From Pseudoxanthomonas dokdonensis (lineage in GTDB: Bacteria; Pseudomonadota; Gammaproteobacteria; Xanthomonadales; Xanthomonadaceae), in assembly GCF_001431405.1 (NCBI RefSeq), contig NZ_LDJL01000005.1, positions 186,001 to 250,000 on the forward strand: DNA of 64,000 nt. The letters are read 5' to 3'. Every line of letters starts with the position of its first letter. Position 1 is the first letter of the stretch. The notes beneath the pieces were generated by a model, which was not told the origin of the DNA, searched no databases, and was given only the letters and a program-made list of their open reading frames with translations. The position numbers and the translations under genes are program-made. This document shows positions 1 to 64,000 of the stretch, one piece after another.

Positions 1-558
1 CAGGGTGTCCTGGCGCGACTGCCGGACCATGCGTAGCCCTGGTTCCGAGCTCACCGCCGGCAGCACCTGCTGGTCGATGACCGCCAGCGCGTGCTGGTTG
101 CACTTGAGCGCTGCCTGCAGATAGGCACCATCGCGATCACCTTCGTCCTGCATGCCAATCACCGCTTCCTCACTGGCGGCGGTCAGCCACAGGTCGCGGG
201 TCGCATCCGAATCCAGATCGACCGGCAGCGTCTCCAGCTCCTGCATGTGCTGCTGGTGCTGTTGCATGTGGCGGGCGACCGTCTGCTGCAATTGCGGGTT
301 GTGGCTGGCGCTGATGGCCTGGGCCACTTCGCGTTCGTGGTGGCTCAGGGCCAGCATGATGCCCAGTGCCTGTGATTCGGAACGGCGCAGTTCCGGCGGC
401 GTCGGCAGCCCGGCGTCCTGGCTGGCTACCCGGGGTGCGTTCACCCCATCCAGCTGGCCGCCATTCCAGCCGTCAGCGGCGGTGGCCGACAACGAAGATA
501 TGACCGAGCCGATACCCAGCCCCAGCGTGATGAAGAATCCTGAAAACAACGTGTTCAT
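1..558 (-). CDS. Exported DUF4142-like protein (C-terminus outside the window)
   Basis: The frame is open from ATG at 558 to the window edge (186 codons), so the C-terminus is missing. An AGAAGGAG-type ribosome binding site precedes the ATG. Residues 1-28 form a signal peptide with a hydrophobic core ending in TAA-like small residues. The rest is helical and Gln/His-rich (VARHMQQHQQHMQELE), and a later stretch, DGAYLQAALKCNQHALAVID, resembles the second helix pair of DUF4142, a ferritin-like four-helix family of exported proteins. Function is not established for this family. It is transcribed away from the kinase operon. The family assignment rests on pattern resemblance only. Confidence 0.65.
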   Translation of the reverse strand, partial: MNTLFSGFFITLGLGIGSVISSLSATAADGWNGGQLDGVNAPRVASQDAGLPTPPELRRSESQALGIMLALSHHEREVAQAISASHNPQLQQTVARHMQQHQQHMQELETLPVDLDSDATRDLWLTAASEEAVIGMQDEGDRDGAYLQAALKCNQHALAVIDQQVLPAVSSEPGLRMVRQSRQDTL

Positions 559-854
559 CGGCTTGCCCCCGCTCCTTCTGCGTGCGGCCAGCTTCGACCC
601 GGCGATGTGGTCTTGATGTGTGCAAGCGGCGCCAAGCTGAACAGATCTGGTGTTTCGCGTCAGCGTCGTCGCCGGGCCGTGAAGGCCGGTGGTGGGCATC
701 CACCACCTTCACGCCTTCATCACGCCAGCGAGGCCGCCAGCGGAGCAAAACATGAATGTCCAGTTCTCACAGAAAATGTGATTGAGAGTAATATGACCAT
801 GTCACATTCGATGGGGGCGGCGACGCACCCGGACGCGCCACTTTTGGGGAAGCC
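559..854. other. Divergent intergenic region between DUF4142-like gene and kinase operon
   Basis: No convincing gene. It must hold the promoters of both flanking genes. A TAATAT hexamer at 789-794 lies about 60 bases before the kinase start and could be its -10, but I see no good -35. ATGTGA (776-781) and TCACAT (802-807) form an inverted repeat flanking that hexamer, a possible operator. A hairpin lies at 679-712. Confidence 0.4.
679..712. repeat. Inverted repeat (hairpin) in the divergent spacer
   Basis: GGTGGTGG (688-695) pairs with CCACCACC (700-707) around a GCAT loop. The stem is extended by GTGAA (679-683) with TTCAC (708-712) after a four-base bulge. There is no T-run, so it is not an obvious terminator. 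It may be a REP-like element or structured leader. Confidence 0.5.
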
Positions 855-2621
855 ATGCCGGAAGCGTTACTGAAAGCCCTGGGCAAGCGTTGGTACCTGC
901 CAACCGTCGTTGTCGCACTGTTCCTGATCGTCATCCTGCCGCATCTGTTGTCGATGAACCTGGCCCGGGACACCCTGGATGCCGCCAAGGCGGTCTCGCA
1001 CACCTATCAGGTTGAAGCAGCGGTCAAGACCCTGGCGATGGATGTACGCGATGTCGAGGCCGCGCTGCTGCAACAGGCGCTGCAGCGCGACGCCGACAAT
1101 CCACTGTTGAACAAGCGCATCAGCGAAGGCAGTCGCAACATCAAACCGGGGCTGGCAACGATTACCCGGCTGACGGTCGACAACCCCAACCAGCAGCGGC
1201 GACTGGGCCAGTTGCAGGAAGTGGTCGAGCGCCGGCTGGCGCTGTTCCGCAGCCTGTCCACCGCGCCGGCCGGGCAACAGGCCGAGCTGTTCGAACAGAT
1301 CAAAGGCGTGCAGATTGCCGGCCTGCTGGACCAGGTGCTGGCCGACGAACATGCGCTGCTGGCCGAACGTACCCGCATCGCCGCCACCAGCCAGAAGCGC
1401 GCCACCTATCTGAGCTGGACCTCGATGCTGCTGCAGCTGGTGGTGCTGGGCACGCTGGCGTTCCTGCTCAGCCGGCAGGTCGAGCGGCGGTTGAATGCCG
1501 AACGCGACATGCAGGCCGCCAGCGGCCGCGCGCTGGCGGTACTGCAGACCGTGCGCGAGCCGATTGCGCTGCTCGACGCCGAACAGACCATCCTGCTCAG
1601 CAACACCGCGTTCGACGAGTTCTACGGTCGCGAGAACGACAACCGTGCCCTGTCCGAACTGCCCGGCGCCTCATGGGACGACCCGGTGGTGTTGCAGAAG
1701 CTCACCGACGTGCTGGCGCGTGGCCGCGAGTTGTGGGATTTCGAGGTCCGCCAGCAGACCCAGGACGAGGTCTCGCGGGTGGTACTGATCAATTCGCGGC
1801 GCATGCATCTGCCCGACTCCGAAGAGCCGGTGGCGTTGCTGACCGTCAGCGACGTGACCGCGCAGAAGGTCCATGAGCAGCGCGTGGCCGACCTCAACGA
1901 ACAACTGCAGACCAAGGTCCAGCAGGTCACCGAGGTCAACCGCGAACTGGAGGCGTTCAGCTATTCGGTATCGCATGACCTGCGTGCGCCGCTGCGCCAC
2001 GTCGCCGGCTTCGCCGACAAGCTGTCCCGCCATCTCGGCGAGGCCGCCGACGAGAAGTCGCTGCATTACCTGGGCATCATCGGTTCGTCGGCCAAGCGCA
2101 TGTCGCGGCTGATCGACGATCTGCTGGTGTATTCGCGACTGGGCAAGACCGCGCTGCGGCACCAGGCGGTGGACATGCATTCGCTGGTCGAGGAAACCCG
2201 CGGCATGCTGTCCTCCGGTGAAGGCAATGCCGATGTCGAATGGCAGATTCCGGCGCTGCCGGTGGTGCCTGGCGACGAGAACATGCTGCGCCAGGTGTGG
2301 TCCAACCTGCTCGGCAACGCGGTCAAGTACAGCAGCAAGCGCGCGCATCCCAAGGTCACCGTCGGCTACGAGCAACAGGCCGACGGCAGCCACCATTTCA
2401 GCGTCAGCGACAATGGCACAGGCTTCGACATGAACTACGCGTCCAAGCTGTTCGGCGTGTTCCAGCGGCTGCACAAGGCCGACGAATTTCCGGGTAGTGG
2501 CGTCGGGTTGGCCACTGTCCGTCGCGTACTGACCCGCCATAACGGGCAGATCTGGGCCGAAGCCGTACCGGACCAGGGTGCCACCTTCCACTTCACCCTG
2601 CCGGCCAACGCCCAACACTGA
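855..2621 (+). CDS. Membrane-bound sensor histidine kinase with PAS domain
   Basis: 588 residues; GGGGA precedes the ATG at good spacing. A transmembrane helix (about 12-32) is followed by a helical sensor region of about 150 residues resembling CHASE3, and a second membrane helix (about 183-203), so the sensor is probably periplasmic. A PAS-like domain (about 222-335) and a short coiled coil lead to HisKA with the H-box SVSHDLRAP; the phospho-accepting His is residue 374. The ATPase domain shows the N box (NLLGNAVKYSSK), DNGTGFD, the F box LFGVFQRLH and GSGVGLA. This kinase layout is common in phytochrome-like and Rcp-coupled systems. The stop lies 8 bases before a single-domain response regulator, its likely partner. 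The signal sensed is unknown. Confidence 0.92.
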   Translation: MPEALLKALGKRWYLPTVVVALFLIVILPHLLSMNLARDTLDAAKAVSHTYQVEAAVKTLAMDVRDVEAALLQQALQRDADNPLLNKRISEGSRNIKPGLATITRLTVDNPNQQRRLGQLQEVVERRLALFRSLSTAPAGQQAELFEQIKGVQIAGLLDQVLADEHALLAERTRIAATSQKRATYLSWTSMLLQLVVLGTLAFLLSRQVERRLNAERDMQAASGRALAVLQTVREPIALLDAEQTILLSNTAFDEFYGRENDNRALSELPGASWDDPVVLQKLTDVLARGRELWDFEVRQQTQDEVSRVVLINSRRMHLPDSEEPVALLTVSDVTAQKVHEQRVADLNEQLQTKVQQVTEVNRELEAFSYSVSHDLRAPLRHVAGFADKLSRHLGEAADEKSLHYLGIIGSSAKRMSRLIDDLLVYSRLGKTALRHQAVDMHSLVEETRGMLSSGEGNADVEWQIPALPVVPGDENMLRQVWSNLLGNAVKYSSKRAHPKVTVGYEQQADGSHHFSVSDNGTGFDMNYASKLFGVFQRLHKADEFPGSGVGLATVRRVLTRHNGQIWAEAVPDQGATFHFTLPANAQH

Positions 2622-2629
2622 GAAACGAC

Positions 2630-3070
2630 ATGACCGAAATGCGCACCATCCTATTGGCCGAAGACAGCGCCCCCGACGCCGAAATGGCGATCGACGCGCT
2701 GCGCGAGGCCCACCTCGCCAACCCCATCGTCCACGTCGAGGACGGCGTCGAAGCGATGGATTACCTGCTCCGCGCCGGCAAGTACGCCGACCGCAAGGAA
2801 GGCCTGCCGGCGGTGCTGCTGCTGGACATCAAGATGCCGCGCATGGACGGCCTTGAAGTGCTGCAGAAGATCCGCGGCGACGCCCAGCTGAAGAAGCTGC
2901 CGGTGGTGATCCTGTCGTCCTCGCGCGAGGAAAGCGACCTGGCCCGCAGCTGGGATCTGGGCGTCAATGCCTACGTGGTCAAGCCGGTCGACGTCGACCA
3001 GTTCTTCCAGGCGGTCAAGACCCTGGGCAAGTTCTGGGCGGTCATCAACCAGGCCCCTGACGAGGATTGA
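2630..3070 (+). CDS. Single-domain response regulator (Rcp1-like)
   Basis: 146 residues, essentially one receiver domain with no output domain. The acidic pair is E11/D12, the phospho-acceptor is D66 in VLLLDIKMP, the switch Ser is S96 and the conserved Lys is K118 in VVKPV. The long loop between beta-2 and alpha-2 (GKYADRKEGLP) and the C-terminal extension are typical of the Rcp family paired with phytochrome-type kinases. It probably relays phosphate between the upstream kinase and the downstream hybrid protein, or acts by protein contact. Its stop overlaps the next start (TGATG). Methionine 4 is an alternative start. Confidence 0.92.
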   Translation: MTEMRTILLAEDSAPDAEMAIDALREAHLANPIVHVEDGVEAMDYLLRAGKYADRKEGLPAVLLLDIKMPRMDGLEVLQKIRGDAQLKKLPVVILSSSREESDLARSWDLGVNAYVVKPVDVDQFFQAVKTLGKFWAVINQAPDED

Positions 3071-4602
3071 TGACCGTGCCGCAGGGATTGCCCGCACTGG
3101 GCCCGCTCCGGGTCCTGATGATTGAAGATTCCGCCGAGGACGCGGAACTGCTGCAGGACCAGTTGCTGGTGTCCGGGCTGGAGGCGGAGTTCGAGCGCGT
3201 GGACAGCGAGCTGGAGCTGCGCCGCACGCTCGATGGCACGCCTTACGATCTGGTGCTGTCCGACTACCAGATGCCCGGCTTCTCCGGCGACGTGGCACTG
3301 AAGATCGTGCGCAGCAAACGCCCGGAACTGCCCTTCATCTTCGTCTCCGGCACGATTGGCGAAGACATCGCGGTGCAGGCCCTGCAGAACGGCGCGATCG
3401 ACTACATCCTCAAGCACAACCCCGTACGGCTGCCGGCCGCGGCCGCGCGCGCGGTGCGCGAGGCCCGACTGGAGCAGGAACGGGCGATGGTCGAGAAGGA
3501 GCTGCTGCGCTCGCAGCGGATGGACTGCCTGGCGATGCTGGCGGCCGGCCTCAGCCACGATCTGCGCAACGTGCTGCAACCGTTGTTGATCGTGCCGGAC
3601 CTGCTGTCGACCTATTCCGAAGACGCACGCGTGCACAAGCTCGGCAAGATCATCGCCGAAAGCGTCCGCCGCGGCCATGACATGACCGAATCGATGCTGT
3701 CGTTCGTCAAGGGCTCGCGCAACGTCGGCAGCGAAGTGGTCAAGATCCACGAACTGCTGGACGCCATCGAGATGCTGATGCAGGGCACCCTGCGCCGCGG
3801 CGTGACCCTGCGCCTGCAGGTGCCGGACGAGGAGTTCAGCGTTCGCGCCAACTTCACCGAGTTCCAGCAGTGCGTGCTCAACCTGTGCATCAACGCGGTG
3901 CATGCGATGCAGGGCCGCGGCGGCGAAATCCTGCTGTCGGTCGAAGCGCATCCCGACTCCCCCGACACCCACCTGCTGCTGCGGGTCAGCGATCAGGGCG
4001 TGGGCATGAGCGATGAAGTCAAACAGCGCCTGTTCACTCCGTTCTACACCACCAAGCCCAACGGCACCGGGCTGGGCCTGATGTCGTGCAAGCGTTTCAT
4101 TGATGGTGTCGGCGGCGGCGTGCGGGTCGAAAGCACGCTCGGCGAAGGCAGCGAGTTCATCCTCACCCTGCCCCGCTACATGGCCGATGCCGAACCGGCG
4201 CTGGCCGATCGCTTCGTCGACGGTGGTGGTCGCCTGGTGATGGTGGTCGACGAAGACGCCACCCGCCTGCCGCTGATTGCCAATGCGCTGTCGGCGCAGG
4301 GCTACCTGCCGTTGAGCGTCGCCGACGGTGCCGCGGCCCTGCGCTCGTCGGCCGAAGTCAGCCAGATCGATCTGATCATCGTCGACTCGGACCTGTCGCT
4401 GATGTCGGCGGCGACCTTGTTGACCGCCCTGCGTAACCGTGGCGTCAGCGCCCCGGTCATCGCCCTGCAGGAAATGGAAGAAGCGCTGCCCCACCAGGTC
4501 CTGCCGGAGACGCTGGTCAATGGCGTGGTCGCCAAGCCACCGGAGATACCGGCGCTGTTCCGCGCGATCCAGAACGTGCTGGACGTCGACCCGCCACGCT
4601 GA
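3070..4602 (+). CDS. Hybrid signalling protein: receiver - histidine kinase - degenerate receiver
   Basis: 510 residues from ATG at 3070, overlapping the previous stop by one base. The N-terminal receiver has acidic E19/D20, phospho-acceptor D65 and K115. HisKA follows with the H-box GLSHDLRN (His163), then an ATPase domain with NLCINAVHAM, DQGVGM, the F box LFTPFYTTK and GTGLGL. The C-terminal receiver (about 390-505) retains an acidic cluster (VVDEDA) and an Asp in IIVDSD, but the usual Thr/Ser of beta-4 is replaced in VIALQE and its Lys sits in AKPPE, so it may be a weak receiver. No transmembrane segment is present, so it is cytosolic. It is the third gene of the signalling operon and likely receives or relays phosphate from its two neighbours. 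Confidence 0.9.
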   Translation: MTVPQGLPALGPLRVLMIEDSAEDAELLQDQLLVSGLEAEFERVDSELELRRTLDGTPYDLVLSDYQMPGFSGDVALKIVRSKRPELPFIFVSGTIGEDIAVQALQNGAIDYILKHNPVRLPAAAARAVREARLEQERAMVEKELLRSQRMDCLAMLAAGLSHDLRNVLQPLLIVPDLLSTYSEDARVHKLGKIIAESVRRGHDMTESMLSFVKGSRNVGSEVVKIHELLDAIEMLMQGTLRRGVTLRLQVPDEEFSVRANFTEFQQCVLNLCINAVHAMQGRGGEILLSVEAHPDSPDTHLLLRVSDQGVGMSDEVKQRLFTPFYTTKPNGTGLGLMSCKRFIDGVGGGVRVESTLGEGSEFILTLPRYMADAEPALADRFVDGGGRLVMVVDEDATRLPLIANALSAQGYLPLSVADGAAALRSSAEVSQIDLIIVDSDLSLMSAATLLTALRNRGVSAPVIALQEMEEALPHQVLPETLVNGVVAKPPEIPALFRAIQNVLDVDPPR

Positions 4603-4655
4603 ACCATGACAACGCGGGTTGACCGGCGATTTGACCGGCGATCCCGCTGGCCAGC

Positions 4656-4685
4656 AAAAAAGCCCGGTGCAAGCCGGGCTTTTTT
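4656..4685. terminator. Bidirectional intrinsic terminator
   Basis: GCCCGG (4662-4667) pairs with CCGGGC (4674-4679) around a six-base loop. Six A's on the left and six T's on the right extend the stem and act as U-tracts in both directions. It separates the convergent kinase operon and the small - strand gene. Confidence 0.9.
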
Positions 4686-4710
4686 CTTTGGCTCTCGAGC
4701 CAGCTGTCGC

Positions 4711-5070
4711 TTACATCCAGCGACCCGCGCGCTGGCTGGCCTGCGACTGTGCCGGTTCGCCTTTCAAGCGCTGCCAGATCGCCTGCATCACCGGTTGCGC
4801 GTTCTGCCAGGCAATCAGGTCGTCGGCGCGATATTTGTGGTAACGGGCCTGCAAAGTCGGCTGGACTTCGTCAAAGCTCTGCCGGTGATTGAGCAGGTAG
4901 GTGTCGTAACCAATCTTGATGCAGTTCTCCAGCGCGTCGCGGGTGGCGCCCAGCAGTTGCAGCTTGCCGTCGCTCTGCTGGCTCTGCCAGTACTTGAGCT
5001 CGGACTCGATGTCGACCACCTGGGCCAGGGGATTTTCCTGCGACTGACGCGTCCTGGTGCTGTGCCACAT
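4711..5070 (-). CDS. Conserved hypothetical protein, 119 residues
   Basis: The start is set at 5070 because an ideal ribosome binding site, GGAGG, stands six bases upstream of this ATG; the frame extends further upstream without such support. The product is a soluble, helical, Gln/Tyr-rich protein with no signal peptide, membrane helix or motif that I recognise (ESELKYWQSQQSDGKLQLLG near the N-terminus, basic C-terminus). It ends at the bidirectional terminator and stands alone. Function unknown. Confidence 0.7.
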   Translation of the reverse strand: MWHSTRTRQSQENPLAQVVDIESELKYWQSQQSDGKLQLLGATRDALENCIKIGYDTYLLNHRQSFDEVQPTLQARYHKYRADDLIAWQNAQPVMQAIWQRLKGEPAQSQASQRAGRWM

Positions 5071-5280
5071 ATGAGCCTCCGTTGATGTGCGTGGGAGACA
5101 AGTCTGGATCAGAAACATGAACAATTTACGGCGTGGTCGGCAGCGTTCACGTTGCAGGTTCATGTTTGCCGATTCGAGGTGAAGAACAACACCGTCGATA
5201 CAATCCGTGCACGCCGTCTTGACACTTTCCGGCGGAAAAAACACCGCCACCACCTCGCCGCCGCGCTGGCAACCGCTTGT

Positions 5281-6192
5281 TCAGAGGGCGACGCTGTCCA
5301 GTAGCGCCAGGAATGCGCGAAGCGCCGGTGAGGGCGGGCGATGGGCCAGCGTCAACTGGTACAGCGAACGCTGCAGCGACGATGCCGAAGACGATGGCCA
5401 TGCAACCACGTGCACCCGTTGCAGCTGCAACAGATCGGCAACCACCACCCGCGGCAACAATGACACCCCGTCGCCGGCTGCCACCGCTTGGGCAATCGCT
5501 TCGTTGCTGCCCATCCTCAGCTGGCGTTCGGGCAGCAGCGACTGTTGTGCTAGCCATGCCTCGATCATCTGCCCAGTGCCGGAACCGGCTTCGCGGGTCA
5601 GCCAGAGACAGGACGTCAGCATCGCCGCGGTCACCGTCGCCGTGCCTGCCAGGGGGTGCTGGCTGCCACAGACCAGCACCAGCGGTTCCTCTCGCCACGG
5701 TACCGCCTGGATGCCGGTTTCGCTGACCTGTCCTTCAACCCAGCCGATGTCGAGCCGGTAGTCCAGCAGCGCCTGGGCGATATCGCAGGTGTTGCCGATG
5801 CGCAGTTCGACATCAATGGCCGGATGCAGGGTTTTGTAGCGCGCCACCCACCGCGGCAGCCAGTAGCCGCCGATGGTGGTGCTGGCACCCAGGCGCAGGG
5901 CACCCGCCTTGATCTGGGCGCGATCGGCCATGTCGTCGCTGGCGGCCTGCTCCAGCGCGAAGATGACCCGCGCATGCTGGTGCAAGGCCTCACCGTGGCC
6001 GGTCAGCTGCACGCCGCGCAGGCTCTTGCCGTCCAGCGGGCTGCGTTCCAGCAATGGCAGGCCGAGCTGGTGTTCGAGCTGCTTGAGCGCCTTGGACACC
6101 GCCGATTGGGTCAGGCACAACGCCTGCGCGGCGCGGCTGACGCCACCGTGTTCGACCACCGCCAGGAAAACGCGCAACCGGTGCAGATTCAT
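5281..6192 (-). CDS. LysR-family transcriptional regulator (YeiE-like)
   Basis: 303 residues from ATG at 6192, which places the helix-turn-helix at the usual distance from the N-terminus (MNLHRLRVFLAVVEHGG). An in-frame ATG at 6213 would add seven residues; neither has a strong ribosome binding site. The N-terminal winged helix (SRAAQALCLTQSAVSKALKQ) is followed by a two-lobed effector-binding domain. It is divergent from the YeiH-type gene with about 100 bases between them, the arrangement seen for yeiE/yeiH, so autoregulation and control of that gene are expected. The effector is unknown. Confidence 0.9.
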   Translation of the reverse strand: MNLHRLRVFLAVVEHGGVSRAAQALCLTQSAVSKALKQLEHQLGLPLLERSPLDGKSLRGVQLTGHGEALHQHARVIFALEQAASDDMADRAQIKAGALRLGASTTIGGYWLPRWVARYKTLHPAIDVELRIGNTCDIAQALLDYRLDIGWVEGQVSETGIQAVPWREEPLVLVCGSQHPLAGTATVTAAMLTSCLWLTREAGSGTGQMIEAWLAQQSLLPERQLRMGSNEAIAQAVAAGDGVSLLPRVVVADLLQLQRVHVVAWPSSSASSLQRSLYQLTLAHRPPSPALRAFLALLDSVAL

Positions 6193-6291
6193 CGCTGCAT
6201 GAGCCAGATTCATGTATTGATGAAGTATATGCGTTTGATTCCATCAGGCCAGCCAGCCACGCTTGTCGCTGGCAACGATGGAACTGGCGAC

Positions 6292-7329
6292 ATGGCAACC
6301 CTGGCACCCACAACGCAGCCGCGACCGGCACTGGGCCTGATGCTCTGTCTCGCAGTCGCCCTGGCCGGCATGGCCCTGGGCCAGCTGCCATGGCTGCAGG
6401 CGCATGGGCTGGGCGCGCTGACCCTGGCGATCATCACCGGCATCGTGCTGGGCAACACCGTGTTTCCGCGCTGGGCAGCGGCCATCGGCAGCGGCGTGGA
6501 TATCGGCAAGGGCCGGTTGTTGCGCTGGGGCATCGTGCTGTACGGGTTCCGGGTCAGCCTGGCCGATATCGTCGCGGTTGGGCCGACCGGCCTGGCCATC
6601 GACGCGCTGATGCTGGCCTCGGTATTCCTGCTGGCGGTGTGGGTCGGCACCCGCTGGCTGAAGCTGGACCGCGACACCGCGATGCTGATTGGCGCCGGCA
6701 GCGCCATCTGCGGCGCCGCGGCGGTGCTGGCCACCGAGCCGGTGCTGCGCGCGCCGGCGCACAAGGTCTCGGTGGCGGTGGCGACAGTGGTGGTGTTCGG
6801 CACCGTGGCGATGTTCCTCTACCCGCTGCTGTATCCACTGATGGGGATCAGCGCGCACGGCTACGGCCTGTATGTCGGATCGACCGTCCACGAAGTCGCC
6901 CAGGTGGTGGTCGCCGGGCAGGCCATCGGCAGCGACGCCGGCCATGTCGCGGTCATCGAGAAAATGTTGCGGGTGATGCTGCTGGCACCGTTCCTGATGC
7001 TGCTGTCGGCGTGGCTCACCCGCGGTACCGCTCAGCCGGGCGGTCATGCTGGCCGGCGCATCAGCGTGCCGTGGTTCGCGCTGGGGTTCATCGCGGTCAG
7101 TGCATTCAATTCACTGTCGTGGTTGCCGTCGACGACGCTGGCCTGGATCAACCTGCTGGACACGGTGCTGCTGGCCACCGCGATGGCCGGGCTCGGCCTG
7201 CGCACCTCGCTGGACGCCATCCGCCAGGCCGGCGTGCGGCCGCTGCTGCTGGCGGCAGTGCTGTTCGGCTGGCTGCTGGTCGGTGGCTTCGCCGTCAATC
7301 AAACGCTGCAGGCGTTGCTGGCTGGCTGA
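6292..7329 (+). CDS. YeiH-family membrane protein (putative sulfate exporter family)
   Basis: 345 residues from ATG at 6292, the family's usual length. In-frame ATGs at 6220 and 6229 are possible but add a non-hydrophobic tail. Roughly ten transmembrane helices are visible, with the family's conserved GAGSAICGAAAVLA segment and GSTVHEVAQVVVAG. Members are annotated as putative sulfate exporters on thin evidence; the true substrate is uncertain. It is divergent from a LysR regulator, which supports regulation by it. Confidence 0.88.
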   Translation: MATLAPTTQPRPALGLMLCLAVALAGMALGQLPWLQAHGLGALTLAIITGIVLGNTVFPRWAAAIGSGVDIGKGRLLRWGIVLYGFRVSLADIVAVGPTGLAIDALMLASVFLLAVWVGTRWLKLDRDTAMLIGAGSAICGAAAVLATEPVLRAPAHKVSVAVATVVVFGTVAMFLYPLLYPLMGISAHGYGLYVGSTVHEVAQVVVAGQAIGSDAGHVAVIEKMLRVMLLAPFLMLLSAWLTRGTAQPGGHAGRRISVPWFALGFIAVSAFNSLSWLPSTTLAWINLLDTVLLATAMAGLGLRTSLDAIRQAGVRPLLLAAVLFGWLLVGGFAVNQTLQALLAG

Positions 7330-7858
7330 AAGGCAACGCCTGCGACGGTAATCACGGCATTGCGCGCCGCGTGGGCCCGGCCTGGTCCACAACCTTCCGC
7401 TGTTCAGCGGGCATGCCTCGACTGACCCGTCTTGCGTTGCAGCAACCGGCGCAGCAACCGTTGTCTTTCATCCACGACCGCCGTTGATCTCAATCAAATA
7501 CAGCGGCGCCGGCACCGGGTAATATTGACTCGAGTAACACCTTATGCTCTTTTGGTGTCGGTAATGACAGCATCAACGTGCCGACCTCGATGACGGATCC
7601 GGTCGGTTGGCAATACTTGCATCGGAGCCACTTTTGCCTCCTCCGCCAGGGGCAAGCCGCCACGCTGGAACACTTCGTCCGCCGCCCTGCCCGCCCCGGT
7701 CGCGTCGCCAGCCAGCCCAGAACGAACCCATCAACTTGACACAAACACCACCAGACGGCGCTTGCCGTTTCCCTGCCGATGGATAGCAGGCCGTTGGTGC
7801 ACCGCGTTCCCCCGAGCAGCGACTCATTGATCTCTACACAGGAAAGTTGGAGTCTGAA
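7330..7858. other. 529-base non-coding region with a predicted anaerobic promoter
   Basis: I see no convincing gene. A frame at 7590-7739 would encode 49 residues but has no ribosome binding site. The notable content is a perfect FNR/ANR box with a correctly spaced -10 element (7484-7525) directed at the alkylsulfatase, which would give an untranslated leader of about 330 bases. ACACC (about 7537-7541) and GGTGT (7554-7558) can pair early in such a transcript. Confidence 0.55.
7484..7525 (+). promoter_or_regulatory. Perfect FNR/ANR box with class II-spaced -10 element
   Basis: TTGAT-CTCA-ATCAA at 7484-7497 matches the FNR/ANR consensus TTGAT-N4-ATCAA exactly. TAATAT at 7520-7525 begins 29.5 bases from the centre of the box, the geometry expected for a class II promoter with the activator centred at -41.5. 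The predicted transcription start is near 7532. No comparable -10 lies on the other strand at this distance, so direction is +. Confidence 0.65.
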
Positions 7859-9949
7859 ATGAAAAACACCCATAGCAAATTGTTCCTCGCCTGCACCGCG
7901 CTGATGTTCGGCGTGGCCGGCTGCAAGGACGGCACCCCTGCCGCCAATGGCGATACGGCCAGCGCGCCAACCGCCTCGGCCAATGCCGCCGGCAATACTT
8001 CCAGCGGCGATTACCAGTTCAGCGATGCACAGAAGGACGCCACCGACTACACCCGCGACGCCAACCAGAAGGTACTCGGCGAGCTCGACTTCGCCGACAA
8101 GACCGCATTCGCCGACGTCGACCGTGGCTTCATCGCCCCGCTGCCCAACAACGGCGACATCGAGGGTGTGTTCAGCGCCACCAAGATGAACTTCATGCAG
8201 GACAAGGACGCACCGGCCACGGTCAATCCCAGCCTGTGGCGGCACGCACAGCTGGTCAATCGCGGCGGCCTGTACCAGGTCACCGATCACATCTACCAGG
8301 TGCGCGGCCAGGATCTGGTCAACCTGAGCATCATCGAAACCGACAACGGCATCATCCTCTACGACATCGAGTACTTCGCCGACACCCTGGCGGCCTCGAT
8401 CAAACTGTACGAGGAACATCGCGGCAAGAAGCCGCTGAAAGGCGTGATCATCTCGCATAGCCACGCCGACCATTTCGGTGGTTTCGACGGCATCTACAAA
8501 GCAGGCCTGGCAACCAGGGAAGACTTCAGCAGTGGCAGGATCCCGCTGATCGCACCGGAAGGTTTCGTCAAGGAATCGGTCAGTGAAAACGTCATGGCCG
8601 GCAACATCATGGCCCGTCGCGCCGGTTACCAGTACGGCAACGTGCTGGAACCCGGTCCCAAGGGCTCGATCACCGCGGCGCTGGGCGCTGCGCTGGCCAA
8701 TGGCGCCTCTTCGCTGCCGATCCCCAACAAGAGCATTACCAAGGATGGCGAAAAGGTCACCATCGATGGCGTGACCTTCGAGTTCTACCTGACCCCGCAT
8801 GCCGAAGCCCCGGCCGAGATGGTGTTCTACATCCCGCAGTGGAAGGCGCTGTCGATGGCCGAGGAGCTCAACCACCTGCAGCACAACATCTACACCCTGC
8901 GTGGCGCGCAGACCCGTGATGCCAGCGTCTGGGCCTCGTACCTGGGCGCGGCGCTGGCACGCTGGGGCAAGGACGTGGAGGTCAACTTCGGTCCGCATAC
9001 CTGGCCGGTGTGGGGCAACGAAAACGTCACCAAGTACCTGGCCGACCAGCGCGACCTCTACCAGTCGATCTACAACACCACCCTGCGCTACGCCAACTAC
9101 GGCTACCGCCCGGATGACATCGCCGAATCGGCGGCGCTGCCGAAGTCGGTGTTCAACGAGTGGAACAACCGTCCGTATTACGGCAGCACCAAGAACAACC
9201 TCAAGGCGACCTATGTCCGCAACCTGGGCTGGTTCAACGGCAACTCGACCGAGCTGGCCAAGTACCCGGACGGCGAACGTGGCAAACGCTACGTCGAAGC
9301 CATGGGCGGCGAAGGCAAGGTGCTGGATGCGGCGCTGGCCAGCTACAAGAAGGGCGACTACCGCTTCACCGTCGACCTGCTCAACAACATCGTCGCCTAT
9401 GACGGCAGCAACAAGAACGTCAACCTGCTGATGGCCGATGCCTTCGAGCAACTCGGTTACCAGGAGGAAAACGCGCTCTATCGCAACCTGTACCTGTCCA
9501 GCGCCAAGGAACTGCGCATGGGTGGCAGCGTGCCGAATGCGCTGAGCACGATTTCGCCGGAAGTGATTGCGGCGTTGCCCGCGGATCTGTTCATGTCCTA
9601 CATCAGCATGACCGTGGATCAGACCAAGGCCGAGGCACTGGGCGATTACACCGTCAACGTCGACCTGCGTGGCGAAGGCAAGTTCCGCCTGGACCTGCAC
9701 AACGGTGTGCTCAATTACCTGCAGGGCTATTCGGCCGACAAGCCTGATGCGGCGCTGAGCATCGGCAAGACTGATCTGATCGCGGTCGCCGCCGGCAAGG
9801 CCAAGCTCGACGATCTGGCCGGCAACGGCAAGGCCGCCATCACCGGTGACAAGGAAGTGCTGAACAAGATTGCCAGCGTGTTCGACAACGGGATGAAGAA
9901 CAACATGAACCTGGTACTGCCGCTGCAACCGGAAAACCAGATCAAGTAA
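7859..9949 (+). CDS. Lipoprotein alkyl sulfatase of the metallo-beta-lactamase fold (SdsA1-like)
   Basis: 696 residues; GGAG six bases upstream fixes ATG 7859. The signal peptide ends in the lipobox GVAGC (Cys22) followed by a low-complexity Ala/Thr/Ser linker, so the enzyme is probably membrane-anchored. The catalytic domain has the di-zinc motif HSHADH (H200, H202, D204, H205) and the family segments MAEELNHLQHNIYTLRGAQ and FGPHTWPVWGN. A dimerisation region and a C-terminal SCP2-like domain (about 580-690) follow. This class hydrolyses primary alkyl sulfates such as dodecyl sulfate to alcohol and sulfate. It ends at a bidirectional terminator. A predicted FNR-type promoter lies upstream. 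The exact substrate is not deducible. Confidence 0.93.
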   Translation: MKNTHSKLFLACTALMFGVAGCKDGTPAANGDTASAPTASANAAGNTSSGDYQFSDAQKDATDYTRDANQKVLGELDFADKTAFADVDRGFIAPLPNNGDIEGVFSATKMNFMQDKDAPATVNPSLWRHAQLVNRGGLYQVTDHIYQVRGQDLVNLSIIETDNGIILYDIEYFADTLAASIKLYEEHRGKKPLKGVIISHSHADHFGGFDGIYKAGLATREDFSSGRIPLIAPEGFVKESVSENVMAGNIMARRAGYQYGNVLEPGPKGSITAALGAALANGASSLPIPNKSITKDGEKVTIDGVTFEFYLTPHAEAPAEMVFYIPQWKALSMAEELNHLQHNIYTLRGAQTRDASVWASYLGAALARWGKDVEVNFGPHTWPVWGNENVTKYLADQRDLYQSIYNTTLRYANYGYRPDDIAESAALPKSVFNEWNNRPYYGSTKNNLKATYVRNLGWFNGNSTELAKYPDGERGKRYVEAMGGEGKVLDAALASYKKGDYRFTVDLLNNIVAYDGSNKNVNLLMADAFEQLGYQEENALYRNLYLSSAKELRMGGSVPNALSTISPEVIAALPADLFMSYISMTVDQTKAEALGDYTVNVDLRGEGKFRLDLHNGVLNYLQGYSADKPDAALSIGKTDLIAVAAGKAKLDDLAGNGKAAITGDKEVLNKIASVFDNGMKNNMNLVLPLQPENQIK

Positions 9950-10000
9950 GCGTTGCCGACAACCCTGCGGGCCGTCATCAACGGTCCGCGGGCCACAAAG

Positions 10001-10030
10001 AAAAAAGCGCCCTGTCCGGGCGCTTTTTTT
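10001..10030. terminator. Bidirectional intrinsic terminator
   Basis: GCGCCC (10007-10012) pairs with GGGCGC (10018-10023) around a five-base loop, with six A's before and seven T's after. It serves both the sulfatase and the convergent outer-membrane-like gene. Confidence 0.92.
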
Positions 10031-10051
10031 CATGCTCCAGGCAATTGCCGG

Positions 10052-10843
10052 TCAGTTGGCAAACTGCATGTTGAAGCCGACGAACACCTGCCATTCCGGC
10101 CAGCCCGGGCCCTTGTCGGCGACCGACCACTGCGGCTCGATGAAGATGTTGTAGACCGTGCCCGGGGTCTGGATGACCTTGCCGATGCCCAAACCCAGCG
10201 GAACGCTGTAACCATCGTTCTCGAAGTTGTAGGCCATGATCCCGGTCGAACGCAGGTACGCGCCATTGCCGAGCTGGTACATCGCGAACGGCTGGAACGC
10301 GCCCAGGTTGACGTTGGCGCGGTCATCATCGCCGGCAAAACTGTGCTGCCAGGTCAACAGATAGCCGTACTGGAACTTCGCCGACTCCGCATTGAACAGC
10401 ACGTTGGCGAAACCGGCCGACCACTTGCCGCTGCCGACCTCGTCCTTGCCGCTGGGCGCATTGACCAGCGGTCCGATACCGAAGCTGACCGCCGGGTTGC
10501 CGGTGTCGATCAGGTAGGCGGCAAACGCATTGATGTCGCCAAAGCCGGTGACCGTGCTCAGGTTGGTGCCGACCGGCGAGCTGTTGACCGGCAGCGACGC
10601 ACGCAGCAGCCAGTTGCTTTCGCCAATCTTGAATGGCTTGGCGAAGCGGACCCAGAACTGGTTGGCGCTCTTGTCTTCCGGCGCGGTCAGTTCCCCGATG
10701 TAGTAGTCATGGAAGTTGAGCGCGGTGAAGTTGGCCAGCGGGTTGTTGGCCTGCGCGGCGGCGGCACCGGCGTCCTGGGCCATCGCGGGCAGACAGGCGG
10801 CGAGTGCCAGGACGGGACTGGCGAGCAGATATTTCATGGACAC
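10052..10843 (-). CDS. Outer-membrane beta-barrel-like protein (MetA/'neuromedin U'-type family)
   Basis: 263 residues from GTG at 10843, chosen because AAGGAG stands seven bases upstream; ATG at 10837 is two codons further in but 13 bases from that site. Residues 1-23 are a signal peptide ending in AMAQ. The mature part is rich in alternating aromatic/glycine strands and ends in [10 protein letters not shown], close to the terminal-strand pattern of outer-membrane barrels. Similar proteins are often annotated as transporters or as 'neuromedin U', a misnomer. The substrate is unknown. It lies downstream of tex on the same strand, with 203 bases between. Confidence 0.65.
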
Positions 10844-11046
10844 GATCACGCTCCTTGATAAAGGTTTTCCACGACGGCGGATCGGCAGATCCGCGACTGC
10901 CGACACTATAGTTCAATCAAATGCGCGGCGTGTGATATCCGGCTGATCAGGCGGGGCAGCGCGCTTATAACTCCGTGATGCCCCGCTTCGTTGCACTGCC
11001 GTGTGCGGTGGCGCCATCCGCCGCGCACCGCACGCCGCCAGCGCGC

Positions 11047-13407
11047 TCAGCCCTGGCCCTTGGCGCGGGCGAACGCCGCGGCCAATGCGCTGTCGGCCGG
11101 CGCCGCCGAGGGCTTGGCCGGGCCGCCGCTTCTGCGCGCGTCAGCACGGTCGCCACGGGCGGCCGGATTGCCGCGCCCGGCTGGCGCGCGATCCTCGCGC
11201 GGGCCAGCGGCCGGCGGCGCATCGTCGAGGCGCCGGGTCAGCGCGATGCGCTTGCGCGCCACGTCGACCTCCAGCACCTTGACCTTGACGATGTCACCGG
11301 CCTTGACCACCTCGCGCGGATCCTTGACGTAGCGATCGGCCAGCGCCGAAATATGGATCAGGCCGTCCTGGTGGACGCCGATGTCGACGAAGGCACCAAA
11401 GGCGGCGACATTGCTGATCACGCCTTCCAGGATCATTCCTTCGCGCAGATCCTTGATGTCCTCGACGCCATCGGCGAAACGCGCGGCCTTGAACTCCGGG
11501 CGCGGGTCACGGCCCGGCTTTTCCAGTTCCTTGAGGATGTCGCGGATGGTCGGCACGCCGAACTTGTCGTCGGTGTACTGCTCGGGCTTGATCGCGCGCA
11601 GGAAGCTGGTGTCGCCAATGATCTGCTTCACGTCGCGCTGGCTGCCGGCGAGGATCCGCTCGACCACCGGATACGCTTCCGGATGCACCGACGATGCGTC
11701 CAGCGGATGATCGCCGTCGGCGATGCGCAGGAAGCCGGCGCACTGCTCGAAGGTCTTCTCGCCCAGCCGCGGCACCTCCAGCAAGGCCTTGCGGCTGCGG
11801 AACGCGCCATGCTGGTCGCGGAAGCGGACGATGTTGTCGGCGACGCTGGCCGACAGGCCCGAGACCCGGGTCAGCAGCGCGGCCGAGGCGGTGTTGACGT
11901 CGACGCCGACCGCGTTGACGCAGTCCTCGACCCGCGCATCCAGCGCCCGCGCCAGCCGGAAACCATCGACATCGTGCTGGTACTGGCCGACGCCAATGGC
12001 CTTGGGTTCAATCTTGACCAGCTCGGCCAGTGGGTCCTGCAGGCGGCGCGCGATCGACACCGCGCCACGCAGGCTGACGTCCAGATCCGGGAACTCCCTG
12101 GCCGCGAATTCGGAGGCCGAATAGACCGAGGCGCCGGCCTCGCTGACCACTACTTTCTGCAGCTTCAACTGCGGCGCCAGCTTGATCAGATCGCCAGCCA
12201 GCTTGTCGGTCTCACGGCTGGCGGTGCCGTTGCCGATCGCGATCAGCTGCACCTGGTGGGCCACGCACAACCTGTTCAACACCTGCAGCGACTGGTCCCA
12301 CTGCCGGCGGGGTTCATGCGGGTAGATGGTCTCGGTGGCCAGCAGCTTGCCGGTGGCATCGACCACCGCTACCTTGACCCCCGTGCGCAGGCCCGGGTCC
12401 AGGCCCAGCACCGCACGCGGGCCGGCCGGTGCGGCCAGCAGCAGGTCCTTGAGGTTGTCACCGAACACGGCGATGGCTTCGGCTTCGGCTTTCTCGCGTG
12501 CCTGGCTGAACAGATCCAGCAGCAGGTGCATATGCAGTTTGGCCCGCCAGGTCAGCCGGCAGGCATCCAGCAGCCATTTGTCCGCGGGCCGGCCCTGGGC
12601 GCTGATGCCAGCGTGCACCGCGACCCGGCCTTCGCCCTGCAGATGGCCGGCTTCGGCATCGCTGCCCGGGTCCAGGTCCAGGTGCAGGATTTCCTCACGG
12701 CGCGCGCGGAACAGCGCCAGCAGGCGGTGCGAGGGAATCCGGGCCAGGTTTTCGGCGTGATCGAAGTAATCGCGGTACTTGGCGCCTTCGGTTTTCTTGC
12801 CGCTGGCTACCCGCGCGCGGATTACCCCGACCTCACCCAGCCAGTTGCGCAGCTCGCCGACCAGGCTCGCGTCTTCGCCCCAGCGCTCCATCAGGATCGC
12901 GCGCGCGCCATCCAGCGCCGCCTTGGCATCGGCCACGCCCTTGTCGGCGTCGACATAGCTCTGGGCAACGGTTTCCGGCACCTGTTGCGGATCTGCCAGC
13001 AGGCTGTCGGCCAGCGGTTCCAGCCCGGCCTCACGCGCGATCTGTGCCTTGGTCCGGCGCTTCTGCTTGTACGGCAGGTACAGATCTTCCAACCGAGACT
13101 TGCTGTCGGCGGCTTCGATATCGGCGCGCAGCTCGTCGCTCAGCTTGCCCTGCTCTTCGATGCTGGCCAGCACCGCGGCGCGGCGGTCTTCCAGCTCGCG
13201 CAGGTAGCCCAGCCGGCTTTCCAGATTGCGCAGCTGGGTATCGTCGAGGCCGCCGGTGACTTCCTTGCGGTAGCGGGCGATGAACGGCACCGTCGCGCCT
13301 TCGTCCAGCAGGGTGATCGCGGACAACGCCTGCGAGGTGTCGGCGCCGATTTCGGCGGCAATGGTACGGGCGATGTGCAGGGCGAGTTTGGACGAGGTGT
13401 CTTGCAT
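11047..13407 (-). CDS. tex: Tex-family transcription accessory / S1 RNA-binding protein
   Basis: 786 residues from ATG 13407, close to the 773 of E. coli YhgF. Domains in order: helical Tex N-terminus (1-~190), a YqgF/RNase H-like domain with [11 protein letters not shown], a helix-hairpin-helix region ([20 protein letters not shown] and [17 protein letters not shown]), and a C-terminal S1 domain ([16 protein letters not shown]...HISAL). The last ~70 residues are a basic, disordered Ala/Arg/Gly tail. Tex proteins bind nucleic acid and affect transcription, and in some pathogens toxin expression. Purine-rich AAGAG lies close to the ATG. It is likely monocistronic. Confidence 0.96.
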
Positions 13408-13602
13408 GATCTCTTGCTGGTTCCGTTGCGTGTGATTTGCGGTTGCCCGGCATCCCGGGCAGGAGCCCGATTGTGGCAAGCTAGCCGCTGCAGCGGAACC
13501 CGTTGACAGGCTGCGGATTTTGCCCGCCCGAAACTGTCACAACCGCGCCAATGCTGGCGCGTCCGCGCTGCAACCTGCTTCCTGGAACTTCAACACACGG
13601 CC

Positions 13603-14088
13603 ATGCCACGTCATTTCAAGACGCTCAGCGACAGCACCCTGATCGAGTTCGACCGAGGCATGTTCGACCCTTGGTGTGTCTACGTCACCCCGCCGGGCGG
13701 ACGCCGGTTCGCGCCGCGCGATGGCTGGTATTTCGCTGAGCTGGTCCGACTGGGCGAACGCCATGGTCATTGGCGCATCTATCTCGACTTTGTGCAGGTG
13801 TTCATGCGTACCAGCGACCAGCTGGATGCTGAATTGAACCAGGACATTTCGCGGATGGCCGCGGCCTATGCTGAAGACGCACTGTTGATGGATGTGCTGT
13901 TGACGGTGCTGTACGCCGGCATGCTGGCCGAGGAAAACAAGGCGCGGGGGCCGCTCGGCAAGCGGATCAAGCGGCTGGGCCTGCATCAATGCCTGATTGA
14001 AGGCATGCCGGCCGAGGCCGCGGCCGCCTACAGCCGCGGCCGCGATGCGACATCGCTGGCCGCCGAGTGCAGCGCCCGCGGCTTCTAA
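13603..14088 (+). CDS. Conserved hypothetical protein, 161 residues
   Basis: A soluble protein starting MPRHFKTLSDSTLIEFDRGM, with conserved-looking aromatic and acidic segments (FDPWCVYVTPPGGRRFAPRD, FAELVRLGERHGHWRIYLDF) and a basic patch KRIKRLGLHQ. It has no signal peptide, membrane helix or catalytic motif that I recognise. It resembles an uncharacterised proteobacterial DUF, but I cannot name the function. It stands alone between divergent tex and a repeat cluster. Confidence 0.7.
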   Translation: MPRHFKTLSDSTLIEFDRGMFDPWCVYVTPPGGRRFAPRDGWYFAELVRLGERHGHWRIYLDFVQVFMRTSDQLDAELNQDISRMAAAYAEDALLMDVLLTVLYAGMLAEENKARGPLGKRIKRLGLHQCLIEGMPAEAAAAYSRGRDATSLAAECSARGF

Positions 14089-14094
14089 CCCCAC

Positions 14095-14232
14095 GTAGAG
14101 CGGAGCTTGCTCCGCTGCAGTGCCTGCTCCAACTGCAATGCCGCTCCGCTGCAATGCTTGCTCCAACTGCATTGCCCGCTCCGTTGCAGTGCCTGCGAGC
14201 GGAATACTTCAGCCGAGCAAGCTCGGCTCTAC
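14095..14232. repeat. GTAG-type palindromic repeat pair enclosing tandem 34-35-base units
   Basis: The left element begins GTAG (14095-14098) and continues into the hairpin AGCGGAGCTTGCTCCGCT. The right element, AGCCGAGCAAGCTCGGCT, is followed by CTAC (14229-14232), so the two are in inverted orientation. Between them are two and a half tandem copies (14109-14142, 14143-14177, 14178-14196) of a GCTCCGCTGCARTGC-type unit. GTAG-headed REP elements of this kind (SMAG) are described from Stenotrophomonas maltophilia; the match here is by eye. Confidence 0.8.
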
Positions 14233-14235
14233 CGC

Positions 14236-14264
14236 AAAAAAAGGGGCCGTATCGCTACGGCCCC
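14236..14264 (-). terminator. Intrinsic terminator of the OmpA-type lipoprotein gene
   Basis: GGGGCCGTA (14243-14251) pairs with TACGGCCCC (14256-14264) around a TCGC loop. Read on the - strand, the stem is followed by seven T's (A's at 14236-14242). Confidence 0.9.
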
Positions 14265-14284
14265 GGCGTTTCTGCAAGCGTGTA

Positions 14285-14968
14285 TCAGCCGCCAGCCTGG
14301 ACCGGCAGCAGGCGGATCTCGACCCGGCGGTTGGCGGCGCGGCCAGCGTCGGTGTCATTGCTGGCAATCGGCATGCGTTCGCCCATGCCGATGACTTCCA
14401 GGCGCTCGCGGATCACGCCCTGGCCGACCAGATAGCTGGCCACGGCATTGGCACGCTGCTCGGACAGGGTCTGGTTGCTGGCATCGCTGCCGACGCTGTC
14501 GGTGTGGCCGCTGACTTCGACAATGGTCTGGTTGTACTGGGCCAGGGTCTTGGCGACGTTGTTGAGCGCGCCATAGAACTCGGGCTTGAGATCGGCCTTG
14601 GCGAAATCGAAGGTCACGCCATTGGGCAGGTTGAGCTTGATCACATCGCCATCACGGCTGACGTCGATGCCGGTGCCAGCGGTCTGGCGGCGCAGTTCGG
14701 CTTCCTGGCGGTCCTGGTAGGCACCGATGGAACCGCCGGCCAGGCCGCCGATGCCGGCGCCGACCATTGCATGCTGGCGGCGCTCGGTAGCGTCGTCGCC
14801 GGTCAGCAGGCCGGCCAGCACGCCGATGCCGGCGCCAATCAGCGCGCCGTTGCGGGTACGGTTGGGATCGTTCGGGTCGCTGGTCTGGCCGGTGTAGCTG
14901 GCGCAGGACACCATCAGCATGCTGGTGGCCAAAGCAATCAAACTGGTCTTCAAAGCGGTGTTCTTCAT
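14285..14968 (-). CDS. OmpA-family outer-membrane lipoprotein (YiaD-like)
   Basis: 227 residues; GAGGAGA precedes the ATG at good spacing. The lipobox is LMVSC with Cys22. Residues about 40-85 form a glycine zipper (NGALIGAGIGVLAGLLTG, GAGIGGLAGGSIGAY), which probably inserts in the membrane. The C-terminal half is an OmpA domain with SGHTDSVGSDASNQTLSEQR and RAANRRVEI, which binds peptidoglycan. It likely tethers the outer membrane to the cell wall. It is monocistronic, closed by an intrinsic terminator. Confidence 0.93.
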   Translation of the reverse strand: MKNTALKTSLIALATSMLMVSCASYTGQTSDPNDPNRTRNGALIGAGIGVLAGLLTGDDATERRQHAMVGAGIGGLAGGSIGAYQDRQEAELRRQTAGTGIDVSRDGDVIKLNLPNGVTFDFAKADLKPEFYGALNNVAKTLAQYNQTIVEVSGHTDSVGSDASNQTLSEQRANAVASYLVGQGVIRERLEVIGMGERMPIASNDTDAGRAANRRVEIRLLPVQAGG

Positions 14969-15125
14969 CAGTGTCTCCTCGTCGTCGGCATCGGCCGGGG
15001 CTGTTCAGCGTCGTCAAGATACGCGAGGCAGTGGCTAACGATCCGTGAACGATACAGCGGCGGCGCCAACGTCGTTCAGGTTTGTCCCGGCGGTGTCGTC
15101 ACCGCGACCGCCACGCCCTGCCCGC

Positions 15126-16541
15126 TCACACCTTGCTGTCGCGATAAGCCGCCAGTGCCGCGTCACGGCCCTGCTCGAGATCGACGATCGGATTGGCCGG
15201 ATAACCGGGCGGCCGCGCGTCAGCCGGCAGTTGCCAGGGTGCGAACCGCGCCGGCACCGGCAACGACGCCAGCTCGGGTACCCAACGGGCGATGTACTGC
15301 CCGTTCGGATCGAACTTGCGCGCCTGCAGCACTGGATTGAACACCCGGAAGTACGGCGCGGCATCGGCGCCGGTGCCGGCGGTCCACTGCCAGCCCAGGC
15401 TGTTGTTGGCCAGGTCGGCATCGACCAAAGTGTCCCAGAACCACTGCGCACCGTGCCGCCAGTGCATGCGCAGGTGCTTGCACAGGAAGCTGGCGACGAT
15501 CATCCGCACCCGGTTGTGCATGTAGCCGGTCGCCCACAGCTCGCGCATGCCGGCATCGACAATCGGCACCCCGGTCTGGCCGCGCTGCCAGGCCTGCAAC
15601 AGCGCCGGTGCCGGTTCGGCCCAGCGGAAGCCAGCGAAGCGCGGATTGAAGTCCTGCTGGGCGCTGTCGGGGAAATGGTGCAGCAGGTGATGGGCAAAAT
15701 CGCGCCAGCCCAGTTCACGCAGATAGGCGTCGATATCGGCACTGCTGCCTGCATTGCGTTGCTGCTGCAACCGGTGGGCGATACGCCAGGGCGCGACTTC
15801 ACCGAAATGCAGATGCGGTGACAGCAACGAGGTGCCGACCCGGTCCGGGCGATCGCGGTCACTGCGGTAACCGTTCAGAGCGCCTTCGATGAACACCTGC
15901 AAGGCCTCGCGCGCGCCCGCTTCGCCCGGCTGCCAGTGCTGCCAGAAGCCGGCGTCCCAGGCCAGCGCGGAGCTCAAGCGCAAGGCCGGCAACGGCAACG
16001 ACGACGGAGGCATCGGCAGTTGCGGCAGCGTCGCCGGTGCATCCCAGGGCGCCGGCAATTGATCCAGCCGGGTCTGCAGGTTGCGCCAGTACGGAGTGAA
16101 CACCCGGTACGGACCCTGCTGGCCGGTCTGCACGGTCCACGGTTCGAACAGCAGGCTGCCATTGAAGCTGCGCGCCAGATGACCGGCTGCGCGCAATGCC
16201 TGCTTGATCCGCGCATCGCGGGCCTGCACCGCCGGCTCGTAGCGCCGGTTCCAGAACACCGCTTCGGCGCCGGTTTGCTGCAGCAGGCTCAGCAGCGCCG
16301 GCAGCGACGGACCATGGCGCAGGCACAGCTGCGCGCCGCGTTGGCGCAGATCCAGATCCAGCGCCTGCAGGGAGCGCTGGCGCCAGCGTTCGGACGCCTG
16401 TCCCGGCTGCCAAGGCGCTTCTTCCCCGGGTGCGTGGATGTAGACTGGTACCGGCGTGTAGCCGGCTTCCAGCGCGGCCCGTAGCGCCGGGTGGTCATCC
16501 AGGCGCAGGTCGTTGCGGAACCAGACCAGGGCTGTGGCCAT
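15126..16541 (-). CDS. phrB: Deoxyribodipyrimidine photolyase (class I CPD)
   Basis: 471 residues, the length of E. coli PhrB. The N-terminal Rossmann-like antenna domain begins ALVWFRNDLRLDDHPAL. The helical FAD domain shows TSLLSPHLHFGEVAPW, the signature YMHNRVRMIVASFLCKHL and WFWDTLVDADLANNSLGWQW. It repairs cyclobutane pyrimidine dimers using blue light and FADH2. It lies 10 bases downstream of dnaB on the same strand and may share its transcript, an unusual pairing of replication and repair genes. Confidence 0.97.
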   Translation of the reverse strand: MATALVWFRNDLRLDDHPALRAALEAGYTPVPVYIHAPGEEAPWQPGQASERWRQRSLQALDLDLRQRGAQLCLRHGPSLPALLSLLQQTGAEAVFWNRRYEPAVQARDARIKQALRAAGHLARSFNGSLLFEPWTVQTGQQGPYRVFTPYWRNLQTRLDQLPAPWDAPATLPQLPMPPSSLPLPALRLSSALAWDAGFWQHWQPGEAGAREALQVFIEGALNGYRSDRDRPDRVGTSLLSPHLHFGEVAPWRIAHRLQQQRNAGSSADIDAYLRELGWRDFAHHLLHHFPDSAQQDFNPRFAGFRWAEPAPALLQAWQRGQTGVPIVDAGMRELWATGYMHNRVRMIVASFLCKHLRMHWRHGAQWFWDTLVDADLANNSLGWQWTAGTGADAAPYFRVFNPVLQARKFDPNGQYIARWVPELASLPVPARFAPWQLPADARPPGYPANPIVDLEQGRDAALAAYRDSKV

Positions 16542-16551
16542 GCGCGGTCGC

Positions 16552-17949
16552 TTATTCGAAACTGCCGATCGAATCGTGGGCCAGGTTGTCGAAGCGGGTG
16601 TATTCGCCGAAGAACTTGAGCTTGATCGAACCGGTCGGGCCGGAACGCTGCTTGCCGATGATCACCTCGGCCAGGCCCTTGTCCGGCGAATTTTCCTTGT
16701 TGTAGTAGTCATCGCGATAGATGAAGACGATGACGTCGGCGTCCTGCTCGATGGCGCCTGATTCGCGCAGGTCGGCCATCACCGGTCGCTTGTCGGTACG
16801 GGTTTCCAGCGAGCGGTTGAGCTGCGACAGCGCGATCACCGGCACGTTGAGTTCCTTGGCCAGGCCTTTCAGCGAGCGCGAGATCTCGGAGATTTCGGTG
16901 GCGCGATTTTCGCTGTTGCCCGGCACCGACATCAGCTGCAGGTAATCGATGACGATCAGGCCCAGGTCGTGTTCGCGCTTGAGCCGGCGCGCCTTGGAGC
17001 GCAGCACGTCGGGCGACAGGCCGGGGGTGTCGTCGATGAAGATCTTGGTTTCCTTGAGCATGCGGATGGCGCTGGTGACCCGGCTCCAGTCCTCGTCTTC
17101 CAGCTGGCCGGTGCGCAGACGGGTGGCGTTGACCCGGCCATTGGAGGAAATCAGGCGCAGCGCCAGCTGCGCGGCCGACATTTCCATCGAGAACACCGCC
17201 ACTGCCTTCTTCGACTTGATCGCCGCGTATTCGGCCATGTTCAGTGCCAGCGTGGTCTTGCCCATCGCCGGACGCGCGGCCAGGATCAGCAGGTCGGTCG
17301 GCTGCAGGCCGGCGGTCATTTCATCGAACTCGGTGTAGCCGGTCGGCAGGCCGGTGACGCTGCCGCCGTTCTCGAAGCGGCTCTGCAGCACTTCGAACGC
17401 GTCCTTCAATGCATTGTTCATCGGCACGAAATCGGTGCGGCCGCGGGCGCCGGCCTCGGCGATGGCGAACACCTTCTGCTCGGCGATGGCCAGCATCTCG
17501 GCGCTTTCCTTGCCCTCGGGCTGGAAGGCGTCGTTGACGATGCCGGTACCGACATCGATCAGCTGGCGCATCACCGCCTTGTCGCGGACGATGTCGGCAT
17601 AGGCGGTGATGTTGGCTGCCGACGGCGTGGTGCTGGCCAGCTCGATCAGGTAGCTGCCACCGGCGACCATCTCGGTCTGGCCCTGCGATTCGAACCATTC
17701 GCCCAGGGTCACCGCGTCGTAGGGGCGGCTTTTTTCCGCCAGCTCGCAGATGGCGCGGTAGATCAGCTGGTGATCGCGGCGATAGAAGTCGCGCTCGGTC
17801 AGCTTGTCGTTGATGCGGTCGTAGGCTTCCGGCGCCAGCATCAGGCCGCCCAGCACCGCCTGTTCGGCTTCAATCGAGTGCGGTGGTATCCGCAGTTGTT
17901 CGATGCGTGCTTCGTGTGGATCGGGGCGGAAACCTTGGGTGGCGGGCAT
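16552..17949 (-). CDS. dnaB: Replicative DNA helicase DnaB
   Basis: 465 residues. The N-terminal primase-interacting domain starts in PPHSIEAEQAVLGGLML. A linker is followed by the RecA-like motor with Walker A ARPAMGKTT (Lys231), Walker B LIVIDYLQLM, and the C-terminal KQRSGPTG arginine-finger region. It unwinds DNA at the replication fork as a hexamer. No intein interrupts the motor domain. It follows the ribosomal genes rpsF-rpsR-rplI as in many bacteria, but 215 bases and a terminator-like hairpin intervene. Confidence 0.98.
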   Translation of the reverse strand: MPATQGFRPDPHEARIEQLRIPPHSIEAEQAVLGGLMLAPEAYDRINDKLTERDFYRRDHQLIYRAICELAEKSRPYDAVTLGEWFESQGQTEMVAGGSYLIELASTTPSAANITAYADIVRDKAVMRQLIDVGTGIVNDAFQPEGKESAEMLAIAEQKVFAIAEAGARGRTDFVPMNNALKDAFEVLQSRFENGGSVTGLPTGYTEFDEMTAGLQPTDLLILAARPAMGKTTLALNMAEYAAIKSKKAVAVFSMEMSAAQLALRLISSNGRVNATRLRTGQLEDEDWSRVTSAIRMLKETKIFIDDTPGLSPDVLRSKARRLKREHDLGLIVIDYLQLMSVPGNSENRATEISEISRSLKGLAKELNVPVIALSQLNRSLETRTDKRPVMADLRESGAIEQDADVIVFIYRDDYYNKENSPDKGLAEVIIGKQRSGPTGSIKLKFFGEYTRFDNLAHDSIGSFE

Positions 17950-18071
17950 GATGCGGGGAAGCTCCTGCGGCCGGGATGCGGCGTGCGATGGATGAAACGA
18001 CCGGTCATGGTAGTCGGCCCACGGGGTCGTGCGTTGCAGATAACCCTGTGGATAAGGCTGGAATAACCGGT

Positions 18072-18098
18072 GGGCATCTCAGCAGCTGAGATTTGCCC
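18072..18098. repeat. Perfect palindrome between rplI and dnaB
   Basis: ATCTCAGC (18076-18083) and GCTGAGAT (18085-18092) pair around a single central base. The stem extends through GGGC (18072-18075) and GCCC (18095-18098) across a two-base bulge. It lies about 125 bases before the dnaB start, with no T-run. It could be an operator or mRNA structure. Confidence 0.55.
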
Positions 18099-18110
18099 GA
18101 CGCAAACGAA

Positions 18111-18134
18111 ACAGGCGCCCCGAAAGGCGCCTGT
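18111..18134 (-). terminator. Terminator hairpin after rplI
   Basis: ACAGGCGCC (18111-18119) pairs with GGCGCCTGT (18126-18134) around a six-base loop. On the - strand it is followed by the T-rich TTCGTTTGCG. It ends the ribosomal operon 30 bases after the rplI stop. Confidence 0.75.
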
Positions 18135-18164
18135 CCGTCAAACCTGTACTGAAAGCTCGGCTTA

Positions 18165-18614
18165 TCAGGCCTCGGCTTCGACGATCACCTTGATGGTGGT
18201 CTCGACGTCGGCATGCAGCTTGGCGATGGCTTCGTACTCGCCGATGTTGCGGAACGCGCCTTCGCCCAGCACCACTTCGCTCTTTTCCAGCGGCAGGCCA
18301 GCGGCGGTGAAGGCATCGGCGATATCGCGCGGGCCGACTGAACCGAACAGCTTGCCTTCGGCCGATGCATTGGCCTTGATGGTCACGCTGGCGCCTTCCA
18401 GCTTGGCGCGACGGCTTTCGGCGTCGTCGTGGATGGACTTGGCCTTGGCTTCGTATTCGGCGCGCTTGGCTTCGAACTCGGCGACGTTGGCGGCGGTGGC
18501 CGGCACGGCCTTGCCGGTCGGCACCAGGTAGTTGCGGCCGTAGCCGGGCTTGACGCTGACCTTGTCACCCAGGGCGCCGAGGTTGGTCACTTTCTGCAGA
18601 AGAATCAGATCCAT
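18165..18614 (-). CDS. rplI: 50S ribosomal protein L9
   Basis: 149 residues, identical in length to E. coli L9. The N-terminal domain carries the signature [25 protein letters not shown]; a long central helix (residues about 40-75) links it to the C-terminal domain with [16 protein letters not shown]. It binds 23S rRNA and helps keep the reading frame. GGAG stands upstream of the ATG. Last gene of rpsF-rpsR-rplI. Confidence 0.98.
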
Positions 18615-18753
18615 TTTATTGCTCCGTATTCGTTAGCAGGTGGGTGGATGGCCACCCTGCCCTGCAACGCATGCTGTCCGAATGGACGGGAATGAAGAAC
18701 CGGCAATCGCGGCCGCCTTGCGACGGGCGCGATGCCGACACGCCTGACCGGGA

Positions 18754-18984
18754 TCAGACGTCGTGGTTGTCGGTGTACGGGATCAGGGCCAGGAAACGGG
18801 CGCGCTTGACGGCCGTCGACAGCTGGCGCTGGTAACGCGACTTGGTGCCGGTCACGCGGCTGGGGACGATCTTGCCGGTTTCGGTCAGGTACTGGCGCAG
18901 GGTGTTGAGATCCTTGTAGTCGATCTCTTTCACGCCTTCGGCGGTGAACTTGCAGAACTTGCGGCGACGGAAGAACTTGGACAT
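18754..18984 (-). CDS. rpsR: 30S ribosomal protein S18
   Basis: 76 residues, the usual length. Begins [25 protein letters not shown] and contains the conserved [30 protein letters not shown] core. It pairs with S6 on the central domain of 16S rRNA. Located 24 bases after rpsF; 139 bases separate it from rplI. Confidence 0.98.
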
Positions 18985-19008
18985 GTGTCGTGCTCCTAGA
19001 AGGCGCGC

Positions 19009-19455
19009 TTACGCGGCTTCGGCGTTGTCGGAATCGGAATCGGCGGCGTCGGACTTGGATGCTTCAGCGTTGTCGCTGCTGTCATCGTCGTCACGGCGGC
19101 GGCGTTCGCCACGCTCGGGCTTGTCGCCCTTCTCGTCCTTGTTCTTCATGATCAGGGACTGCTCGGTGTCGGCGTCGTCGCGCTTGATGACCAGGTGGCG
19201 CAGCACCGCGTCATTGAAGCGGAAGCCTTCCACCAGTTCGTTCAGGACCGACTGGTCGACTTCGATGTTGAGCATGACGTAGTGAGCCTTGACCAGATTC
19301 TGGATCGGATAGGCCAACTGGCGGCGACCCCAGTCTTCCAGGCGGTGGATCTTGCCGTTACCGGCTTCGATCAGGCCCTTGTAGCGCTCGACCATGGCCG
19401 GCACCTGCTCGCTCTGGTCCGGATGGACCAGGAACACGATTTCATAATGACGCAT
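19009..19455 (-). CDS. rpsF: 30S ribosomal protein S6
   Basis: 148 residues from ATG 19455, which has GAAAGGT at good spacing. The core begins [20 protein letters not shown] and contains [17 protein letters not shown]. The C-terminus is a long Asp/Ser/Glu-rich acidic tail after about residue 115, longer than the E. coli tail. First gene of the ribosomal operon. Its leader of about 118 bases could hold the S6:S18 autoregulatory RNA known in many bacteria, but I could not confirm one by eye. Confidence 0.98.
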
Positions 19456-19579
19456 CGTTTTTACCTTTCGGATGTGGGCCCGGCACGGGATGCGTGCGGG
19501 GCGGGACAGCTCCCCGGCCATTCAGTTTGAAGGCGGTGGAGCAAGGATCCCGCAGGCGGATGCCCGCAGGAAGCCGGCA

Positions 19580-19608
19580 ATTATCGCGCTTGATGTGATT
19601 TCATGCAA
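19580..19608 (-). promoter_or_regulatory. Sigma-70 type promoter of the rpsF operon
   Basis: On the - strand, TTGCAT (19608-19603) and GATAAT (19585-19580) are separated by exactly 17 bases, a strong vegetative promoter match. Transcription would start near 19573, about 118 bases before rpsF. Confidence 0.7.
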
Positions 19609-19671
19609 GCCCGTCCGGCATGGCGTTCAGGCCGCCGTGGCTTGCGTGGCGCGGCTTTGCAGCGACGGCGG

Positions 19672-20010
19672 TCAGGCCAGATCGGCCTGGGTGGTGAAGC
19701 TTTCGCCACAGCCGCATTCGGCGGTGGCGTTGGGATTGTCGAACATGAACACTTCGCTCAGGCCCTGCTTGCCGAAATCGATGCGGGTGCCGTCGACCAG
19801 GGCCAGGCTGTCGGCATCGACATAGATGCGGATGCCGTCCTGTTCGAACACGGTGTCGCCGTCCTTCCGTTCACGGGCGATATCGGTGACATGGCCCCAG
19901 CCCGAGCAGCCGGTGCGGGTCACGCCAAAGCGAAGGCCGAGCGCGCCGGGGGTTTCGTTGACGAAGCGCTGGACACGCTGGAAGGCAACCGGGGTCAGTG
20001 AAATAGCCAT
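19672..20010 (-). CDS. IscA/HesB-family iron-sulfur cluster assembly protein
   Basis: 112 residues from ATG 20010. The three family cysteines fall exactly at Cys35 (GCSG), Cys99 and Cys101 (ECGCGES), the positions of E. coli IscA. The protein is a scaffold or carrier delivering Fe or Fe-S clusters to client proteins. Whether it is IscA, SufA or ErpA cannot be decided from sequence alone; no isc or suf genes are adjacent. The usual CSGFAY is CSGWGH here. A good -10 lies just upstream. Confidence 0.93.
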   Translation of the reverse strand: MAISLTPVAFQRVQRFVNETPGALGLRFGVTRTGCSGWGHVTDIARERKDGDTVFEQDGIRIYVDADSLALVDGTRIDFGKQGLSEVFMFDNPNATAECGCGESFTTQADLA

Positions 20011-20035
20011 GATCAATTACTCGCAGGATGCGTGG

Positions 20036-20041
20036 ATTATA
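20036..20041 (-). promoter_or_regulatory. Perfect -10 element before the IscA-family gene
   Basis: TATAAT reads on the - strand 26 bases before the ATG. I see no good -35 at 16-18 bases, so the promoter may need an activator. The short spacing to the start codon predicts a leader of about 20 bases. Confidence 0.45.
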
Positions 20042-20216
20042 AGGGGCTGCGGGCAGTCGCGGTGGCGGCAGCGGCGGGATGCGCCGTTGCAGCGCTGGCG
20101 CCTGGCCGAACGCGGACGCCATCTGCCAGGACATCGCCTGCTCTATCGCAAGCAGGCGCTCGCACCCGTTAAACTCCCTGCTCCTGAAATGGTTCTGTTC
20201 TCAAAGGATTCAAGTC

Positions 20217-21617
<1,401 letters not shown>

Positions 21618-21620
21618 GTC

Positions 21621-21926
21621 GTGATCCTGTTTTTCGCCCTGCTGTTCGTCGCCACCGCGGTGGCCGGTTTCTGCGCCTTCGTGATCTTCTGGCCGCTGAC
21701 CCTGGTCCATGTCCGCGATCGTCACCTGGATCTGTCCAGCGACTGGGGCGAAGGCGCGTTCCTGCGCCCGGCCGCGCTGGGCTGGTTGCTGGCCGGCGGG
21801 TATCGGGCCAAGGCCGACAGCTCGCTGACCGGGCTGGCGTTGCCGGCGCGGATTTCGTTGATCGTCATTTTCGCCGCGCTGGCGATGGCCGGCCTGCTAT
21901 GGCTGCTTTCCGAGGTGGTGTCATGA
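21621..21926 (+). CDS. Small membrane protein, unknown function
   Basis: 101 residues from GTG 21621, three bases after the asnS stop. Two transmembrane helices (about 1-28 and 77-98) flank a cytosolic or periplasmic loop containing HVRDRHLDLSSDWGEGAFLR. No family recognised. It overlaps the next gene by four bases (ATGA at 21923-21926), so the two are translationally coupled and probably act together. Confidence 0.75.
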   Translation: MILFFALLFVATAVAGFCAFVIFWPLTLVHVRDRHLDLSSDWGEGAFLRPAALGWLLAGGYRAKADSSLTGLALPARISLIVIFAALAMAGLLWLLSEVVS

Positions 21927-22234
21927 ACAATCCTTCGCACGCCGACCAGTGGTGGCTGGCATCACTGGGTCGCACGCTGATCTGGGCACGGCTGCGACTG
22001 CTGGAAGCCGGCACCGCCGAGGTCCTGGACAGCGACGGCAACACGCTGCCCTATGACAGCGAAGACAGCGCCCGCGCGGCCTTGTTCGATGCCGAATTCG
22101 TGGCCTACGACGGCCTCGACGAAGAGGACGCATTGAGCCGCGGATTCTCGCTGGCGGAAGTGTCACCGCCGCAGGGCGGCAACGATGACCTGTTGCGCGC
22201 GCGCATGGTCCAGCAGCTCGGCGCGCGCGCCTGA
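21923..22234 (+). CDS. Conserved hypothetical protein, 103 residues
   Basis: Starts at ATG 21923 overlapping the preceding stop. A soluble, strongly acidic protein: a Trp-rich N-terminal helix (ADQWWLASLGRTLIWARLRL) followed by an acidic segment (YDSEDSARAALFDAEFVAYD and GLDEEDALSRGFSL). No motif recognised. Coupling to the small membrane gene suggests a shared, unknown role. Confidence 0.75.
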   Translation: MNNPSHADQWWLASLGRTLIWARLRLLEAGTAEVLDSDGNTLPYDSEDSARAALFDAEFVAYDGLDEEDALSRGFSLAEVSPPQGGNDDLLRARMVQQLGARA

Positions 22235-22245
22235 GCCCGGCAAGC

Positions 22246-22869
22246 GTGTACCGTCCGCGCGCCTTCGTCGAGACTGAACTGGAGCAACTGGATGCATTGC
22301 TGGCACGCGATGCCTTCATCACCCTGTTGACCTGCCGCGACAATCTGCCGACGGTCAGCCATGTGCCGGTGCTGTACCAGCGCGACGGCGAACACATCGT
22401 CCTGACCGGTCACTGGGCCAGGCCCAATCCGCAGGCTGGCCATGCCGGCCAGGCACTGGCCATCGTGCATGGCCCGCATGCCTACCTGTCGCCGTCCTGG
22501 TATCCGGACAAGGACAGCGCTGCGCGGGTGCCGACCTGGAACTATGCGGTCGCCCACCTGCACGGCGATCTGCAGACCACCGACGACCATGAGCAATTGG
22601 CCGATATCGTCGGCCGGCTGAGCCGGCATTACGAGGCCACGGTTGGCAGCGACTGGCTGTTCGATGCCGGGCGCGGGCAGAACGCACGCCAGCTGGGTGG
22701 CATCATCGGCTTCCGCCTGCACGTGCAACAGGTGGAAATGAAATTCAAGCTGAGCCAGAACCACCCGCCGGCCAATATCGAGGCCGCGGCTTCGCAGCTT
22801 TCCCGCCAGGCCCATCCCGATGGCCCGCTGCTGGCGTCGATGATGCGCGCGCGTTTGCCGACTGGATGA
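22246..22869 (+). CDS. PaiB-family FMN-binding protein
   Basis: 207 residues from GTG 22246. Begins MYRPRAFVETELEQLDALL and carries the family's HGPHAYLSPSWYPDK and VPTWNYAVAHLHG segments (FMN-binding split barrel). The C-terminal KFKLSQNHP motif is also typical. PaiB was named as a negative regulator of sporulation and protease genes in Bacillus, but in proteobacteria its role is unclear and may be enzymatic. It stands 43 bases before the dehydrogenase that opens the catabolic block. Confidence 0.92.
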   Translation: MYRPRAFVETELEQLDALLARDAFITLLTCRDNLPTVSHVPVLYQRDGEHIVLTGHWARPNPQAGHAGQALAIVHGPHAYLSPSWYPDKDSAARVPTWNYAVAHLHGDLQTTDDHEQLADIVGRLSRHYEATVGSDWLFDAGRGQNARQLGGIIGFRLHVQQVEMKFKLSQNHPPANIEAAASQLSRQAHPDGPLLASMMRARLPTG

Positions 22870-22912
22870 ACAAGCGGGGACGCCGGCTCAATACTTCACC
22901 TCACAGGATTGA

Positions 22913-23704
22913 ATGATGGATCTGGATCTGACTGGCAAACATGCATTGGTCTGTGGTGGTTCGGTCGGCATCGGCCGCGCCGCCGCCATCGAGCTGGCCC
23001 TGCTCGGCGCCGATGTCACCGTGCTGGCGCGGCATGAGGCCGCGTTGCGCGAAGTGGCCGACGCCCTGCCACGTCCAGGTGACGCGCAGCGCCATGGCTG
23101 GCTGGTCGCCGATGGCAACGACATCGCCGCGCTGCGCCAGCAGGTCGCCGCACTGGCCGCACAACGACCGCTGCAGATCCTGGTCAACAACAGCGGCGGG
23201 CCTCCGGGCGGTCGCGCCATCGACGCCGACGCCAGTCAATACCTGGCGGCATTCCAGCAACATCTGCTGGCCAACCAGAGCCTGGCCCAATGCGTGGTGC
23301 CGGGCATGCAGGCCGCCGGCTGGGGCCGCATCATCAACGTGGTGTCGACCTCGGTCAAGGAGCCGATTGCCAACCTCGGCGTTTCCAACAGCATCCGCGG
23401 CGCGGTAGCCAGCTGGGCCAAGACCCTGTCGCGCGAACTCGGTGGCGATGGCATCACCGTCAACAACGTGTTGCCCGGCTACACCCTGACCCGGCGCCTG
23501 CAGCAGATACTCGACGACCGCGTGGCCAGCAGTGGCGACAGCGCCGACCAGGTCAGCGCCCGGATGCTGGCCAGCGTGCCAGCCGGCCGCTTTGCCGATG
23601 CACGCGAAGTCGCCGCCGCGATTGCCTTCCTCGCCAGTCCCGCCGCCGCCTACATCAATGGCGTCAGCCTGGCAGTGGATGGCGGGCGCATGCAGTCGAT
23701 CTGA
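22913..23704 (+). CDS. Short-chain dehydrogenase/reductase with atypical active site
   Basis: 263 residues; AGGA precedes ATG 22913 (a second ATG follows at 22916). The Rossmann fold is intact: ALVCGGSVGIGRAAA replaces the usual TGxxxGxG, then NNSGGPPGG and VNNVLPGY. The catalytic Tyr-xxx-Lys is absent: the aligned segment reads LGVSNSIRGAV, so the Tyr position is Ser and the Lys position is Arg. A subgroup of bacterial SDR proteins shares this SNxxR pattern. It lies upstream of aminomuconate semialdehyde dehydrogenase and may act in the same pathway, but its reaction is unknown. Confidence 0.88.
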   Translation: MMDLDLTGKHALVCGGSVGIGRAAAIELALLGADVTVLARHEAALREVADALPRPGDAQRHGWLVADGNDIAALRQQVAALAAQRPLQILVNNSGGPPGGRAIDADASQYLAAFQQHLLANQSLAQCVVPGMQAAGWGRIINVVSTSVKEPIANLGVSNSIRGAVASWAKTLSRELGGDGITVNNVLPGYTLTRRLQQILDDRVASSGDSADQVSARMLASVPAGRFADAREVAAAIAFLASPAAAYINGVSLAVDGGRMQSI

Positions 23705-23785
23705 GCGACGGCCAAACCGCCACCGTGCACGTTCACCTGCCCCGCCGTGGGCTATCCTGTTGCCGATTCGAGCCTTCCACCGACA

Positions 23786-25222
23786 ATGCAATTACTGACC
23801 CACTGGATTGATGGCCATGCCTGCCCCGCTGCGAGCGGCGACGCATTGCCGGTGTTCAATCCCACCGATGGCAGCCAGTACGCCCAGGTCGCGCGCGGCG
23901 ATGCACAGGACGTGGAGGCGGCGATCCGCGCCGCCCACCGCGCGTTCCCGGCATGGTCGGCGCTGCGCAATTCGCAACGTGCTGGCTGGCTGGAAAAGCT
24001 GGCGCAGGCGCTGGAAAACCACCTGGAGGAATTCGCCCGCGCCGAGTCACTGGACGGCGGCAAGCCCTACCGGCTGGCGCGCGATATCGAAATCCCACGC
24101 GCCATCGCCAACCTGCGTTTCTTCTCGCACGCGGCAACCCAGTTCGCCAGCCAATCGCATCATGGCGAAGCCGGCCTCAACTACACCTTGCGGGTACCAC
24201 TGGGGGTGGTGGCGACGATCTCGCCCTGGAACCTGCCGCTGTACCTGTTTACCTGGAAAATCGCCCCGGCCCTTGCCGCCGGCAACACGGTGGTGGCCAA
24301 GCCATCCGAGGTCACGCCACTGACCGCGACCATGCTCGGCCAGTTGGCCGCCGAAATCGAGCTGCCGGCCGGCGTCCTCAACATCGTCCACGGGCGTGGT
24401 GACGAAGCCGGCCAGGCGCTGGTCGAACATCCGCAGGTGCGCGCGGTGTCGTTCACCGGCAGCACCGCCGTCGGTCGCCGCATCGCCGCGGTGGCGGCGC
24501 CACAGCTGAAGAAGGTTTCGCTGGAGCTGGGCGGCAAGAACCCGACCCTCGTGTTCGCCGACAGCGATTGGCGCGCACAGCTGCCGACCCTGGTCCGCTC
24601 GGCATTCCAGAACGCCGGCCAGATCTGCCTGTGCGGCTCGCGCCTGCTGGTCGAGGCCAGCATCTACCAGCAATTCCGCGACGCGTTCGTGGCCCGGGTG
24701 GCTGAACTGCGGGTGGGCGCGCCCGATGACCAATACACCGACATCGGCCCGCTGGTATCGCAAGCCCATTTCGACAAGGTCAGCCAGTGTCTGCGGATTG
24801 CCCACGATGAAGGCGCGCGGGTGCTGCTGGGCGGCGAACCCCTGGATCGCAATGGCTGGTACATCGCGCCAACAGTGCTGGAGGGGCTGGGCCCGGACTG
24901 TCGCAGCAACCGTGAGGAAATCTTCGGCCCGGTGGTCACCCTGCAGCCGTTCGAGGATGAAGCCCACGCACTGGCGTTGGCCAACGCCAGCGACTACGGC
25001 CTGGCGGCGATGCTGTGGACCAGCGATCTGTCGCGCGCCCATCGGCTGGCAGCGCGACTGAACACCGGCATCGTCTGGATCAATAGCTGGTTGCTGCGCG
25101 ATCTGCGCACACCGTTCGGCGGCAGTGCGGCCTCCGGACTCGGCCGCGAGGGCGGCATGGAAGCCATGCGTTTCTTCACCGAAGCGCGCAACGTCTGTCT
25201 GGATATAGGAGAAGCCCAATGA
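23786..25222 (+). CDS. 2-aminomuconate 6-semialdehyde dehydrogenase (aldehyde dehydrogenase family)
   Basis: 478 residues from ATG 23786. The aldehyde dehydrogenase fold shows PWNLPLYLFTWKIAPALAAGN, the NAD-binding FTGSTAVG, catalytic Glu247 (LELGGKNP) and nucleophile Cys281 (NAGQICLCGS). Sequence style matches the 2-hydroxymuconic/2-aminomuconic semialdehyde branch. Given the neighbouring ACMS decarboxylase and RidA-type deaminase, it most likely oxidises 2-aminomuconate semialdehyde to 2-aminomuconate with NAD+ (the NbaE/AmnC role). No strong ribosome binding site is visible. It overlaps the next gene by ATGA. Confidence 0.9.
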   Translation: MQLLTHWIDGHACPAASGDALPVFNPTDGSQYAQVARGDAQDVEAAIRAAHRAFPAWSALRNSQRAGWLEKLAQALENHLEEFARAESLDGGKPYRLARDIEIPRAIANLRFFSHAATQFASQSHHGEAGLNYTLRVPLGVVATISPWNLPLYLFTWKIAPALAAGNTVVAKPSEVTPLTATMLGQLAAEIELPAGVLNIVHGRGDEAGQALVEHPQVRAVSFTGSTAVGRRIAAVAAPQLKKVSLELGGKNPTLVFADSDWRAQLPTLVRSAFQNAGQICLCGSRLLVEASIYQQFRDAFVARVAELRVGAPDDQYTDIGPLVSQAHFDKVSQCLRIAHDEGARVLLGGEPLDRNGWYIAPTVLEGLGPDCRSNREEIFGPVVTLQPFEDEAHALALANASDYGLAAMLWTSDLSRAHRLAARLNTGIVWINSWLLRDLRTPFGGSAASGLGREGGMEAMRFFTEARNVCLDIGEAQ

Positions 25223-25485
25223 ACAAGCACAACGTCATCAATTTCCTGATCACCCTGCGCTGCATCGGCGACGCCGCCGTGATACTGGGCATGGTGCTGG
25301 CGATCACCACCCTGGTATTGGCATCGACCAACGTCTTCGGCGGCTTCAACTCGGCCATACCGATGCTCGCTGGCCGGTTGCTGGCGGTGACCCTGATTCC
25401 AGGCGCACTGTTGGCCATCCTGTCACGCCTCAGCCAGTTTTTCGTTCGCCGCGCGCGTTTTGAACACGCGCCGGCAACCACCTGA
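25219..25485 (+). CDS. Small two-helix membrane protein in the kynurenine block
   Basis: 88 residues, overlapping the preceding stop by four bases. Two transmembrane helices (about 20-40 and 50-70) precede a basic C-terminus (FFVRRARFEHAPATT). The N-terminus NKHNVINFLITLRCIGD is amphipathic. No family recognised. Its position between the semialdehyde dehydrogenase and carbonic anhydrase, with translational coupling, suggests a role tied to the pathway, perhaps at the membrane; that is inference. Confidence 0.75.
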   Translation: MNKHNVINFLITLRCIGDAAVILGMVLAITTLVLASTNVFGGFNSAIPMLAGRLLAVTLIPGALLAILSRLSQFFVRRARFEHAPATT

Positions 25486-25502
25486 AACGAAGGAGTCTTA
25501 GC

Positions 25503-26168
25503 TTGAACTCACTCAGCGACCTGCTTGAGAAAAACCGCGAATGGGCCGACCGCATCCATGCCGAGGATCCACACTTCTTCGAGCGCCTGTCGCAGCAGCA
25601 GGCGCCTGAATTCCTGTGGATTGGCTGCTCGGATTCGCGGGTGCCGGCCAATCAGATCATCGACATGGCACCGGGCGAGGTATTCGTCCACCGCAACATC
25701 GCCAACGTGGTCGTGCACAGTGACCTGAACTGCCTGTCGGTGATCCAGTTCGCCGTCGACGTGCTCAAGGTCAAGCATATCCTGGTGGTTGGCCATTACG
25801 GTTGTGGTGGCGTCCACGCGGCGCTGCGCAACCAGCGCGTCGGCCTGGCCGACAACTGGCTGCGGCACGTGGCCGACGTCGCCGACAAGCACGCTGGCTG
25901 CGTCGAACACGCACACGACAACGAGCGCCATGACCGCCTGTGCGAACTCAACGTCATCGAACAGGTACAGAACGTGTGCCTGACCAACATCGTGCGTGAT
26001 GCCTGGGCGCGTGGCCAGCCAGTGGCCGTGCATGGCTGGGTCTACAGCCTGAAGAATGGACGCGTCAACGACCTGGGCATCAACGTCGCGGATCCCGACA
26101 CCCTGGCGTCGGCCTATGCCGAAGCGCTGGCCAGGGTCAACCAGGCCGGTGGGGATTCGCCGCGATGA
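25503..26168 (+). CDS. can: Beta-class carbonic anhydrase
   Basis: 221 residues from TTG 25503, supported by AAGGAG eight bases upstream; no ATG is nearby. Zinc ligands are Cys42, His98 and Cys101 with the Asp44/Arg46 dyad (GCSDSRVP), the E. coli Can numbering. It interconverts CO2 and bicarbonate in the cytosol. It sits inside the kynurenine cluster and overlaps the RidA-type deaminase by ATGA. The pathway's decarboxylation steps release CO2, so a supporting role is plausible, but it may equally be the general cellular enzyme. Confidence 0.95.
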   Translation: MNSLSDLLEKNREWADRIHAEDPHFFERLSQQQAPEFLWIGCSDSRVPANQIIDMAPGEVFVHRNIANVVVHSDLNCLSVIQFAVDVLKVKHILVVGHYGCGGVHAALRNQRVGLADNWLRHVADVADKHAGCVEHAHDNERHDRLCELNVIEQVQNVCLTNIVRDAWARGQPVAVHGWVYSLKNGRVNDLGINVADPDTLASAYAEALARVNQAGGDSPR

Positions 26169-26596
26169 AGGCGGGCATCCACGCGTCGACGGCGCCGGTG
26201 GCGGTGGGTCGCTACCCCCACGCACGACGGGTGGGCAACCTGCTGTTCCTGTCCGGCATCGGCCCACGCGACCCGCTCGACAACCATGTTCCCGGCCAGC
26301 AGCTGGACAGCGACGGACGCGTGCTCGGCTACGACATCGGCGCACAGACCCATGCGGTCATGGCCAACGTGCGCGCAGTGCTCGACGCCAGCGGCGCGCG
26401 CTGGCAGCAACTGGTCGACGTGACCGTGTTCCTGACCGACATGCAACGCGATTTCAGCGCTTACAACCAGGTCTGGGCCGAGTATTTCCCGGATCCGGCC
26501 AGCGCGCCCTGCCGCACCACCGTGGGCATCGATGCACTGCCCACGCCGATTGCCATCGAACTCAAGTGCATTGCCGTGCTCGACGAGGCCAACTGA
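26165..26596 (+). CDS. RidA-family deaminase, probable 2-aminomuconate deaminase
   Basis: 143 residues overlapping the carbonic anhydrase stop by ATGA. The YjgF/RidA fold shows [35 protein letters not shown] and a C-terminal [17 protein letters not shown], where the usual Arg-containing RV-x-L motif is replaced by TPIAIEL. In nitrobenzoate and tryptophan degraders a RidA-family enzyme (NbaF/AmnD) deaminates 2-aminomuconate to 4-oxalocrotonate. Position between the semialdehyde dehydrogenase and 3-hydroxyanthranilate dioxygenase supports that role. Confidence 0.88.
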
Positions 26597-26597
26597 C

Positions 26598-27146
26598 ATG
26601 CTGCCAGCTCCGATCAACCTGCAGGCCTGGATCGAGGAACACCGCCACCTGCTCAAGCCGCCGGTCGGCAACAAGGTCATCTACGCCGGCGATTTTATCG
26701 TGATGGTGGTCGGCGGGCCCAACTCGCGTACCGACTATCACTGGGATGAAGGCCCGGAATGGTTCTACCAGCTGGAAGGCGAAATGATCCTGCGGGTGCA
26801 GGAACCGGATGACCAGCAAGGCAGTACCGTGGTCCGCGACATCCCGATCCGCGCCGGCGAGATCTTCCTGCTGCCACCACGGGTGCCGCATTCACCGCAA
26901 CGCCTGCCCGATTCGATTGGACTGGTGGTCGAGCGCAAGCGCCTGCCGCATGAGAATGACGGCCTGCTGTGGTTCTGCGAGCAGTGCAACCACAAGATCT
27001 ACGAAGAGTATTTCCCGTTGCAGAACATCGAAAAGGATTTCCCGCCAGTGTTCGAACGGTTCTACTCCTCGCGCGAGCACCGGACCTGCGGGAATTGTGG
27101 CTTCCTCAATCCGGCGCCCGATCACTACGTGATGCCGGACACCTGA
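26598..27146 (+). CDS. nbaC: 3-hydroxyanthranilate 3,4-dioxygenase
   Basis: 182 residues from ATG 26598, one base after the preceding stop. The cupin holds probable iron ligands His48 ([11 protein letters not shown]), Glu54 and His98 ([10 protein letters not shown]). Two extra CxxC pairs (Cys127/Cys130 in CEQC, Cys164/Cys167 in CGNC) form the rubredoxin-like second metal site of bacterial and fungal enzymes. It opens the ring of 3-hydroxyanthranilate to 2-amino-3-carboxymuconate semialdehyde, the substrate of the decarboxylase encoded at 29350-30360. Confidence 0.97.
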
Positions 27147-27162
27147 GCAGCCCGCGCCCGAC

Positions 27163-29307
27163 GTGCTACGGACCCTGCTAAGACTCAAACCGCGCGAAGT
27201 GCCGGTCCGCGTGGCCCTGCGCAACACCGCCGCGGTCATGCTGCCGCTGGTGCTGGGCATCGCCCTGGACCAGACCTCGGCCGGACTGGCGGTGGCCAGC
27301 GGCGCGCTCAACACCATGTTCACCGATCTGCCGGGCCCATACGCGCTGCGGATGCGGCGAATGGCCGCCGCCGCGCTGGCGGCCGGGCTGGCCGCCAGTC
27401 TTGGCATCCTGATTGGCCTGAACACCTTGCCGCTGTTGCTGGCAGTCTTCGTGATGGGTTGCGCCGGCGGCCTGCTGGTGGCACTGGGGCCGATTGCCGC
27501 CCGGGTCGGCCTGACCAGCATCATCATGTTCCTGATCTGTGCGCACATGCAGTTGCCTGCCAGCCGGGCGCTGCCGGTGGCGCTGCTGATCGCCAGCGGT
27601 GGCCTGCTGCAGATGCTGATGGCGGTTGCCGCCTGGCCGTTGCAGCGCTATCGGCCGGAACGTTTCGCGATGGCCGACCTGTTGCAGCAACTGGCGCTGA
27701 CCGCACGCACCCGCCCCGAAGGCAGTGCGCCCTCGCCCAGCCTGCAGGCCGCGCAGGACACCCTGGTGATGCTGCATGGCGAACATCGCGCCAGCGGCAT
27801 GGCGGTGGATGCGTTCCGGATCATGGCCCAGGTCTGCGAGCGCCTGCGCATCGACCTGCTGTCATTGATCGACGTGCACGAGCGCTTGTCCGACAACCGC
27901 GCCCGCGAAACCATCGAACTGCTGCTCAAGCAATCGGCGCTGGTGCTGGACGATCTGGCCGACGCTTTGCGCGCACCACACGCACCGGCGCAGGCCAAGC
28001 TGGCGCTGGAAAAACTGCCGGTGATCAGCCAGGCACTGGCCGAGGCTGCCGCCGCCGCCCGCCAGCCACGGGACGTGCGCCTGCTGCGTATCGCCCAGGC
28101 CCGCGTGGTCGGCCTGTCGGCGCAACTGCGCGCGCTGCTGCGCAACAGCTACTGGGCCGGCAGCCGCGGCGAACTACGTGCGCAGAAAGCCGAGGCGCGC
28201 CTGCCGAAAGCGCTGCGTCCGGGTGCACCGTGGCAGACCCTGCGCGCCAACATCAAATTGTCCTCTGTCGCATTCCGCCATGCGCTGCGTTGCGGTGTCT
28301 GCCTGGTCATCGCCACCGCGCTCGAACGCAGCCTGGCGATTCCACACGGATACTGGATACCGATGACCGCGGCCATCGTGCTCAAGCCCGACTTCGGCGG
28401 CACTCTGAGCTTTGGCGCACTGCGCGTGGCCGGTACCTTCGCCGGTCTGCTGATCACCACCGTGCTGGCGCACTACGCGATGGACGGGGTGCTGGTGCGA
28501 TTGCTGCTGATGGCGGCGTTGTGCGTGGGCTTCCGGCTGACCGCGCAGATCAACTATGGCATTGGCGTGGCCCTGCTGACCGGCATGCTGGTGCTGCTGC
28601 TGTCGTTCGAAGGCATGGCGCCGGGCGAAGCGGTGCAGGCACGCGTCATCGCCACCACCGCCGGCAGCGCGCTGGCGATGATTGCCTATGCGTTGTGGCC
28701 GACCTGGGAGGGCAAAGGCGCGCGCTTCGCCCTGGCCAGCCTGGTCCAGGCCTACCAGACCCATCTGGATGCGCTGTTCGCCGGCCGCGTCGACGCACTG
28801 GACGAAACCCGCAGCGCCTCGCGCGTGGCCCGTACCAACACCCAGGCCTCGCTGGAACGCCTGCGCAACGAGCCGCGGCGCCGCAACAACCGTAGCGAGG
28901 CAGAATTCGGCGAGTCACTGCTGGCCAACGTCAGCCGGCTGATGCGGGCGCCGTTGTCACTGGAGGCGATGATGCGCGAAGGGGCGCGGTTGCCGGCACA
29001 GCCAGCGCTGCTGGACTTCGCCGAAGCCACCCATCGCTCGCTCGCCGCCATTGCCGCGGTCCTGCAGGGCCAGGCCAAAGCGGCCGACATCCCGGCAGTG
29101 CGACCGCACGAAACCCGGTTGGCTGCTGAAATGAACAGCGAAGACGCGGATGAGGAACTGCTGGCAACGCTGCTTGATACCTGTGACCGGATCGCCAACA
29201 GTTGTGACACATTGCGCCATTTGCTGCGACGCGGAAATGCCCAGCCCGGTTCGCCGGCCGTGGCCACGCCCGCCGATGCGGCCGACGGCCGCGTGGTCGA
29301 AGCGTGA
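27163..29307 (+). CDS. FUSC-family inner-membrane exporter
   Basis: 714 residues from GTG 27163, 16 bases after the dioxygenase stop. Two bundles of about five or six membrane helices (roughly 20-165 and 370-500) are separated by a soluble helical domain, the architecture of FUSC/YccS/AaeB proteins. The second bundle carries IPHGYWIPMTAAIVLKPDFG, a family hallmark. AaeB-type members export aromatic carboxylates. In this operon it could expel toxic kynurenine intermediates such as 3-hydroxyanthranilate; that is an inference from position. No membrane fusion subunit is adjacent. Confidence 0.9.
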   Translation: MLRTLLRLKPREVPVRVALRNTAAVMLPLVLGIALDQTSAGLAVASGALNTMFTDLPGPYALRMRRMAAAALAAGLAASLGILIGLNTLPLLLAVFVMGCAGGLLVALGPIAARVGLTSIIMFLICAHMQLPASRALPVALLIASGGLLQMLMAVAAWPLQRYRPERFAMADLLQQLALTARTRPEGSAPSPSLQAAQDTLVMLHGEHRASGMAVDAFRIMAQVCERLRIDLLSLIDVHERLSDNRARETIELLLKQSALVLDDLADALRAPHAPAQAKLALEKLPVISQALAEAAAAARQPRDVRLLRIAQARVVGLSAQLRALLRNSYWAGSRGELRAQKAEARLPKALRPGAPWQTLRANIKLSSVAFRHALRCGVCLVIATALERSLAIPHGYWIPMTAAIVLKPDFGGTLSFGALRVAGTFAGLLITTVLAHYAMDGVLVRLLLMAALCVGFRLTAQINYGIGVALLTGMLVLLLSFEGMAPGEAVQARVIATTAGSALAMIAYALWPTWEGKGARFALASLVQAYQTHLDALFAGRVDALDETRSASRVARTNTQASLERLRNEPRRRNNRSEAEFGESLLANVSRLMRAPLSLEAMMREGARLPAQPALLDFAEATHRSLAAIAAVLQGQAKAADIPAVRPHETRLAAEMNSEDADEELLATLLDTCDRIANSCDTLRHLLRRGNAQPGSPAVATPADAADGRVVEA

Positions 29308-29349
29308 TCGTGCTTCGCCCCGCTCCGGCCCAGCCACTACACTGTCGCC

Positions 29350-30360
29350 ATGCTCAAGATTGATACCCACGCCCACTTCCTGCCCCGCGACTGGCCGGAC
29401 CTGGCGACCAAGTACGGCGAGAACCGTTTCCCGGTCATCCATCACGGTGATGATGGCCGCCATCGCATCTACAAGGACGGCAAGTTCTTCCGCGAGATCT
29501 GGCCCAAGACCTGGGATGCCGAAGTCCGCATCGAGGACTACGCCCGCTTTGGTGTGCAGGTGCAGGTGCTGAGCACAGTGCCGGTGATGTTCAGTTACTG
29601 GGCCAAGCCGCAGCATGCGCTGGAACTGCACCAGTCGCTCAACGATCACACCGCGCAGGCCTGCCGCAAGTACCCGCGCCATTACGCCGGCATCGGCACA
29701 GTGCCATTGCAGTCACCGCGGCTGGCGGTGCAGGAACTGGAACGCTGCATGGATCAGCTGGGCCTGCAGGGCGTTCAGATCGGTTCCCATGTCAACGACT
29801 GGAATCTGGACGCGCCGGAGCTGTTCGAGTTTTTCCAGGCCGCCGCCGAACTGGGCGCGGCCATCCTGGTCCACCCGTGGGACATGATGGGCGCGGCCAG
29901 CATGCCCAAGTACTGGTTGCCGTGGCTGGTCGGCATGCCGGCCGAACAATCGCGCGCGGCCTGCTGCCTGATTTTCGGCGGCGTGCTGGAACGGCTGCCG
30001 GATCTGAAGGTCTGTTTCGCTCACGGCGGCGGCAGTTTCCCTTACACCCTGGGCCGCATCGAGCATGGCTTCAACATGCGCCCGGATCTGGTCGCCACCG
30101 ACAATCATCGCAATCCGCGCGAATACATCCGCCGGCTGTATTTCGACTCGTGGGTCGCCGATGCCCACGCGTTGCGTTTCCTGCTCGAGACCGTTGGCCA
30201 CGATCGGGTGATGCTGGGCACCGACTACCCGTTCCCGCTCGGCGAGCAGGAGCCCGGCGCCGCGATTGCCGCGCAGGGCCTGGACCAGGCGCAACTGGCG
30301 CGCCTGTACCATGGCACCGCGCTGGAATGGCTGGGCTTGCCGGCCTCGCGTTTCGCCTGA
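29350..30360 (+). CDS. 2-Amino-3-carboxymuconate-6-semialdehyde decarboxylase (ACMSD)
   Basis: 336 residues. An amidohydrolase barrel with metal ligands His7 and His9 (DTHAHF), the HPWDMMG segment, AHGGGSFPYTLGR and Asp292 in GTDYPFPLGE, all diagnostic for ACMSD. It removes CO2 from the dioxygenase product, diverting it from spontaneous closure to quinolinate towards 2-aminomuconate semialdehyde (the NbaD/AmnB-type step). It lies between the FUSC exporter and kynureninase. Confidence 0.97.
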   Translation: MLKIDTHAHFLPRDWPDLATKYGENRFPVIHHGDDGRHRIYKDGKFFREIWPKTWDAEVRIEDYARFGVQVQVLSTVPVMFSYWAKPQHALELHQSLNDHTAQACRKYPRHYAGIGTVPLQSPRLAVQELERCMDQLGLQGVQIGSHVNDWNLDAPELFEFFQAAAELGAAILVHPWDMMGAASMPKYWLPWLVGMPAEQSRAACCLIFGGVLERLPDLKVCFAHGGGSFPYTLGRIEHGFNMRPDLVATDNHRNPREYIRRLYFDSWVADAHALRFLLETVGHDRVMLGTDYPFPLGEQEPGAAIAAQGLDQAQLARLYHGTALEWLGLPASRFA

Positions 30361-30411
30361 TGCCGGCACCACGCACACTATTCGTATTATTTCCCGGAAG
30401 ACTGAAAACGC

Positions 30412-31686
30412 ATGACTGACTCGCTATCCCGTACCCACGCCATGGCCCTGGACGCCGCCGATCCGCTGCGCCAGCTGCGCAGTGAATTCATCATCCCCCG
30501 GCATGGGCACAATGATCAGATTTATTTCGTCGGCAACTCGCTGGGCCTGCAACCGAAAGCGGCCAAGGCACATCTGCAGGACGTGCTCGACAAGTGGGCC
30601 GATCACGCGGTCGAAGGCCACTTCCGCGGCGATACCGCCTGGATGACCTATCACGAACTGCTGCGCGAGCCACTGGCCCGCATCGTCGGCGCGCAGCCGT
30701 CGGAAGTGGTGGCGATGAATTCACTGACCGCCAACCTGCACTTCATGATGGTCAGCTTCTACCGCCCGACCGCGGAGCGGCCGGCGATCCTGATCGAAGC
30801 CGGCGCGTTCCCGTCGGACCGGCACGCGGTCGAATCGCAGATCCGCTTCCACGGCTTCAACCCCGACACCGATCTGATCGAAGTGCAGCCTGACACCGCG
30901 CAGGGAACACTGTCGATGCAGGCCATCGAACGCGCCATCGCCGAACATGGCCCGCGCCTGGCGCTGGTGTTGTGGCCCGGCATCCAGTACCGCACCGGCC
31001 AGGCTTTCGACATCCGTCGCATCGTCGAACTGGGCCATGCCCAGGGCGCGATGGTCGGCATCGACCTGGCCCATGCCGCCGGCAACCTGCCGCTGCAGCT
31101 GCACGATGACAACGTCGATTTCGCGGTCTGGTGTCACTACAAATACCTCAACGCCGGCCCCGGCGCGGTGGCCGGTTGCTTTGTCCATGAACGCCACGCC
31201 GACAGCGACTGCCCGCGCTTTGCCGGCTGGTGGGGCCATGAGAAGGAAACCCGCTTCCAGATGGCACCGGAGTTCGTGCCGACCCGTGGTGCCGAGGGCT
31301 GGCAGCTGAGCAATCCGCCGGTATTGGGGCTGGCGCCGTTGCGCGCCTCGGTCGAGCTGTTCGAAAAAGCCGGCGGCGTGGCAGCACTGCATGCCAAGTC
31401 GCGCAAGCTGACCGGCTACCTGGAAGAACTGATCCAGGCGCGGGTCAGCGACGTGCTGGAAATCGTCACCCCGGCCGACCCGGCCGAGCGTGGCGCGCAG
31501 TTGTCGCTGCGGGTGGTCGGTGGTCGCCAGCGCGGCCGCGATCTGTTCGAGTACCTGGCCTCGGTCGGCATCCTCGGCGACTGGCGCGAACCCGACGTCA
31601 TCCGCATTTCCCCCGCCCCGCTCTACAACCGCTACATGGACGTCTATCGCTTCGTCGAAGAAGTCGAGAACTGGCGTGGCGTCTGA
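30412..31686 (+). CDS. kynU: Kynureninase
   Basis: 424 residues. A fold type I PLP enzyme: FVGNSLGLQP near the N-terminus, HAAGNLPLQLHDDNVDFAVW supplying the cofactor Asp region, and Schiff-base Lys244 in CHYKYLNAGPG. It cleaves kynurenine or 3-hydroxykynurenine to (3-hydroxy)anthranilate and alanine. Since 3-hydroxyanthranilate dioxygenase and kynurenine monooxygenase are adjacent, the 3-hydroxy form is its likely substrate. 12 bases separate it from kmo. Confidence 0.97.
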   Translation: MTDSLSRTHAMALDAADPLRQLRSEFIIPRHGHNDQIYFVGNSLGLQPKAAKAHLQDVLDKWADHAVEGHFRGDTAWMTYHELLREPLARIVGAQPSEVVAMNSLTANLHFMMVSFYRPTAERPAILIEAGAFPSDRHAVESQIRFHGFNPDTDLIEVQPDTAQGTLSMQAIERAIAEHGPRLALVLWPGIQYRTGQAFDIRRIVELGHAQGAMVGIDLAHAAGNLPLQLHDDNVDFAVWCHYKYLNAGPGAVAGCFVHERHADSDCPRFAGWWGHEKETRFQMAPEFVPTRGAEGWQLSNPPVLGLAPLRASVELFEKAGGVAALHAKSRKLTGYLEELIQARVSDVLEIVTPADPAERGAQLSLRVVGGRQRGRDLFEYLASVGILGDWREPDVIRISPAPLYNRYMDVYRFVEEVENWRGV

Positions 31687-31698
31687 CAAGGACCGGCA

Positions 31699-33066
31699 TT
31701 GACCCAGCGCAACGAAAAATCCCTGACCATCATCGGCGCCGGCCTGGCCGGTGCCCTGCTCGCCACCCTGATGGCCCGCCAGGGCTGGCAGGTCGCGGTC
31801 TACGAGAAACGTGGCGACCCACGGGTCAAGGGCTACGAAGGTGGCCGTTCGATCAACCTGGCGCTGGCCGAACGCGGTCGTCATGCCTTGCGCCAGGCCA
31901 ACGCCGACGACGCGGTGATGGCGCAGGCGGTGATGATGCGCGGGCGCATGGTCCATTCGCTGGATGGCCGCACCCAGCTGCAACGCTACGGCCGCGACGA
32001 CTCGGAAGTGATCTGGTCGGTGCACCGCGGCGACCTCAACATCACCCTGCTCAATCTTGCCGAACAGGCTGGCGCCTCGCTGTGCTTCCACCGCCGTCTT
32101 GACGATGTCGATTTCGACGCCGGCGTGGCCCGCTTCGTCGATGATCGCGACGATGGTCATCACGACATCGGCTTCGAATCGCTGATCGGTGCCGATGGCG
32201 CCGGTTCCTCGCTGCGCGCGGCGATGATGCGCAACACCGACCTCGGTGAGCGCACCGACTTCCTCGATCATTCCTACAAGGAACTGGAAATCCCGCCGGC
32301 CGCCGACGGTGATTTCATGATCGAGCCCAACGCGCTGCACATCTGGCCACGCGGCCACTACATGTGCATCGCACTGCCGAATGACGAAAAGACCTTCACC
32401 GTCACCTTGTTCCTGCCCAACCACGGCGATCCCGGCTTCGACAGCATCCGCAGCGGTGATGACGCGATGGCCCTGTTCCAGCGCGACTTTGCCGATGCGG
32501 TGCCATTGATACCGCGCCTGCGCAGTGACTGGGAAAGCAATCCGCCCGGACTGCTGGCCACCCTGTACCTGGATCGCTGGCATATCGACAGTCGCGCGGT
32601 GCTGCTCGGCGATGCCGCGCATGCGATGGTGCCATTCCACGGCCAGGGCATGAACTGCGCGTTCGAGGACTGCGTGGCGCTGGCCAATCACCTGCTGGCC
32701 GGCACCGATCGCGCACAGGCGTTCGCCGCGTTCGAACGGCAGCGGCAGCCGGATGCGCGCGCGATCCAGCACATGGCGCTGGAAAACTATCTGGAGATGC
32801 GCGACAAGGTCGACAATCCTGACTTCCTCTTGCAGCGCGAGCTGGAACGCAGCCTGCAGGAACGGCATCCGGGGCGTTTCATCCCGCACTACACGATGGT
32901 CAGTTTCATGCGTATTCCGTACTCGCTGGCCCTGCAGCGCAGTGAGATTCAACGCGAGATCCTGGTCGAGTCCACCCGCGGGCTGAGCAGCCTGCACCAA
33001 GTGGACTGGCAAGCCACCGACGCACGCGTGCGCGAACGGCTGTCGCCACTGGCGGATGGTGCCTGA
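31699..33066 (+). CDS. kmo: Kynurenine 3-monooxygenase
   Basis: 455 residues from TTG 31699 with AAGGA upstream. The FAD-binding motif GAGLAGALLATLMARQGW opens the protein, followed by the family segments YEGGRSINLALAERGRHAL and LLGDAAHAMVPFHGQGMN. It hydroxylates L-kynurenine using NADPH and O2. The C-terminal region after about residue 400 may form the membrane-associated helix of the family. The stop overlaps sbcB by one base, so the catabolic operon runs straight into a DNA repair gene. Confidence 0.96.
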   Translation: MTQRNEKSLTIIGAGLAGALLATLMARQGWQVAVYEKRGDPRVKGYEGGRSINLALAERGRHALRQANADDAVMAQAVMMRGRMVHSLDGRTQLQRYGRDDSEVIWSVHRGDLNITLLNLAEQAGASLCFHRRLDDVDFDAGVARFVDDRDDGHHDIGFESLIGADGAGSSLRAAMMRNTDLGERTDFLDHSYKELEIPPAADGDFMIEPNALHIWPRGHYMCIALPNDEKTFTVTLFLPNHGDPGFDSIRSGDDAMALFQRDFADAVPLIPRLRSDWESNPPGLLATLYLDRWHIDSRAVLLGDAAHAMVPFHGQGMNCAFEDCVALANHLLAGTDRAQAFAAFERQRQPDARAIQHMALENYLEMRDKVDNPDFLLQRELERSLQERHPGRFIPHYTMVSFMRIPYSLALQRSEIQREILVESTRGLSSLHQVDWQATDARVRERLSPLADGA

Positions 33067-34505
33067 TGGCCGCCAGCTTCCTGTTCTACGACCTGGAGAC
33101 CTTTGGCACCGATCCCCGCCGCAGCCGCATTGCCCAGTTCGCCGCGATCCGTACCGACGCGCAGCTGCAAATCATCGAAGAGCCGATCAGTTTCTTCGTC
33201 AAGCCGGCCGATGACCTGCTGCCATCGCCGATGGCCACGCTGATCACCGGCATCACTCCGCAGCAGGCCTTGCAGGATGGTGTCAGCGAAGCCGAAGCGT
33301 TCGCCCGTATCAATGAGGAAATGGCGCGGCCGGAAACCTGCACCCTGGGTTACAACTCGCTGCGTTTCGATGATGAATTCATCCGCCACGGCCTGTTCCG
33401 CAACTTCCATGATGCCTACGAGCGCGAATGGCGCAGCGGCAACTCACGCTGGGATCTGCTGGACGTGATGCGGCTGATGCACGCTTTGCGTCCGCAGGGA
33501 ATCCACTGGCCACAACGCGAAGACGGTGCTACATCATTCAAGCTGGAACAGCTGGCGTTGGCCAACGACGTGCGCCAGGGTGATGCCCACGAAGCCTTGT
33601 CGGACGTCCATGCCACTATTGGCATGGCCCGGCTGATGCGCCAGGCCCAGCCACGGCTGTGGGATTACGCGCTGAAGCTGCGTGACAAGCGCTTTGCCGC
33701 CAGCCTGCTCGACACCACCCACATGACCCCGTTGCTGCATGTGTCGCAGCGCTACCCCGCCGCCCGCCTGTGCGCGGCGCTGGTGCTGCCGCTGGCGCGC
33801 CATCCGCAGTTCGACAACCGGGTCATCGTCTTCGATCTGGATGGCGACCCGGCGCAACTGCTGGATCTGTCGGTCAGCGAGATCACCGATCGCCTGTACA
33901 CGCCAGCCGCTGATTTGCCGGAAGGCGTGCAGCGGGTGCCGTTGAAAGAAATCCATCTGAACAAGGCGCCGGCGCTGGTCGCGCTGGCGCACCTGCGCGA
34001 GCCGGACCTGCAACGGTTGTCGATCGATCTGCCGCAGGCGCAGGCCAAAGCCGCGCGGTTGCAGGCGGCGGCTGCGCCGCTGGCGGAAAAAGTCCGCCAG
34101 GTGTTCGCCAGCGAGCGCGCGTTCGACACCCCGGATGCCGATGCCTCGCTGTATGCCGGCTTCCTGGCTGACGCCGACAAACGTCGTTTCAGCGAGCTGC
34201 GCAGCACCGCGCCACAGGCGTTGGGTCAGGTCGATTTCGGCTTCCGCGATGCGCGTCTGCCGGAGCTGTTGTTCCGCTACCGTGCACGCAATCATGCCGA
34301 CACCTTGACCACGGCCGAACGCCAGCGCTGGGATGATTACCGGCGCATCCGACTTGGCCAGGACAGCGGCCTGTCCGAATACAGCTTCGACCATTACTAC
34401 CAGGAGATTGACAGCCTGCGCCAGCAGCATGCCAACGATGGTGCGCGACTGCGCCTGCTTGACCAGCTGCAGGTCTGGGGCAGGCAACTGGAATCCACGC
34501 TATGA
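33066..34505 (+). CDS. sbcB: Exodeoxyribonuclease I
   Basis: 479 residues (E. coli 475). The DEDDh exonuclease domain starts FYDLETFGTDPRRSRIAQFA and includes LGYNSLRFDDEFIRHGLFRN and the His of DAHEALSDVHAT. The SH3-like and helical C-terminal parts follow. It degrades single-stranded DNA 3' to 5' in repair and recombination. Its start overlaps the kmo stop (TGATG) and its stop overlaps the next gene (ATGA), so it is probably co-transcribed with both. Confidence 0.97.
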   Translation: MAASFLFYDLETFGTDPRRSRIAQFAAIRTDAQLQIIEEPISFFVKPADDLLPSPMATLITGITPQQALQDGVSEAEAFARINEEMARPETCTLGYNSLRFDDEFIRHGLFRNFHDAYEREWRSGNSRWDLLDVMRLMHALRPQGIHWPQREDGATSFKLEQLALANDVRQGDAHEALSDVHATIGMARLMRQAQPRLWDYALKLRDKRFAASLLDTTHMTPLLHVSQRYPAARLCAALVLPLARHPQFDNRVIVFDLDGDPAQLLDLSVSEITDRLYTPAADLPEGVQRVPLKEIHLNKAPALVALAHLREPDLQRLSIDLPQAQAKAARLQAAAAPLAEKVRQVFASERAFDTPDADASLYAGFLADADKRRFSELRSTAPQALGQVDFGFRDARLPELLFRYRARNHADTLTTAERQRWDDYRRIRLGQDSGLSEYSFDHYYQEIDSLRQQHANDGARLRLLDQLQVWGRQLESTL

Positions 34506-35188
34506 GCCAATATTTTTCCGACGCCAGTTTCAAGTTCCTGAAAGGCCTGGCCCGCCACAACGACAAAAGCTGGTTCAACCAGCACAAGCACCAGTACGAG
34601 GAACATGTGCGGCAGCCGTTCCTGCGCCTGCTGGCGGATCTGCAGCCGGATCTGGCCGCGGTCAGCCTGCATTTCCGCTCGGACCCGAAGACTGTCGGCG
34701 GTTCGCTGTTCCGAATCTACCGCGATGCGCGTTTTTCCAACGACAAGTCGCCGTACAAATCCTGGCAGGGCGCGCGGCTTTATCACGAGCGGCGCAAGCA
34801 GGTGCCGGCGCCGTCGTTCTACATCCACCTGCAGCCCGGCGAGAGCTTTGTCGGTGCCGGCCTGTGGCATCCGGAAACACCGACTCAGCGCAAGGTCCGG
34901 CAGTTCATCTTCGACAATCCCGGCAACTGGAAGACCACCACGCATGCGCCGGCACTGCGCAGGCGGTTCCAGTTCGACACCAGCGAAGTGCTCACCCGGC
35001 CACCGCGTGGATTTCCGGCCGACTTCGAGTTCATCGACGACCTCAAGCACAAGAATTTCATCTTCTGGCGCGCACTGGACGACGAAGCGATGACCAGCAC
35101 GCGGCTGCGCCAGACCCTGTCCAGGGATTTGGCGGTGCTGGGGCCGTTCGTCGATTATCTGTGCGCCGCTCTTGACCTGGAATTCTGA
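34502..35188 (+). CDS. DUF2461 family protein
   Basis: 228 residues, overlapping the sbcB stop by four bases. Family segments include FLKGLARHNDKSWFNQHKHQ, IYRDARFSNDKSPYKSWQGA and GAGLWHPETPTQRKVRQFI. DUF2461 (TIGR02453) is widespread and uncharacterised; the conserved charged residues hint at an enzyme, but no reaction is known. Coupled to both neighbours by overlaps. Confidence 0.93.
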   Translation: MSQYFSDASFKFLKGLARHNDKSWFNQHKHQYEEHVRQPFLRLLADLQPDLAAVSLHFRSDPKTVGGSLFRIYRDARFSNDKSPYKSWQGARLYHERRKQVPAPSFYIHLQPGESFVGAGLWHPETPTQRKVRQFIFDNPGNWKTTTHAPALRRRFQFDTSEVLTRPPRGFPADFEFIDDLKHKNFIFWRALDDEAMTSTRLRQTLSRDLAVLGPFVDYLCAALDLEF

Positions 35189-35613
35189 TGAAGCAATTTT
35201 TCGGCCTGATATCGCTGGTGGTACGAGACTACGACGAGGCGCTGGCGTTCTACGTCGACACGCTCGGCTTCCGTCTGGTCGAGGACATTCCGGTGCCCGA
35301 GCAGGCAAAGCGCTGGGTGGTGGTGTCGCCGCCGGGTGCCAGCGAGACCCAACTGCTGCTGGCGCGGGCATCGACACCGGAACAGGAGTTGCACATCGGC
35401 GCCCAGACCGGCGGCCGGGTGTTCCTGTTCCTGTATACCGACGACTTCTGGCGCGACTACCACGCGTACCGGGAAAAAGGCGTGGTCTTCGTCCGCGAAC
35501 CCAAGCAGGAGGCTTACGGCACCGTCGCCGTGTTCCTCGATCTTTACGGCAACATGTGGGACTTGCTGCAGCCCTCGGCAGCCCATCTCGAACAACGCGC
35601 GGCGGGTGGATGA
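35188..35613 (+). CDS. VOC (glyoxalase/dioxygenase superfamily) protein
   Basis: 141 residues, overlapping the previous stop by one base. Two beta-alpha-beta-beta-beta repeats: LISLVVRDYDEALAFYVDTL opens the first, and VAVFLDLYGNMWDLLQP closes the second. Such proteins bind a metal or small molecule; whether this one is an isomerase, dioxygenase or resistance protein cannot be said. Part of the sbcB-linked group. Confidence 0.93.
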   Translation: MKQFFGLISLVVRDYDEALAFYVDTLGFRLVEDIPVPEQAKRWVVVSPPGASETQLLLARASTPEQELHIGAQTGGRVFLFLYTDDFWRDYHAYREKGVVFVREPKQEAYGTVAVFLDLYGNMWDLLQPSAAHLEQRAAGG

Positions 35614-36149
35614 TGAAGAAGTGGCTGGCGCTGGCGCTGTTGATCGTGGTGGCACTGTTCGGCTATGTCGCCGCCGGGCCATACATCGCCATCCACGGCA
35701 TCCGCCAGGCATTGATTGAACAGGATACCGCCAGGCTGGAGCGCTACGTTGATTTCCCCGCGCTACGGGTTAACCTCCGCGCCCAGCTGCAGGATCGACT
35801 GGCACGTGAGGCCGGCAGTGAGGTGCAATCAAGCCTGCTCGGTGCCTTCGGTCTGTCAGTGGCCAATCAGCTGGTCGCCAGTGGCGTCGATGCGGCGGTG
35901 ACGCCGCTGGGCATCGGCGCCCTGCTGCAGGGCCGGGCGATGTGGAAGAAGGCCATTGGCGACACCATCAACGGCGACACCTACGCCGCAGCGGTACCCG
36001 CCGACCCGCTGAAGGATGCCGAGCATCATTACCAGTCCACCTCGCGTTTCACTGCCAGCATCCGCGGCGACGACGGCCAGCCGATCGTCGCCGTGTTCAG
36101 CCGCGATGGCCTGCGCTGGAAGTTGACCAATATCGAATTGCCGCGCTGA
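35610..36149 (+). CDS. DUF2939 membrane-anchored protein
   Basis: 179 residues from the ATGATG at 35610, overlapping the VOC stop. A single N-terminal transmembrane helix (about 5-25) is followed by YIAIHGIRQALIEQDTARLE and DFPALRVNLRAQL, the DUF2939 pattern, then a probable periplasmic domain. Function unknown. It closes the long + strand run. Confidence 0.85.
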   Translation: MMKKWLALALLIVVALFGYVAAGPYIAIHGIRQALIEQDTARLERYVDFPALRVNLRAQLQDRLAREAGSEVQSSLLGAFGLSVANQLVASGVDAAVTPLGIGALLQGRAMWKKAIGDTINGDTYAAAVPADPLKDAEHHYQSTSRFTASIRGDDGQPIVAVFSRDGLRWKLTNIELPR

Positions 36150-36180
36150 GCGGCGCATCAGCCGGCCCCGGTTTCCTGCT

Positions 36181-37089
36181 TCAGGGATCGTTGGCCACAC
36201 CGTGCGGCACATGGCCGGCGGCGACGTGATGACGGGCGCTCTCGATGTTGTGCTGGGAGTCGTCGAAGAAGATGTCGGCACCGAAGGCTTCCAGGAACGG
36301 GCCTTTGTGGCGGCCACCGAGGAACAGCGCCTCGTCCAGACGCACGCCCCATTCGCGCAGGGTGCGGATGACCCGTTCGTGCGCCGGTGCCGAGCGCGCG
36401 GTCACCAGCGCGGTGCGGATCGGCGCCGCCTCGCCGCTGGGGAATGCCGCCTGCAACAGATGCAGCGCCGACAGGAAATTCTTGAACGGGCCGCCCGACA
36501 ATGGCTCCCTGGCGCGCTCACGCTCATGCCGTCCGAATGCCTCGACCCCCTGCTCGCGCGAGATGCGTTCGCTCTCGTCGCCAAAAATCACCGCGTCGCC
36601 ATCGAAGGCAATCCGCAGCTGGTCATGCCGCTGCTGTGGTGCACTGGCCGGCAGGATGGTCGCTGCGGCGACGCCGTGCTCCAGGCTGCGCCGCACCGAT
36701 TCCGGATTGGCTGACAGGAACAGATCGGTGCCGAACGGCCGCACGTATGGCCAGGTCGGTTCGCCGGCGGTGAAGGTCGCCCGGCTGATCGCCAGTTCGT
36801 AATGCTGGATCGAATTGAAGATGCGCAGACCGGTATCAGCGGAGTTGCGTGACAGCAGGATGACCTCGACCCGTGGCGCATCCGCCGGCGCACCGACGTT
36901 GAGCGCCAGCAGCTTGCGTACCACCGGGAAGGCGATGCCGGGGGCCAGCACATCGTCCTCGTGCTGGCGCTGGTAATCGCTGTAGGCGGTAATGCCCTCG
37001 GCTTCGAACAGCCGATGGCTTTCTTCCAGATCGAACAGGGCGCGCGATGTCACCGCGACGGTCAGCAAGCGGGGGGTGTTGTCAGCCAT
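36181..37089 (-). CDS. 5'-nucleotidase (NT5C1/cN-I type family)
   Basis: 302 residues from ATG 37089; no clear ribosome binding site. Family segments include TVAVTSRALFDLEESHRLFE, VVRKLLALN, VILLSRNSADTGLRIFNSIQ, RIAFDGDAVIFGDESE and FLGGRHKGPFLEAFGADIFFDDS. This haloacid dehalogenase-like family dephosphorylates nucleoside monophosphates. The N-terminal Asp of most HAD enzymes is represented by the DGDAVIFGD segment. It is convergent with the preceding + strand block. Confidence 0.9.
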   Translation of the reverse strand: MADNTPRLLTVAVTSRALFDLEESHRLFEAEGITAYSDYQRQHEDDVLAPGIAFPVVRKLLALNVGAPADAPRVEVILLSRNSADTGLRIFNSIQHYELAISRATFTAGEPTWPYVRPFGTDLFLSANPESVRRSLEHGVAAATILPASAPQQRHDQLRIAFDGDAVIFGDESERISREQGVEAFGRHERERAREPLSGGPFKNFLSALHLLQAAFPSGEAAPIRTALVTARSAPAHERVIRTLREWGVRLDEALFLGGRHKGPFLEAFGADIFFDDSQHNIESARHHVAAGHVPHGVANDP

Positions 37090-37210
37090 GCGTACAGTAT
37101 GGCGGTGCGGCCGCGCCGGCGCGAGCGGCCGCCCGGCGCAACCGTATCCTGCCGCGCCGCCGTGGTCGGATCCGCCGCTACGCTTGCGCACGCAGCGGGC
37201 CTACCGCGCC

Positions 37211-37702
37211 TCAGCCCTGGCCGCGCGAATCGACGATGAAGCGCGTGGCAGGCCCCAAGCGGTTGTCGTGGGTGACCGCGCGAGCCTCCACTTCCAGCCG
37301 GAACGGCTTCTGCTGTGATGGTGCGCTGTCGTTCCACATGAACAGGATGTTGTTGCGACGACTGTTGCCGACCACCGCGACCGGGCTGTCGGGAAACATC
37401 TCGGACGGCGCTTCACCCGATACCACCTTGAACACGAAGCCGACTTCGTCAACCTTGAAATCGCCACGTGGCCACAACAGGCGCACGCTCAGCAGGCCGA
37501 CGTCATCACAGCGGCCGATGCCCGCGCCAATGCCACGGGTGACGTTGGTGACTTCTATTTCCGGCGCCTCCAGCTCGCCGTCGCCGCTGTCCTGACTGTT
37601 GTCGACAATGGCAAACGGCTGCAGGCCCGTCTCCAATCCACACGCAGTCGCTTCCAGCACCGGTGCCAGCAGGCACAGTGCGGTCAGTATCAACCGTTTC
37701 AT
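37211..37702 (-). CDS. Exported protein of unknown function
   Basis: 163 residues from ATG 37702 with GGGAG at good spacing. Signal peptide residues 1-20 (LILTALCLLAPVLEATA), then CGLETGLQPFAIVDNSQDSG. The mature part looks like a beta-sandwich with two cysteines that could pair (Cys21 and the one in IGRCDDVG). No family recognised. It precedes the 5'-nucleotidase on the same strand with 121 bases between. Confidence 0.75.
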   Translation of the reverse strand: MKRLILTALCLLAPVLEATACGLETGLQPFAIVDNSQDSGDGELEAPEIEVTNVTRGIGAGIGRCDDVGLLSVRLLWPRGDFKVDEVGFVFKVVSGEAPSEMFPDSPVAVVGNSRRNNILFMWNDSAPSQQKPFRLEVEARAVTHDNRLGPATRFIVDSRGQG

Positions 37703-37894
37703 CTGCAACTCCCCTCTCCCGGCTGGCAAGGCCCTCCCCCGGCCAGTCCGCAGCCGGTTATAGCATCATCGGCCGGCGCATGCCGTGCGCCGCGTGGCAG
37801 GCTCGCGAATGCGTCTGCGTGGTTGGCGGCTGCAGTGGCAGCGGGTGACTGTGGAACAGAAGGCAGGACGGGCGCGATCCAGCGGCGTGGGCCG

Positions 37895-38665
37895 CTAGAC
37901 CATGAACTGCTCGCTGAGGATGCGCTCTTCCAGATTGTGTTCCGGATCGAACAGCAGCGTGACCATGCGGTCCTGCGATTCGCGAATGGTCACCTCGACT
38001 ACGTCGCGCACTTCATGCGAATCGGCGGTGGCGCTGACCGGACGCTTGTACGGATCCAGCACCCGGAACTTGATCTCGGTGTTGGCCTTGAGGATCGCGC
38101 CACGCCAGCGGCGCGGGCGGAACGGCGCAATCGGGGTCAATGCAATCGTGCGCGAACCCAATGGCAGGATCGGGCCATGCGCGGAGAAGTTGTAGGCGGT
38201 GCTGCCGGCGGGGGTCGCGGTCAGCACCCCGTCGCAGATCAATTCATCCAGCCGGGTCTGGCCATTGAGATCGATGCTGATGTGCGCGGCCTGCCGGGTC
38301 TGCCGCAGCAGCGACACTTCGTTGTAGGCCAGCGATGAAGTGCTGGTCCCCGACTCGGTCGATGCCAGCATTTCCAGCGGGCGCAGGTTGGCCGGTTCAG
38401 CGCCGGCAATGCGCTCGAGCAGATCGGCGTCACGGTACTGGTTCATCAGGAACCCGACCGTGCCCAGCTTCATCCCGTACACCGGCTTGCCGAGGTTGGC
38501 ATGCCGGTGCAATGTCTGCAGCATGAAACCGTCGCCACCCAGCGCGCACAACACGTCGGCCTGTTCCGGTTGATGACTGCCGTAACGCTCGGTCAGCAAC
38601 TGCAGCGCCCGCTGCGCTTCCTCGGCGGGGCTGGCAAAAAAAGCGATGTGCGGCGTCGTGCTCAT
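37895..38665 (-). CDS. nadK: NAD kinase
   Basis: 256 residues; CGGAGAA precedes the ATG. The nucleotide-binding signature GGDG is at residues 43-46 (catalytic Asp45), followed by GTVGFLMN and the NADP-binding core [21 protein letters not shown] with [10 protein letters not shown]. It phosphorylates NAD+ to NADP+. Somewhat shorter than the 292-residue E. coli enzyme, as in Xanthomonadaceae. Downstream of glutamate dehydrogenase, separated by two strong hairpins. Confidence 0.96.
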
Positions 38666-38775
38666 CCGGTTCTCCGTGCGATGGATACAGCATAGCGGTT
38701 GCCATGGCGAGGTGTCGCTTGCCGGCGGATGCCAGCCGCGGATGTGCAGATACCGCCGTCAGCTTCACAGACAGG

Positions 38776-38798
38776 ACGGCCCGCATCATGCGGGCCGT
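38776..38798. repeat. Perfect inverted repeat downstream of glutamate dehydrogenase
   Basis: ACGGCCCGCAT and ATGCGGGCCGT flank a single central base, giving an 11-base perfect stem. No T-run follows in either direction, so it is either a factor-independent terminator of weak type, an mRNA-stabilising hairpin or a REP element. Confidence 0.6.
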
Positions 38799-38810
38799 TG
38801 ACTGCAGGCT

Positions 38811-38838
38811 CGCCAGCCACGGACACCCGTGGCTGGCG
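38811..38838. repeat. Second strong hairpin downstream of glutamate dehydrogenase
   Basis: CGCCAGCCACGG (38811-38822) pairs with CCGTGGCTGGCG (38827-38838) around a four-base loop, a 12-base perfect stem 22 bases from the dehydrogenase stop. It again lacks a T-run. Confidence 0.65.
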
Positions 38839-38860
38839 ACGACGCGCCCAGGCCGCTGGC

Positions 38861-41800
38861 TCAGGCCTTGCTGGCCAGCTGGGCCAGGCGCTGCACGGCC
38901 ACCGATGCGGTCGGATAGTCCAGGCTCTTCTGCGCGGCCACTTCATCCAGCATCTGCAGGGTAAAGCGCAGGCCAGGCTCGTCGCGTTGCATCCACTGGT
39001 GGACCTTGGCTTCGGCGCTGTTACCGGGCATCTTCAACACCTGTCCGGTCAGCGTGCGCTGGTGGCTGGCCAGTTCATCGCGCAACACGCCACGTGCCAC
39101 CGCATGCCAGCGGCCATCCACCTGCAAGGCCTCGATCTGAGCCAGCAACCACGGCAGGTGCAGCGCCTCGCCCAGACGATAGTGGACCTTCGACACTTCG
39201 ACCGGCTTGAGCTTGCGCTCGCGTGCCAGTTCGATGATGTCGCAGGAAGGCTCCAGGTACGGTAGCGCCGCCAGTTGTCCAGCCAGGCCGACCGGCAGGC
39301 CCTTGCGCTTCCAGGTCGCCAGGCTGGCGTCGTAGGTCGGGCGCAGCGAGTCCGGCAGCACGCCTTCGGCGGCACGGATTTCATTGAAACCGTCGTGATA
39401 ACGGTCGACCGCGGTGGCAATCGCCGGAATCGGCCCCTGCCGGGTCAGCAGCCAGCGGGTGAAGGTGCGCTGGACCTGCCAGATGGTCTGCAAGGCATCG
39501 ATCTGCACCGACTCGGGCACCTTGCCATCAAGCGCATCGATCTGCGTCCACAGCTCGCGTGCATCCAGCGTTTCGCGGGTGATGGTGAAAGCCTTGGCCA
39601 CTTCGGCCGGGGTCCGGCCGGTGTCTTCCTGCATGCGCAGCAGGAAGGTCGCGCCCATCCGGTTGATGGTGGTGTTGGTCACCGCCGTGGCGATGATCTC
39701 GCGCTTCAGCCGGTGATTCTCCATTTCATTGGCGTACTTCTTCTGCAACGGCTTGGGGAAATAGCGCTGCAGTTCCTTGGACAGGTACGGATCTTCCGGA
39801 ATGTCCGATTCCAGCAGTTGCTGGAACGCCACCAGCTTGGAGTACGACAACAGCACCGACAGCTCCGGCCGGGTCATGCCGAGGCCACGCGACTTGCGTT
39901 CGGCCAGTTCGGTGTCCGAAGGCAGGAATTCGATCTGCCGGTCCAGCAGCCCCTGTGATTCCAGGGTCTGGATGAAGTGCTGCTTGGAGCCCAGTCGCGA
40001 TGCACTCATCCGCTCCATCAGGCTCAGCGCCTGGTTCTGGCGGTAGTTGTCCCACAGCACCAGTTCGCCGACTTCATTGGTCATGTCGGCGAGCAGCTTG
40101 TTGCGTGCCGGCTGGGTCAGCTTTTTCGCCTGGACCACGCCATTCAGCAGGATCTTGATGTTGACCTCGTGATCCGAGGTGTCGACACCGGCCGAGTTGT
40201 CGATGAAGTCGGTGTTGAGCAGCACGCCCTGCTGGGCGGCCTCGATGCGACCCAGCTGGGTCAGGCCGAGATTGCCACCCTCGCCTACCACCTTGCAGCG
40301 CAGGTCACGGCCATTGACGCGCAGACCGTTGTTGGCGCGGTCGCCGACATCGGCATGGCTCTCGCCGACAGCCTTGACGTAGGTGCCGATGCCACCGTTC
40401 CACAACAGGTCGACCGGCGACTTGAGGATTGCACTCATCAGTTCGTTCGGGGTCATCGTGCTGACGCCTTCGGCGATATCCAGCGCCTCGCGGATCTGCG
40501 GGGTGATGTCGATCGATTTCAGCGAGCGCGGATAGACGCCACCGCCCTTGGAAATCAGCTTGCTGTCGTAGTCGGCCCAGCTGGAGCGCGGCAGCGCGAA
40601 CAGGCGCTGGCGTTCCTTGAAGGTACGCGCGGCATCCGGATTCGGATCCAGGAAGATGTGGCGATGATCGAAGGCCGCCACCAGGCGGATGTGTTCGGAC
40701 AGCAGCATGCCGTTGCCGAACACGTCGCCGGACATGTCGCCGATGCCGACCGCGGTGAAATCCTGGCTCTGGCTGTCACGGCCCATGGCCCGGAAATGCC
40801 GCTTGACCGACTCCCACGCACCGCGTGCGGTAATGCCCATGCCCTTGTGGTCGTAACCGACCGAACCGCCGGAGGCGAAGGCATCGCCGAGCCAGAAGTT
40901 GTGATCAATGGCCAGGCCATTGGCGATGTCGGAGAAAGTGGCGGTGCCCTTGTCGGCCGCGACCACCAGGTACGGGTCGTCCTGATCGTGGCGGACCACG
41001 TTCTGCGGCGGCACGATCTTGCCGTCGACGATGTTGTCGGTGATGTCCAGCAGGCCCTGGATGAACAATTTGTAGCAGGCGATGCCTTCGGCCAGCACCG
41101 CGTCGCGGTCGCCGGTCAGCGGTGGTCGCTTGACGAAGAAGCCGCCCTTGGCACCGACCGGCACGATCACCGTGTTCTTGACCATCTGCGCCTTGACCAG
41201 GCCCAGCACTTCGGTGCGGAAGTCTTCGCGGCGATCCGACCAGCGCAGGCCGCCACGGGCGACCGGACCGAAGCGCAGGTGCACGCCTTCGACCCGTGGC
41301 CCGTAGACGAAGATTTCGCGGTAGGGACGTGGCTTGGGCAGGTCCGGCACCTGAGCCGAATCGAACTTGAAACTGATCGTCTGCGCCGGCTGGCCGTGTG
41401 CGTCGCGCTGGTAGTAGCTGGTCCGCAGGGTTGCTTCCATCGCGCCCATGAACCCGCGCAGGATGCGGTCGTCGTCCAGGCTCGATACCCGATCCATCAG
41501 TTTCAGCAGCACCCGGTGGGTGACGCTGGCCTGCTGTTCGCGGCTGCCTTCACGTGCGTCCAGCACTTCCTGCAGGGCCTTGCGGGTGACGTCGTCACCA
41601 TCGGCCAACGCGCGCAGCTGCTGCGCGAAGCGTTCGCGTCCGGCCTGGATCTCGGCCTTGCTTTCGCGCCCGACGGCCGGGTCGAAGCGTGCCTCGAACA
41701 GCTCGATCAACAGCCGCGCCAGCAACGGATAACGGTTGAGGGTTTCCTCGATATAGCTCTGCGAGAACGGCACCCCGGTCTGCAGCAGGTACTTGCAGTA

Positions 41801-43978
41801 GCCACGCAACAGCGCGATCTGGCGCCAGCTCAGGCCAGCGGCCAGCACCAGCCGGTTGAAACCATCGTTCTCGGCATTGCCGTGCCAGATGTTGGCGAAT
41901 GCTTCCTCGAAAATGCCGCTGATGCGCTCGACGTCGAACTCGCCGTTGGCCGCCTGCACCTCGAACTGCTGGATGTAGGCCACTTCGCCGTTGGCTTCCA
42001 GCCGGTACGGATGTTCGGAAATGACCCGCAGGCCCATGTTCTCCATCATCGGCAACGCATCGGACAGGGCGATGTCGGCTGCCTGGCGGTACAGGTTGAG
42101 GCGCAGGTTGCCTTCGCCGGCGCGCGGCCGCGAGGCGCTGTGCAGGCTCAGGCGCAGATCCTCGGGCCCGCTCAGGGCGCTCAGATTCTGGACATCGTTG
42201 GCCGCCAGTTCGGCGGACACGGTTTCGATGTAGCCAGCCGGCAGGGCGCGACCGAAATGGTTGGTCAGCTTCAGCCCTTCGGACTCGCCATGGCGGCTGA
42301 TCAGGGTTTCGCGCAGATCGTCCTGCCAGTTGCGCAGCAGATGGGCCAGTTCGCTTTCGAGCTGGGCGATGTCGACCGCGACGCGCTCGCCATCCTTCGG
42401 CCGGATGGTCACATGCAGCTGCGCCAGCGGTGACTCGCCCAGCTGCACGTTGGTATCGACGTATTCGCCGTGCAGTTCCTTCTTCAGCAGCGCTTCGATG
42501 CGCAGGCGTACGTCGGTATTGAAGCGTTCGCGCGGGATGTACACCAGCGCCGAGAAGAAGCGGCCGTAGCGGTCGCTGCGCAGGAACAGTTTGCTGCGCA
42601 CGCGTTCCTGCAGACCGAGGATGCCCATCGCGGTGCGGGTCAGTTCTTCAGCCGAGGACTGGAACAGCTCCTCGCGCGGCAACGTCTCCAGGATGTGCCG
42701 CAGCGCCTTGCCGCTGTGGCTGCTGGGCGACAGGCCGGACTGGCGCATCACGTGTTCGTGGCGCTCGCGCACCATCGGGATTTCCCACGGCCGGCGGTTG
42801 TAGGCGCTGGAGGTATACAGGCCGATGAAACGCTGCTCGGCAATCGGGGTGCCCTTGGCGTCGAATTCGAGCACGCCGATGTAATCCATGTTGCCCGGGC
42901 GGTGCACGCTGGAGCGATGGTTGGTCTTGGTCAGGATCAACGCGTCCAGGGTGTTGGACTTTGACAGCTGGTGCGCGGCCAGGGTCTTGACGCTGCGCGG
43001 CGCGCCGGCGTCCTTGTCGCGCAGCAGGCCCAGCCCGGTGTCATCGACCGCCTTGAGGATGCCTTCGCCGCTGCCCTTCTCGACCCGGTATTCGCGATAG
43101 CCGAAGAAAGTGAAGTGATCGTTGGCCGCCCAGCGCAGGAATTCCTGCGCCTCGTGCCGGCCGCTGTCGCTGACCGGCAGCCGCCGGGTGGCCAGATCAT
43201 CGGCCAACGCCAGCATCTTCTCGCGCATCGGACCCCAGTCGCGGACGATCGCCCGCACCTGCTGCAACACCTCGGCGATACGCTTCTCGATCGAGGCCAT
43301 GTCGGCGGCGGCCTGGCGGTCCACTTCCAGCAGCATCATCGACTCCGGCTTGCCTTCGCCGATGGCCTGGATGCGGCCGGCCTTGTCGCGTTGCACGCGC
43401 ACCAGCGGATGGCCGAGCACGTGGATGCCAATGCCCATGTCGGCCAGCGCCATGCTGACCGAATCGACCAGGAACGGCATGTCGTCGTTGACGATCTGCA
43501 CCACTGTATGCGGCGACTCCCAGCCGTCCTGCTTCAGGCTCGGGTTGAACACCCGTACATTGGCGGCGCCGGGCTTGCGCACCCTGGCAAAGGCCAGCAT
43601 CTCGCTGGCGATGGCTGCCCAGCTCTGCGGCGGGTGATTGGGGTATTCGTCGTCTTCCATGCGCTTGTAGAACGACGTGGTGAACGCTTTTGCTTCTTCC
43701 TGGCGCGCGGCCGGCACGATCTTGCGCAGCTCGGCCAGGATCGGGTCGAGCGAGAAGCCGGTCGAGCGATCAACGGCATCGTTGACCTTCAAGGTCCTGG
43801 CCTGCTGAGTGGTAGTTAAATGGCCTGCTCGTGGCGGCTTCGAAACCTTGGCTGCCGGCTTCGCGGATGACGATTTTGCGGTCTTCGCCTTGGCCGGCGC
43901 GGCGTTCCTTGCGGGGGTGCTTGATGAGGTCTTGGAGGGTTTTTTTACAGGCTTTTTGGTGTTGCGGGCAGCGTTCAT
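38861..43978 (-). CDS. NAD-specific glutamate dehydrogenase, giant (GDH-180-type) class
   Basis: 1,705 residues from ATG 43978; an in-frame TTG nine bases upstream is an alternative. The first ~65 residues are Lys/Ala/Pro/Ser-rich and look disordered. An N-terminal regulatory region with ACT-like segments (about 95-700) precedes the catalytic core, which shows LRFGPVARGGLRWSDRREDF, LVKAQMVKNTVIVPVGAKGG and DMSGDVFGNGMLLSEHIRLV. A long C-terminal helical domain completes it. It oxidatively deaminates glutamate to 2-oxoglutarate with NAD+, mainly for amino acid catabolism. It could draw on amino groups from pathways such as the one at 22.9-33.1 kb. Confidence 0.97.
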   Translation of the reverse strand: MNAARNTKKPVKKPSKTSSSTPARNAAPAKAKTAKSSSAKPAAKVSKPPRAGHLTTTQQARTLKVNDAVDRSTGFSLDPILAELRKIVPAARQEEAKAFTTSFYKRMEDDEYPNHPPQSWAAIASEMLAFARVRKPGAANVRVFNPSLKQDGWESPHTVVQIVNDDMPFLVDSVSMALADMGIGIHVLGHPLVRVQRDKAGRIQAIGEGKPESMMLLEVDRQAAADMASIEKRIAEVLQQVRAIVRDWGPMREKMLALADDLATRRLPVSDSGRHEAQEFLRWAANDHFTFFGYREYRVEKGSGEGILKAVDDTGLGLLRDKDAGAPRSVKTLAAHQLSKSNTLDALILTKTNHRSSVHRPGNMDYIGVLEFDAKGTPIAEQRFIGLYTSSAYNRRPWEIPMVRERHEHVMRQSGLSPSSHSGKALRHILETLPREELFQSSAEELTRTAMGILGLQERVRSKLFLRSDRYGRFFSALVYIPRERFNTDVRLRIEALLKKELHGEYVDTNVQLGESPLAQLHVTIRPKDGERVAVDIAQLESELAHLLRNWQDDLRETLISRHGESEGLKLTNHFGRALPAGYIETVSAELAANDVQNLSALSGPEDLRLSLHSASRPRAGEGNLRLNLYRQAADIALSDALPMMENMGLRVISEHPYRLEANGEVAYIQQFEVQAANGEFDVERISGIFEEAFANIWHGNAENDGFNRLVLAAGLSWRQIALLRGYCKYLLQTGVPFSQSYIEETLNRYPLLARLLIELFEARFDPAVGRESKAEIQAGRERFAQQLRALADGDDVTRKALQEVLDAREGSREQQASVTHRVLLKLMDRVSSLDDDRILRGFMGAMEATLRTSYYQRDAHGQPAQTISFKFDSAQVPDLPKPRPYREIFVYGPRVEGVHLRFGPVARGGLRWSDRREDFRTEVLGLVKAQMVKNTVIVPVGAKGGFFVKRPPLTGDRDAVLAEGIACYKLFIQGLLDITDNIVDGKIVPPQNVVRHDQDDPYLVVAADKGTATFSDIANGLAIDHNFWLGDAFASGGSVGYDHKGMGITARGAWESVKRHFRAMGRDSQSQDFTAVGIGDMSGDVFGNGMLLSEHIRLVAAFDHRHIFLDPNPDAARTFKERQRLFALPRSSWADYDSKLISKGGGVYPRSLKSIDITPQIREALDIAEGVSTMTPNELMSAILKSPVDLLWNGGIGTYVKAVGESHADVGDRANNGLRVNGRDLRCKVVGEGGNLGLTQLGRIEAAQQGVLLNTDFIDNSAGVDTSDHEVNIKILLNGVVQAKKLTQPARNKLLADMTNEVGELVLWDNYRQNQALSLMERMSASRLGSKQHFIQTLESQGLLDRQIEFLPSDTELAERKSRGLGMTRPELSVLLSYSKLVAFQQLLESDIPEDPYLSKELQRYFPKPLQKKYANEMENHRLKREIIATAVTNTTINRMGATFLLRMQEDTGRTPAEVAKAFTITRETLDARELWTQIDALDGKVPESVQIDALQTIWQVQRTFTRWLLTRQGPIPAIATAVDRYHDGFNEIRAAEGVLPDSLRPTYDASLATWKRKGLPVGLAGQLAALPYLEPSCDIIELARERKLKPVEVSKVHYRLGEALHLPWLLAQIEALQVDGRWHAVARGVLRDELASHQRTLTGQVLKMPGNSAEAKVHQWMQRDEPGLRFTLQMLDEVAAQKSLDYPTASVAVQRLAQLASKA

Positions 43979-44005
43979 GCAGGCCAATGCTCAACAGGTT
44001 CGAAG

Positions 44006-44049
44006 ACAATGTTTCATTGTACTGCCGCGCGCCATGACAACACTTGTTG
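44006..44049. promoter_or_regulatory. Two palindromes in the glutamate dehydrogenase promoter region
   Basis: ACAAT-GTTTC-ATTGT (44006-44020) and CAACA-CT-TGTTG (44038-44049) lie 28-71 bases before the dehydrogenase start. On the - strand the first overlaps TACAAT (44021-44016), a good -10 candidate. They are candidate operators; the protein that binds them is unknown. Confidence 0.4.
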
Positions 44050-44165
44050 CGCGGCGTCATGAAACCTCGCCGCAGCGACTCTGGACGACGACTTCCGGCA
44101 CATCCGGTCGGACCCTTCGTTTGTGCACAGTTGGCCCGGTTTGCATAGCTAGGCAGAATCTGAAC

Positions 44166-44181
44166 TGGACGGTATAGTCCA
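44166..44181. promoter_or_regulatory. Candidate TetR operator before the efflux operon
   Basis: TGGAC (44166-44170) and GTCCA (44177-44181) form an inverted repeat with a six-base spacer containing TATAGT-like sequence (44173-44178). The site lies 8 bases before the TetR start, as expected for autorepression. Confidence 0.5.
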
Positions 44182-44188
44182 ACCCGCC

Positions 44189-44803
44189 ATGAGTAGCCCC
44201 GAACGGACCAGTTCTTCCGATGCACGCCGCGCGCGCGTGGAAGATGCCGTGCGCGGGCTGTTGGCCGAACAGGGCTTCCGCATCAGCATGGAGGCCGTCG
44301 CCGCGCGCGTCGGCTGCTCCAAGCAGACCCTGTACAACCAATATGGCAGCAAGCAGGAACTGCTGCGCCAGGTCATCGAATCGCACCTGGGCCAGGCGAC
44401 CGGGCCCCTGGCCCAGCGCCAGGATGACCCGGCGACCGCGCTGATGGCCTTCGCCGAACAGCACCTCAACCATCTCTGCGACCCCTGGACCGTGGCCACT
44501 GGCCAGCTGATGTGTGCCGAAGCACACCAGTTCCCGGAGATGGCACAAGCGGTATTCCACGATAGTTGCGATAATCTGACCAACAAGCTCGCTGCATGGT
44601 TTGCGCGGGCGATGGACAAGCAGTTGCTGCGCCGGGCCGATCCCCAGATGACCGCCGAACTGTTCCTGGGGATGGTCGTGGGCCTCGACTTCGACCGCCA
44701 GCGTTTCAAGGTTCCGCATCGCGATACCCATCTCAAGCGTCAACGATGGGCGCAGTTCGCCGTTGACAATTTCCTGCGTGCGTTTGCTCCCGTGTCCAAC
44801 TGA
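44189..44803 (+). CDS. TetR-family repressor of the RND efflux genes
   Basis: 204 residues. The N-terminal helix-turn-helix is ISMEAVAARVGCSKQTLYNQYGSKQELL, split over residues about 33-60; the C-terminal domain has the AefR/AcrR-like segments ATALMAFAEQHLNHLCDP and MTAELFLGMVVGLDFDRQRF. It lies 62 bases upstream of and in the same direction as the efflux pair, and a palindrome overlaps its own promoter region, so local repression relieved by a drug or metabolite is likely. Confidence 0.92.
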   Translation: MSSPERTSSSDARRARVEDAVRGLLAEQGFRISMEAVAARVGCSKQTLYNQYGSKQELLRQVIESHLGQATGPLAQRQDDPATALMAFAEQHLNHLCDPWTVATGQLMCAEAHQFPEMAQAVFHDSCDNLTNKLAAWFARAMDKQLLRRADPQMTAELFLGMVVGLDFDRQRFKVPHRDTHLKRQRWAQFAVDNFLRAFAPVSN

Positions 44804-44865
44804 CGGGCCGCAGCCACCCACATCCACCGTATTCCTCTGGCACTTCCCGAAACGGAGCTTCCCTC

Positions 44866-46041
44866 ATGACCGCCCCACTCCGCACCCTCTTCCTCAGCGT
44901 CGCCGTCGCCACCGCGCTGGCTGCCTGCAGCAAGCCCGAGCAACAGACACCGCCGCCACCCGAAGTGGGTGTGATCAAGGCCAGTCCGCAGGCGGTTCCG
45001 CTGCAGCGCGATCTGGTCGGACGCCTGGCCGCTTATCGCAGCTCCGACGTGCGCGCACGGGTACCGGGCGTACTGCTGAAGCGGGTCTATGAGGAAGGCA
45101 GCCTGGTCAAGGAAGGCCAACTGCTGTTCAAGATCGACCCGGCACCGTTGCAGGCCTCGCTCAGTGGCGCCCAGGCCAACCTGGCCTCGGCCGAAGCCAC
45201 CTACGCCAACGCCCGCATCGCCGCCACCCGTGCGCGTGAACTGGCGCCGCAGCAATATGTATCACGCTCGGATCTGGACAATGCCGAAGCCGCCGAGCGC
45301 AGTGCCGCGGCCGCCGTGCAGCAGGCCCGCTCGACCGTGGCCAATGCCCGCATCAGCCTGGGCTACGCCGACGTGGTGGCACCGATCTCCGGTCGCGCCG
45401 GCAAGCAGCAGGTCACCGAGGGCGCACTGGTCGGCGAAGGCGCGGCCACGCTGCTGACCACGGTCGATCAGATTGACCCGCTGTACGTCAACTTCTCGCT
45501 CAGCGTCAGCGAACTGGAAGCCCTGCGCCGTGCGCAGAGTGCCGGCGGCGTGACCCTGAGCGGTGATGGCGAAAGCAGGATCGAAGTGCTGCTGTCCGAC
45601 GGCAGCGTGTACCCGCAGCCGGGCACGCTGGACTTCTCCGACACCATCGTCGACCCGTCCACCGGCGCCATCTCGCTGCGCGCGACCCTGCCCAACCCGG
45701 ACCACCTGCTGTTCCCGGGCATGTTCGTGACCCTCAAGGCCACCCTCGGCGAACGCAAGAACGCCTTCCTGATCCCGCAGCAGGCGATCCAGCGCGACGC
45801 CGCCGGCGCCTATGCGCTGGTGGTCGGTGCCGATGGCAAGGTGGCGCGCAAGAACGTGGAAACGCAGGGCGCCCAGGACGGCAAATGGCTGATCACCAGC
45901 GGCCTGGCCGCGGGCGACCAGATCATCGTGTCCGGCCTGCAGAAGAGCAAGGAAGGCGGCCAGGTCAAGCCGGCTCCGTGGAATCCGGATGCTGGCAAGG
46001 GCCAGCCCGCCAAACCCGCCGCCGCGCCCAAGCAGTCCTAA
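44866..46041 (+). CDS. RND efflux periplasmic adaptor lipoprotein (AcrA/MexA type)
   Basis: 391 residues. The lipobox ALAAC places the lipidated Cys at 21. Barrel-sandwich halves (VRARVPGVLLKRVYEEGSLV and LGYADVVAPISGRAGK) flank an alpha hairpin (about 95-170), then the beta-barrel domain and a membrane-proximal domain. The Pro/Ala/Lys-rich C-terminus is disordered. It links the inner-membrane pump to an outer-membrane channel. Twelve bases before the pump gene. Confidence 0.96.
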   Translation: MTAPLRTLFLSVAVATALAACSKPEQQTPPPPEVGVIKASPQAVPLQRDLVGRLAAYRSSDVRARVPGVLLKRVYEEGSLVKEGQLLFKIDPAPLQASLSGAQANLASAEATYANARIAATRARELAPQQYVSRSDLDNAEAAERSAAAAVQQARSTVANARISLGYADVVAPISGRAGKQQVTEGALVGEGAATLLTTVDQIDPLYVNFSLSVSELEALRRAQSAGGVTLSGDGESRIEVLLSDGSVYPQPGTLDFSDTIVDPSTGAISLRATLPNPDHLLFPGMFVTLKATLGERKNAFLIPQQAIQRDAAGAYALVVGADGKVARKNVETQGAQDGKWLITSGLAAGDQIIVSGLQKSKEGGQVKPAPWNPDAGKGQPAKPAAAPKQS

Positions 46042-46053
46042 AGGAATCGCGTC

Positions 46054-49000
46054 ATGCCTAAATTCTTCATCGAACACCCGGTATTTGCCTGGGTGGTGGC
46101 GATCCTGATATCGCTGACCGGGGTCATCGCCATCCTCAACCTGGGCGTGGAGTCGTATCCCAGCATCGCCCCGCCACAGGTCACGGTCAGTGCCAGCTAT
46201 CCCGGCGCCAGTGCCGACACCACTGAAAAAGCGGTGACCCAGATCATCGAGCAGCAGCTGACCGGCATCGATCACCTCCTATACTTCAGCTCGTCGTCCA
46301 GCTCCAGCGGCCGCGCCAACATCACCCTGACCTTCGAAACCGGTACCGATCCGGACATCGCCCAGGTCCAGGTGCAGAACAAAGTCGCCCTGGCGACCCC
46401 GCGCCTGCCGACCGAGGTAACCCAGCAGGGCGTGGTGGTGGCCAAGGCCAACGCCGGCTTCCTGATGGTGGTGGCGCTGAAATCCGAAAACACCAGCATC
46501 GACCGCGATGCGCTGAATGACATCGTCGGTTCGCGCGTACTCGACCAGATCTCACGCGTGCCTGGCGTCGGCAGCACCCAGCAGTTCGGTGCCGAGTACG
46601 CGATGAATATCTGGCTGGACCCGGACAAGCTGCGCGGTTTCAACCTGGCCGCCAGTGAAGTGCTGGCCGCCGTGCGCGCACAGAACGTGCAGTTCGCCGC
46701 CGGTGCGATTGGTGGCGACCCGGCCCCCAGCGACCAGGCCATTACCGCGACGGTGTCGGCCGAAGGCCGTTTCAGTTCGCCGGAACAGTTCGAGAACATC
46801 ATCCTGCGCGCCAACAGCGATGGCACCACGGTGCAGCTGAAGGACGTGGCCCGGGTTGCGTTCGGCGCTTCCAATTACGGCTTCGACACCCAGTACAACG
46901 GTGTGCCGACCGGTGCCTTCGCGATCCAGCTGCTGCCCGGCGCCAATGCGCTGAACGTGGCCGAGGCGGTGTCGGCGAAGATGGACGAACTGCAGGCGAC
47001 CTTCCCGCAGGGCGTCACCTGGTTCTCGCCGTATGACAGCACCGCGTTCGTCAAGATCTCGATCGAGGAAGTGGTCAAGACCCTGATCGAGGCGATCGTG
47101 CTGGTGTTCCTGGTGATGCTGATCTTCCTGCAGAACCTGCGCGCGACCATCATCCCGACCCTGGTCATCCCGGTAGCGTTGCTGGGCACCTTCCTCGGCA
47201 TGACCGTCATCGGCTTCACCATCAACCAGCTGACCCTGTTCGCGATGGTGCTGGCGATCGGCATCGTGGTCGACGACGCCATCGTCGTGATCGAGAACGT
47301 CGAACGCATCATGACCGAAGAGAAGCTGCCGCCGAAGGAAGCCACGCTCAAGGCGATGGGCCAGATCACCGGTGCGGTGATCGCCATCACCGTGGTGCTG
47401 GCGGCGGTGTTCATCCCCAGCGCGTTGCAAGGTGGCGCGGCCGGTGAGATCTACAAGCAGTTCGCACTGACAATTGCCATCGCGATGGCGTTCTCGGCGT
47501 TCCTGGCCCTGGGTTTCACCCCGGCGCTGTGCGCGACCTTCCTGAAATCGACCCACGATCAAAAGAGCAACTTCGTCTATCGCACCTTCAACAAGTACTA
47601 CGACAAGATCGCCGGCACCTATGTCGGCCACATCGGCAGTGCGGTGCGCCATGCGCCGCGCTGGATGGTGATGTTCGTGCTGTTGACCGTGCTGTGCGGA
47701 TTCCTGTTCACCCGCATGCCGGGCAGCTTCCTGCCCGAGGAAGACCAGGGCTATGCGCTGGCCATCGTGCAGTTGCCGCCGGGTGCGACCAAGCACCGCA
47801 CCAACGAGGTGTTCGCGCAGATGCGCGGCATCCTGCAGCAGCAGCCGGAGTTCGAGAGCATGCTGCAGGTGGCCGGTTTCAGCTTCGTCGGTTCCGGTGA
47901 GAACGTCGGCATGGGCTTCATCAAGCTCAAGGACTGGGCCGATCGCGACATCGACGCCACCCAGTTCATCGGCAAGATGAATGGCGCGTTCTACGGCATC
48001 AAGGACGCCGGCATCTTCGTGGTCAACCTGCCGACGGTGAATGGCCTGGGCCAGTTCGGCGGCTTCGACATGTGGCTGCAGGACCGCTCCGGCGCCGGCC
48101 GCCAGGCATTGATGCAGGCGCGCAACATCCTGCTCGGCAAGGCCGCCGAGAAGCAGGACCTGCTGACCGGCGTTCGCCCGAACGGACTGGAGGACTCGCC
48201 GCAGCTGAAGTTGCACGTCGACCGCCTGCAGGCGCAGTCGATGGGGATGTCGTTGAGCGATATCTACAGTTCGATCCAGCTGATGCTGGCACCGGTGTAC
48301 GTCAACGACTTCTTCTACGAAGGCCGCATCAAGCGCGTCAACATGCAGGCCGATGCGAAGTTCCGTACCGATGCCGATTCGCTGAACCGCTTCTACACCC
48401 CGTCCAAGCTGTCGAACGAGGCCAGCGGCCGCCCGTCGATGATTCCGCTCAACACGGTGGTGACGCCGGAGTGGATCACCGACTCACCGTCGCTGTCCCG
48501 CTACAACGGCTACTCGGCGGTGGAAATCGTCGGTTCGCAGGTACCCGGACGCAGCTCCGGCGAAGCGATGAACGCCATGGAAGACATCGTCAACAACGAA
48601 TTGCCGCAAGGCTTCGGCTACGACTGGAGCGGCCTGTCCTACCAGGAAATCCTGGCCGGCAATACGGCAACACTGCTGCTGGTGCTGTCTATCGTGGTGG
48701 TGTTCCTGTGTCTGGCCGCGTTGTATGAAAGCTGGTCGATTCCGGTGGCGGTGCTGCTGGTGGTGCCGCTGGGTGTGCTGGGTGCGATCGTGTTCGCACT
48801 GCTGCGTGGCCTGCCCAATGACATCTATTTCAAGATCGGCCTGATCACGATCATCGGCCTGGCTGCCAAGAACGCGATCCTGATCATCGAGTTCGCGGTC
48901 GAACAGCGACAGGCGGGCCTGACCCTGCGCGATGCCACCATCGAAGCGGCGCGCCTGCGTTTCCGCCCGATCCTGATGACCTCGTTCGCGTTCATCATGG

Positions 49001-49215
49001 GCGTGTTCCCGATGGCGATTTCCACCGGTGCCGGCGCCAATGCGCGCCACGCCATCGGCACCGGCGTGATCGGCGGGATGATGTTCGCCACCTTCCTCGG
49101 CCTGTTGCTGATCCCGGTGTTCTTCATCGTGGTCCGGCGCATGCTCGGTGACAAGCTGGACGAGCCTTCGAAGGAGTATCTGGCCAGCCAGAAACCGTCG
49201 ACCGCCGCCCACTGA
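46054..49215 (+). CDS. RND multidrug efflux pump, HAE1 family (AcrB/MexB type)
   Basis: 1,053 residues with 12 predicted transmembrane helices and two large periplasmic loops. The proton-relay Asp pair is in IGIVVDDAIVVIENVERIM. FFIEHPVFAWVVAI at the N-terminus and GFTINQLTLFAMVLAIG are HAE1 hallmarks. With the adaptor it exports diverse drugs or metabolites by proton exchange. No OprM/TolC-type gene follows; the transcript ends at a terminator, so the channel must be encoded elsewhere. Sme-type systems of Stenotrophomonas are the likely relatives, but which one cannot be decided here. Confidence 0.97.
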   Translation: MPKFFIEHPVFAWVVAILISLTGVIAILNLGVESYPSIAPPQVTVSASYPGASADTTEKAVTQIIEQQLTGIDHLLYFSSSSSSSGRANITLTFETGTDPDIAQVQVQNKVALATPRLPTEVTQQGVVVAKANAGFLMVVALKSENTSIDRDALNDIVGSRVLDQISRVPGVGSTQQFGAEYAMNIWLDPDKLRGFNLAASEVLAAVRAQNVQFAAGAIGGDPAPSDQAITATVSAEGRFSSPEQFENIILRANSDGTTVQLKDVARVAFGASNYGFDTQYNGVPTGAFAIQLLPGANALNVAEAVSAKMDELQATFPQGVTWFSPYDSTAFVKISIEEVVKTLIEAIVLVFLVMLIFLQNLRATIIPTLVIPVALLGTFLGMTVIGFTINQLTLFAMVLAIGIVVDDAIVVIENVERIMTEEKLPPKEATLKAMGQITGAVIAITVVLAAVFIPSALQGGAAGEIYKQFALTIAIAMAFSAFLALGFTPALCATFLKSTHDQKSNFVYRTFNKYYDKIAGTYVGHIGSAVRHAPRWMVMFVLLTVLCGFLFTRMPGSFLPEEDQGYALAIVQLPPGATKHRTNEVFAQMRGILQQQPEFESMLQVAGFSFVGSGENVGMGFIKLKDWADRDIDATQFIGKMNGAFYGIKDAGIFVVNLPTVNGLGQFGGFDMWLQDRSGAGRQALMQARNILLGKAAEKQDLLTGVRPNGLEDSPQLKLHVDRLQAQSMGMSLSDIYSSIQLMLAPVYVNDFFYEGRIKRVNMQADAKFRTDADSLNRFYTPSKLSNEASGRPSMIPLNTVVTPEWITDSPSLSRYNGYSAVEIVGSQVPGRSSGEAMNAMEDIVNNELPQGFGYDWSGLSYQEILAGNTATLLLVLSIVVVFLCLAALYESWSIPVAVLLVVPLGVLGAIVFALLRGLPNDIYFKIGLITIIGLAAKNAILIIEFAVEQRQAGLTLRDATIEAARLRFRPILMTSFAFIMGVFPMAISTGAGANARHAIGTGVIGGMMFATFLGLLLIPVFFIVVRRMLGDKLDEPSKEYLASQKPSTAAH

Positions 49216-49235
49216 AGGGCGTCGGTGGCAGGCAC

Positions 49236-49264
49236 AAAAAAGCCCCGGTAAATCCGGGGCTTTT
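49236..49264. terminator. Bidirectional intrinsic terminator
   Basis: GCCCCGG (49242-49248) pairs with CCGGGGC (49254-49260) around a five-base loop, with six A's before and TTTTCTTT after. It lies between the convergent efflux pump and acyl-CoA dehydrogenase genes. Confidence 0.92.
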
Positions 49265-49299
49265 CTTTGCCTGGGAGAAACTCCCGCAGCGAACCTGTC

Positions 49300-50448
49300 T
49301 CAGCGCAGGCCGGTCTCGTTGCGGGCAATGACCAGACGCTGGATTTCACTGGTGCCTTCGTAGATCTCGGTGATCTTGGCATCGCGGAAATAGCGCTCCA
49401 GCGGCATTTCCTTCGAGTAACCCATGCCGCCGTGGATCTGCACCGCCTGGTGGGTGATCCACATCGCCGCCTCGGAGGCGGTCAACTTGGCCATTGCCGC
49501 TTCGTTGCTGAAGCGCTGGCCCTGGCCCTTGACCCATGCCGCACGCAAGGTCAGCAGCAGCGACGCATCCAGCTTGCACTTCATGTCGGCAATCTTGGCC
49601 TGGGTCATCTGGAAGGTGCCGATCGGCGCCCCGAAGGCCTTGCGGTCCTTGACGTATTCCAGGGTCTTTTCATAGGCTGCGCGGGCAATGCCAATAGCCT
49701 GCGAGGCAATACCGATGCGGCCGGCATCCAGCACGCCCATGGCGATCTTGAAGCCCTGCCCTTCCTCGCCGAGCACGTCCTCGGCGGCGACCAGGTAATC
49801 CTGGAATTCGATTTCACAGGTGGCCGAGGCACGGATGCCCAGCTTGGGTTCGGTCTTGCCGCGATGGAAGCCGGGCTTGTCGGTATCAATCAGGAACGCG
49901 GTGATGCCGCGCGCGCCCTTGTCGGCGTCGGTCATCGCGAACAGCACGATGTACCTGGCGACAGGACCGGAGGTAATCCAGCTCTTCTTGCCATTGATGA
50001 CGAAGCTGCCGTCGGCCTGTTTGACCGCCTTGCAGCGCATCGCGGTGGCATCGGAGCCGGACTGCGGTTCGGTCAGCGCAAACGCGCCGATGGCGCTGCC
50101 TTCGGCAATCGGACGCACGTATTTCTGCTTCTGCTCTTCACTACCCCAGGTCAGTATGCCGTTGCAGAACAGCGAATTGTTGACCGACATGATGGTGGAG
50201 TGCGCGGCATCGCCAGCGGCAATCTCGACCATCGCCAGCACGTAGGCAACCGGGTCCATGCCGGCGCCGCCGTATTCGGCCGGCACCTCGATGCCCATCA
50301 GACCGTTCTCGCCCAGCAGGCGGATGTTGTCCAGCGGGAACTCGCCCACTTTGTCGAAATGCTCGGCGCTGGGCGCGATCTTTTCCTGGGCGATACGACG
50401 GGCGACGTCCTGTATCAGCAGTTGTTCTTCGGTGAAAGCAAAATCCAC
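49300..50448 (-). CDS. Acyl-CoA dehydrogenase
   Basis: 382 residues from GTG 50448, chosen for AAGGAA seven bases upstream and the family N-terminus DFAFTEEQLLIQDVARRI. Signature segments: GAFALTEPQSGSDATAM, GKKSWITSG, YVKDRKAFGAPIGTFQ and QIHGGMGYSKEMPLERYFRD, with the catalytic base Glu probably in EIYEGTSEIQR. An FAD enzyme of short/medium-chain type catalysing the first beta-oxidation step. Divergent from the ArsR-methyltransferase gene. Confidence 0.96.
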   Translation of the reverse strand: MDFAFTEEQLLIQDVARRIAQEKIAPSAEHFDKVGEFPLDNIRLLGENGLMGIEVPAEYGGAGMDPVAYVLAMVEIAAGDAAHSTIMSVNNSLFCNGILTWGSEEQKQKYVRPIAEGSAIGAFALTEPQSGSDATAMRCKAVKQADGSFVINGKKSWITSGPVARYIVLFAMTDADKGARGITAFLIDTDKPGFHRGKTEPKLGIRASATCEIEFQDYLVAAEDVLGEEGQGFKIAMGVLDAGRIGIASQAIGIARAAYEKTLEYVKDRKAFGAPIGTFQMTQAKIADMKCKLDASLLLTLRAAWVKGQGQRFSNEAAMAKLTASEAAMWITHQAVQIHGGMGYSKEMPLERYFRDAKITEIYEGTSEIQRLVIARNETGLR

Positions 50449-50542
50449 GACGGGGTTCCTTGGCGATCTACAAGACCAATATTGTACCGGTTGACCATCC
50501 GGAAGCGTATGCAGGGTTGACCGCACCGGCATGCGAGCCGAC

Positions 50543-50572
50543 AATATCTCTATATCGCGATAGGAAGATATT
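50543..50572. promoter_or_regulatory. 30-base nested palindrome, probable operator of the ArsR-type regulator
   Basis: An inner perfect palindrome TATCGCGATA (50553-50562) is flanked, after three mismatched bases on each side, by AATATCT (50543-50549) and AGATATT (50566-50572), all centred on 50557.5. It ends one base before the ArsR-type start codon. AGGAAG inside its right arm is also the ribosome binding site. Confidence 0.65.
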
Positions 50573-50573
50573 T

Positions 50574-51503
50574 ATGGATCTGGAAGCTTGGTCGGCGCGG
50601 CTGAAAGTCTTCGCCGACGCGACCCGGGTGCGGCTGTTGGCCTTGCTGGAGCGCGAAGAGCTCACCGTGGCCGAGCTGTCGGCCATCACCCAGCTGGCGC
50701 AGCCTCGGGTATCCACCCATCTGGCCAAGCTGAAAGAAGCTGGACTGGTGCGCGACCGCCGCGCCGGGGTGTCGGCGTATTACCGCTTCGACGAAGACAA
50801 CCTGGACCCGGCGCAACGTGAACTTTGGCGCAGTCTGAAAGCCGGCAGCGATGACCCGCTGCTGCGCCAGGATGCCGAACGCGTGCCACAGGTGCTTGCC
50901 AACCGCGCCGCCGAACAGAACTGGGCCGACAGCGTGGCCGGCGACATGGAGCGGCATTATTCACCCGGCCGCACCTGGGAAGCGCTGGCACGTACCGCCT
51001 TGCCGTTGCTGGAAGCCGGCGACGTGCTGGATATCGCCTCCGGCGACGGCGTGCTGGCCGAACTGGTGTCACCGCATGCCAAACGCTATGTCTGTGTCGA
51101 CACCAGTGCCCGCGTCGTCGCGGCTGCCGGCGAACGGCTGCGCCGCTTCCCCAACGTCGAAGTCCGCGAAGGCGACATGCACGCCCTGCCCTTCGCCGAT
51201 GACAGTTTCGATCTGGTGGTGCTGATGCACGCGCTGACCTATTCCAGCAAACCGGCGCAGGCCGTGGCCGAGGCCGCGCGCGTGTTGCGACCGGATGGAC
51301 GACTTCTGCTGAGCAGTCTCAGCAAACACGAACACCGCGCCGCGGTCGAAGCCTACGGCCACGTCAATCTCGGCTTCAGTGATCGCGAACTGCGCAGGTT
51401 CGCCGAAAAGGCCGGCCTGCAGGTGGCCAAGGCTGAAGTAGTCACCCGCGAACGTCGCCCGCCCCATTTCGAAGTCATTTCGCTGACCGCGGTGAAACCA
51501 TGA
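50574..51503 (+). CDS. ArsR-type regulator fused to a SAM-dependent methyltransferase domain (SahR-like)
   Basis: 309 residues from ATG 50574 with AGGAAG eight bases upstream. Residues 1-90 are an ArsR winged helix ([20 protein letters not shown], then [20 protein letters not shown]) without obvious metal-binding cysteines. Residues about 130-305 are a class I methyltransferase fold with motif [14 protein letters not shown] and the segment [18 protein letters not shown]. It overlaps split metH by ATGA. SahR, an ArsR-family regulator responding to S-adenosylhomocysteine, is known to control methionine-cycle genes in Proteobacteria; position and fold fit that role, and the methyltransferase-like domain may serve as the sensor. 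Confidence 0.88.
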
Positions 51504-52624
51504 GCACAGCCCCCACCAACCAACTGCCCTGGCTGCATCCGGAGCGGGTGCAGCGCCTGCTGCAGGCCCTGCAGCAACGCATCCTGATCATCGACGGTGC
51601 GATGGGCACCATGATCCAGCGCCACGGCCTGCAGGAAGCCGATTACCGCGGCGAGCGCTTTGCCGATGGCCGTGACAGCCAGGCACCGGCGGATGGCCAC
51701 GTCCACGGCCCGGGCTGCGACCATGCCGCCGCCGGGCAGGATCTGAAAGGCAACAACGATCTGCTGCTGCTGACCCGTCCGGAGGTGATTGCAGGCGTCC
51801 ACAGCGAGTACCTGCGCGCCGGTGCGGATCTGCTGGAAACGAATACTTTCAATGCCACCGCCATCAGCCAGGCCGACTACCAGCTGCAACACCTGGTCCA
51901 CGAACTCAACAGGGAGGGCGCGCGTATCGCCCGCCAGTGCTGTGAGGCAATGGAACGCGAGACCCCCGACAGGCCCCGTTTCGTCATCGGTGTAATCGGC
52001 CCGACCAGTCGCACCGCCTCGATCAGTCCGGACGTCAACGATCCCGGCTACCGCAATACCAGCTTCGACGAGTTGCGCGAAACCTACCGGCAGGCCATTG
52101 ATGGCCTGATCGATGGCGGCGCCGACGTGCTGATGGTGGAAACCATTTTTGACACGCTCAACGCCAAGGCGGCGCTGTATGCCATCGAAGAAGCCTTCGA
52201 TGATCGCGGTGGCCGGCTGCCGGTGATGATCTCCGGCACCATTACCGATGCCTCCGGGCGGACCCTGTCCGGACAGACCGCCGAAGCGTTCTACGCATCG
52301 CTGGCGCACAGCAAGCCACTGTCGATTGGGCTCAACTGCGCGCTCGGCGCCAAGGATCTGCGCCCGCATGTCGAAACCCTGGCGACGATTGCCGATTGCT
52401 ACGTCAGCGCCCACCCCAATGCCGGCCTGCCAAACGCCTTTGGCGAGTATGACGAAACGCCCGAGGAGATGGCCGAAACCTTGCGTGAGTTCGCCCAGTC
52501 CGGCCTGCTCAATCTGGTCGGCGGCTGCTGTGGCACCTCGCCCGCGCACATCAAGGCCATCGCCGAGGCAGTGGCCGGGATTGCGCCACGGGCGCTGCCA
52601 CAAAGCCTGGAACGCGCCGCCTGA
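51500..52624 (+). CDS. metH: Methionine synthase, homocysteine-binding half (split MetH)
   Basis: 374 residues, overlapping the regulator stop by four bases. This is only the N-terminal homocysteine S-methyltransferase domain of MetH. Zinc ligands are Cys280 ([10 protein letters not shown]), Cys343 and Cys344 (GGCCGTSP), with the same 63-residue spacing as E. coli Cys247/310/311. A His/Cys-containing insertion occupies residues about 57-80 ([14 protein letters not shown]) between RGERFAD and [11 protein letters not shown]. It activates homocysteine for methylation and must work with the product of the next gene, 47 bases downstream. Confidence 0.96.
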
Positions 52625-52671
52625 CCGCGGCCAATCCCACTGCATATCGCTGAACTGAAGACCCCCCATCC

Positions 52672-55354
<2,683 letters not shown>

Positions 55355-55356
<2 letters not shown>

Positions 55357-55382
55357 CATTCCGCGCTTGCTCGCGGGATGCT
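55355..55382 (+). repeat. Hairpin overlapping the metH stop codon
   Basis: AGCATTCCGCG (55355-55365) pairs with CGCGGGATGCT (55372-55382), with one G-T pair, around a six-base loop. It begins inside the TAG stop. No T-run follows; it may protect the mRNA end or be a REP remnant. Confidence 0.55.
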
Positions 55383-55439
55383 GGCCGTATTCCCGCAATC
55401 CAAGCCCTAGCAGGGCGCCTGGCGCCCGCCTGAGATCCG

Positions 55440-56630
55440 ATGACCACTCCCGCCCGCGACACCGTACCGGTGCTGCGCCTGTCCAGCTTTTATCTGTTCT
55501 ACTACGCCGCGCTGGGCGCGTTCACGCCGTACTGGAGCCTGTTCCTGTCGGCACGCGGACTCAGCATTACCGCGATCAGCGTGATGATGAGCCTGTGGTA
55601 CGCGACCCGGGTGGTCGCGCCGACTGCCTGGACTTCGCTGGCGGCGGCGGCGCCGCAACCGATCCGCTGGCTGCGCATCGGCTGCGCGTTGTCGCTGCTC
55701 AGCTTCTGCGCCTTCCTGCTGCCGCTGTCGCAGGCATGGATGTATCCGGCGATGGTGGTGTTCTGCTTCTTCTACAACGCGGTCATGCCCCAGTTTGAAG
55801 CCATCACCCTCACCCACCTGGGCAAGGACAGCCATCGCTACGGCCTGATCCGGGTCTGGGGCTCGCTGGGTTTCATCGCCGTGGTGGTGCTGTTCGGCTG
55901 GTTGCTGGAAGGCAATGGCGGCAGCAGCCACGCACTGCTGCTGCCGTGGCTGATGTTGCCGCTGTTCGTGTTGATGCTGGCCTCGGCCTTCAGCAACCAC
56001 TATGCCCGTGACATCGGCAAGGCGGACGATGGCGACCACGGGTTCTGGCGCATCGTGCGACGACCGGCGGTGCTGGCGTTCTTCCTGGCCGCGTTCATGG
56101 AGCAGCTTTCATTCGGCCCCTACTACACCTTCTTCTCGGTCTACATGGATCACCACGGTTACCGGACCTCGCTGCTCGGCCTGTTGTGGACGGTCGGGGT
56201 GGTGTTCGAGGTCGGTGTGTTCTTCGTCATCGGCCGCTTCTTCCGCCGCTACGATGCCAGCTGGATGGTGTTGATAGCCCTGCTGAGTTCAACCGTGCGC
56301 TGGGCGGTGACCGCGCTGTTTCCGCAAAACCTGGCGATCATGCTGGTCGCCCAGAGTGCGCATGCGCTTGGCTTCGCAGCGTTCTTCGCCGCGGCGATGC
56401 AGCTGCTTGCCAGCTATTTCCCCGGACGCCTCAACGGCCATGCGCAGGGGTTGTTCTACGGCTTTTCCTCCGGCGTCGGCGGCGTGCTCGGCGCGTTGAT
56501 CGCCGGGCAATTATGGAATATCGATCAAGGCCGTACTGCGTTCCTGGCCGCCAGCGGCTTTGCGCTCATCGGCGCGGTGCTGTGTTTCTTCGCGCTCAGC
56601 CTGCCGCTGTTGCGTGCGCGCCGCGGCTGA
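55440..56630 (+). CDS. MFS transporter (HcaT/MFS_1-like family)
   Basis: 396 residues with 12 predicted transmembrane helices. The N-terminus LRLSSFYLFYYAALGAFTPY and the segments MPQFEAITLTHLG and YGLIRVWGSLGFIAVVVLFG are typical of the PPP/3-phenylpropionate and nucleoside transporter-like family. The substrate is unknown. It follows metH at 83 bases and may or may not share its transcript. Confidence 0.9.
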   Translation: MTTPARDTVPVLRLSSFYLFYYAALGAFTPYWSLFLSARGLSITAISVMMSLWYATRVVAPTAWTSLAAAAPQPIRWLRIGCALSLLSFCAFLLPLSQAWMYPAMVVFCFFYNAVMPQFEAITLTHLGKDSHRYGLIRVWGSLGFIAVVVLFGWLLEGNGGSSHALLLPWLMLPLFVLMLASAFSNHYARDIGKADDGDHGFWRIVRRPAVLAFFLAAFMEQLSFGPYYTFFSVYMDHHGYRTSLLGLLWTVGVVFEVGVFFVIGRFFRRYDASWMVLIALLSSTVRWAVTALFPQNLAIMLVAQSAHALGFAAFFAAAMQLLASYFPGRLNGHAQGLFYGFSSGVGGVLGALIAGQLWNIDQGRTAFLAASGFALIGAVLCFFALSLPLLRARRG

Positions 56631-56699
56631 GCCCCATCGCCGAGCTTGATGCGCCGCGTTTACCGCCGTACCGCGTGATCCGAGTCGCGACCCCGTGCG

Positions 56700-57380
56700 T
56701 TACCAGATGAGATCGTCAGGCACCTGATACTGCGGATCCGCGTAAGGATCGTCCTGTACCGGTGCATCGGGATCAATCTTCAGGGCGACACTGGGTTCGA
56801 AGATCGCCTCGGCCTGCGCCAGCATCGCGGCGCTCACCAGCAGATAGCGGCCATTCTGCTGGACCACGCCCAGCTCACCGGCATTCAGGGCCTTGAGCTG
56901 GGTTTCGGTGACATAGATGCGCTTGATTTTGCCGCCGTAGGGAAAGTGGCGGGCGATCTCGGCAGCGGGATCATTCAATGCCTGATCCTTCAACAGCAGC
57001 TCCAGCCTGGCCTTGGCTTCGCGCCGCAACCTGGCCTGCTCCTGTTTCTGGCGTTCGGCTTCGATGCGCTCATCCTTCTCGCGCTGGGCGCGGATGGCGT
57101 AGGCCTTGGCCAGGTCAATATCTTCACGGGACTTGCCACCACGACGTTGGCCAGCCGCCTGGTCGGGCCTGCCGGATCTACCATCGCGCGCAGGTCGCGA
57201 CTGACCCGGCCTGGTCCGAGCATCGTCGGCCTTGCCGTGCTTGCCCGCTTGAGCGCCCGGCTTGCCGGCACCGTGATGGGGCGGTCGGTTGCCAGCGCGC
57301 TTGTTCTCGGGTTTGCGTTCGGGGCGCGGTGCGGGCTTGAAGCCCAGGCCCAGCAGCTGGTCGCGAAGAGAGTCGGTCAT
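56700..57380 (-). CDS. DUF2058 family protein (YaiL-like)
   Basis: 226 residues. The N-terminus DSLRDQLLGLGFK is a family hallmark; residues about 15-90 are a long Arg/Gly/Pro-rich disordered stretch; a charged coiled coil (EKDERIEAERQKQEQARLRR) leads to the conserved C-terminal domain with HFPYGGKIKRIYVT. YaiL has been described as a nucleoprotein or polynucleotide-associated protein; function remains unclear. The basic tail suits RNA or DNA binding. Confidence 0.9.
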   Translation of the reverse strand: MTDSLRDQLLGLGFKPAPRPERKPENKRAGNRPPHHGAGKPGAQAGKHGKADDARTRPGQSRPARDGRSGRPDQAAGQRRGGKSREDIDLAKAYAIRAQREKDERIEAERQKQEQARLRREAKARLELLLKDQALNDPAAEIARHFPYGGKIKRIYVTETQLKALNAGELGVVQQNGRYLLVSAAMLAQAEAIFEPSVALKIDPDAPVQDDPYADPQYQVPDDLIW

Positions 57381-57455
57381 ACGGTTGGCTTTTCAGATAC
57401 AGGTGCGAAATCAGCAGCGAAGAATGCAGCGGTGCAAGCCGCTGCGGATTTTCCA

Positions 57456-57680
57456 TCAATAATGCGGTGGCGGCGGTTCATCGGCGGCGTCGGCATACAG
57501 CTCGCCGCGCACCTTGCGCAGATCCGACAGCAGGTGCTGCAGCAACTGCGCGTGCCGGTTGCCCTCGGCACGTGCATCGGCCAGCGCTTCGCTGAGCTCG
57601 CCCAGCGCATGCTCCTGGAATGCCAGCCGGGTTTCCAGCTCGACCAGGCGCTCTTCCAGGCTGTCGCCGGGACCGGTCAT
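57456..57680 (-). CDS. slyX: SlyX family protein
   Basis: 74 residues. A single long coiled-coil helix ([20 protein letters not shown]) followed by the short Pro-rich end PPPPHY, the hallmark of SlyX. Function unknown. Its start overlaps the ugd stop by four bases (57677-57680), so it is translationally coupled to UDP-glucose dehydrogenase. Confidence 0.92.
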
Positions 57681-59032
57681 CCGCCCACCTGCAGCGAACG
57701 ACCACGACCAATGCCGTAATAGGCCAGCCCGGCTGCCTCGACCTCGTCAGGCGTGTACAGGTTGCGGCCATCGAAAATCACCGCTTCCTTCAGTCGCGCC
57801 TGCAGTTGCGCGAAGTCAGGACTGCGGAACTGCTTCCATTCGGTGACCACCACCAGCGCGTCGGCGCCTTCAAGCGCGGCCGAAGCCGAATCGCACAACA
57901 CCAGATCATCGCGCTGGCCGAAGATCCGCTCCGCTTCCTGACGTGCTTCCGGGTCATAGGCCCGCACCCGCGCACCGGCTTCCCACAACTGTTCGAGCAG
58001 ACGACGGCTGGAGGCGGCGCGCATGTCATCGGTATTGGGCTTGAACGCCAGGCCCCACACCGCAAACGTGCGGCCACGCACGCCTTCATCCTCTCCGCGA
58101 TCAAAATGACGCTGGATCAACTCGAACAGATGGCCTTTCTGGTTTTCGTTGACCGCTTCCACCGCCTGTAGCAGCTGCGCGGAATAGCCGTGCTGCTGCG
58201 CGGTTTTTTCCAGCGCCTGCACGTCCTTGGGAAAGCAGGAGCCGCCATAGCCGGCGCCCGGGTAGATGAAGTGCCAGCCAATCCGCGGATCCGACCCGAT
58301 GCCATGGCGGACATGTTCGACATCGGCACCGACCCGCTCGGCGATGTTGGCGATTTCATTCATGAAGCTGATCTTGGTCGCCAGCATTGCATTGGCCGCG
58401 TACTTGGTCAGTTCGGCCGATCGCACATCCATCACCACCAGACGGTCATGGTTGCGATTGAATGGCGCATACAGGCGCTTGAGACGTTCGATGGCCGTGG
58501 CGCTGTCCGAGCCGACCACGATCCGGTCCGGGCGCATGCAATCGTTGATGGCATCGCCTTCCTTCAGGAATTCCGGATTCGAGACCACGTCGAAGCGGTA
58601 GTCGGCCTGGCGGCTGTCCAGTTCCGCCTGGATCGCTTGCCGCACCTTGTCGGCGGTACCGACCGGCACTGTCGACTTGCCGACCACGATGGCATTGCCC
58701 TGCATGTGCTGGCCAATGGTCCGCGCCACCGCCAGCACGTATTGCAGATCGGCGCTGCCATCTTCATCCGGCGGGGTACCGACCGCGATGAAGATGATCT
58801 CGCTGCTGCCGACAGCGCGTTCGGCATCGGTGGTGAAATGCAGTCGCCCGCTGGCGTGGTTGGCCTTCACCATCGGCTCCAACCCGGGCTCGTAAATCGG
58901 GATGATCCCGTTGTTCAGACCTTCGACCTTGCCTGCGTCGATATCGACGCAGGTGACATCGTGGCCGACCTCGGCCAGGCAGGTGCCGGTGACCAATCCG
59001 ACATAGCCGGTACCGAAAATCGCAACGCGCAT
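57677..59032 (-). CDS. ugd: UDP-glucose 6-dehydrogenase
   Basis: 451 residues. The NAD-binding motif [18 protein letters not shown] opens the protein; catalytic Cys266 lies in [14 protein letters not shown], and [18 protein letters not shown] follows in the C-terminal domain. It oxidises UDP-glucose twice to UDP-glucuronate, a precursor of exopolysaccharide and lipopolysaccharide sugars. No polysaccharide genes are adjacent in the window. Confidence 0.97.
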
Positions 59033-59064
59033 TCTTTGTTTCCTTCTTTCGAGTTCCTATTCCG

Positions 59065-60000
59065 TTACTGCAGGATGCCCATCAGTTCGACGTCGAAGGT
59101 CAGCGTCGCGTCCGGACCGATGGTGCCGCCTGGTGCGCCGTTGGGGCCATAGGCCAGGTTGCCCGGGATCCAGAAGCGGTATTTGGCGCCGACCGGCATC
59201 AAGGCAACACCTTCAGTCCAGCCCGGAATGACCTGGGTCAGGCCGAACTCGGCCGGTTCGCCACGATCATAGGAACTGTCGAACTTGGTGCCGTCGAGCA
59301 GGGTGCCCACATAGTTCACCCGGACCCGGCTCTGCGGGGTCGGTCGCGCACCATTGCCTTCGCGCAGGACCATGTACTGCAGGCCCGACGGCGTGGTGAT
59401 CACACCCGGCTTGGTCTTGTTCCCGGCCAGGAACTTGGCGCCTTCTTCACGGTTGCGCTGGCCGGCCTGGCTCTGGCGCTGGGTCATGAACGCCTGCACC
59501 GCCGCCTGGGCTTCCGCGGCGGTCATCAGCGGCGTGCCGGTCTTGCCGACCACCGTGCGCATGGCCTGCATCATCACCGGCAGGTCGATCTCGCTCTTCA
59601 GCGGCGCCAATGACGGGCCGACCGCGAAACCACCGAGCATGTAGCCGACCTTGGCCTTGTCCACGGCCGGCGGTTTGCTGCCCGGCGCGGTCCCGGGCAC
59701 GGTCTGGCCCTGGCTGGCGGCGATGTTGACCCGCAACGCCTGGTCGGTGGCCTGTGCATCAGCCTGCGAAATCAGCGGCTCACCGCCCTTGAACGAAGTT
59801 TCCAGTGCTTTCTGGAACGCCGACAGATCCATGAACTGGGCAACCGGCTCGAACGAATTGCCCACGTCCATGCCGATCGCATAGCTGACCTTGTCGCGCT
59901 CGCTGACCAGCGCTGTTTTTTCCTGTGCCGACACATTGCCTCCCAACATTGAACCCACGATGGCGATAACCGCGACGACGCCGCGAATCGGATGCTTCAT
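59065..60000 (-). CDS. Secreted FKBP-type peptidyl-prolyl isomerase with duplicated N-terminal module
   Basis: 311 residues from ATG 60000 with AAGGAG upstream. Signal peptide residues 1-25 (ending VSAQ). Two similar helical segments follow: DKVSYAIGMDVGNSFEPV (about 36-100) and DKAKVGYMLGGFAVGPSLAP (about 117-180), each resembling the FKBP_N dimerisation module of Mip/FkpA. The C-terminal FKBP domain (about 205-311) has GSGLQY-like SGLQYMVL, DGTKFDSSYDRGEPAEF, VIPGWTEGVALMPVG and FDVELMGI. A periplasmic or outer-membrane folding factor. Confidence 0.93.
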   Translation of the reverse strand: MKHPIRGVVAVIAIVGSMLGGNVSAQEKTALVSERDKVSYAIGMDVGNSFEPVAQFMDLSAFQKALETSFKGGEPLISQADAQATDQALRVNIAASQGQTVPGTAPGSKPPAVDKAKVGYMLGGFAVGPSLAPLKSEIDLPVMMQAMRTVVGKTGTPLMTAAEAQAAVQAFMTQRQSQAGQRNREEGAKFLAGNKTKPGVITTPSGLQYMVLREGNGARPTPQSRVRVNYVGTLLDGTKFDSSYDRGEPAEFGLTQVIPGWTEGVALMPVGAKYRFWIPGNLAYGPNGAPGGTIGPDATLTFDVELMGILQ

Positions 60001-60090
60001 CCCACAGACTCCTTGATATTCGCGCCGCACCGACGGCGCCAGCCGGTATTGTCGCATGTGGTCGCGGCCACGCGTAGAGCGTCGCGGCGA

Positions 60091-60645
60091 TCAGCGCCCG
60101 GCCTGCAGTTCACGTTCGATCGCGGCCACCAGCGCCGGGTCATCCGGGGTGACCTTGCTGGGGAAATCGGCGACCACCTCACCCTTGCGGTTGATCAGGT
60201 ATTTGTGGAAGTTCCAGCCGGGCGCATGGCCGGTTTCGCGGGTGAGTGACTGGTAAAGCGGGGTCGCTTGGTCGCCAATCACATGCACCTTTTCGAACAT
60301 CGGGAACTTGACCCCGTAAGTCAGCGTGCAGAATTCCTGGATCTGCGCCTCGCTGCCAGGTTCCTGCCCCTTGAAGTCGTTGGACGGGAAACCCAGCACC
60401 GAGAAACCACGGCTGGCGTACTTCTGTTGCAGCGCTTCCAGGCCTTCATATTGCGGGGTGAAGCCGCATTTGCTGGCGGTATTGACGACCAGCAGGACCT
60501 TGCCGGCGTATGTCTTGTTCAGGTTAATCTCGGTTTTGCCGGCCAGCGAGCGGTAGTTCTGGTCCAGCAAATCGCTGGCAACGGCACTGTTTGCGAGCCC
60601 AGCCAGGGCAACAAAACCCAACATTTTCAAATATTTGCGAATCAT
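60091..60645 (-). CDS. Periplasmic glutathione peroxidase family protein
   Basis: 184 residues from ATG 60645 with CGGAG upstream. Signal peptide residues 1-24 (ending AVAS). The peroxidatic Cys60 lies in NTASKCGFTPQYEGL, with GFPSNDFKGQEPG and WNFHKYLINRKGEV completing the catalytic set (Cys/Gln/Trp/Asn). The cysteine form of the family usually uses thioredoxin; a periplasmic member would need another reductant. It removes peroxides outside the cytosol. Confidence 0.94.
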   Translation of the reverse strand: MIRKYLKMLGFVALAGLANSAVASDLLDQNYRSLAGKTEINLNKTYAGKVLLVVNTASKCGFTPQYEGLEALQQKYASRGFSVLGFPSNDFKGQEPGSEAQIQEFCTLTYGVKFPMFEKVHVIGDQATPLYQSLTRETGHAPGWNFHKYLINRKGEVVADFPSKVTPDDPALVAAIERELQAGR

Positions 60646-60713
60646 TTTCGTGACTCCGTGAGCGTTCGGCGCCCAGTATGCCGTTAGTTGGGTCGCAAAA
60701 CACCGGCAAGGAC

Positions 60714-60754
60714 TTGATCGGACGTGTTTAGGTGTTATAGTTACATACAACACC
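60714..60754 (+). promoter_or_regulatory. Promoter with overlapping operator for the GntR-ABC operon
   Basis: TTGATC (60714-60719) and TATAGT (60736-60741) are spaced by 16 bases, a good sigma-70 promoter. GGTGTT (60731-60736) and AACACC (60749-60754) form a perfect inverted repeat spaced by 12 bases that covers the -10. This is the position expected for repression by the GntR/YtrA-type regulator encoded downstream. Confidence 0.65.
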
Positions 60755-60776
60755 ACTCACCCAGCCGGGGAGTCAC

Positions 60777-61037
60777 ATGAACGAGAAACTGCTCAATTCA
60801 GGTTTCGCCCTCGCCGGGGCCGTCAGCCTGCTGTTGCTGGGATTGTCAGCCCAGCCAGCGGCAAGGATGGACACCGGCTTTGCCGCGCCTTCGCTGCTGC
60901 CGGCCACGCCGGCGGCATTGGAGGAAGACGTCATCGAGGCCGTCCATCCGCAGGCCGGGCCGTCGCGTCATCGTCGTCGGGCCGCGCTGTCGATGCCCTA
61001 TTTCTCTTTCGCCCGTTCCCTGCGCAGCGGGAGCTGA
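60777..61037 (+). CDS. Small exported or membrane-anchored protein, unknown
   Basis: 86 residues, with GGGGAG five bases before the ATG. The hydrophobic N-terminal segment (LNSGFALAGAVSLLLLGLSA) is a signal peptide or anchor. A Pro/Ala-rich middle and a basic RHRRRAALS stretch follow. No family recognised. First gene of the GntR-ABC operon, four bases before the regulator start. Confidence 0.65.
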   Translation: MNEKLLNSGFALAGAVSLLLLGLSAQPAARMDTGFAAPSLLPATPAALEEDVIEAVHPQAGPSRHRRRAALSMPYFSFARSLRSGS

Positions 61038-61041
61038 AGCC

Positions 61042-61407
61042 ATGACATCCATCCAATGGAGTGACGGTGCTCCGATCTACCGTCAACTGAAGGAACGGGT
61101 CATCGCGATGATGCTCGATGGCCTGCTCAAGCCCGGCGACGCGCTGCCGTCGGTGCGCCAGGTCGCCGCCGAGTACCAGCTGAATCCGATTACCGTTTCA
61201 CGCGCCTATCAGGAACTGGCGGACGAGGCACTGGTGGAAAAGCGCCGCGGGCTGGGCATGTTCGTCACCGAAGAGGCCTCCAAGAAGCTGATGGCCAGCG
61301 AACGCGAACGCTTCCTGACCGAAGAATGGCCGGCCGTGTCCGAACGCATCGAACGGCTGGGCCTGACCATCGAAGAACTGCTCATATCAAAGGGGAATGC
61401 ATCATGA
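61042..61407 (+). CDS. GntR-family regulator, YtrA subfamily
   Basis: 121 residues from ATG 61042. A GntR winged helix (PIYRQLKERVIAMMLDGLLK, then PSVRQVAAEYQLNPITVSRA) with only a short helical C-terminal tail and no large effector domain, the mark of YtrA types that regulate ABC-2 transporter operons. It overlaps the ATPase gene by ATGA. It most likely represses its own operon through the palindrome at 60731-60754. Confidence 0.93.
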   Translation: MTSIQWSDGAPIYRQLKERVIAMMLDGLLKPGDALPSVRQVAAEYQLNPITVSRAYQELADEALVEKRRGLGMFVTEEASKKLMASERERFLTEEWPAVSERIERLGLTIEELLISKGNAS

Positions 61408-62276
61408 GTGCTGTCATTGGCAACGTGGTTTCCGCGCACGGCCTGCGCAAGGCGTATCGCAACAGGCTGGCGCTGGACAATACCGAATTCGAGATACCGG
61501 CCGGGCGCATCATCGGCCTGATCGGGCCCAATGGCGCCGGCAAAACCACGGCACTGAAGGCCATCCTCGGACTGATCCCGTTCGAGGGCAATCTCAAGGT
61601 ACTGGGCCTGGACCCGCGCAAACAACGCGACCAGCTGATGAATGATGTCTGCTTCATCGCCGACGTCGCGGTGCTGCCGCGCTGGATGCGGGTACGCGAG
61701 GCGGTTGATTTCGTCGAGGGCGTGCATCCGCGTTTCGACCGGGCCAAGTGCGAGCGCTTCCTTGCCAACACCCAGCTCAATCCCAACCTGCGCGTGCGCG
61801 AGATGTCCAAGGGCATGATCGTGCAGTTGCACCTGGCACTGGTGATGGCGATCGACGCCAAACTGCTGGTATTGGACGAACCGACCCTGGGCCTGGACAT
61901 CCTCTACCGCAAGCAGTTCTACCAGAACCTGCTGGAAGACTATTTCGACGAACAGAAGACCATTCTGGTCACCACCCACCAGGTCGAGGAAATCGAGCAC
62001 ATCCTGACCGACGTGATGTTCATCCGTGACGGCAAGGTGGTGCTGACCGCGGCGATGGACGATGTCGCCGAACGTTACACCGAGCTGCTGGCCAGTGCCG
62101 ACAACGTCGCCCAGGCCCGCGCGTTGCTGCCCATCGACGAGCGCGCCCTGCCCTTCGGCAAGACCGTGATGTTGTTCGATGGAGTGTCACGCACGCGGCT
62201 GGCGGCCCTAGGAGAAACCCGCACGCCCGGGCTGGCGGATCTGTTTGTCGCCATCATGAAAGGAACCTACGCATGA
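61404..62276 (+). CDS. ABC transporter ATP-binding protein
   Basis: 290 residues from ATG 61404. Walker A is GPNGAGKTTAL, the Walker B is LLVLDEPTLGLD and the switch His is in VTTHQVEE. The signature LSGGQ is replaced by MSKGM in VREMSKGMIVQL, a common variant in this ABC-2 subfamily. The C-terminal ~70 residues are a subfamily extension. Coupled by overlaps to the regulator and the permease; the pair probably exports an unknown compound or aids envelope stress resistance. Confidence 0.94.
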   Translation: MSAVIGNVVSAHGLRKAYRNRLALDNTEFEIPAGRIIGLIGPNGAGKTTALKAILGLIPFEGNLKVLGLDPRKQRDQLMNDVCFIADVAVLPRWMRVREAVDFVEGVHPRFDRAKCERFLANTQLNPNLRVREMSKGMIVQLHLALVMAIDAKLLVLDEPTLGLDILYRKQFYQNLLEDYFDEQKTILVTTHQVEEIEHILTDVMFIRDGKVVLTAAMDDVAERYTELLASADNVAQARALLPIDERALPFGKTVMLFDGVSRTRLAALGETRTPGLADLFVAIMKGTYA

Positions 62277-63253
62277 ACGCCGTGACCGTCCACAAAACAC
62301 ATACGTTCAAGTGGCTGCTCAAGCGCGAGTACTGGGAAAACCGTGGCGGCTTCCTGTGGGCGCCAGTCGTCACCGGTGCCATCGTCGCGCTGTTGTCGCT
62401 GATTGCTTCGACCATCGGTACGGTCAAAGTCCTGCAGATGAAGAACAAGCCCAGTTTCAACATGAACATCGACGGGCCGATCGATGAATACACCCGCCAG
62501 ATTGGCGCGGTCGGCGACGGCATCCTGATTCTCGGCCTCGGCCTGGCGTTCGTGGTGCTGGCGTTCGTGGTGTTCTTCTACTGCCTGGGTACGCTGCACG
62601 ATGACAAGCGCGATCGCAGCATCCTGTTCTGGAAATCATTGCCGGTATCCGACACCGCGATGGTGTTGTCGAAGGTGTGCTGGGCCTTGCTGCTGGCGCC
62701 CCTGCTGTCGCTGGTCATCGGCGTGGCGATCGGCTTGACCCTATGGGTGATCGCCGGTGCATCGATGGCCATCAGCGGTGTGCCCAGCGGATTCTCGATG
62801 TTCACCCATTCGCACCCGTTCGCGGTGGTCGGCAATGCATTGAGCAGCCTGCCAATCTATGTCTGCTGGGCGCTGCCGACGGTTGGCTGGCTGATGTTCT
62901 GCTCGGCCTGGGCACGCAGCAAACCGTTCCTGTGGGCGGTACTGGTGCCGATCCTGGCCTGCATCATCATCAGCATGGTCGGCATCCTCGGCCTCGATCT
63001 GCCATACGACAAGTTGTGGTACGTGGTCGCCTACCGTGGCCTGCTGAGCGTGATACCGGGCACCTGGTCGCCGCTGGCCGGCCATATCGACAACAACATC
63101 CAGATCCACTCGCCGGCTGACTTGATGCAGGTGGTCAACCTGGGCAACAACTGGCAGTTGTTCGGCACCATCGACATGTGGATCGGCATGCTGGTGGGCG
63201 TAGCCTTCATCGTCGCTGCCATCCATATCCGCCGCTGGCGCGAAACCGAGTGA
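62273..63253 (+). CDS. ABC-2 type transporter permease
   Basis: 326 residues, overlapping the ATPase stop by ATGA. Six or so transmembrane helices; KREYWENRGGFLWAPVVTGA at the N-terminus and YCLGTLHDDKRDRSILFWKS, a known segment of ABC-2 permeases, with SDTAMVLSKVCWALLLAPL next. It forms the membrane channel of the transporter; substrate unknown. Confidence 0.93.
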   Translation: MNAVTVHKTHTFKWLLKREYWENRGGFLWAPVVTGAIVALLSLIASTIGTVKVLQMKNKPSFNMNIDGPIDEYTRQIGAVGDGILILGLGLAFVVLAFVVFFYCLGTLHDDKRDRSILFWKSLPVSDTAMVLSKVCWALLLAPLLSLVIGVAIGLTLWVIAGASMAISGVPSGFSMFTHSHPFAVVGNALSSLPIYVCWALPTVGWLMFCSAWARSKPFLWAVLVPILACIIISMVGILGLDLPYDKLWYVVAYRGLLSVIPGTWSPLAGHIDNNIQIHSPADLMQVVNLGNNWQLFGTIDMWIGMLVGVAFIVAAIHIRRWRETE

Positions 63254-63341
63254 TCCCCGCCTGCGGTGGCCGCCGAGCGGGCGCCACCGCACCGCTGCGC
63301 GGGCCAGCCGCCCGCAGCCCTACCTGCTTCCGGAGAATCTG

Positions 63342-64000
63342 ATGCGTCCCGTTTTCATCGCCACTGTGTTGGCCGCCCCGCTGCTGTTGCTTGCCCCGTT
63401 CGCGCAGGCATACGAGTGCCCGCATGCACAGGACCGCCAGTTGGAGCTGGATCTGGCTGGGGTCAGAACGATCACCTTTGAAGTCAATTCCCATGATCTG
63501 GTGCTGGATGCGGTCGCCGGCACCGGCGGCAAGCTCGCCGGCCGCGCCTGCGCCGACGATGCCGATGATCTCGCCGGCCTGACCCTATCCCAGCGCAAAC
63601 AGGGTGACGCACTGGTGGTGAGCCTGCAGAACGAGCAGCATAAGGGCTGGTCGTTCTTCAACCAGGGCATGGCCCGCCTGCACATCAGCGGCCAGGTGCC
63701 GGCCGACCGGACCATCCATCTGAAAGTCGATTCCGGCGACGCCAGCCTGGACGGCGCCAGCATCGCCAGCGTCAGCGTCGGTTCCGGCGACGCCCAGCTC
63801 AGCAATACCCGCGGCCTGGTCGCGGCCAAGGTCGGATCCGGCGACATCAAGGTGCGCCAGGCAGGCGCCCTGAAGGTCACGTCGATAGGTTCAGGCGATC
63901 TGGAAAGTGCCAGCGTCGCTGGTCCGGCGACGGTGGACAGCATCGGTTCCGGCGAATTTTCGCTGCGCGGCGGCAAGGGTGACGTGCACATCGGTTCGCT
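63342..64000 (+). CDS. Exported DUF4097-like repeat protein (C-terminus outside the window)
   Basis: The frame is open from ATG 63342 (GGAG seven bases upstream) to the window edge. Residues 1-23 are a signal peptide ending AQA. After residue 120 the protein consists of about 18-20-residue repeats with an xxSGD core (VDSGDASLDG, VGSGDAQLSN, VGSGDIKVRQ, IGSGDLESAS, IGSGEFSLRG), the pattern of right-handed beta-helix/DUF4097 proteins. It follows the ABC permease by 88 bases and may be in the same operon. Probably periplasmic or surface-located; function unknown. Confidence 0.8.
   Translation, partial: MRPVFIATVLAAPLLLLAPFAQAYECPHAQDRQLELDLAGVRTITFEVNSHDLVLDAVAGTGGKLAGRACADDADDLAGLTLSQRKQGDALVVSLQNEQHKGWSFFNQGMARLHISGQVPADRTIHLKVDSGDASLDGASIASVSVGSGDAQLSNTRGLVAAKVGSGDIKVRQAGALKVTSIGSGDLESASVAGPATVDSIGSGEFSLRGGKGDVHIGS

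Follow-up and report, generated by a model that had tools for sequence, protein, structure and literature searches.

A predicted FNR-type class II promoter as the best reading of the DNA upstream of an alkylsulfatase gene in Pseudoxanthomonas dokdonensis

The closest described relatives of the locus considered here are the class II promoters of FNR/ANR-type regulators and the alkylsulfatases of the SdsA1/YjcS/Pisa1 type. In Pseudomonas, hemF (qor/hemF), hemN and cioA are reported as members of an Anr core regulon common to five species, Anr boxes are also described for gap, and cioA is given as Anr-repressed (PMC6588701), so that the presence of a box need not mean activation. The expression of alkylsulfatases is described as tied to sulfur demand, constitutive or inducible (PMC3920027, PMC6107682), while denitrifying Pseudomonas strains are reported to use SLES and SDS without oxygen, with sulfatases invoked (PMC5486822). 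Sulfatase action without oxygen is thus not odd in itself. No report of an FNR/ANR-controlled alkylsulfatase was found among the papers listed in searches of the open-licence PMC literature.

The window analysed here, a 64,000-base stretch of the P. dokdonensis genome, contains an alkylsulfatase gene preceded by a box of this type. The features of the region are as follows.

5281..6213, minus strand: LysR-family regulator; best NCBIfam model YeiE, below its cut-off (209.9 versus 480 bits)
6292..7329, plus strand: YeiH-type membrane protein (PF03601), from Pfam; start codon chosen by eye
7484..7497, plus strand: FNR/ANR-type box TTGATCTCAATCAA with a palindromic core, an exact TTGAT-N4-ATCAA match
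7520..7525, plus strand: predicted -10 hexamer TAATAT, 22 bases past the box
7532, plus strand: predicted transcription start, from the box-hexamer geometry with the box at -41.5
7532..7858, plus strand: predicted leader of 327 bases; no significant match to Pfam, no Rfam family, a fold that is not unusual and no terminator-like site on the plus strand
7859..9949, plus strand: alkylsulfatase-family protein of the SdsA1/YjcS type, metallo-beta-lactamase superfamily, 696 residues, from Pfam and PDB relatives
10001..10030, no strand assigned: inverted repeat with A and T runs, a probable bidirectional terminator, by eye

Box and hexamer are located in the 529-base gap between the end of the YeiH-type gene (7329) and the start of the alkylsulfatase gene (7859). 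A first-pass annotation had claimed an exact TTGAT-N4-ATCAA palindrome with a TAATAT hexamer at the distance expected of an activator centred at -41.5, and both claims were borne out. The palindrome at 7484-7497 is the only exact match in the window, its centre falls at 7490.5, and TAATAT, which agrees with TATAAT at four of six positions, begins 29.5 bases farther on, with the predicted +1 falling at 7532. When up to one mismatch is allowed, the window holds two box matches (the second, with one mismatch, at 42927), a number which is not unusual (shuffle mean 0.67; 17 of 100 shuffles reach two), and the weight of the case therefore rests on the exactness of the box and on its geometry. No sigma-70-type promoter with both hexamers was found in 7300-7900, as would be expected if an activator is needed. 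Three weak terminator-like sites are present at 7447-7517.

The same annotation held a chance agreement of box and hexamer to be improbable, and the genome-wide counts point in this direction. The 3.55 Mb genome contains nine exact boxes and none of the reversed pattern, and 105 boxes with up to one mismatch versus 15 reversed; under a post-hoc order-1 Markov model, 1.3-1.6 exact boxes would be expected per 3.55 Mb. For the combination of box, N21-23 and TAnnnT the same post-hoc model expects 0.02-0.04 occurrences per genome, and three were found, upstream of hemF (spacer 21), of cydA, encoding cytochrome bd oxidase (spacer 23), and of the alkylsulfatase gene (spacer 22). The Poisson probability of at least three TAnnnT hexamers at 21-23, given the nine boxes as 18 oriented sites and likewise calculated post hoc, ranges from 4e-5 with the composition of the window to 1e-3 with that of the 529-base gap. 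On inspection of open reading frames (ORFs), five of the nine exact boxes look intergenic (upstream of hemF, cydA, a GAPDH gene and the alkylsulfatase gene, with one close to an unassigned gene of contig C3) and the other four are situated inside coding-like ORFs.

A comparison across the genus places the window site within a recurrent pattern. Box, N21-23 and TAnnnT were matched 120 times, in 33 of 38 genus genomes, versus no match of the reversed control in any of the 38. Of these matches, 89 have a spacer of 22, 19 one of 23 and 12 one of 21 (the three sites of the P. dokdonensis genome counted), where equal likelihood would give about 40 each, with the reservation that many of the matches are orthologous and so not independent. 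The window site, with a spacer of 22, has the modal spacing of the genus. Thirty of the 120 matches were fetched as loci, on which the distances and the weight matrix reported here rest, and the downstream ORF of each was picked by a codon-bias rule. Pfam assigned nine proteins encoded downstream of such sites to HemF, cytochrome bd subunit I, hemerythrin, cupin, alcohol dehydrogenase, HemN, Usp and ABC transporter, with one left without a match; the tenth protein scanned, GAPDH, follows a box that lacks the hexamer geometry. By eye, the sites upstream of the hemerythrin, Usp, alcohol dehydrogenase, hemN and hemF genes recur among the 30 fetched loci. As a by-product, the analysis gives a usable genus-wide catalogue of predicted FNR class II promoters, 120 in all.

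Two PF00027 proteins are encoded in the genome at E <= 0.001. One of them (L005) is of the CRP/Clp type and reaches 317.5 bits on the CRP model, above the cut-off. The second (L006) scores best against the FixK, FnrL and Fnr models, all below the NCBIfam cut-off, and its solved relatives in the PDB are FixK2 and FNR. It contains cysteines at positions 32, 35 and 43 (C-x2-C-x7-C) and 131, which we take to hold a [4Fe-4S] cluster, and a helix ETVSR, which presumably recognizes an FNR-type half-site. Each of the 29 genus orthologues aligned has these cysteines and this helix unchanged; they are the loci from other genomes among the 30 returned (some match, in several cases a weak one, was obtained in 37 of 38 genomes). 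An FNR-type regulator with the putative cluster cysteines and an E-SR helix is thus present, though no FNR, FnrL or FixK model passes its cut-off. The cysteine spacing of L006 differs from the C-x2-C-x5-C of the solved FNR chains aligned with it. Its gene (G000:C12) and cydA are separated by about 3.6 kb, in which ABC-transporter-like ORFs are recognizable by eye.

The best reading of 7484-7525 is an FNR-type class II promoter activating the alkylsulfatase gene, a reading that we regard as evenly balanced between right and wrong, while FNR binding at 7484-7497 in itself is probable. It would be an ordinary kind of FNR promoter with a somewhat unexpected target. The first-pass proposal of a class II FNR/ANR promoter driving an alkylsulfatase gene is therefore retained in part: it is favoured by the box, the modal spacing, the regulator, the alkylsulfatase gene as the next one in the same direction and the low chance expectation, and weakened by the sequence context, the distance to the start codon and the boxless nearest homologues. 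In the scheme that follows from this promoter reading, falling oxygen would lead to a [4Fe-4S] FNR dimer on the box at -41.5, the bound FNR would contact RNA polymerase to give a transcript from near 7532, and this transcript would pass through the long leader into the alkylsulfatase gene at 7859-9949; of this scheme, the sequence shows the box, the hexamer, their spacing, the regulator gene and the gene downstream, and we infer binding, start site, oxygen response, read-through and substrate. If true, a link between sulfated-surfactant hydrolysis and oxygen limitation would help to account for the breakdown of detergents under anoxia, and the locus would be a clear case of an old regulon taking in a newly acquired gene. 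No narG match was found in the genome, and nitrate respiration was for this reason rejected as physiological context; micro-oxic respiration via cytochrome bd is the likelier setting.

Among the alternatives, a coincidence or worn-out relic, with a palindrome and a TAnnnT at the right distance that give no FNR-controlled transcript, survives best, and we consider it rather unlikely. It draws on the sequence outside the core. To score this, a weight matrix was built from the spacer-22 sites of other members of the genus, 17 in number after removal of redundancy, and applied by leave-one-out with the pattern-defining letters masked (8 of 25 distinct spacer-22 sites were dropped as at least 70% identical, the hemF site of the P. 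dokdonensis genome, L130, was left out, and spacer-21 and spacer-23 sites were scored but had no part in training the matrix). The masked score of the window site is -13.8 versus -8.0 to 16.2 for the held-out sites, whose scores are flattered by the orthologous promoters included in the matrix, and 79% of the window positions reach or beat it. With the full matrix the window site scores 13.75 (rank 3 of 127,894 positions) versus 19.4-43.6 for the held-out sites; scores of 13.8 and 13.6 are reached at two window positions that lack an exact box. The context outside the defining letters resembles random DNA and scores below every other site scored, and no resemblance of the flanking sequence to the other promoters of the set, which would have supported the promoter reading, was found. 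The hemF and cydA sites of the same genome, both with the hexamer TAGACT, score well (8.5 masked and 36.0 full for hemF; 0.4 masked and 28.0 full for cydA), and divergence of the lineage is therefore no explanation for the poor fit of the window site. A coincidence or relic is also consistent with the long distance between hexamer and gene and with the four exact boxes in coding-like ORFs, which indicate that chance boxes exist. However, the very low number of box and hexamer combinations expected genome-wide speaks against it, as does L152, among five further genus sites that were scored: it is comparably low (masked -11.5) yet found as the same or a near-identical string in 8 genomes, so that a low context score does not exclude function. 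Sites of this L152 type have a spacer of 23, the hexamer TACCAT and an unusual context.

The distance from hexamer to start codon is 333 bases at the alkylsulfatase gene versus at most 81 in 28 of the 30 comparison loci (the hemF locus of the same genome among them), about four times the largest value in these 28; the two remaining loci, at 168 and 302 bases, possibly reflect wrong ORF choices. This distance argues for a second alternative, an FNR-driven transcript for a purpose other than (only) the sulfatase, such as a short RNA from the leader, an upstream gene that is small or has been lost, or the repression of another promoter, which we regard as improbable. A 53-codon ORF that starts at 7578 would suit it, but a small gene in the leader found no support, as the leader ORFs gave nothing noteworthy in Pfam (best E 0.16) and the 53-residue product has no credible relative in the genus (best other E 0.022). 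The leader of roughly 330 bases noted in the first-pass annotation measures 327 from 7532 to the ATG at 7859, but there is no sign in it of the small RNA suggested there, or of a structured element. The fold of 7532-7864 is no better than that of shuffles (z +1.04, with 83 of 100 equally or more stable), a search of the leader against Rfam returned a chance-level match alone (E 0.93, 15.7 bits versus a gathering score of 70), and no plus-strand terminator-like site was found in 7532-7858. A structured leader, riboswitch or small RNA was accordingly rejected as unsupported by fold statistics and Rfam, and a small RNA or switch in the leader is possible but unsupported. That the site is used by the CRP/Clp-type L005 or another regulator is highly improbable, for although CRP and FNR boxes have a common TGA..TCA core and one of the two PF00027 proteins exceeds the CRP model cut-off, the box is a perfect FNR consensus without half-sites of the CRP consensus TGTGA.

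The gene to which the predicted FNR promoter would lead starts with an ATG at 7859 within the ORF 7847-9949, preceded by an SD-like GGAG at 7849-7852. Its product contains metallo-beta-lactamase (Lactamase_B), alkylsulfatase dimerisation and C-terminal domains, and its solved relatives, PSdsA, YjcS, sec-alkylsulfatase and SdsA1, cover residues ~57-677. HxHxDH is the motif of the type III alkylsulfatase metal site, and it is present here, as SHSHADHFGG aligns with THSHVDHYGG of PSdsA. The N-terminus, MKNTHSKLFLACTALMFGVAGC, is lipoprotein-like with a VAGC lipobox by eye, and the substrates would be alkyl sulfates such as SDS. Given the terminator-like repeat at 10001..10030, a monocistronic transcript is probable.

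Homologues of the alkylsulfatase are scarce in the lineage. At E <= 0.001 they were found in 2 of 37 other genus genomes (40-42% identity), and some match was obtained in 25 of 395 genomes of a family sample (own genome included, best other 42%) and in 41 of 369 genomes of a class sample (own genome included, best other 43%); the best homologue in plasmid records is 45% identical. A peptide-pattern search of 84,980 species genomes, which picks up close relatives alone and may not cover the own species, gave the nearest homologues found, both from other families: one in Enterobacter sp. JUb54 with 73% identity, the other in Morganella psychrotolerans with 69%. Matches to yjcS in E. coli genomes are partial, with at most 18% of the query among the matches listed. 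The isolation of the gene in its lineage suggests a lateral acquisition. In JUb54 (L007 1017-2177) the homologue is situated just downstream of an IS30-like transposase ORF by eye, a position consistent with a mobile type of sulfatase. The P. dokdonensis genome also encodes a second homologue of the alkylsulfatase (G000:C7:124613-126469, L024), which is 40% identical and has no upstream box.

No exact box was found upstream of the gene in any of 40 homologue loci scanned (29 plus 11 from the class sample, the second copy of the own genome included among the 29, some with short upstream DNA such as 408 bases in L012). The two nearest homologues (73% and 69%) lack it, as do the weak or partial homologues L039 and L040. 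In the genus and in the family sample no close homologue was found, and hence no orthologous promoter for comparison. A 41% homologue in an AT-rich genome (L118, 33% GC) has a near-box of 9/10 at 163 bases before its ATG. This was rejected as a conserved site because it is no more than chance would give (277 among 2000 random flanks of 1500 bases and the same composition contain one); other near-boxes at homologue loci are found inside or after the gene. As for conserved intergenic DNA, just one 28-base match of 93% identity was obtained, between window positions 7648-7675, within the leader, and the genus relative G037, and was set aside as short and probably due to chance. On the G037 side it falls in a GGDEF-type coding stretch by eye.

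The genes upstream belong to a conserved arrangement of their own. The divergent pair of YeiE-like and YeiH-type genes is kept in 17 of 17 other genus yeiH loci, three of which show no more than 32-34% identity. Within flanks of ~1.5 kb or less, all 17 lack a box of at least 9/10 as well as this alkylsulfatase gene, and the box was for this reason rejected as part of yeiH. In Salmonella, YeiE and YeiH are reported to confer sulfite resistance (PMC12880088), and the pair at 5281-7329 is probably a sulfite-resistance pair. A sulfur-related gene grouping around the alkylsulfatase is suggestive only. A more far-reaching version of the promoter reading, in which a laterally acquired, outer-membrane-anchored alkylsulfatase has been captured by the FNR regulon beside this sulfite-resistance pair, with detergent hydrolysis switched on as oxygen runs out and the 327-base leader as a second layer of control, is tentative and we think it would probably not hold as a whole.

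Compared to known systems, the locus shares with FNR/ANR class II promoters the exact TTGAT-N4-ATCAA, the hexamer spacing for -41.5 and a genome that encodes an FNR-type regulator, and differs from them in its alkylsulfatase target, in the 333 bases to the start codon and in its ill-fitting context; the hexamer TAATAT also departs from the 17 matrix sites, which mostly have G at the third hexamer position. With hemF, hemN and cioA of Pseudomonas it has the Anr box in common, although class II geometry is not stated for these in the available part of the source (PMC6588701). The anoxic degradation of surfactants by nitrate reducers differs in that the genome analysed here lacks a narG match, and the available part of that source names no regulator (PMC5486822). 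With the type III alkylsulfatases of the SdsA1/YjcS/Pisa1 type the protein shares the Lactamase_B, dimerisation and C-terminal domains and a match over residues 57-677, and it differs from them in a lipoprotein-like signal and in its predicted control by FNR.
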